Virus record (IMG/VR): IMGVR_UViG_3300036651_000286
Location: 1-21,593 of that record
From: a virus
DNA length: 21,593 bases
Direction: 5' to 3' (one strand)
Below are positions 1-21,593 of this stretch, one piece after another; the stretch's first letter is position 1, and every line of letters starts with the position of its first letter. A model generated the notes under the pieces. The model was not told where the DNA came from. It ran no database searches and saw only the letters and a list, made by a program, of their open reading frames with translations. The position numbers and the translations under genes are program-made.

Positions 1-3
1 TCA

Positions 4-30
4 ACAAAAAAGAACCTCCAAAGAGGTTCA
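4..30 (-). terminator. Intrinsic terminator closing the head-gene block
   Basis: Read on the minus strand there is a perfect 7-bp stem (GAACCTC pairing with GAGGTTC) with a 4-nt loop, followed directly by six T residues. It starts about 25 nt after the stop of the last leftward gene. This is a textbook rho-independent terminator for transcription of the capsid and packaging genes. On the plus strand the stem is followed by AATTTTG, so it may also stop weakly in the other direction. Confidence 0.9.
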
Positions 31-52
31 ATTTTGTTCGAGTAGTTAGACT

Positions 53-451
53 TTAAGCCCAAGTACCGCGAATGGCAACGATTTGCCAAGCACCAGCTAC
101 ACCAAGTAGTGTAACCTCGTCACCCACATGTGAGGTGGTTTTGGTATTCACTAGGTTGCTGTTAGCAGCAGCGCGGCCAGCACCACCAATGGTGTCAGTC
201 CCGTTAGGTGCAATCGTGACAGCGACGGATGCGTCACTTCGAGCACCAGTTGCGGCACTCGTAGGAGCGACGCCACCGTTACGAACGGTGAACATCAGAC
301 CGGCAGCGGCAGCCGGTAGTGTTACGGTGATCGCGTCTTTGATGACGTTCTCGACTAAACCGGAGTCGGTGTCCTTGGCGAGCGTCTTGTTGGCTGTTAC
401 ATCAACAGCCAGGCGTCGTTGTACATCTCCATACAATGCGTAATTAGCCAT
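53..451 (-). CDS. Putative head decoration or capsid-associated protein, 132 aa
   Basis: I do not recognise a named family with certainty. The protein is rich in Ala, Thr, Val and Gly, has no charged helical stretches, and contains short alternating hydrophobic segments (for example ITVTLPAAAAGLMFTVRNGG near residues 41-60) typical of beta-rich phage head decoration, fibre or capsid-stabilising proteins. It is the last gene of the leftward block, two genes after the major capsid protein, where decoration proteins are common. The ATG is preceded by AAGGGA at good spacing, four bases after the upstream gene's stop, so the two genes are probably co-translated. The role is inferred from composition and position only. 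Confidence 0.5.
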   Translation of the reverse strand: MANYALYGDVQRRLAVDVTANKTLAKDTDSGLVENVIKDAITVTLPAAAAGLMFTVRNGGVAPTSAATGARSDASVAVTIAPNGTDTIGGAGRAAANSNLVNTKTTSHVGDEVTLLGVAGAWQIVAIRGTWA

Positions 452-455
452 TTAT

Positions 456-971
456 TTAGTTCCCTTCATTTGAGTTAGTTTGATCGGTAGCAGGAGGCGT
501 AGATTCCTCTGAACCTTCACTAGCGTCTTCACCAGTACTTTCGGTTTCAGCAGGAGTAGCTTGTGCAGCCTTTAGGGCAGCCAGTTCAGCCTCAGCAGCT
601 TGGGCGCGAGCCTCAGCTTCAGCGACCAGTTTCGGTGCATCTTCCACGTTAATGGAAGCAGTCGGGTTAAAGCGAGGCGAGTTCGGGTCAGCCGTGATAC
701 CAGGCATGACGCCCTTATCGGCCAATGCCTTATCACTTGCCACTTGAGCCTTTTGCATGGCGTCGAGTTCAACGCGCGTAGGGGCTTCAGCGACCTTTAC
801 AAAACCCATGCGGACAAGTGCGTCCTGTTGGGCGGTGCTTCGAGCATCTGGCATGACAATCAGTTGTGCGCCGCTACCTGGGTGCTTATAAACACCTGGT
901 TCGTTCACGGGTCGGCCATCGCCAGGAGTTTCGAGTTGTCCTGCGCCTTTTGGAATTTGATCTGGATTCAT
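456..971 (-). CDS. Hypothetical structural-region protein with coiled coil and acidic tail, 171 aa
   Basis: Family not recognised. Residues about 25-60 form a small folded-looking segment (EPGVYKHPGSGAQLIVMPDA, then an Arg/Gln/Val-rich stretch). Residues about 115-140 are an Ala/Glu heptad-like coiled coil (AEAEARAQAAEAELAALKAA), and the last 35 residues are a low-complexity acidic Ser/Thr/Glu tail. The ATG has AAAGGA about 10 bases upstream. It lies between the major capsid gene and the putative decoration gene. A head-completion, head-fibre or virion-attached protein is plausible from position, but nothing in the sequence proves it. Confidence 0.6.
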   Translation of the reverse strand: MNPDQIPKGAGQLETPGDGRPVNEPGVYKHPGSGAQLIVMPDARSTAQQDALVRMGFVKVAEAPTRVELDAMQKAQVASDKALADKGVMPGITADPNSPRFNPTASINVEDAPKLVAEAEARAQAAEAELAALKAAQATPAETESTGEDASEGSEESTPPATDQTNSNEGN

Positions 972-1002
972 ATTCTTATATTCCTTTTAATTTTTATATT
1001 GA

Positions 1003-1839
1003 TTACGCAATCATGTGAGCGTAGATACCAGTACCACGCTGGCTAGGGATGAAGCAGTCGTAGTAACGACGACCTTCAGCCACAGCACCATGGATACCAC
1101 GTTGCTCGGTCAAGACGCGAATCATGTCGAACTTAGCAGGAGCAACTACCAACTGGTTGTAAACGAACAGGAAGCCAGTATTGGCAGGGAGGTAGCTCGT
1201 CGGAACCTTACAGATGGTTACACCATCGATGATACCGATGATACCCTTTTTCAAGTCTGAGTAAGCAGTATCACAGTTCTTGGAGAACTCACTGTCCCGC
1301 TTCAGAAGGTTCAAGGTAGTGCCTGTCAGGAAACAGACACGACCATCTTCTGGTACCTCAGCGTCATCAAGGACGGTGTTGGCAGCAAGGAAGTATTGGT
1401 ACGCGTTACTAGTAGTCAAAGCAACGGTGTTGCTCTGAGAGTTGGCTACGGCGTAAGCCTGGATAGTCGTTAGGCGGTATTTGTCAGTGGTAGGTACTGA
1501 GACCTCGCGCACCTGTCGCTTAACGGCCTTGTTAGCCTCAGTGACCATTTCAGAGTCTTCCAAGTTTCCTTGGTCAACGCTGAAGGTGAAAGCCTTGTCT
1601 TGTGACAGAACGAAGGTTTCCACGCCGTTACCGAGTTCAACCAACGCGCCAAAGCGGTCGGAACCGTATCGCACGTAGTCACTTTCAAGAACGGTGTTTA
1701 CATTGTAGATCGTAACCGAGTTACGACCGTTGAAATCAAGACGGATAGCTTTGTTCACGATTATGTCGGTCTTGCTAGCGAGGTAGAAACGCTCGTCAAC
1801 AATGGCCAACGTAGCGGAAGCATAGTTTTGTGAAGCCAT
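1003..1839 (-). CDS. Major capsid protein (HK97-like fold expected), 278 aa
   Basis: The N-terminus (VDERFYLASKTD, residues 14-25) and the segment with FTFSVDQGNLEDSEM (about residues 85-99) match the pattern I know from clostridial and related phage coat proteins, where an aromatic-rich FTFxIDxGNxED motif follows a YGxxxE region. The length of 278 residues is at the short end for HK97-fold coats. It lies immediately downstream of a typical acidic scaffold gene and of portal and terL, the standard order of a head module. GAAAGG precedes the ATG by about 9 bases and only 19 bases separate it from the scaffold stop. It should be the most abundant virion protein and assemble around the scaffold. 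Confidence 0.85.
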   Translation of the reverse strand: MASQNYASATLAIVDERFYLASKTDIIVNKAIRLDFNGRNSVTIYNVNTVLESDYVRYGSDRFGALVELGNGVETFVLSQDKAFTFSVDQGNLEDSEMVTEANKAVKRQVREVSVPTTDKYRLTTIQAYAVANSQSNTVALTTSNAYQYFLAANTVLDDAEVPEDGRVCFLTGTTLNLLKRDSEFSKNCDTAYSDLKKGIIGIIDGVTICKVPTSYLPANTGFLFVYNQLVVAPAKFDMIRVLTEQRGIHGAVAEGRRYYDCFIPSQRGTGIYAHMIA

Positions 1840-1858
1840 TTTGTTTTAACCTTTCGGG

Positions 1859-2665
1859 TTAGATATTATCATCCTCCCAAATAGCGGCAATTTCATCTTT
1901 CTGTTTTGCAGGGTTGACGACCTTTGCGGATTTGGTCGGACTTTTTGAATTACTAATCTTAGCAAGTCTCTGTCGTTCTTCCAAACGCGCCTTCTCAGCC
2001 GCTTCATCAATCTCTGACGAATCAGCCTTTTCACTCAATTCCAGTTTGGCAAGCTTATGCCAACGTGAAATATTGTTCAACAAGAGGTTTACACCAGCTT
2101 GACCGTCGCTCTTTGCGGTTTCTTCCAGCAAAGTGCCCATAGTCTCAAGCTCCTCGTTACTGACAGGGGTTTTACTCTCTGACATCGCAACGATGAACTC
2201 TGATACCTTACGGTTCTGACGCTCGGTGGTAAGTTCATTCTCCAAAGAGTTGAGCCGTTTAACCATCGGATCCTCATCGGGATCGTCCTGGGGTTTTGCG
2301 GCGTCGGCGGCTTTTTGTGCTAAAGCATCAGCTTGCGCCTTGCTCGCTTGCCGTCTCGAATAATCGCGCTGGTTATCCCGCGCGACCTGTGCCAACTTAC
2401 GCTCTTTCTCTGTTTCCAGTTTGCCTAAGCCAGCTTTTTCCGCCCAAGCATCTAAATCCTTGTCGAAGGCGGGAGCATCTTTGTCTTCGGTTGCATCTGC
2501 ATCTTTGTTTTCATCAGCAGAGGCATCCTCTGAGTCTGATGGGGCGTCGTCCCCTGTAGGGTCGCCTGAATCCGCCGAGTGGTCTTCATTATCCACACCA
2601 GTAGTGGCATCGTCTTCGATGTCGCTGGGTTGGATAGAAGTATCGGTAGTGGAATCTTCTTCCAT
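1859..2665 (-). CDS. Capsid scaffolding protein, 268 aa
   Basis: The first ~65 residues are extremely acidic (Asp, Glu, Ser, Thr). The middle, about residues 70-200, is charged helical and coiled-coil-like (stretches such as KERKLAQVARDNQRDYSRRQ), and the C-terminus turns basic (SPTKSAKVVNPAKQK). This acidic-N, helical-middle, basic-C architecture, sitting between portal and major capsid, is characteristic of phage scaffolding proteins, whose basic C-terminal end contacts the coat protein during procapsid assembly. A strong AGGAGT lies 7 bases before the ATG. No protease gene or protease motif is seen nearby, so scaffold exit without cleavage is possible. Confidence 0.85.
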   Translation of the reverse strand: MEEDSTTDTSIQPSDIEDDATTGVDNEDHSADSGDPTGDDAPSDSEDASADENKDADATEDKDAPAFDKDLDAWAEKAGLGKLETEKERKLAQVARDNQRDYSRRQASKAQADALAQKAADAAKPQDDPDEDPMVKRLNSLENELTTERQNRKVSEFIVAMSESKTPVSNEELETMGTLLEETAKSDGQAGVNLLLNNISRWHKLAKLELSEKADSSEIDEAAEKARLEERQRLAKISNSKSPTKSAKVVNPAKQKDEIAAIWEDDNI

Positions 2666-2693
2666 TTTTTTACTCCTAGTTTTTATTTAAACT

Positions 2694-2722
2694 TGCATAG
2701 CACGTATGCGCTAATGAGTAAA
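2694..2722 (-). promoter_or_regulatory. Weak possible promoter ahead of the scaffold and capsid genes
   Basis: In the 66-bp gap upstream of the scaffold gene, the minus strand reads TTTACT, 17 bases, then TATGCA preceded by TGC (an extended -10-like element). The match to the sigma70 consensus is modest, but a dedicated promoter here would explain extra expression of scaffold and capsid. It could also be chance. Confidence 0.25.
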
Positions 2723-2731
2723 CAATAGCAT

Positions 2732-3091
2732 CTAGCTTAACTGGCGGTCAAGATAGTCCGCAATTTCTTCTAAGCCAGCAGCCTTGTCAAGATGCGATAC
2801 ACGCTGTTGCGGAGTGAAACGTACAGTCTGTTGGAAAAGGTTCCCCTGAGCATCCTTGCCGTTCTCATAAGCCACGCCATCCTTAGCAACCTTGGTGTGG
2901 TACTCTATGAAGCTATGGAGTTTAGCGGTCAAGTCCTGCATGGCAAGGTTCTCTTTAAGTTTGAAGTACTCGGCTTTTAATAACTTTTGAGCATTGGCGC
3001 GTTCTTCAGAAGCCTTTGCATGGACTTCTTTTTTCTCTTGCATACGAGTCTTGGGTAACTCGGGTTTAGTCTCGGGTTTCTTCTTTGGCAT
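2732..3091 (-). CDS. Hypothetical Lys-rich head-module protein, 119 aa
   Basis: Family not recognised. Residues 1-55 are dominated by Lys, Glu and Ala (MPKKKPETKPELPKTRMQEK onward) and look helical and basic. Residues 60-119 are more globular (KLHSFIEYHTKVAKDGVAYE) and end in an amphipathic helix. It lies between portal and scaffold, 27 bases after the portal stop, with a strong AAGGAGCAACCC immediately upstream of the ATG. The same RBS block recurs before two right-arm genes. Position suggests a role in head assembly, perhaps a portal- or scaffold-associated factor, but this is inference. Confidence 0.65.
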   Translation of the reverse strand: MPKKKPETKPELPKTRMQEKKEVHAKASEERANAQKLLKAEYFKLKENLAMQDLTAKLHSFIEYHTKVAKDGVAYENGKDAQGNLFQQTVRFTPQQRVSHLDKAAGLEEIADYLDRQLS

Positions 3092-3118
3092 GGGTTGCTC
3101 CTTAATCTAACTAGTATA

Positions 3119-5155
3119 TCACTGGGACGGTTGCATACCAGCAGGTTGCGCGGCGGGAGTCGGGGCTTGCGGAATAGTTGGCTCGGGATTGTTATCGGCG
3201 TTGGTGTTCGGGTTAAGGAAGTCCGCCTGACGTGCGCCATGTTCCATCTGGTTGGTTTGTTCCTCAGCTTCGTGCATAGGATCCGGTTGCATGTGCAGGA
3301 TCGTTTCAATCTCAGACCTAACGAACGGTGAAGCGTACTGGTAGATGGTGGCGATAGCACTGTACTCGGCCTTTTGCAGTTCGTAACTGGATTTTTGTTC
3401 CTCAGCACTTGGACCAGGAGGAGCCTTCGCAAGCATATTATTAAACGTCTCGTCACTCATTTCAGGGTCTATCTGCTTGAATATCCAACGGTTAGACTCT
3501 ACGGGGTCAAAGATCGGGTTGTTGGTCATGCGTTCGAATATCTGGTTAAGTTTCTGCCCGACCTCTAGTTGACGCTGTTTAGTTGTGGAATCGAGTTCCA
3601 CATGTGGTTCCCATTCACCGTTAAATTCATAAGGATCGTAGTCTTTGAACTGAACACCTTTCGTGCCAACGATACGGACCACCTGTTGTTCGGTCACGAA
3701 TATCTGAATCATCTTGACAAGGATGCGGCCAAGTTGGGCGTAACCTTCCTGCTCCAAGTTTTGAATCTTAGTAGCAAAACGGGTTTGCGCCTGTCCAAGT
3801 ACCTGAGAGACTTCGGTAGCCGTGGTGCGCCCCTTGTTCTGCATGGTGCCCTGGATAGCCTCATCAGCTCCCGTAGCACTTCGCATATCAGCCCTAACAC
3901 GGTCTTTTTTCTCATCCAGGTTACCGGCAATCTCAGCGATTGGCATGGAAGAAATAGCGTTCTTCGGTATCGGGTACACCGCGCCTGGGATCGTTTCAAT
4001 CTCAGGAGCGAGATCAGCGAATTGCGGGTCGATTTGATACATCGGCGTGTTCTGGTAAGCAAGGTTGTCGATGTCCATACTCTCAAGGTCGTTGAGTTCC
4101 TCGGCACGGTCAGCAATCAGTTCAATCTCGCCGCCCCCATAGAACTGGGAAGTATCGACGTAATCACGAAGTACAGCGAACGGCAGAAACGGATCAATCT
4201 TATCGAGCACCTTCTTGGAAGGAATCATGTTGCCGGGGTTTGTCGGGTCTTGTACCTGGACAGTCTTGGTAATCTGGTCGCGCTGGAACGGTATTTCCTG
4301 GCTAAAGATAATCTCTTTGTCATTGCCAATTTCCACTTCCATACCACTGTTTAAGTCATACAGTTTGGCGATGAACACCTGATGCAACGGGGCTTCTACA
4401 CCTAACGTAGAACCGTTGAACTGGTCTTTATACTGCTTATCGGTAATCTTAGTGTTACCGGCAGCACCAGCCGTAGCAAAACCAATACGGTCAAGCTGGA
4501 CGGGATCATATTTCGGCACCATCTTGTCCTGCTCGGGGTCATAGATGAGCTCGCGCTTCATAGTGTCTTTGTCGCCCAGGTACACGAAACCGGCGTACAT
4601 CGCGTTCGGTGAACCGTCGGGGTTGACCAGAGCGGTGGCCTGTGGGTTTACAAAGAAGTCACGGATAGGAATGTTCTGAATCCGTGGTTTGTCATTCTCC
4701 CAAGTAATATAGAGGATGCCCGTACCGTAGATGAGCATGTCGCGTACCCATTCCTGGTTGACGAGTCCGATATTGTTACAGGCGAGATAGTAGTCAAGTT
4801 GGCCGTTTAATACGGCGATGTCATCTGTCTGTTCCTCGTTGGTCTTGACGAAATGAAAATGAACGCCTGAACCGGCGATGTTGGCCACAAGCGTTTCAAT
4901 AATAGTGTGCGTCTCGGGGAGAACGGGATCTGAAAGCCCGTCATAATGACGCATGACGCGCTTCTGTTTATAAATCTTGAAGTAGTTATCCCACTGGACA
5001 AGATAGTTGTTCGAAATGTACTTGCGACCATGCTCGTACATTTTCTCCGCGTCTTCGAATGATAATTTACCGGAGGGTGCGGTGAGTGCGGTGCTGGCGA
5101 CGGTGGGCTTTTCGTCGTATGAGCTCTGGTTTGTCTTGGCCTGTGTGGGTTTCAT
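3119..5155 (-). CDS. Portal protein, 678 aa
   Basis: Large protein located directly after terL and before scaffold and coat, the canonical portal position. It forms the dodecameric ring at one capsid vertex through which DNA is packaged. Recognisable portal features are IIETLVANIAGSGVHFHFVK near residues 86-105, MLIYGTGILYITWENDKPRI near residue 140, IRDFFVNP near residue 164, and the FLPFAVLRDYVDTSQFYGGG segment (about residues 323-342), which leads into IELIADRAEELNDLESMDID. The C-terminal ~60 residues are Pro/Gln/Asn-rich. The ATG used here lies inside the end of terL (89-base overlap) and has only AAAGAA upstream. An internal Met at 5041 has GGAG just before it and begins 25 bases after the terL stop, so the true start is uncertain. 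P22/SPP1-like rather than lambda-like in appearance. Confidence 0.9.
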   Translation of the reverse strand: MKPTQAKTNQSSYDEKPTVASTALTAPSGKLSFEDAEKMYEHGRKYISNNYLVQWDNYFKIYKQKRVMRHYDGLSDPVLPETHTIIETLVANIAGSGVHFHFVKTNEEQTDDIAVLNGQLDYYLACNNIGLVNQEWVRDMLIYGTGILYITWENDKPRIQNIPIRDFFVNPQATALVNPDGSPNAMYAGFVYLGDKDTMKRELIYDPEQDKMVPKYDPVQLDRIGFATAGAAGNTKITDKQYKDQFNGSTLGVEAPLHQVFIAKLYDLNSGMEVEIGNDKEIIFSQEIPFQRDQITKTVQVQDPTNPGNMIPSKKVLDKIDPFLPFAVLRDYVDTSQFYGGGEIELIADRAEELNDLESMDIDNLAYQNTPMYQIDPQFADLAPEIETIPGAVYPIPKNAISSMPIAEIAGNLDEKKDRVRADMRSATGADEAIQGTMQNKGRTTATEVSQVLGQAQTRFATKIQNLEQEGYAQLGRILVKMIQIFVTEQQVVRIVGTKGVQFKDYDPYEFNGEWEPHVELDSTTKQRQLEVGQKLNQIFERMTNNPIFDPVESNRWIFKQIDPEMSDETFNNMLAKAPPGPSAEEQKSSYELQKAEYSAIATIYQYASPFVRSEIETILHMQPDPMHEAEEQTNQMEHGARQADFLNPNTNADNNPEPTIPQAPTPAAQPAGMQPSQ

Positions 5156-6947
5156 TTCTTTGTTTTGTTGGTTTGTGCACGTTTACGTTGTCTAAATCAT
5201 AAGCGTTCCAGTTGGCTAATTGCAAGTTTATTGCCTTTGCCATCACGCAGTCGTCGAACATGTTTTCCTGAGCCCCGAAGTGGCCGTTGTCATCAATGGC
5301 ATAGGTCATACATTCACGGATGAATACTATGTCATAGTCGATTATATCATCTTCTCGGATTGCTCGCCTGAGTTCGTTAATAGCAATGGGTTTCGTCTTA
5401 CGATTTGTTTGCCAACCCATCTTGCTGGTACGTTGCTGGAACTGTTCTTCTTCGGAAGTTTCACGCTGGTACAGGTTACGGTAAAACTTGTCACGGAGTC
5501 GCTGAGCGGTAGTGAGCCCTTGATTGTTCGTTTCTGCTGCAATAAGCGCGTAGTTGTAGTAGGTGCCAATATCGAAAGCCAAATCACCCAACAGGTCGGG
5601 GTCTATATGGCCGCGCCAACGGGCAACCGTCTTGAGCGTATCGGTACGCATCACGTCAATCACCGAGAAGTCACCGGCACCACCGTTATCTTTGCTGATT
5701 TCAAGTCCCTCTGAAACGTCAATCGCAATGGTATACTTCGCGTCTTTTTTCGGTAGTTCCCATACTTTGAGTGGAGTCGGATCCTGGCCTTCAATCGAAA
5801 CCTTGACGAATTTGCACACGTAGTTCATCGCGCCGTGGTCGTCCTTTTCACGTTCAATCTGACCGAATACCGGCTGGTTTTCCGGTAAGCGAGCACGTTC
5901 TTCCATACGGATGAGGGAACGGGTATCAAAGGCGGAACGACCAGAAGCCAGGAACGCCTCAGTATCATCCTTGGGGTATTCCTGGTAAAACTTACCCGGG
6001 TCGGAACGAAACTCCTTCTTTTTCTCACGCCGCCACATGATCTTGCGATCCCAAGATTCTTTAGGATATTTCGCCTTAACAAAAATATCCAACAGTTCTT
6101 TTTCCTCGTCGTCGTATTCAGCGATGGTTCCCTCAATCTCGTATTCGGGATGCTCATGCCACGCAAAGAACAACGGTTTGAAACGCGACTCGCCCTTCTT
6201 AGCGAACTGCCACTCGTCGTAGAAGTAGCCACCAACACCATTAGCGGTAGATTCCAAGAATACAAAGGTGTTCGGGAGCAGAGGAACGGCCTGTAGTGCG
6301 GCGGAGAGGACGTCGGCACCGTTTTGCCAGAACGCTACCTCGGAGCCATGGAAAAAGAGAATAGTGTCGGAGCGGCCTTCACCTTCACCGGCAACCATGG
6401 TCTGAATCTCGGACTGCATACCAGGGATGGGTTTGCCATTGGTGCGGTAGTCTTCCTTAACCGCATCCTCGACGTCGAAGGTCAAGGCGTTCACCGTGTT
6501 ATATTTTCGAGACGGACGAAATTGCGGGTGGGCGTTGTCGTAGTACCGCCTAAACATCTTATAAAGGTTCTGGGCAGCCTTCTTTTTATGGGCAATGATG
6601 ACGGCGTTCTGGTACTTATTGGTAGTAGTCCACCAGTAACCCAAGGCTTCTATGATGGTGGAAAGTCCCATCTGGCGCGCTTTCAGGATAATGTAGCGCA
6701 CAGGTACGCCTTTGGTTAAATCCTCCAGCACTTTATCAACAAGAATACGCTGGGCCCAATTCGGCTCGAGCGGCACCATCATGCCCCGCTTATCCTTAAT
6801 CATCAGGTTGCGTTCAACGTAAATCCAAAAGTCTTTAGCGATAACACGGATAGCCTGACGAGCCTGTTCCCGTGGGTCGAGGTCGTCGTAATCTTTAATC
6901 CGGCTTCTTACCAGAGCTCGGGTTTCTTCGGTGAGTTCTTGGGCCAT
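5067..6947 (-). CDS. terL: Terminase large subunit (DNA-packaging ATPase/nuclease), 626 aa
   Basis: Both catalytic halves are visible. ATPase: Walker A-type KARQMGLST at residues 89-97, a Walker B/catalytic-Glu region ILFFHGSEVAFW at 196-207 with SE instead of the usual DE (common in this phage subgroup), and coupling motif LESTANG at 231-237. Nuclease (RNase H fold): AIDVSEG with Asp410, AAETNNQG with Glu472, and FDDCVMA with Asp565/566. The enzyme cuts concatemers and pumps DNA into the procapsid through the portal. The start overlaps the end of the upstream ribbon-helix-helix gene by 40 bases and the end overlaps the annotated portal start. The ~45 residues after the nuclease domain are basic and low-complexity. 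The length of 626 is somewhat longer than the typical 450-600. Confidence 0.95.
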   Translation of the reverse strand: MAQELTEETRALVRSRIKDYDDLDPREQARQAIRVIAKDFWIYVERNLMIKDKRGMMVPLEPNWAQRILVDKVLEDLTKGVPVRYIILKARQMGLSTIIEALGYWWTTTNKYQNAVIIAHKKKAAQNLYKMFRRYYDNAHPQFRPSRKYNTVNALTFDVEDAVKEDYRTNGKPIPGMQSEIQTMVAGEGEGRSDTILFFHGSEVAFWQNGADVLSAALQAVPLLPNTFVFLESTANGVGGYFYDEWQFAKKGESRFKPLFFAWHEHPEYEIEGTIAEYDDEEKELLDIFVKAKYPKESWDRKIMWRREKKKEFRSDPGKFYQEYPKDDTEAFLASGRSAFDTRSLIRMEERARLPENQPVFGQIEREKDDHGAMNYVCKFVKVSIEGQDPTPLKVWELPKKDAKYTIAIDVSEGLEISKDNGGAGDFSVIDVMRTDTLKTVARWRGHIDPDLLGDLAFDIGTYYNYALIAAETNNQGLTTAQRLRDKFYRNLYQRETSEEEQFQQRTSKMGWQTNRKTKPIAINELRRAIREDDIIDYDIVFIRECMTYAIDDNGHFGAQENMFDDCVMAKAINLQLANWNAYDLDNVNVHKPTKQRNETHTGQDKPELIRRKAHRRQHRTHRTLR

Positions 6948-7192
6948 TGTTTATTTTGCCTCTTTGCGGTTAACGGATCAACGGGGAACGCTTCATTAAA
7001 TTCATCCACGACTTCCTCAAACGGGTCTTCGGTGACGTGGTATTTCTTAGGGTCTTGCTTTTTCAGTATAGCCCAAGTCATGATACCTACCGCGTCTTCG
7101 AGAGCCAGATTAACGAACGCTGATTTGTTCTCAATTTGTTCCCATATCTTAACTGACTTGTCGGAGAGCCAGATATTAGCTTGCTTTCCCAT
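6908..7192 (-). CDS. Ribbon-helix-helix-type small protein upstream of terL, 94 aa
   Basis: Residues 3-35 (KQANIWLSDKSVKIWEQIEN followed by KSAFVNLALEDA) fit the ribbon-helix-helix pattern: a short beta strand with alternating polar residues, a first helix, a turn with Asn-Lys-Ser, and a second helix beginning SAFVNLAL. RHH dimers bind DNA as repressors or partition adaptors, and some phage small terminases bind DNA through other small helical domains. The remaining ~60 residues are acidic then Lys/Pro-rich. It overlaps the upstream gene by 17 bases and terL by 40. Two roles are possible: DNA-recognition subunit paired with TerL (position), or transcription regulator (fold). It is the best candidate in the window for a protein that reads the TTATCTGTGACA repeats. 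Not proven. Confidence 0.7.
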   Translation of the reverse strand: MGKQANIWLSDKSVKIWEQIENKSAFVNLALEDAVGIMTWAILKKQDPKKYHVTEDPFEEVVDEFNEAFPVDPLTAKRQNKQWPKNSPKKPELW

Positions 7193-7388
7193 GACGGCTT
7201 TTCCTGAGTTCAGTTTGCACCCCTAACGCCAAACCCCTGATGCTGGCAACACTTGCGTCTTTTTGGATAAGGCACTTAACGCCCTTCTTATCCATTACGC
7301 CCACGAACCTCAGGGACGGTTCATCAAAAAACCAAGCCACTTGCGGCGCATGTCTACGCAGTATTTCAAGCCTTCGTTGTACGGTCAT
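7176..7388 (-). CDS. Hypothetical basic protein between recA and the RHH gene, 70 aa
   Basis: Family not recognised. I place the start at the ATG at 7388 (MTVQRRLEILRRHAPQVAWF): it has GGGGG about 6 bases upstream and overlaps the end of recA by only 23 bases. A longer open frame upstream would overlap recA by 146 bases and begin with an unconvincing Arg/Ser/Pro-rich stretch. The protein looks like one small alpha/beta domain (FFDEPSLRFVGVMDKKGVKC) with a basic C-terminus. It overlaps the next gene by 17 bases, so it belongs to one translationally coupled recA-to-portal operon. Confidence 0.65.
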   Translation of the reverse strand: MTVQRRLEILRRHAPQVAWFFDEPSLRFVGVMDKKGVKCLIQKDASVASIRGLALGVQTELRKSRHGKAS

Positions 7389-8238
7389 CAAAACCCCCGT
7401 AGTACAGTTTGAACGTGGCCTTACGCCACGGATCGTTGACCTTCGACTTAATGATCTCGGCGGTAATCTCCTGACCTTTAAAGGGTGGGCCAGACTTCGG
7501 GAAGCGAGCACCTTTAGAGGTACGGAGTTGGATAATCAGACTTGCCGTGTAGGGCACACCAGTGCCGCCAGGCGTGTATTTGACGGGGTACATGGAGTTT
7601 AGGAGCTCACGTTCCTGGTTAATGATAACCAGCGCCGTGTTGGTGCGCTTGAGTTCCATAGGAATGAGTCTCATGAGTTTGTTGGCAATCTTGGCCTTCT
7701 GGCCCATGTTGGCGTCTGCGGCGTTACCGGAGGCCTCAGTACGGAAGGTGCAAGCGGCTAGGCTATCAAAGACAATCATGTCGAATTTAGCATGTTCCAC
7801 GGCCGCCATAATCACTTCATAGATGTCCTCGATAAAAGCCGAATCGTTATAGAGGGTAAAGTTGTCGGAATTGAGCCCCATGTTTACCAGGAGTTCAGGA
7901 TTAAGTGCAGCTTCGGAGTCAATGTAGAGGATTTTCTTATCGGACAAACCTTTAATCATATTAAGGCAAAGGGTGGTCTTGCCCGCTGAGAGTGGACCCT
8001 GGATCTGGGTAACACGGCCACGGGGTATCTGCGTAAGTGCATCGAAGTCTGGGATGCCGGTGGTAATCCATGAGACGGAATCGAGCCCCATTTTTTTGAA
8101 CTGGGCGAGATGATAGGCGCGGTCATACACGGGAGGACCTACGCCCCGGGCTGCCGCTTGGCGGCACTTGGGCGAACAGTACTTTGAGTCAACCCGTTTG
8201 CTAGGGTTTTCACCCCCGCACTGCTCACATTTTTTCAT
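7366..8238 (-). CDS. recA: RecA/UvsX-type recombinase with N-terminal zinc-finger, 290 aa
   Basis: Homologous-recombination ATPase that would form filaments on single-stranded DNA. Seen in the sequence: Walker A GPLSAGKTT (81-89; RecA has GPESSGKTT), YIDSEAALNP with the catalytic Glu109, Walker B DMIVFDS (153-159), and the INQERE motif (206-211; RecA has INQLRE) followed by a GG-containing loop like RecA loop 2. Unusual: residues 4-25 hold a C-x2-C-x13-C-x3-C zinc-binding motif (KYCSPKCRQAAAR) absent from standard RecA. At 290 aa it lacks most of the usual RecA C-terminal domain. Start chosen at 8238; an in-frame ATG at 8250 is also possible, while one at 8304 would lie upstream of the putative TATACT promoter. 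First gene of the leftward packaging operon. Confidence 0.9.
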   Translation of the reverse strand: MKKCEQCGGENPSKRVDSKYCSPKCRQAAARGVGPPVYDRAYHLAQFKKMGLDSVSWITTGIPDFDALTQIPRGRVTQIQGPLSAGKTTLCLNMIKGLSDKKILYIDSEAALNPELLVNMGLNSDNFTLYNDSAFIEDIYEVIMAAVEHAKFDMIVFDSLAACTFRTEASGNAADANMGQKAKIANKLMRLIPMELKRTNTALVIINQERELLNSMYPVKYTPGGTGVPYTASLIIQLRTSKGARFPKSGPPFKGQEITAEIIKSKVNDPWRKATFKLYYGGFDDRTTKA

Positions 8239-8264
8239 ATTTATTTCCATGCTTATATACGACA

Positions 8265-8292
8265 AGTATAACAAATTATCTGTGACACATAA
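8265..8292 (-). promoter_or_regulatory. Leftward promoter candidate for recA-terL operon
   Basis: Minus strand: TATACT (8265-8270) as -10, with a weak -35-like TTATGT 16 bases upstream. An operator-like TTATCTGTGACA copy occupies the spacer. Expected transcript start is near 8258, leaving a leader of about 20 bases before the recA ATG. The weak -35 plus three repeat copies upstream suggests regulation by a bound protein. Confidence 0.5.
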
Positions 8293-8332
8293 AGATTTTG
8301 TCACAGATAATTGTACGATATGTCACAGATAA
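8276..8332. repeat. Three operator-like repeats TTATCTGTGACA upstream of recA
   Basis: Exact 12-bp copies at 8276-8287 (plus orientation), 8299-8310 and 8321-8332 (both inverted). The first two face each other across 11 bp. The second and third are direct repeats 22 bp apart, about two helical turns, so proteins bound to them would lie on the same DNA face. Identical copies occur at 10411, 10432, 10770, 10787 and 13207. Confidence 0.85.
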
Positions 8333-8424
8333 TACGGGGCATGGAAGGTATAGTACTCGGGGTAAGTCATGTGATGTTCAGACAAGCATAGCATACGGAC
8401 CCCTGACTTGCACAAGGGTTGCTG

Positions 8425-8453
8425 GAACCGCCTACTTGCGAGATAGGCGGTTC
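8425..8453. terminator. Strong hairpin after the accessory cassette, probable terminator
   Basis: Perfect 10-bp inverted repeat GAACCGCCTA / TAGGCGGTTC with a 9-nt loop, starting 5 bases beyond the stop of the HAD-like gene. On the minus strand, the direction of that gene, no T-run follows. On the plus strand it is followed by TTCCTTT. It most likely separates the accessory operon from the recA promoter region, possibly as a factor-assisted terminator or an RNA-stabilising 3' stem. Confidence 0.6.
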
Positions 8454-8458
8454 TTCCT

Positions 8459-8785
8459 TTAAAGAGAGAAACCGGCGATACCGTGCACCCAGGCGGAGGC
8501 CACGGTATCTGCGCGGTCGTCGATTATCATATCCAAACCAAGCCGTTCAAAGACTTCCATCTTGAGTGAGGGGACTTCGTGGTACTGCGAGAATACCACC
8601 AACTCCACGCCAGTGTAGGGAACACGGGACTTCTTTATATCCTTATGGGCCTGCTTATTATTGTACGGTCCTATTGCGCTCACGATCCAGATCTGGCCAC
8701 CAGCGTCCAACACGAACTGGGCGAACTGCCGAAAAAACTTCGGGTCGCGGGTAATGGTATCATAGAAGTCAAGCCCGATTTTCAC
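8459..8785 (-). CDS. HAD-like phosphatase / 5'-nucleotidase-type protein, 108 aa
   Basis: Motif I is the N-terminal strand MKIGLDFYDTITRD with the predicted nucleophile Asp6 and Thr10. Motif II is IWIVSAIG near residue 35, with Ser. Lys in PSLKMEVFERLGLD and the acidic pair in MIIDDRADTV followed by the Ala-x-x-x-Gly-Ile ending match motifs III and IV of the HAD superfamily. It would hydrolyse a small phosphorylated substrate such as a nucleotide. Odd: the usual second Asp of DxDxT is Tyr8, with another Asp at position 9, so catalysis may be altered. Very short, without a cap domain. Starts at GTG (8785), overlapping the upstream stop as GTGA, with GAGGA 7 bases upstream. Last gene of its operon. 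Confidence 0.75.
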   Translation of the reverse strand: MKIGLDFYDTITRDPKFFRQFAQFVLDAGGQIWIVSAIGPYNNKQAHKDIKKSRVPYTGVELVVFSQYHEVPSLKMEVFERLGLDMIIDDRADTVASAWVHGIAGFSL

Positions 8786-8931
8786 CAGCTATCCTCATCA
8801 AAACCGTCTTCGTAATCAGTCCAGGGTATCGTTCGGTCCATAGCTAACCTCGCTATTCTACGCCATATTTCAAAGTATTTCTGGTCGTACAGTTCGAAAA
8901 GTGCATCGACTTCTTCTTCAAGGTCTTCCAT
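8782..8931 (-). CDS. Small acidic hypothetical protein, 49 aa
   Basis: Short frame MEDLEEEVDALFELYDQKYF onward, rich in Glu/Asp and Trp, ending GFDEDSW. It fills the gap between two genes exactly: its ATG is one base past the upstream stop (TGATATGG), and its TGA overlaps the GTG start of the HAD-like gene (GTGA). That packing argues it is translated. No clear Shine-Dalgarno lies before the ATG, so re-initiation from the upstream gene is likely. An internal Met31 preceded by GAGG is an alternative start. Function unknown. Confidence 0.6.
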   Translation of the reverse strand: MEDLEEEVDALFELYDQKYFEIWRRIARLAMDRTIPWTDYEDGFDEDSW

Positions 8932-8932
8932 A

Positions 8933-9361
8933 TCATATAAACAATTCGCCCTCGATAGCAAAATCGGCCATATCTATATGGTTGTTGGCAAGTAAATAGT
9001 GGAAGTAGTTGACGAACCGCTCCTGGCGCATGGTGAGTTCCTGAGTCGGTAGTTCAACCTCGTGGTGGCGGAAGTAGGCTGCGCGGTCACCGTCTGCTAC
9101 CCGTTCCATGCGGATAATCGTGAAGCCGGAGTCGTCCATCATACCAGTGATGTCATCGAAGTATTCGATACCCTCGCGCCAGCAGAAATACCCCTCATCA
9201 ACGTCGTCAGGGTCATCGCTAGTAACCAGGAAGATATGGTCAAAGCGTTCATCTTCCTCATGGTTATGCAAGAAGACGTAGGCGTTGCGGGGAGTTGCCT
9301 CGAAAATCTCGTCATCGCTCACACGGAAGCGGAAGTCACCGGAATCAGGTTCGCGTTCCAT
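8933..9361 (-). CDS. Hypothetical acidic protein, 142 aa
   Basis: Family not recognised. Strongly acidic and aromatic (DERFDHIFLVTSDDPDDVDE; EGYFCWREGIEYFDDITGMM), it looks like a single compact alpha/beta domain without membrane segments. No catalytic signature could be assigned. Highly acidic small phage proteins sometimes act as DNA mimics against host nucleases, but nothing here demonstrates that. It overlaps the upstream 47-aa gene by 17 bases and abuts the 49-aa gene downstream. Confidence 0.65.
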   Translation of the reverse strand: MEREPDSGDFRFRVSDDEIFEATPRNAYVFLHNHEEDERFDHIFLVTSDDPDDVDEGYFCWREGIEYFDDITGMMDDSGFTIIRMERVADGDRAAYFRHHEVELPTQELTMRQERFVNYFHYLLANNHIDMADFAIEGELFI

Positions 9362-9488
9362 CTCTAGTCTCTTTCATTTCATTCATAAGAGCCGCACGTT
9401 GCATGGTTATCTCACCAAGTTTATCGATCGTGTCCCAGTAAAGTTCATTCAACCGTTCGAGTTCGGTTTCTTGCTCCGAGCGTTCCAT
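9345..9488 (-). CDS. Small coiled-coil protein, 47 aa
   Basis: MERSEQETELERLNELYWDT continuing to EITMQRAALMNEMKETRDGT forms one long amphipathic helix, likely a dimeric coiled coil. It is supported by an excellent ribosome binding site (GGAGG 8 bases before the ATG) and a TAATG stop-start overlap with the preceding gene. The end overlaps the next gene by 17 bases. Function unknown; an adaptor or antitoxin-like role is speculation. Confidence 0.65.
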   Translation of the reverse strand: MERSEQETELERLNELYWDTIDKLGEITMQRAALMNEMKETRDGTRT

Positions 9489-9874
9489 TATTGGTTCCTC
9501 CAGACCATACCCTCTTTAATAAACGGCAACTGCATCTCAATGGCATGTATGGTCAAGGCACCGACGTCACGCTGCAACTGTGAGGTACGGGGATGGGTGA
9601 GGGCTTCGTCAACCTGTAAGCAGAAGTCCTCGGCTGATTGGATAAAGTCCCCGGGAGTGGGCTCGTAATCGCGCCGGACACGGGCAATCGTATGGTAGTC
9701 GAGGACGGGAACGATCTCGACGGCTTGGTGGAGAGCCTTATGATCCTCTACCCAAAGAGGGACGATGAGCCAACGGTTCTCCCGCATATCCTTACGGGCA
9801 TCGGAACTCCGCCAGGCAGCCCGGTCAAATAATAAATGGTGTTGGTTCACCACATGGTCATGAGGTTGTCTCAT
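9488..9874 (-). CDS. HNH-like domain protein, 128 aa
   Basis: Residues about 9-50 carry a His-His pair (VNQHHLLFDRAAWRSSDARK), then NRWLIVPLWVEDHKALHQAV. The order HH ... N-x-x-x-hydrophobic-P-L ... H-x-x-x-H resembles a compact HNH/beta-beta-alpha metal finger in which the second H and the final H bind the metal. The Cys pairs of many HNH enzymes are missing. It could be a small nuclease, or a domain that has lost activity. I prefer the ATG at 9874 over the GTG at 9877 because AAGGAG lies 5 bases before it and it overlaps the upstream stop as TGATG. Confidence 0.55.
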   Translation of the reverse strand: MRQPHDHVVNQHHLLFDRAAWRSSDARKDMRENRWLIVPLWVEDHKALHQAVEIVPVLDYHTIARVRRDYEPTPGDFIQSAEDFCLQVDEALTHPRTSQLQRDVGALTIHAIEMQLPFIKEGMVWRNQ

Positions 9875-10122
9875 CACTGCTCCTTTTTGTTTAACTGCGA
9901 GATATGGAGATGGGTAACTTTAGAAGGGACATCCGGGTGATGACGGCCACAAAGCCTGTAATGGCGGAAGGGGTATTTCCCCCTGCGCCAACAACCCGCC
10001 ACATGACACTTATGGTGCATCCACCACATCGGAACAAACCCCGCCAACCAAATGGGGAGGTCGTTCCCTATTCCACTCCAAAAGGCATACGAGTTGCCAT
10101 GGAATGGGTCCAACCAGTTCAT
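9874..10122 (-). CDS. Membrane-anchored small protein with zinc-binding tail, paralog 2, 82 aa
   Basis: N-terminal region NSYAFWSGIGNDLPIW leads into one hydrophobic segment (WLAGFVPMWWM, about residues 25-35), then a cytoplasmic-looking Cys/His motif HHKCHVAGCWRRGKYPF and LCGRHHPD that could hold one zinc ion. It is clearly a paralog of the gene just upstream, sharing YAFWSG, CHV-x-GCWR and C-x-RHH in the same order. I remember similar proteins from actinobacterial phages, with no assigned function. Its ATG overlaps the upstream stop (ATGA). Confidence 0.7.
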   Translation of the reverse strand: MNWLDPFHGNSYAFWSGIGNDLPIWLAGFVPMWWMHHKCHVAGCWRRGKYPFRHYRLCGRHHPDVPSKVTHLHISQLNKKEQ

Positions 10123-10370
10123 CCCAACAGCTCACCCAAGCTGTGGTGGCGTTTACAAGCTGGCCAGTTGTGGACGGGATCAGTCTGAGTGTTCAGCCGC
10201 CAGCAGCCTTTAACGTGGCAATTCTTATGTCTGAGGTGTATTAAAAGTGCACCGAGGATGGGTAACTGTCCGAACAGTACCGGACCGAATCCCGACCAGA
10301 ACGCGTAGTTGTCGCTGGTCTGTCCGTCTATCCCGAACACATGTATGAGCCACATGAGGAATTGGTGCAT
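10119..10370 (-). CDS. Membrane-anchored small protein with zinc-binding tail, paralog 1, 83 aa
   Basis: Same architecture as the following gene: MHQFLMWLIHVFG, then NYAFWSGFGPVLFGQLPILG (hydrophobic, one membrane span at about 30-50), then CHVKGCWR and CKRHH. Start placed at ATG 10370: the putative TATACT promoter at 10396-10401 would start transcription near 10389, which excludes a GTG start at 10391, and AGGA lies upstream at acceptable spacing. First gene of the leftward accessory cassette. Function unknown. Confidence 0.7.
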   Translation of the reverse strand: MHQFLMWLIHVFGIDGQTSDNYAFWSGFGPVLFGQLPILGALLIHLRHKNCHVKGCWRLNTQTDPVHNWPACKRHHSLGELLG

Positions 10371-10395
10371 TGTTTGTTTTCCTGTTTGCACTTGC

Positions 10396-10423
10396 AGTAT
10401 ACCATGCGAATTATCTGTGACAA
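10396..10423 (-). promoter_or_regulatory. Leftward promoter of the accessory cassette
   Basis: Minus strand: TTGTCA (10418-10423), 16 bases, TATACT (10396-10401), a good sigma70-like match. The -35 hexamer is part of a TTATCTGTGACA repeat copy (its complement reads TGTCACAGATAA), so a protein bound to the repeat would directly cover the promoter. Confidence 0.6.
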
Positions 10424-10443
10424 ATTACCTATTATCTGTGACA
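10411..10443. repeat. Two TTATCTGTGACA repeats at the accessory-cassette promoter
   Basis: Exact direct copies at 10411-10422 and 10432-10443, 21 bp apart (two helical turns), the same phasing as two of the copies upstream of recA (22 bp). Confidence 0.85.
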
Positions 10444-10453
10444 AAGGAATGAA

Positions 10454-10555
10454 TTAGCGTAACTGGGAATTTTTTTTACCTGGGAATTTTTTTGGTGGGT
10501 GGTAATTCTTATTGGGGTGGAGATGAGTTAGCGTAACAAAAAAAGTTAGCGTAAC
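10454..10555. repeat. Iteron-like cluster: TTAGCGTAAC x3 and CTGGGAATTTTTTT x2
   Basis: TTAGCGTAAC occurs at 10454-10463; the extended form GTTAGCGTAAC occurs at 10527-10537 and 10545-10555, 18 bp apart. Between them a direct repeat, CTGGGAA followed by 7-8 T, occurs at 10463-10477 and 10480-10493 with a period of 17 bp. Phased short repeats next to T-tracts are typical of origins, bent DNA or multi-site protein binding. Confidence 0.65.
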
Positions 10556-10753
10556 AATAACAATTTACTACTAGAATTTTTTATTACCTAGGGAGTCTGT
10601 CGGTGTACAGTAACGTCTCACTTCGTTCACGAAATTGTGTCATGTGAATTTATGAAATTCCGTGTGTACCCCCGTATAAAGATTTGAAAGCTTCAGTATT
10701 TGCGATGATGTGTTACTACGTGAGTACGTCGCACAATACATAATGGACGACAT

Positions 10754-10781
10754 AGTATAACAGGGGTGGTGTCACAGATAA
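10754..10781 (-). promoter_or_regulatory. Third leftward TATACT promoter-like module
   Basis: Minus strand TATACT at 10754-10759 with TTATCT 16 bases upstream (part of a repeat copy). It points into the gene-poor 10371-10750 stretch, so it would make either a long leader for the accessory cassette or a non-coding transcript. Confidence 0.35.
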
Positions 10782-10798
10782 TACGGTTATCTGTGACA
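10770..10798. repeat. Inverted pair of TTATCTGTGACA repeats
   Basis: Copies at 10770-10781 (inverted) and 10787-10798 (plus orientation) form a perfect 12-bp inverted repeat with a 5-bp centre, TACGG. This is the only palindromic arrangement of the motif with so short a gap. Confidence 0.85.
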
Positions 10799-10800
10799 AG

Positions 10801-10816
10801 GCGCTATATATAGCGC
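10801..10816. terminator. Perfect 16-bp palindrome after the 126-aa gene, possible terminator
   Basis: GCGCTATATATAGCGC is fully self-complementary and directly abuts the stop codon of the leftward 126-aa gene. No T-run follows on the minus strand. It could be a terminator stem, or a protein-binding palindrome belonging to the adjacent repeat cluster. Confidence 0.4.
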
Positions 10817-11197
10817 TTATTCTAGCACTGCCTCAATGTTCAAATTAAGGTGTTTACTCTCTGAACGTTGCAATGCTTTACCGCGTACATGATCTATAAC
10901 AAAGTGAGCGTTTTTGGTTGCAATACGCTCGTCATCACTCTGTACCATGCCTTCTACTCTCTCAATTGCCCCTATAGCTATCCGTTGCATTTTAAGATCA
11001 ATATATTCTCCGGCGTCTAACTGTTTAGCTTTTTCTTTGATCAACCATGCGCGCCTACTAGGATCAGTTACTTCAGGTTCTATTACTTTAACCGCTTCTG
11101 TTGCATTGTCTTCTGTCATTATTGCAGCTTCAAATTTGGCTACTGTAGCAGGTGTTACGATTCTATATGGTCTGTTTGTTTTACGTTTATACGCCAT
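10817..11197 (-). CDS. Small DNA-packaging-like protein, possible terminase small subunit, 126 aa
   Basis: Basic N-terminus (MAYKRKTNRPYRIVTPATVA), a helical middle, and a C-terminal segment KNAHFVIDHVRGKALQRSES followed by an Asn-rich LNLNIEAVLE end. The form 'alkaxxxxldhvxGKaxQrse...nie' at the C-terminus is what I associate with phage terminase small subunits and related packaging proteins. Against this, it is almost 4 kb from terL and stands alone on its strand beside the repeat region. TerS proteins bind pac or cos sites, so the neighbouring repeats could be its target. No good Shine-Dalgarno lies before the ATG. Codon use is AT-richer than in the packaging block. Confidence 0.5.
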   Translation of the reverse strand: MAYKRKTNRPYRIVTPATVAKFEAAIMTEDNATEAVKVIEPEVTDPSRRAWLIKEKAKQLDAGEYIDLKMQRIAIGAIERVEGMVQSDDERIATKNAHFVIDHVRGKALQRSESKHLNLNIEAVLE

Positions 11198-11211
11198 AGT
11201 GAAATGATACC

Positions 11212-11254
11212 ACGTGAGCTATATACAACGTGAGCAATTACCGGGCGCATGAGC
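11212..11254. repeat. ACGTGAGC short repeats upstream of the 126-aa gene
   Basis: ACGTGAGC occurs exactly at 11212-11219 and 11228-11235 (16 bp apart), with a variant GCATGAGC at 11247-11254. They lie 15-57 bp upstream of the leftward start codon at 11197, where an operator would be expected. With only 8-bp units, chance is possible. Confidence 0.35.
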
Positions 11255-11369
11255 GTTATATAGAATTAAGCTTGTAAAAGAGAGATGTTTATATCTGTTA
11301 TTATACGCCGTTAACAGGGGTAACACAAGTATTTTGTTCGTATTCTGTTTAAGATTATTCATAAAACTA

Positions 11370-11399
11370 TTGACCACAAGCAACCGTGTATGCTATTAT
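11370..11399 (+). promoter_or_regulatory. Rightward early promoter
   Basis: TTGACC, 18 bases, TATTAT, with a TG one base before the -10 (extended -10, TGCTATTAT). It is the best rightward sigma70-like promoter in the divergent region and would start the transcript that carries the structured leader and the early genes. The words before its -10 (ACCGTGTATGCTA) resemble those of the promoter at 16755 (ATCGTGTATGCCTA). Confidence 0.6.
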
Positions 11400-11455
11400 A
11401 TAAACAGTCGCAAATGAAACGGTAAGCGACTACAGCATAAACCACAACCGGGCAA

Positions 11456-11472
11456 GCGAGCGAAACTCTCGC
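11456..11472 (+). other. Small leader hairpin
   Basis: GCGAG and CTCGC form a 5-bp stem around a 7-nt loop in the predicted 5' leader, about 40 nt before the larger structured RNA. Between them lies a GC-rich word, GGGCCCGGGC. It may be part of the same folded leader. Confidence 0.3.
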
Positions 11473-11511
11473 ATGATAAACAACTAAAAGGGCCCGGGCG
11501 GAAAATGCAAC

Positions 11512-11614
11512 GCTAGAGTGCTCTCAGCTGGGAATGCTGGGTAATGATAGCAATATCAAGTCGAGAATGACGGCCATTAAGTACCCCTAGAATCCTAGCC
11601 GTGAGCACTCTAGT
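11512..11614 (+). ncRNA. Compact structured RNA in the early-operon leader
   Basis: A closing stem of 11 perfect pairs joins CTAGAGTGCTC (11513-11523) to GAGCACTCTAG (11603-11613). Inside are hairpin CAGC/GCTG (11525-11539), hairpin TGATA-GCAA-TATCA with a GNRA tetraloop (11545-11558), and stem ACGGC/GCCGT (11570-11574 with 11598-11602) stacked directly on the closing stem. GGTA (11540-11543) can pair with TACC (11582-11585) inside the loop of that last stem, making a pseudoknot. The region has no gene and lies about 105 nt downstream of the likely transcript start. It matches no riboswitch or ribozyme consensus I know. A cis-regulatory element, ribozyme or stable phage RNA are all possible. 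The fold was drawn by eye. Confidence 0.6.
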
Positions 11615-11642
11615 AAACATTAATTTAAACAGGGGCCATATT

Positions 11643-11702
11643 ATGCAATATGAGCTACAGGGTAAAGCGCCACGCTGGATAGATAAAATCCTAGCACGTT
11701 AA
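11643..11702 (+). CDS. Possible 19-aa leader peptide
   Basis: MQYELQGKAPRWIDKILAR, preceded by AGGGG about 9 bases upstream. Its ATG lies exactly in the 4-nt loop of a 6-bp hairpin (CATATT / AATATG, 11637-11652), so translation could depend on leader folding. It begins 29 nt after the structured RNA. It is too short to judge by composition, and could be a real leader peptide or chance. Confidence 0.35.
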   Translation: MQYELQGKAPRWIDKILAR

Positions 11703-11723
11703 CCGGGAAGGGAAAACAAAAAC

Positions 11724-11801
11724 ATGATTGTAATACATTACAGTCAACGCCGCTTCGAGGATCGTAAACCACGGATCATCAAGCGAAAAAGTCAATACTA
11801 G
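11724..11801 (+). CDS. Possible 25-aa basic peptide
   Basis: The frame starts MIVIHYSQRRFEDRKPRIIK and ends with Lys, Arg and Tyr before TAG. It is very basic, with a GGGAAGGG purine block about 12 bases before the ATG. It follows the 19-aa frame by 21 bases and precedes the ArdC-like gene by 35. Compact spacing and ribosome-binding-like sequences make translation plausible. Function unknown. Confidence 0.35.
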   Translation: MIVIHYSQRRFEDRKPRIIKRKSQY

Positions 11802-11836
11802 TAAATAAAGTACCCGGAAGGGGAGATAATTCAATT

Positions 11837-12268
11837 ATGACAGCATTTAATTTTGCAACTAATAAAGAATACGCTGGTAGCAACGCGACGCTGCAAGGCA
11901 ATGGCAAGTATAACGCATTTGCTAGTTTCAATCAGATAGCTAGCTTAGGCTATAGCGTCAACAAAGGCGCAAAAAGCATCCCTATATTTTGCGGTTACCG
12001 TGAGAGTAAAGACGGTAAGAAGACAATACCATGCTGGGGCCGCGTGTTCGATATCGTAGACACTAACGCGTTGCAAGATCCGGATCTAGTAGAATTTTTA
12101 GAGAATGGCAAGCGCGTACCCTCTGAGCTGCAAGTCAATCAAGAAATGGTAGCTGCATTTTATGGTGGTGCTCAAGCGGTTGAGAAGGTCAAGCAAGCAT
12201 ACAGTAAAGAAGTAAAAGCAACAGATATGATGCGATCGCTAGGGATCGAAGTTGTATCAGTAGCATAA
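11837..12268 (+). CDS. ArdC-like N-terminal-domain protein, putative antirestriction, 143 aa
   Basis: Residues about 24-76 (YNAFASFNQIASLGYSVNKG, then AKSIPIF, then a charged turn and WGRVFDIVDT) follow the pattern of the ArdC N-terminal domain (DUF1738 type): an aromatic 'w...qa...G..V.kG.k...i' followed by a variable loop and 'vFd..qT'. In plasmid ArdC this domain binds single-stranded DNA and protects incoming DNA from restriction. The metallopeptidase half of full ArdC is absent, so this is a domain-only version. It is the first sizeable gene after the early promoter, a usual place for counter-defence genes. AAGGGGAG lies upstream. Function by similarity only. Confidence 0.55.
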   Translation: MTAFNFATNKEYAGSNATLQGNGKYNAFASFNQIASLGYSVNKGAKSIPIFCGYRESKDGKKTIPCWGRVFDIVDTNALQDPDLVEFLENGKRVPSELQVNQEMVAAFYGGAQAVEKVKQAYSKEVKATDMMRSLGIEVVSVA

Positions 12269-12281
12269 ATTTAAACGCCTG

Positions 12282-12302
12282 GCCCGGGGCATTGTACCGG
12301 GC
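12282..12302 (+). other. GC-rich intergenic hairpin
   Basis: GCCCGG and CCGGGC form a 6-bp stem around a 9-nt loop between the ArdC-like gene and the next ribosome binding site (AAGGAG). No T-run follows, so it is more likely an RNA-processing or stability element than a terminator. Confidence 0.4.
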
Positions 12303-12318
12303 ATAAGGAGAAAATAAC

Positions 12319-12633
12319 ATGAGCAAATGGAACGATGGCGTAAACGTATACATGCAAGAATTACAGGAATTTCTAGCCGAAAATAAGCTAGCAGCAACCG
12401 AAGAAAATATGTTAAATGGCGCGCGTAACTGGAATGAATACAGTTATGGCGGTAGCAGTCTCATAGCCGACTATGACATCGCCGCAAGGCTTGCTACACC
12501 ATCAGAGATTAAAAGCCGTACACGTAAAGATGGCAATCTTGGCCTTCTGGCCAATGCTAACGAAACATGGCTGGATGTGCAAGCAAGAGCATTGTACCAG
12601 GCAAGCCATAAAATTCTAAGGAGTGCTAAATAA
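12319..12633 (+). CDS. Hypothetical early protein of a mobile-element-type family, 104 aa
   Basis: Contains ENMLNGARNWNEYSYGGSSL, then DYDIAARLATPSE and ETWLDVQARALYQASHKIL. From memory this pattern (a Tyr/Gly-rich 'sYGGsaLiyd.DIA.Rl.tPsE' segment followed by 'WLDvQaRALyqA') recurs in uncharacterised proteins of plasmids, conjugative elements and phages of Gram-positive bacteria, often near ArdC-type genes. No function is known to me. The Shine-Dalgarno AAGGAG is ideal and the stop overlaps the next start as TAATG. Confidence 0.7.
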   Translation: MSKWNDGVNVYMQELQEFLAENKLAATEENMLNGARNWNEYSYGGSSLIADYDIAARLATPSEIKSRTRKDGNLGLLANANETWLDVQARALYQASHKILRSAK

Positions 12634-12827
12634 TGCAAACACTTACAATCACAATAGGTACAGAAAACGAAGCTTTTGACGGATACCCGGAACTTGAAAC
12701 GGCACGGATATTACACGAGCTGGCAGCCGGTATAGCATCAGGAAAAATTGACGATGACTGTAATATCACTGATATAAACGGCAATACCATTGGGCGGTTA
12801 ACAATAGATGTTGACGGCGACGAGTAA
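12633..12827 (+). CDS. Hypothetical small early protein, 64 aa
   Basis: Starts MQTLTITIGTENEAFDGYPE and continues with a helix (LETARILHELAAGIASGK) and CNITDINGNTIGRLTIDVDG. The layout of beta strand, 'FxxxPExExARIL' helix and 'l.DiNGNtiG' end matches small proteins I recall beside ArdC-like genes in mobile elements. No function known. The ATG overlaps the upstream stop, with AAGGAG in place. It is acidic overall (net negative), about the expected length for this group. Confidence 0.65.
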   Translation: MQTLTITIGTENEAFDGYPELETARILHELAAGIASGKIDDDCNITDINGNTIGRLTIDVDGDE

Positions 12828-12837
12828 AGAATACGAG

Positions 12838-12857
12838 AGGGGCCTGTAATGGCCCTT
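12838..12857 (+). other. Intergenic hairpin
   Basis: AGGGGCC and GGCCCTT form a 7-bp stem (one G-T pair) around TGTAAT, 10 bases after the 64-aa gene. It is followed by CTATGG, not a T-run. It could be a weak terminator or processing stem between early genes. Confidence 0.4.
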
Positions 12858-12896
12858 CTATGGTTCATATTATAGCAAATTAACAGAGGTAATACA

Positions 12897-13064
12897 ATGG
12901 AAATTAACGTACAAGATCATAGCGAAACGCAAGCGGTACAAGTAAGAGTACCCCGCCATATACCTATTCAATACCACCGCACATACATGGTTATTAAATG
13001 GAAAAACGGCGTAAAATTACCACGACGCCAAGAAATTCCGGTATTTCCGGTCGAGATATGGTAA
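12897..13064 (+). CDS. Hypothetical small protein, 55 aa
   Basis: MEINVQDHSETQAVQVRVPR continuing through a beta-rich, basic stretch (TYMVIKWKNGVKLPRRQEIP) to VFPVEIW. AGAGG lies before the ATG and the stop comes 6 bases before the next gene. No family recognised. Beta-strand character and basic charge would allow nucleic-acid binding, but this is not demonstrated. Confidence 0.6.
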   Translation: MEINVQDHSETQAVQVRVPRHIPIQYHRTYMVIKWKNGVKLPRRQEIPVFPVEIW

Positions 13065-13070
13065 CCAAAT

Positions 13071-13280
13071 ATGACTATTCAAATACAAGTGCATGACGGA
13101 GCGCGAGTAAAGACTTTTACTTATCGCAACATATACAAGGGTAAAAACTACGCGGATCTAGTGCAAAGTTTTTACGCCTTGCAAGAAGGTTACAAATGGG
13201 GAGAATTGTCACAGATAAAAGGCCGCAATAAGATCCTGTGGCATTTCTTCGGAAGGAAACACGATAATGTACCAGCTTAG
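13071..13280 (+). CDS. Hypothetical small protein preceding the SF2 helicase, 69 aa
   Basis: MTIQIQVHDGARVKTFTYRN followed by a helical middle (YADLVQSFYALQEGYKWGEL) and a basic end. Family not recognised. It overlaps the helicase start by 14 bases, so the two are probably translationally coupled. A TTATCTGTGACA-family copy (13207-13218) lies inside its coding sequence, about 50 bases before the helicase start. Confidence 0.6.
   Translation: MTIQIQVHDGARVKTFTYRNIYKGKNYADLVQSFYALQEGYKWGELSQIKGRNKILWHFFGRKHDNVPA
13207..13218 (-). repeat. Eighth TTATCTGTGACA copy, upstream of the SF2 helicase
   Basis: Exact 12-bp copy in inverted orientation inside the end of the 69-aa gene. It is the only copy on the rightward side and is not paired with another. 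No TATACT box lies nearby, so any role here is less clear. Confidence 0.6.
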
Positions 13281-14502
13281 AAAATACCAGCAGGAGGCGG
13301 CCAACAGTGCCGCCTGGTACCTAAAAAAATACGGCAAGCCGTTTATTGTGCAAGCCGCCACGGGTGCCGGGAAGTCTCTTATAATCGCGGACATATGCCA
13401 CCAGATTAACGACAATGTTTTGATCCTACAGCCTAGCAAAGAAATACTAGAACAGAACTATTCAAAGTTGCAAAGTTATGGCATAACCGACATAGGTATC
13501 TATAGTGCCAGTAAGGGCCGCAAGGAGATAGCCAAATACACCTATGCCACCATTGGAAGCATTTACAAGAAGCCGGAACTATTCAAACATTTCAAGTATG
13601 TGATCATCGATGAAGCGCATCAAGTGAACCCTAAAAACTTTACCGGCATGTATAAGACATTTTTAGACGCTATAGGCTGCCATAACGTATGCGGGTTAAC
13701 GGCCACGCCCTACCGCATCGAGAGCAAGTTTGTGAGAGAAAACGGACAACTTGTATACACAGCAACGCTCAAGATGATCAATAGAATTTTCCCCTTCTTT
13801 TTCAAGAAGATCATTTACCAGATCGAGACGCAAGAATTGATCGAGCAAGGTTTTTTGTGCCCGATTGAATATTTTACGGAACATCAAGACCTGGAAGAAC
13901 TGGAAATAAACACGACGGGTGCCGATTTTACCAGTGCCAGTATCGAAAAGTTTTGGAATACCACGCGTTTACGCCGGATCGCGCAAGCGGTCGAGTATGC
14001 GGACAAAAACCACAACCGAAGTTTGATATTCTGTAGTAGCATCAGACAAGCCGACAATGCGATGGCACTCCTGGACGCAATGGGTATCAAGACCGCTATA
14101 GTGACCGGCAAGACCCCTAAGAAAGAGCGGGAAGCACTCATCGAGTCATTCAAGCGGGGAGAGATAAAACACATGTTAAACGTGGGAGTGTTTACGACTG
14201 GTTTTGACATGCCATGTCTGGACTGTATTATTCTGGCGCGGCCCACGATGTCACTGGCCCTGTATTACCAGATGGTTGGGCGCGGGGTACGATTGGATCC
14301 TGATAACGCGATGAAAAAGTTAACCGTGTACGATTTGGCCGGGGTGGTCGAGCGATTGGGGAGGGTCGAGACTATCCGGGTGACTACGGAACCGCCGGAA
14401 AATTTCAAGAATATGGTGGTGTCGGAAGTCGGTCGCATGGACGAATGTGCCCTGTTTCGGTTTAAGGTGAAGAAGAAAATGTTTGCTAAAGAGAGCGAGT
14501 GA
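13267..14502 (+). CDS. SF2 DEAH-box helicase, RadD-like, 411 aa
   Basis: All helicase motifs are present in order: Q-like MYQLRKYQQEA at the start, motif I AATGAGKS (30-37), Ia ILQPSKEI (53-60), Ib YATIGSIYK, motif II DEAH (115-118), motif III LTATP (144-148), motif IV RSLIFCSS (251-258), motif V NVGVFTTGFDMP (305-316), motif VI QMVGRGVR (335-342). Such proteins unwind or translocate on nucleic acid. The arrangement is close to RadD (YejH) and phage recombination helicases, which act on branched recombination intermediates. Host RadD binds the SSB tail, and a phage SSB-like protein with a PF tip is encoded at 18170. GGAAGGAAA precedes the ATG. The end is a short basic tail rather than the zinc-binding C-terminus of RadD. 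Confidence 0.9.
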   Translation: MYQLRKYQQEAANSAAWYLKKYGKPFIVQAATGAGKSLIIADICHQINDNVLILQPSKEILEQNYSKLQSYGITDIGIYSASKGRKEIAKYTYATIGSIYKKPELFKHFKYVIIDEAHQVNPKNFTGMYKTFLDAIGCHNVCGLTATPYRIESKFVRENGQLVYTATLKMINRIFPFFFKKIIYQIETQELIEQGFLCPIEYFTEHQDLEELEINTTGADFTSASIEKFWNTTRLRRIAQAVEYADKNHNRSLIFCSSIRQADNAMALLDAMGIKTAIVTGKTPKKEREALIESFKRGEIKHMLNVGVFTTGFDMPCLDCIILARPTMSLALYYQMVGRGVRLDPDNAMKKLTVYDLAGVVERLGRVETIRVTTEPPENFKNMVVSEVGRMDECALFRFKVKKKMFAKESE

Positions 14503-14546
14503 TCTTATGGGTGGGATAACGACTATAGTAAAGAAAGGTGAAAGAT

Positions 14547-14645
14547 ATGAAATACAAGCGTTTATTACACTGGCTGGGATTGTGCCAAAAGTCACGCGCC
14601 GGGTACAAATGTTACGGCCGCCAAGATTTCAGCGAATGTGGTTAA
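14547..14645 (+). CDS. Possible 32-aa Cys-containing peptide
   Basis: Begins MKYKRLLHWLGLCQKSRAGY and ends KCYGRQDFSECG. Three Cys residues and a basic N-terminus look like a mini zinc-binding protein, and AAAGGTG lies 7 bases before the ATG. Other frames overlap this stretch: a 74-codon frame starting at 14507 covers the same DNA, so only one of them may be translated. Chosen for its ribosome binding site and composition. Confidence 0.45.
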   Translation: MKYKRLLHWLGLCQKSRAGYKCYGRQDFSECG

Positions 14646-14731
14646 AGAGCAGTTTACTTTGGATCTTACTAGCGGATCTGGTGATTTTGTGGGTGGTTTT
14701 AACTCACTACTGGTGGATATTTTTAGGGTAA
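14636..14731 (+). CDS. Possible 31-aa single-span membrane peptide
   Basis: Begins MWLKSSLLWILLADLVILWV and ends in an aromatic VLTHYWWIFLG stretch. It is almost entirely hydrophobic with several Trp and only one Lys and one Asp: a classical tiny membrane protein. It could be translated from its own ATG, overlapping the end of the 32-aa frame, or as the end of a 74-aa frame starting at 14507. A holin-like or defence-related membrane role is speculation. Confidence 0.45.
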   Translation: MWLKSSLLWILLADLVILWVVLTHYWWIFLG

Positions 14732-14751
14732 ATCTAAAAGGATTGACAAGC

Positions 14752-14874
14752 ATGTTAGAAAAGCATACGCTTGAAACAACTCTTATCAATCGTCATAAAA
14801 AACAAAATGATAAGAGGGGTAATAAAGAAAACGACCTCTTTGCGGAGGCCGTAACTTATCAATCGTCCTTATAA
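14752..14874 (+). CDS. Possible 40-aa polar peptide
   Basis: Starts MLEKHTLETTLINRHKKQND, followed by a Lys/Glu/Asn-rich end. AAGGA lies about 10 bases before the ATG. It contains a 13-bp word (CTTATCAATCGTC, 14782-14794) repeated at its end (14855-14867). Function unknown; translation is plausible but unproven. Confidence 0.4.
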   Translation: MLEKHTLETTLINRHKKQNDKRGNKENDLFAEAVTYQSSL

Positions 14875-14917
14875 GGATAGCATAAGAAAATCTTTATTGC
14901 AAATACATTTTTTAGCG

Positions 14918-14940
14918 AATGGGTTGTACGATCCCATTTT
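14918..14940 (+). terminator. Probable terminator closing the early block
   Basis: AATGGG (14918-14923) pairs with CCCATT (14933-14938) around a 9-nt loop, followed by TT and then GACA. The stem is short and the T-run weak, but it lies about 45 bases after the last small early frame and before the second leader. A TTGACA at 14939-14944 overlaps its end and could be the -35 of a new promoter; no good -10 follows. Confidence 0.4.
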
Positions 14941-15006
14941 GACAACAAAGACGTAAACTCGAGTACAGACGCAAACCCCGGCTCTGTCCCACCGCCCGAC
15001 AACCGG

Positions 15007-15143
15007 GTACCTGGTCTGGACTCGAAGCCTAGCACTGGAATTGTCTTACCAGCAATTCAAAGAAGGGCTAAAGAATCATCCCTTGTATCTCGCCTTCTCG
15101 CTAATCTCTACCCCCTTAGGGGGGACTAGGAATTACCAGGTAC
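15007..15143 (+). ncRNA. Structured RNA leader of the replication operon
   Basis: Gene-free stretch with nested pairing: outer stem GTACCTGGT (15007-15015) with ACCAGGTAC (15135-15143), 9 perfect pairs; inner stem CCTAG (15028-15032) with CTAGG (15126-15130); then three hairpins in a row, GAATTG/CAATTC (15038-15058), AAGGG/CCCTT (15063-15084) and CCCCC/GGGGG (15111-15123). The result is a cloverleaf-like fold of about 137 nt ending 40 nt before the start codon of the loader-like gene, whose ribosome binding site is AAAGGAG. No tRNA T-arm or anticodon arrangement fits and I match it to no known riboswitch. It could control translation or attenuation of the replication genes, or be a stable RNA. 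Confidence 0.6.
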
Positions 15144-15183
15144 AGGGGCGGTTATTGTCAAAATCTAAGAAAGGAGCCTAAAA

Positions 15184-15582
15184 ATGGAAAATCAACTAAT
15201 GCCTACAATGCTAGGGTTTAAGGATGAAAATGGTAACTGTTATCTTACAGATTTAAATGGTGAGATACTCGAGGACTATAAAATAGTTAAGACTCCTTTG
15301 CATCTAGATGACAAGATGTTAGCTGATGCGCTTTTGAAAGATTTGATCAAAATCGTTAACCCGAACGAAAAGGTTACGGATAGTCGTATGCGACTAGCGA
15401 ACGCTCGATTAAGAGAATATACCCCAAGTGAAATAATTGAAGCCGCTCATGAATTTGCTAATTCAGAGTGGCATCGCGAGAACAAGCAAATGTCAATCGA
15501 CAATTTGCTTGCACCTTCCAAGTTTGGACGGTGGTTCCAAGCATCTAGAGAAGTGCAAAAGCGCGGCGGCCTGCGGACATGA
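15184..15582 (+). CDS. Replisome organiser or helicase-loader-like protein, 132 aa
   Basis: Residues about 85-125 (TPSEIIEAAHEFANSEWHRE followed by NLLAPSKFGRWFQA) resemble the C-terminal domain found in phage replisome organisers and DnaD/DnaT-like loaders, where a helix with 'eiikavd.k...w' is followed by '.y..P..lf...kf..yl'. Such proteins bring the replicative helicase to the origin, and the DnaB-like gene follows two genes later. The N-terminal ~60 residues look beta-rich and are unassigned. AAAGGAG sits 8 bases before the ATG. The stop overlaps the next start (ATGA). Confidence 0.5.
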   Translation: MENQLMPTMLGFKDENGNCYLTDLNGEILEDYKIVKTPLHLDDKMLADALLKDLIKIVNPNEKVTDSRMRLANARLREYTPSEIIEAAHEFANSEWHRENKQMSIDNLLAPSKFGRWFQASREVQKRGGLRT

Positions 15583-15803
15583 GCGATGTCGCCGGAATGA
15601 TTGCCGATTTTAAAGGGAGCAACTTCCGACGCTTGCAATTAATTGCCGGGCTGATTAAGGAGAACGAGCAATTCGTCACTTTACTACGGTGCTTGTACCT
15701 CCTGAATCCTGAAGACAAAGACCGATTGGCCGAAACCGCACAACGCACCACCGAAGAAACAATGCTACTACGAGAGGAGTTAGACCGATGGATGAATACC
15801 TGA
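15579..15803 (+). CDS. Hypothetical helical protein between loader-like gene and helicase, 74 aa
   Basis: MSDVAGMIADFKGSNFRRLQ continuing to LLREELDRWMNT; entirely helical and amphipathic in appearance, no signature motif. It starts in a 4-base overlap (ATGA) with the loader-like gene and overlaps the helicase start by 16 bases. Helicase-associated N-terminal function supplied in trans is a possible role, since the helicase itself lacks the DnaB N-domain. Confidence 0.6.
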   Translation: MSDVAGMIADFKGSNFRRLQLIAGLIKENEQFVTLLRCLYLLNPEDKDRLAETAQRTTEETMLLREELDRWMNT

Positions 15804-16753
15804 AAATCAAACTTGACAAGATGAAGCCCGAGCAACGCGACCAGGCTATCAAGTACATGCTAGGGGTCAAAGACAGTGAAAAGGCTAGGCAAGCCCAGGA
15901 GATCAAACTGTCTCTGGTGAGTGACTACACCGAACAGGCTATCGAACTCAACAAGACCTGGGGCGAGATGCAAGGTTTAAGTACCGGCTATCCGAAGCTC
16001 GACCGATTGACCCGTGGACTAGTAGGCGGCGAACTCATCGTTTTGGCTGGAAAGACCAGTTACGGTAAAACCACTCTGGCGATCAACGTCGCTAACCAAG
16101 TAGCACTTACGGGTATACCTGTCTTATTCGTATCGCTTGAGATGACCCACGCTGAAATTGCCAGCCGGTACATGAACATCAACGGGGGTGATACCGATAA
16201 CTACCACGCTGTCGCCGCTTTGACGGCGATGCAAGCTAATGATGAGCTCAACTGGAAGTCGGTAGATCCCCTGGTACGTTATGCCAAGGAGGAGATGGGT
16301 GTCGGGTTGATTGTCATTGACCACCTTCACTACTTCACCCGGGAACTCGAAAACGTGGCTGAAGACATTGGACGTATTACCAAGGAGTTCAAGAAGAATG
16401 CCATACGTCACGCATTACCAGTCGTTTTAATAAGCCATGTGCGTAAAACTGGTACAAAGACCGAAGCAGCCATAGAAGACCTGCGAGGGAGCTCGTACAT
16501 AGCTCAGGATGCAGATATTGTGCTGATGGTTGCCCGTGATGAAGCGGACGAGCATTTATTGGGCGTAAGAATTGATAAAAACCGCAACCGTGGTTTTGAC
16601 TTTAAAAACAATGTCGCCGAGCTGTATCTTGACAAAATCAAAGTCTACAATGACAAATTTGATACCGTATTCGGACCGGAAAATAAAACTGCCCCCCAGT
16701 CGCCTGAGGAGCAACCCAATGCGACTGAAGATGCAGTTCTACCATTATTCTAG
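15788..16753 (+). CDS. dnaB: DnaB-type replicative helicase (C-terminal domain form), 321 aa
   Basis: RecA-fold hexameric helicase. MQGLSTGYPKLDRLTRGLVG (61-80) is the classic start of the DnaB C-domain. Walker A is GKTSYGKTT (88-96), SLEM with Glu118 follows, Walker B is IVIDHLH (176-182), ISHVRK (215-220) sits where DnaB has the Gln/Asn sensor, and LRGSSYIAQDADIVLMVAR (232-250) matches the typical 'LReSgaIeqDAD' block. It unwinds DNA 5' to 3' at the phage fork. The ~100-residue DnaB N-terminal domain is missing; residues 1-55 are a helical linker. Two departures from consensus: His179 in place of the usual Tyr after the Walker B Asp, and SH in place of SQ. The C-terminal 25 residues are a Pro/Glu tail ending in LPLF. 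Confidence 0.9.
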   Translation: MDEYLKIKLDKMKPEQRDQAIKYMLGVKDSEKARQAQEIKLSLVSDYTEQAIELNKTWGEMQGLSTGYPKLDRLTRGLVGGELIVLAGKTSYGKTTLAINVANQVALTGIPVLFVSLEMTHAEIASRYMNINGGDTDNYHAVAALTAMQANDELNWKSVDPLVRYAKEEMGVGLIVIDHLHYFTRELENVAEDIGRITKEFKKNAIRHALPVVLISHVRKTGTKTEAAIEDLRGSSYIAQDADIVLMVARDEADEHLLGVRIDKNRNRGFDFKNNVAELYLDKIKVYNDKFDTVFGPENKTAPQSPEEQPNATEDAVLPLF

Positions 16754-16754
16754 C

Positions 16755-16783
16755 TTGACAGAATCGTGTATGCCTAGTAACGT
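16755..16783 (+). promoter_or_regulatory. Internal promoter after dnaB
   Basis: TTGACA beginning one base after the dnaB stop, 17 bases, then TAACGT. Perfect -35 and weak -10, followed by AAGGAGAGCAACCC before the 97-aa gene. The next intergenic gap contains nearly the same layout (TTGACA, 17 bases, TAACAT). Confidence 0.5.
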
Positions 16784-16808
16784 AAGCAGTATTAAGGAGA
16801 GCAACCCA

Positions 16809-17102
16809 ATGAGTAACTGGCAAGACATTTCAGATATTATCGACATGAGTAAACCAAGAGCTCAACGCGACATCGTAGTTGGCAAGGTGCTAACTTTTAA
16901 TCAAGAAGGTTCCCTCCACAGCTACAAGGTGATGCGCCTACCAAAGAACGGCCGGGTGTGGGTGCGACCGATAACCCTTATGAACCCCGACCACTACGGG
17001 CATGATGTGAATATGACCGACGAAACAGTGAAAATATACGGTACGTACTTCTGTGAGGATTGTGGCGTACCTGTTACCCAACCCAGCAAATTTGAGACTT
17101 GA
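16809..17102 (+). CDS. Hypothetical protein with C-terminal CxxC, 97 aa
   Basis: MSNWQDISDIIDMSKPRAQR, a beta-rich middle (DIVVGKVLTFNQEGSLHSYK, NGRVWVRPITLMNPDHYGHD) and an end with FCEDCGVP, a half zinc ribbon. Family not recognised. The start is set by AAGGAG 9 bases upstream; a longer frame reaching into dnaB exists but would overlap it by 180 bases. Flanked by two similar promoter-like gaps, so it may be expressed independently of its neighbours. Confidence 0.65.
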   Translation: MSNWQDISDIIDMSKPRAQRDIVVGKVLTFNQEGSLHSYKVMRLPKNGRVWVRPITLMNPDHYGHDVNMTDETVKIYGTYFCEDCGVPVTQPSKFET

Positions 17103-17127
17103 CAAAAGAAATCGTCCATGCTAACAT
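17099..17127 (+). promoter_or_regulatory. Internal promoter before the nuclease gene
   Basis: TTGACA overlapping the stop codon of the 97-aa gene, 17 bases, TAACAT preceded by TGC (extended -10). AAAAGGAGCAACCC follows before the nuclease ATG. Layout and words mirror the promoter at 16755. Confidence 0.55.
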
Positions 17128-17157
17128 TGGCATAACACTAAAAGGAGCAACCCGAAC

Positions 17158-18180
17158 ATGGCGTTTCGTGATATTGAAAAGATTTTCTACGATGGTAAAG
17201 TAAAGATTTCGTATTTGGATAAACCCCATATGTACTACGCGCGGATGCGTGTTGACTGGGACTTGCCGGTGGAGGACAAGAAGGCTTGGGGCAAAGCATC
17301 GCGGCCAAAGGGTACGACTACCCTGATCGAAGACACGCTAGAGAAAAAAGGTTTGATGACCTGGCCTATGGGATTGGCACTTGGGGAGCTGTTCGGCTTC
17401 TACAACTTTAAAAATGACAAAGGCGACAAAATGCTTGGGTTCTCTAGGGGGAAAGGTACGCTATGGGGCAATGGTAGAACGCTTGCACTCAACCAAGAAG
17501 AACTACTCCCTATCGTGAAGTCGGCCGCTGAAGCTTGGCAGCGCAAGAAGCAAAAGGGTGCGGATATTGGCTCAGTAGTCCACGATGCTATCGAGCACCA
17601 TATCACTGGCGTGGCATTTAACATGCTAGACGTGTATACAAGCTCTGTAGCCATGGCGGAGTACGAAACTGATACCGAGAAGGCTCTAGCCATGCAAAAC
17701 ATCACTGAGGACGTTAAAATGGCTCAACTAGCATTTGACCAGTTTAAGAAATGGTGGGCGGAACAGAAGCCGGTGCTACTTGGCGTTGAAGACTTGGTTT
17801 ACTCGCTTAAATATCATGTCTCAGGTACGTTTGACGGTCGGTTACGAATGGGTGGAAAGAATATCATCGCGGATTGGAAGACTAGCAATGCTAGTAAGAG
17901 TAAAGAAGCAGCAGCTCCGGAAGGTGTTTATTATACCTACTTTATCCAGTCGGCTATATACGCGATGATTTGGGAAGAAATGACCGGCGAAAAGACTGAT
18001 GATCTGTTGATTGTTTCGTGCCGCAAGGACGGTGGTTTCACCGCTATGCTGGCTAGTGAAGTTGGTTTGACCGTCGATGATTGCATCGAGTGGGCTCAAG
18101 CCGTGATTAGTGCCTACAAGTTTAGGGAAAAAACCCGTAGGGAATTAAATAAGAGAGGAGAATTATTAAATGGCAAGTAG
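17158..18180 (+). CDS. PD-(D/E)XK nuclease, RecB/Cas4-like exonuclease, 340 aa
   Basis: GADIGSVVHDAIEHHITGVA (135-152) contains the His142 of RecB-type nucleases. VEDLVYSLKYHVSGTFDGRL holds Glu211 and Asp226, IIADWKTSNA gives the Asp239-x-Lys241 of the PD-(D/E)XK core, and YFIQSAIYAM (261-270) is the downstream Gln/Tyr motif. Such phage enzymes degrade one DNA strand to provide single-stranded ends for annealing or RecA-mediated recombination. It lies directly upstream of the SSB-like gene (11-base overlap), and recombinase and resolvase are encoded elsewhere in the window. The first ~110 residues are not part of the nuclease core and are unassigned. Confidence 0.85.
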   Translation: MAFRDIEKIFYDGKVKISYLDKPHMYYARMRVDWDLPVEDKKAWGKASRPKGTTTLIEDTLEKKGLMTWPMGLALGELFGFYNFKNDKGDKMLGFSRGKGTLWGNGRTLALNQEELLPIVKSAAEAWQRKKQKGADIGSVVHDAIEHHITGVAFNMLDVYTSSVAMAEYETDTEKALAMQNITEDVKMAQLAFDQFKKWWAEQKPVLLGVEDLVYSLKYHVSGTFDGRLRMGGKNIIADWKTSNASKSKEAAAPEGVYYTYFIQSAIYAMIWEEMTGEKTDDLLIVSCRKDGGFTAMLASEVGLTVDDCIEWAQAVISAYKFREKTRRELNKRGELLNGK

Positions 18181-18835
18181 AGTACAACCTATTATCGCCA
18201 CCAACGAGGGCGGTGGAGACTTTGAACTCGTTCCCGCTGGCGTGTACCTAGCCCGCTGTTTTAAAATGGTAGATATAGGTACGCAACCCGCTCAACAGGT
18301 AGGTGGCAAAACCTTTAAAGCAGCCCGTAAAGTCATCTTATATTGGGAATTACTCGCAGACGATGAAGACAATCAAGTACGCATGGAAAGTGGCGATCCG
18401 TTCAGTGTGTCGAAAGAATACACGCTCTCGATGTGGGAGACTGCTAACTTACGCCAGGATCTTGATTCGTGGCGCGGGGTGCCGTTTACGGAGGAACAAG
18501 CCAAAAAGTTCGACATTACCAACCTTCTGGATAAGTTCTGTAAAATCCAAGTAGTCCATAAGAAGTCCAAAGACGGTAAAAAAACCTACGCCAACGTGGA
18601 CGCTATCATGACCACCAGGAAAACGGCGGAAGGTGTAAATGCCATTAGCGGGTTCAGCATCACCAACCCCGATATGGAGCTATTTGAGACGTTCTCTGAC
18701 TATATCAAGGATAAGATTCGTGCCGCTCAAGAGTGGAAGGTCGGTACTCAAGACGGTGATATTAGTCCAGAGGGCAAAGTAATCGTAAACGAGGATGGTG
18801 GAGAGCCCATTCCTATGGATTCAGTACCATTCTAG
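18170..18835 (+). CDS. Single-stranded DNA-binding-like protein, 221 aa
   Basis: The N-terminal half is beta-rich (FELVPAGVYLARCFKMVDIG, KVILYWELLADDEDN) in the way of phage SSB-like proteins (DUF669 / gp2.5-like groups). About residues 120-150 hold basic strands (CKIQVVHKKSKDGKKTYANV). The last residues, GGEPIPMDSVPF, form an acidic tail ending in Pro-Phe, as in bacterial SSB (DDDIPF), the peptide that recruits repair and recombination partners. It follows the exonuclease as in many phage recombination operons. GAGGAG lies upstream. The identity as SSB is strongly suggested by tail and context but not by a full domain match. Confidence 0.75.
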   Translation: MASRVQPIIATNEGGGDFELVPAGVYLARCFKMVDIGTQPAQQVGGKTFKAARKVILYWELLADDEDNQVRMESGDPFSVSKEYTLSMWETANLRQDLDSWRGVPFTEEQAKKFDITNLLDKFCKIQVVHKKSKDGKKTYANVDAIMTTRKTAEGVNAISGFSITNPDMELFETFSDYIKDKIRAAQEWKVGTQDGDISPEGKVIVNEDGGEPIPMDSVPF

Positions 18836-18847
18836 GAGGATATAAAA

Positions 18848-19063
18848 ATGGGAACTACAGCAACCCTAACCATTCCAGTGAGAGAGCGACGTATCAGAGT
18901 TGTGGAAGGATTCTACGGCGACAAGCGGTACATCGTGCAAACCAGAGATACAGCGGGGAGGTTCCGTAGCGATAACCGCTCATACCAGCACCGCACATCA
19001 GCCAAAGCCCGTTTGGGCGAACTGGTACTGGAAGATATTAAAAACCATAAAGGGAGTAAATAA
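18848..19063 (+). CDS. Hypothetical basic protein, 71 aa
   Basis: MGTTATLTIPVRERRIRVVE then GFYGDKRYIVQTRDTAGRFR and a helical end. Very basic with alternating strands, so nucleic-acid binding is conceivable. AGGAGG sits 8 bases before the ATG and the stop overlaps the next start (TAATG). Family not recognised. Confidence 0.65.
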   Translation: MGTTATLTIPVRERRIRVVEGFYGDKRYIVQTRDTAGRFRSDNRSYQHRTSAKARLGELVLEDIKNHKGSK

Positions 19064-19389
19064 TGGAAGAAACTGCAAATGCCCCCGCACCGGAGATGTC
19101 TGACACCACGAGTCTAGCTGAACCAGCCTCTCCATCCACGACGCCGGTAGCGCAACAGCTCAACGTGCACATCAAGTTGCACACGAGCTTGGGCGACCGC
19201 CTGAGTTCTTTAGAGGAGCGTTTAAAGGTGGTGCTGCGACCTGTCGAGAACGATATGAGTAAGAACGATGCCGACCTTGGGAAATCACCCATTCAGTCGC
19301 CATTAGCAGATGGACTCGCGGAGTCTAATGGTAAACTGCGTTCCTACTTGCGACGGATCGAGAGCATCTTGGACCGGCTGGAGGTTTGA
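19063..19389 (+). CDS. Hypothetical protein with disordered N-terminus and coiled coil, 108 aa
   Basis: The first 35 residues are a Pro/Ala/Ser/Thr-rich acidic stretch. Residues about 37-60 (KLHTSLGDRLSSLEERLKVV) and 85-107 (LAESNGKLRSYLRRIESILD) are heptad-like helices. Probably a small oligomeric accessory protein. No family recognised. TAATG overlap with the upstream gene. Confidence 0.6.
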   Translation: MEETANAPAPEMSDTTSLAEPASPSTTPVAQQLNVHIKLHTSLGDRLSSLEERLKVVLRPVENDMSKNDADLGKSPIQSPLADGLAESNGKLRSYLRRIESILDRLEV

Positions 19390-19390
19390 T

Positions 19391-19585
19391 ATGGTGGCCG
19401 CAAAGAAGGTACGCGACTTTAAACCCAAAAATGACTATTTCTGCATCAAGTCAGTTATCCAAGTCATCGAGAAGGGACGGTACCCAGACCACCGTAACGA
19501 AAGTTACTTTGACTACACATTAGTCGGTTTGGGGACAGACGATAAATTATATAAATATACATCGGAAGGATGGATTGAATTATGA
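19391..19585 (+). CDS. Hypothetical small protein, 64 aa
   Basis: MVAAKKVRDFKPKNDYFCIK to YKYTSEGWIEL; mixed alpha/beta with a charged middle (EKGRYPDHRNESYFDY). Start set by GGAGG 6 bases before the ATG; a longer frame begins inside the preceding gene and is unlikely. The last bases overlap the next gene's ATG (19582). Family not recognised. Confidence 0.6.
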   Translation: MVAAKKVRDFKPKNDYFCIKSVIQVIEKGRYPDHRNESYFDYTLVGLGTDDKLYKYTSEGWIEL

Positions 19586-19947
19586 GTGATTTAACATTTG
19601 GACAAAGAGCAGTAGGTTTGAGTTTTAACCCGTCGGATAACCCGGTTGTTGGACAACTCAAGCAAGAAATATCAGACTTCATCGACACCTGTGATGTCCT
19701 TCGGGATGAGTCAACAGACGCAGACGTAAAGCGCATGTACGCAATCGCTATCACTGAAGCGCAAACTGCTCAGATGTGGGCAGTTAAGGCAGCAACGTGG
19801 GACCTGGAAGCAGTCGTAAACGCACCAGCCGAAGCACCCGTTGACAGCAACGCTATCACTACCAGCGATGCAACGCCCGCAGCCGACGTACTTGACCCGG
19901 CACCACAAAGCCCTGAACCAACCGTAAACGACGCACCGAGCGTATAA
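19582..19947 (+). CDS. Acb2/Tad1-like hairpin-domain protein (candidate anti-CBASS/anti-Thoeris sponge), 121 aa
   Basis: Residues 1-74 are a helical hairpin: LTFGQRAVGLSFNPSDNPVV, a helix with LKQEISDFIDTCDVLRD, then the conserved ITEAQTAQMWAVKAATW (57-73). I recall that proteins with FGQ-AVGLxFNPS and ITEAQTAQMWAVKA are placed with the Acb2/Tad1 hairpin domain. Phage Acb2 and Tad1 bind and sequester cyclic nucleotide signals of CBASS and Thoeris defence. The ending QMWAVKA parallels the 'LQTGFMxLVRA' helix of classical Acb2. Residues 75-121 are an added Ala/Pro/Asp-rich tail of unknown role. The assignment is from memory of the motif and needs a profile search. Confidence 0.45.
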   Translation: MSDLTFGQRAVGLSFNPSDNPVVGQLKQEISDFIDTCDVLRDESTDADVKRMYAIAITEAQTAQMWAVKAATWDLEAVVNAPAEAPVDSNAITTSDATPAADVLDPAPQSPEPTVNDAPSV

Positions 19948-19966
19948 GTAGAGAGGACAGAACACC

Positions 19967-20347
19967 ATGGAGCCCCTACAGGTAAAAGCTCAGTTGCAAG
20001 GGGGAAACCGCCTCAAAGACGGTTCCGTGAGTATGCGGTTTGTGACTGAAGAAGAAATTGGTACCGAACTTTTTGCTCACATCGACAGCTACTTCCAGCA
20101 TAGGGGGTGGTTACTATTCCGCCCGAACCAATTTGAAGACTCAGAAATTCCGAAAGACGATGCGGAGATCGACGGTGCCGAACCGTTATGGAAACGTCAA
20201 CAGCGTACTATCTACAAACTATTTATGCTCAGGGGTGGCAAACCGAGTGAGTTCCATACCTTTTATAGAAAGCAGATGGAACTGGTGCAAGAGCAGCTTG
20301 GTAATGCCATAGAAGCAGAGGAGAACAGACATGCCCCGAAGTCATGA
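19967..20347 (+). CDS. Conserved phage protein of unknown function, 126 aa
   Basis: GGNRLKDGSVSMRFVTEEEI near the N-terminus and GWLLFRPNQFEDSEIPKDDA, then a helical C-terminal region (FHTFYRKQMELVQEQLGNAI). The pattern 'GNR.KDGSvs..F.T..Ei' and 'GwLlF.pn' is one I know from recombination-operon proteins in many phages, without a defined function. GAGAGG lies upstream. Its end overlaps the next gene by 17 bases. Context suggests a DNA-metabolism accessory role. Confidence 0.65.
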   Translation: MEPLQVKAQLQGGNRLKDGSVSMRFVTEEEIGTELFAHIDSYFQHRGWLLFRPNQFEDSEIPKDDAEIDGAEPLWKRQQRTIYKLFMLRGGKPSEFHTFYRKQMELVQEQLGNAIEAEENRHAPKS

Positions 20348-20579
20348 AGCCAGTGTTGCCAGCGGTAAGAAGGCAGCAGAAACTCTAAAGGAGAAATATG
20401 GTAAGGATCACTACAGAAACCTTCGTGCTATTAAGCGAAAACGTCGGACTCCTGGTTATTTTGGCCACCTCAAAGATACGGGGCAAACGGATAAGATTGC
20501 CGAGCTTGGCCGTAAAGGTGCCGAAGCAACCAAAAAACGTAAAAGCCAGTCGTCTCCTAAAGAAAACGGTGGCGTATAA
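20331..20579 (+). CDS. Small basic protein, possible DNA/RNA-binding, 82 aa
   Basis: ASVASGKKAAETLKEKYGKD and a C-terminal ELGRKGAEATKKRK repeat-like Lys/Gly/Ala pattern, with GYFGHLKDTGQTDK in between. It recalls short KGG-type and stress-protein-like repeats. It starts with GAGGAG 7 bases upstream and a 17-base overlap with the previous gene. Likely nucleic-acid binding from its charge; function unknown. Confidence 0.6.
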   Translation: MPRSHEASVASGKKAAETLKEKYGKDHYRNLRAIKRKRRTPGYFGHLKDTGQTDKIAELGRKGAEATKKRKSQSSPKENGGV

Positions 20580-20605
20580 GGACGGTGACATACCGTTTAT
20601 AGAGG

Positions 20606-20914
20606 ATGAAAAGAACCCATGGGATCACTCATAACCATAGCTCAAAGCCCGCGAAGTGGAAAAGTTTTTCAGAAGCGTATGCGGAAAGTGCTCGTAACGG
20701 CGGCGATACGATTCAATGTGAGAATTGCGGAGGTTACTTTGAAAGACCGGACCTTCACCACAAAGTTGGTAGGGTTGCCGCACCTCACCTATATTTCGAT
20801 AAGAGTAATTTAGTCTGGTTATGCAGGAGATGCCACAATGCAGTCCACCAGATTCCTCCCCCGAAACAAGGTCCCGTTAGTTTATCAGAACTTAGAAAGG
20901 CAAGAGATGTTTAG
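20606..20914 (+). CDS. HNH endonuclease, 102 aa
   Basis: Complete HNH finger: CENC (38-41), LHHK (50-53, catalytic His-His), SNLVWLCRRCHN (67-78) with Asn68, Cys73, Cys76 and His77. The two Cys pairs bind zinc and the His/Asn core binds the catalytic metal. Small HNH enzymes in phages can be free-standing homing endonucleases, nicking enzymes, or partners of the terminase. The start has a stop codon two codons before it, so this ATG is the first possible one. AGAGG directly abuts the ATG, unusually close spacing, suggesting weak or coupled initiation. The end overlaps rusA by 8 bases. Confidence 0.85.
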   Translation: MKRTHGITHNHSSKPAKWKSFSEAYAESARNGGDTIQCENCGGYFERPDLHHKVGRVAAPHLYFDKSNLVWLCRRCHNAVHQIPPPKQGPVSLSELRKARDV

Positions 20915-21275
20915 CTTCACTATTAAAGGCCAGCTCGCTACCCTCAATGACCACGATGCCGCCAACCGGACCAACAAGTTCCTAGGGGCAAAACTCAAAC
21001 AGGAAATGACCGATCTGGTAACGTGGCAATGCAAGAAGGTCCAACGGATTACTCGACCCTGCACCTTAGAGTTTGAGTGGTTTTTTTCAGGTAGGCACGA
21101 CCTAGACAATATCAGGTTCGGTGTTAAGTACATTCTTGACGGGATGGTAAAAGCCCGGGTATTGCCTGACGACAACCAGAAATGGGTTATAGGGTTTGAC
21201 GGTGATTCGTTTATCAAAGTTCCCAAAGGTCAAGAAAAAGTGGTGATACACGTAAGCGAATACGAGGATGTCTGA
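20907..21275 (+). CDS. rusA: RusA-family Holliday junction resolvase, 122 aa
   Basis: Contains HDLDNIRFGVKYILDGMVKA (64-83), with the acidic residues Asp65 and Asp67 and Lys74, and VLPDDNQKW (86-94) with Asp88/Asp89, the active-site pattern of RusA, a dimeric nuclease that cuts four-way junctions during phage recombination and before packaging. The start is set at 20907 with AAAGG 7 bases upstream; the frame extends further upstream but would overlap the HNH gene by 77 bases instead of 8. Length matches RusA (about 120). Last of the recombination genes visible. Confidence 0.88.
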   Translation: MFSFTIKGQLATLNDHDAANRTNKFLGAKLKQEMTDLVTWQCKKVQRITRPCTLEFEWFFSGRHDLDNIRFGVKYILDGMVKARVLPDDNQKWVIGFDGDSFIKVPKGQEKVVIHVSEYEDV

Positions 21276-21528
21276 AATGAAACCCCGACGAGTCAAGTTC
21301 TTGATGGTCAATCCCGCAGATTTTATAAGCCTATTCCGCAAGGGGCTAAAACTCCATGCTGGGTATAAAGTCATTAAAGGTGTCCCTGCGGATGCTGAGA
21401 TCATTACCGTCACTTACGATAACTTGCGTAATGCGATAGTGGTGGTGGTGCAATCTGAAACTTATGAAGAAGTGGAACCGGGTGTAATGCCCCCCATACA
21501 AGTAGTTGATATAAACGTGAAAGAGTAA
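21268..21528 (+). CDS. Hypothetical protein after rusA, 86 aa
   Basis: MSEMKPRRVKFLMVNPADFI, then AGYKVIKGVPADAEIITVTY and VVVVQSETYEEVEPGVMPPI: beta-rich single domain. The start at 21268 overlaps rusA by 8 bases; a second ATG at 21277 is possible. Family not recognised. Confidence 0.6.
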   Translation: MSEMKPRRVKFLMVNPADFISLFRKGLKLHAGYKVIKGVPADAEIITVTYDNLRNAIVVVVQSETYEEVEPGVMPPIQVVDINVKE

Positions 21529-21558
21529 CGACCCATACGATAAGGAGATACAGACGAA

Positions 21559-21593
21559 ATGAGCAAGAAGTTAAAAATCGAAATCAACCGTCG
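21559..21593 (+). CDS. Start of a gene cut by the window edge
   Basis: ATG followed by SKKLKIEINRR, preceded by AAGGAG at good spacing; 35 bases visible and the rest lies outside. Too short to name. Confidence 0.6.
   Translation, partial: MSKKLKIEINR

Follow-up and report, generated by a model that had tools for sequence, protein, structure and literature searches.

A conserved three-domain RNA leader ahead of the early operon in a clade of uncultivated tailed phages, apparently a new RNA family

Among phage RNAs able to reprogram RNA polymerase with no protein involved, the put RNA of HK022-like phages is, to our knowledge, the best studied; it is about 70 nt long and brings about antitermination in cis through the zinc-binding domain of the β' subunit. 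Lambda nut sites combine boxA with a boxB hairpin (a GNRA-like pentaloop) and work with the cognate N protein, and bacterial mRNAs of the ompA type carry stabilizing stem-loops at their 5' ends. The putL element of HK022 lies just downstream of PL, has pairing from about nucleotide 3, folds into two stem-loops, and acts independently of phage proteins (PMC9378689).

The window analyzed here is the whole of virus record IMGVR_UViG_3300036651_000286 (21,593 nt, 21.6 kb), which holds two oppositely oriented gene blocks. Packaging and structural genes make up the leftward block, and an early/replication block encoding an ArdC-N-like protein, helicases, an exonuclease, and RusA runs rightward from about 11643. 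The leader described below occupies the divergent control region that separates these two genome arms, and the early operon is read rightward from one promoter; its length is 10 kb or more in the window and about 16 kb in the relative MW202692. The features of the window, with their basis, are:

3119-5155, leftward block: portal
5067-6947, leftward block: large terminase
7366-8304, leftward block: RecA-like protein
11370-11399, plus strand: early promoter of sigma70 type, TTGACC-18-TATTAT (promoter scan; same promoter in 12 leaders)
11407-11430, plus strand: H1, the 5'-terminal hairpin GUCGC-AA-AU-GAAACG-GU-AA-GCGAC (model R2, covariation, fixed promoter distance)
11448-11497, plus strand: P2 domain with outer stem CCGGGC (11448-11453)/GCCCGG (11492-11497) (MFE fold)
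11456-11487, plus strand: P2c hairpin GCGAG-CGAAACU-CUCGC (11456-11472) and A-rich strand AUGAUAAACAACUAA (11473-11487) (model R1, covariation)
11512-11614, plus strand: H3, the fold reported originally (folding energy; MFE and alternative folds compared)
11615-11642, plus strand: A/U-rich spacer, largely open, with Shine-Dalgarno-like AGGGG (11631-11635) (sequence, ensemble fold)
11643-11702, plus strand: first small ORF, 19 aa, MQYELQGKAPRWIDKILAR, putatively coding (ORF reading)
11724-11801, plus strand: second small ORF, 25 aa, net charge +6, MIVIHYSQRRFEDRKPRIIKRKSQY, putative (ORF reading)
11837-12268, plus strand: partial ArdC-N-domain protein, 143 aa, the first larger early gene (Pfam PF08401, E = 2.7e-6, passing the curated cut-off)

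The layout is thus promoter, H1, P2, H3, open spacer, Shine-Dalgarno sequence, and tiny ORF, the whole leader measuring about 240 bases. The original prediction had singled out positions 11512-11614 as a fold in gene-free DNA downstream of the early promoter, and this location is correct, the earliest plausible ORF past the fold beginning at 11643. It had also treated these 103 nt as a compact functional fold in their own right, but they are the 3' domain (H3), and the least conserved one, of a three-domain leader H1-P2-H3 that extends from about +1 to +210.

Like put, this leader is a promoter-proximal early RNA, with H1 at about +1/+2 and 6-8 nt from the -10 element in 12 leaders. Put has two stem-loops in about 70 nt, whereas H1 and P2 take up about 90-210 nt and H3 is added to them; the leader is also larger overall (about 210 nt versus about 70), its loops and stems are different, and no terminators to read through were identified in its operons. 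By analogy, put would be its closest functional counterpart; as to homology, the models R1 and R2 (described below) gave no significant match to HK022 positions 22000-40751 (best E = 0.17), a weak negative given how short the models are. A short hairpin in an early leader and small basic peptides encoded early are shared with lambda-type nut systems. Unlike these, the leader has a loop of 7-8 nt rather than a GNRA-like pentaloop, forms an RNA from +1, shows no identified boxA (the host's own boxA may differ), and has no single N-like protein conserved among the first ORFs. The base-paired 5' end resembles ompA-type stem-loops, in contrast to which the leader has sequence-conserved loops and two more structured domains.

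No similarity to the leader DNA was found in annotated phages, nor its exact pattern in viral contigs; because the leader had no match at the DNA level, we sought relatives via neighboring proteins. The ArdC-like protein gave zero relatives as bait, and the productive baits were the helicase, the large terminase, and a 126-aa protein encoded divergently beside the leader. The resulting 12 distinct leaders, taken from metagenomes and one catalogue genome, are those of the window and of loci L002, MW202692 (L003), L007, L008, L009, L010, L011, L012, L014, L019, and L021; a thirteenth, more divergent leader was read by eye in L020. L012 belongs to a genome bin named Saccharibacteria and L011 to one named Dependentiae. 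L018 has a promoter and no leader of the H1-P2-H3 type, and none was recognizable in the stretch read of L164, a small-protein relative at greater distance that comes from a different genome of the Saccharibacteria bin's phylum. Among 380 sampled genomes of that phylum, the only convincing match was the phage contig already known. The 126-aa protein itself (10817-11197, minus strand) has a C-terminal block, DERIATKNAHFV...RGKA.QR, that is invariant in all relatives; Pfam and PHROG searches gave no match for it, and judged by its position it is possibly a small terminase subunit.

We built two covariance models from the relatives only, leaving the window out: R1 for P2c (36 positions) and R2 for H1, both with E-values that are rough owing to short calibrations. 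The best matches of R1 and R2 in the window were 11452-11487 (49.4 bits, E = 1.6e-10; next E = 0.37) and 11407-11430 (23.5 bits, E = 1.9e-5; next E = 0.54), respectively, and the two scans found no second leader copy there. Over 22 loci, R2 ranked ten leaders ahead of any other match and R1 recovered seven, i.e. its building subgroup and L008; the leaders of L002 and L009 have diverged too far for either model and were placed by eye. Matches of R1 in two other Patescibacteria genomes (E about 0.004-0.006) were discarded as chance, lying at repeat-like inverted sequence without the promoter-plus-H1 motif. The pattern CAACACGGCAAGC-N-TAAACG matched more than 100 contigs with almost fixed spacing; as R1 found nothing in five such loci, these matches were set aside as copies of a single, unrelated repeat sequence. 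Rfam gave no match at the gathering score for the window or the loci of the 11 relatives, in line with the original failure to assign the fold to a known class, and a permissive Rfam search returned chance-level matches only.

In the window, the first pair of H1 lies 7 nt past the -10 element, at about +1/+2 of the transcript. This distance is 6-8 nt in all 12 leaders (exactly 7 in ten of them), indicating that the RNA begins at the first bases of the transcript. Across the leaders the outer stems of H1 are variable and the loop NACACG and 3' arm GCAAGC are conserved. Among the 8 alignable sequences, 84% of H1 cells pair compared with 67% after shuffling, and the covariation score is 0.49 compared with 0.24 (0 of 500 shuffles), both being measured against shuffles that ignore kinship.

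The outer stem of P2 encloses P2c and the A-rich strand. Outer stems differ in sequence among leaders and reach up to 12 bp, with a combined p of 7e-7 for which the 6-mer scored in the window differs from CCGGGC/GCCCGG; single leaders, e.g. L007, are unconvincing. P2c has a stem of 5 bp and a loop of 7-8 nt, and is followed by an A-rich 3' strand that reads AUGAUAANCAA in the main subgroup. Since the P2c hairpins that diverge most came out misaligned in MAFFT, covariation was assessed on an alignable subset or on hand-placed hairpins. In this subset of six sequences, pairing holds in all 30 cells, 3 of the 5 pairs have changed on both sides, and the score for covariation is 0.60 versus 0.25 for shuffles that ignore kinship (0 of 500). 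When 12 hairpins were placed by hand, 58 of 60 cells paired against a shuffled mean of 37 (0 of 100,000), although these hairpins were partly picked because they pair and the shuffles again ignore kinship.

The expectation of a structured RNA in the early leader is therefore borne out by compensatory changes in homologues. Conserved loops, 3' arm, and A-rich strand, together with stems that vary while pairing is kept, make up the pattern of a recognized RNA. The structure is conserved in a clade of uncultivated tailed phages; we consider it almost certain that these leaders form an RNA family, and the family appears to be new.

H3 retains several of the elements originally described. The 11-bp closing stem, CTAGAGTGCTC (11513-11523) with GAGCACTCTAG (11603-11613), is perfect at all pairs and is extended by a G11512-U11614 wobble; a best stem of this length has p = 5e-4 in mononucleotide shuffles of the 11512-11614 stretch, and the site is one of 3 in the whole window with an 11-bp inverted repeat inside 130 nt. 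The 116 nt from 11505 to 11620 have a folding energy of -44.1 kcal/mol, compared with -26.9 ± 3.2 kcal/mol for 200 dinucleotide shuffles (z = -5.4, 0/200), and the minus strand folds equally well (z = -5.8), as expected for an inverted repeat. The GCAA (GNRA) hairpin UGAUA-GCAA-UAUCA (11545-11558) is part of the predicted MFE structure. The second stem, ACGGC (11570-11574)/GCCGT (11598-11602), is present and directly adjoins the closing stem, but it is not the favored pairing: forcing it costs about 9.5 kcal/mol (-33.8 versus -43.3), and the MFE structure instead pairs GCUGGGA (11527-11533) with UCCUAGC (11593-11599). The GGTA/TACC complementarity is likewise present, with a longer form GGGTA (11539-11543)/TACCC (11582-11586), which in the MFE structure is an ordinary nested stem and not a pseudoknot. 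The inner structure of H3 given here for the window is that predicted by folding.

Most relatives carry a long hairpin of unrelated sequence in the same place. Its size ranges from a plain hairpin (L019, L021) or 10-13 bp (L002, L003) to an arm of up to about 100 nt, and in L009 it was looked for and not found. The inner fold of the window's H3 is unrecognizable in the relatives, its inner sequence being common to none. Inside H3 of both L008 and L012 is a CTATC-GATAG hairpin whose loop could, by eye, pair downstream (ACAGC/GCTGT and GAGC/GCTC, respectively), a possible pseudoknot with one two-sided change.

Both flanks of the structured region show recurrent features. TTGACC-18-TATTAT ranks among the region's best matches in the promoter scan, and its -35/-10 spacer lacks the GGCYTATGG found in most relatives. 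A GGCYTATGG-like spacer is kept in the early promoters of L003, L008, L009, L011, L014, L019, and L021, and internal promoter-like sites of L019 and L024 resemble it; its conservation could reflect the promoter type that the host prefers, or else an operator. At the other end, all leaders finish in an open A-rich spacer with a Shine-Dalgarno sequence, and in the ensemble of the window's leader the start region is unpaired (ATG 99%, upstream ACAGG 82%). A terminator was looked for in this leader and none was found, including 3' of H3. After most leaders the first ORF is small (19-56 aa) and its product usually basic (net charge +1 to +9); these first ORFs span more than one family, some being membrane-peptide-like, and L010 opens with a 155-aa acidic protein. 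The MIVIHYSQRRFEDRKPRIIKRKSQY ORF resembles, by eye, the first small ORFs of L019 (MIMFVHYSTKRIESRAPRKIIHKG) and L003.

Repeated motifs also occur elsewhere in the window. There are 8 exact copies of TTATCTGTGACA (0.11 expected), at 8276, 8299, 8321, 10411, 10432, 10770, 10787, and 13207; several form direct or inverted pairs with 17-23 bp spacing in the left-arm control regions, and to judge from the sequence they look like a repeated operator or activator site. ATTATA-N4-9-TAACAGRGGT is found at 11300 and 12869 and also in L002, L003, L007, L008, L011, and L012, lying 5' of genes or of the early promoter both in the window and in the majority of its relatives. GTTAGCGTAACA occurs twice in direct orientation (10527 and 10545), at a distance of 18 bp, with similar copies upstream in L002.

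As we model it, the leader most likely assists either the synthesis or the preservation of the long early message. Our leading proposal, made by analogy with HK022 put and with a probability of roughly 0.35, is that it may be a cis-acting nascent RNA that loads on RNA polymerase. The leader would fold as soon as it is transcribed and would be recognized in cis by the transcribing polymerase (or an elongation factor) via the conserved H1 loop and the P2 hairpin and A-rich strand. It would then, in the manner of HK022 putL RNA, remain with the polymerase and confer resistance to pausing or termination across an early operon of 10-16 kb, and H3 would serve as a variable insulating hairpin between the RNA domain and the open ribosome-binding site. 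That open site and the lack of a terminator make the leader unlike an on/off switch. Because intrinsic terminators beyond chance were not found inside the window's early operon, nor strong terminators in that of MW202692, antitermination would have no evident target. Rho's RNA-binding domain turned up in none of 40 genomes of the family of L012's Saccharibacteria bin, where positive controls were found, and in 25 of 26 genomes of the Dependentiae, the group of L011's bin; without terminators and Rho, an anti-pausing role would remain.

Protection of the 5' end and regulation by a bound protein are close rivals of the put-like reading. According to the first, which we rate as unlikely, a hairpin pairing the first transcribed bases and two stable hairpins would shield the early mRNA from 5'-end-dependent decay, with the open spacer allowing strong translation of the first genes. 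The position of H1 at about +1/+2 and the open A-rich spacer with its Shine-Dalgarno sequence, found in every leader, agree with this, as does an H3 that keeps its stem and not its sequence, as expected for a structural insulator; left unexplained is why sequence is conserved in the loop and 3' arm of H1, in the loop types of P2c, and in the A-rich strand. A phage or host protein could bind such conserved loops carried by variable stems, either at an N/nut-like antitermination site or at an autoregulatory operator for the tiny basic early peptide that usually follows the leader, but the small ORFs are not one family and no boxA-like partner was identified, and we regard this second rival as unlikely too, slightly more so than the first.

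With its roughly 210 nt of untranslated structured RNA and its conserved exposed loops, the leader might instead act in trans, processed or as is, as a small RNA that decoys a host factor or regulates by antisense pairing; this is improbable, as neither a terminator nor a processing site sets it apart from the operon and it always stands immediately 5' of the early genes. The dense pairing and GNRA tetraloop had suggested a riboswitch or self-cleaving ribozyme, a reading that did not hold up and that we now consider highly improbable: no riboswitch expression platform is visible, since no terminator follows H3 and the start site is open, the interior of H3 is not conserved and H3 is sometimes a mere hairpin or missing, and the absence of Rfam matches in the window and the relatives' loci extends to the ribozyme cores of known classes searched for in the window. 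Equally remote is the possibility that the region acts at the DNA level, as hairpins of a replication origin or as a primer transcript, and is no mRNA leader; this would suit a divergent control region between genome arms but not an H1 phased to the promoter within 1 nt, or loops conserved on stems of varying sequence, unlike double-stranded protein sites.

Taken to its full extent, the put-like reading would define a new class of phage RNAs that act in cis and independently of protein, start at +1, bind RNA polymerase during elongation, and maintain its processivity along an early operon of 10-16 kb. The hosts of these phages may be Saccharibacteria or other poorly known bacteria, at least some of them seemingly without Rho; this wider claim is tentative, and less probable than the put-like reading itself. 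If true, the leader would be a second, unrelated-looking, covariation-supported +1 leader and thus an independent test case for the control of elongation by nascent RNA. It is a candidate family for Rfam, in a phage clade that genome bins link to Saccharibacteria or Dependentiae. Even if it were only 5'-protective, it would represent a regulatory RNA conserved among phages whose host bacteria are hardly open to genetics.
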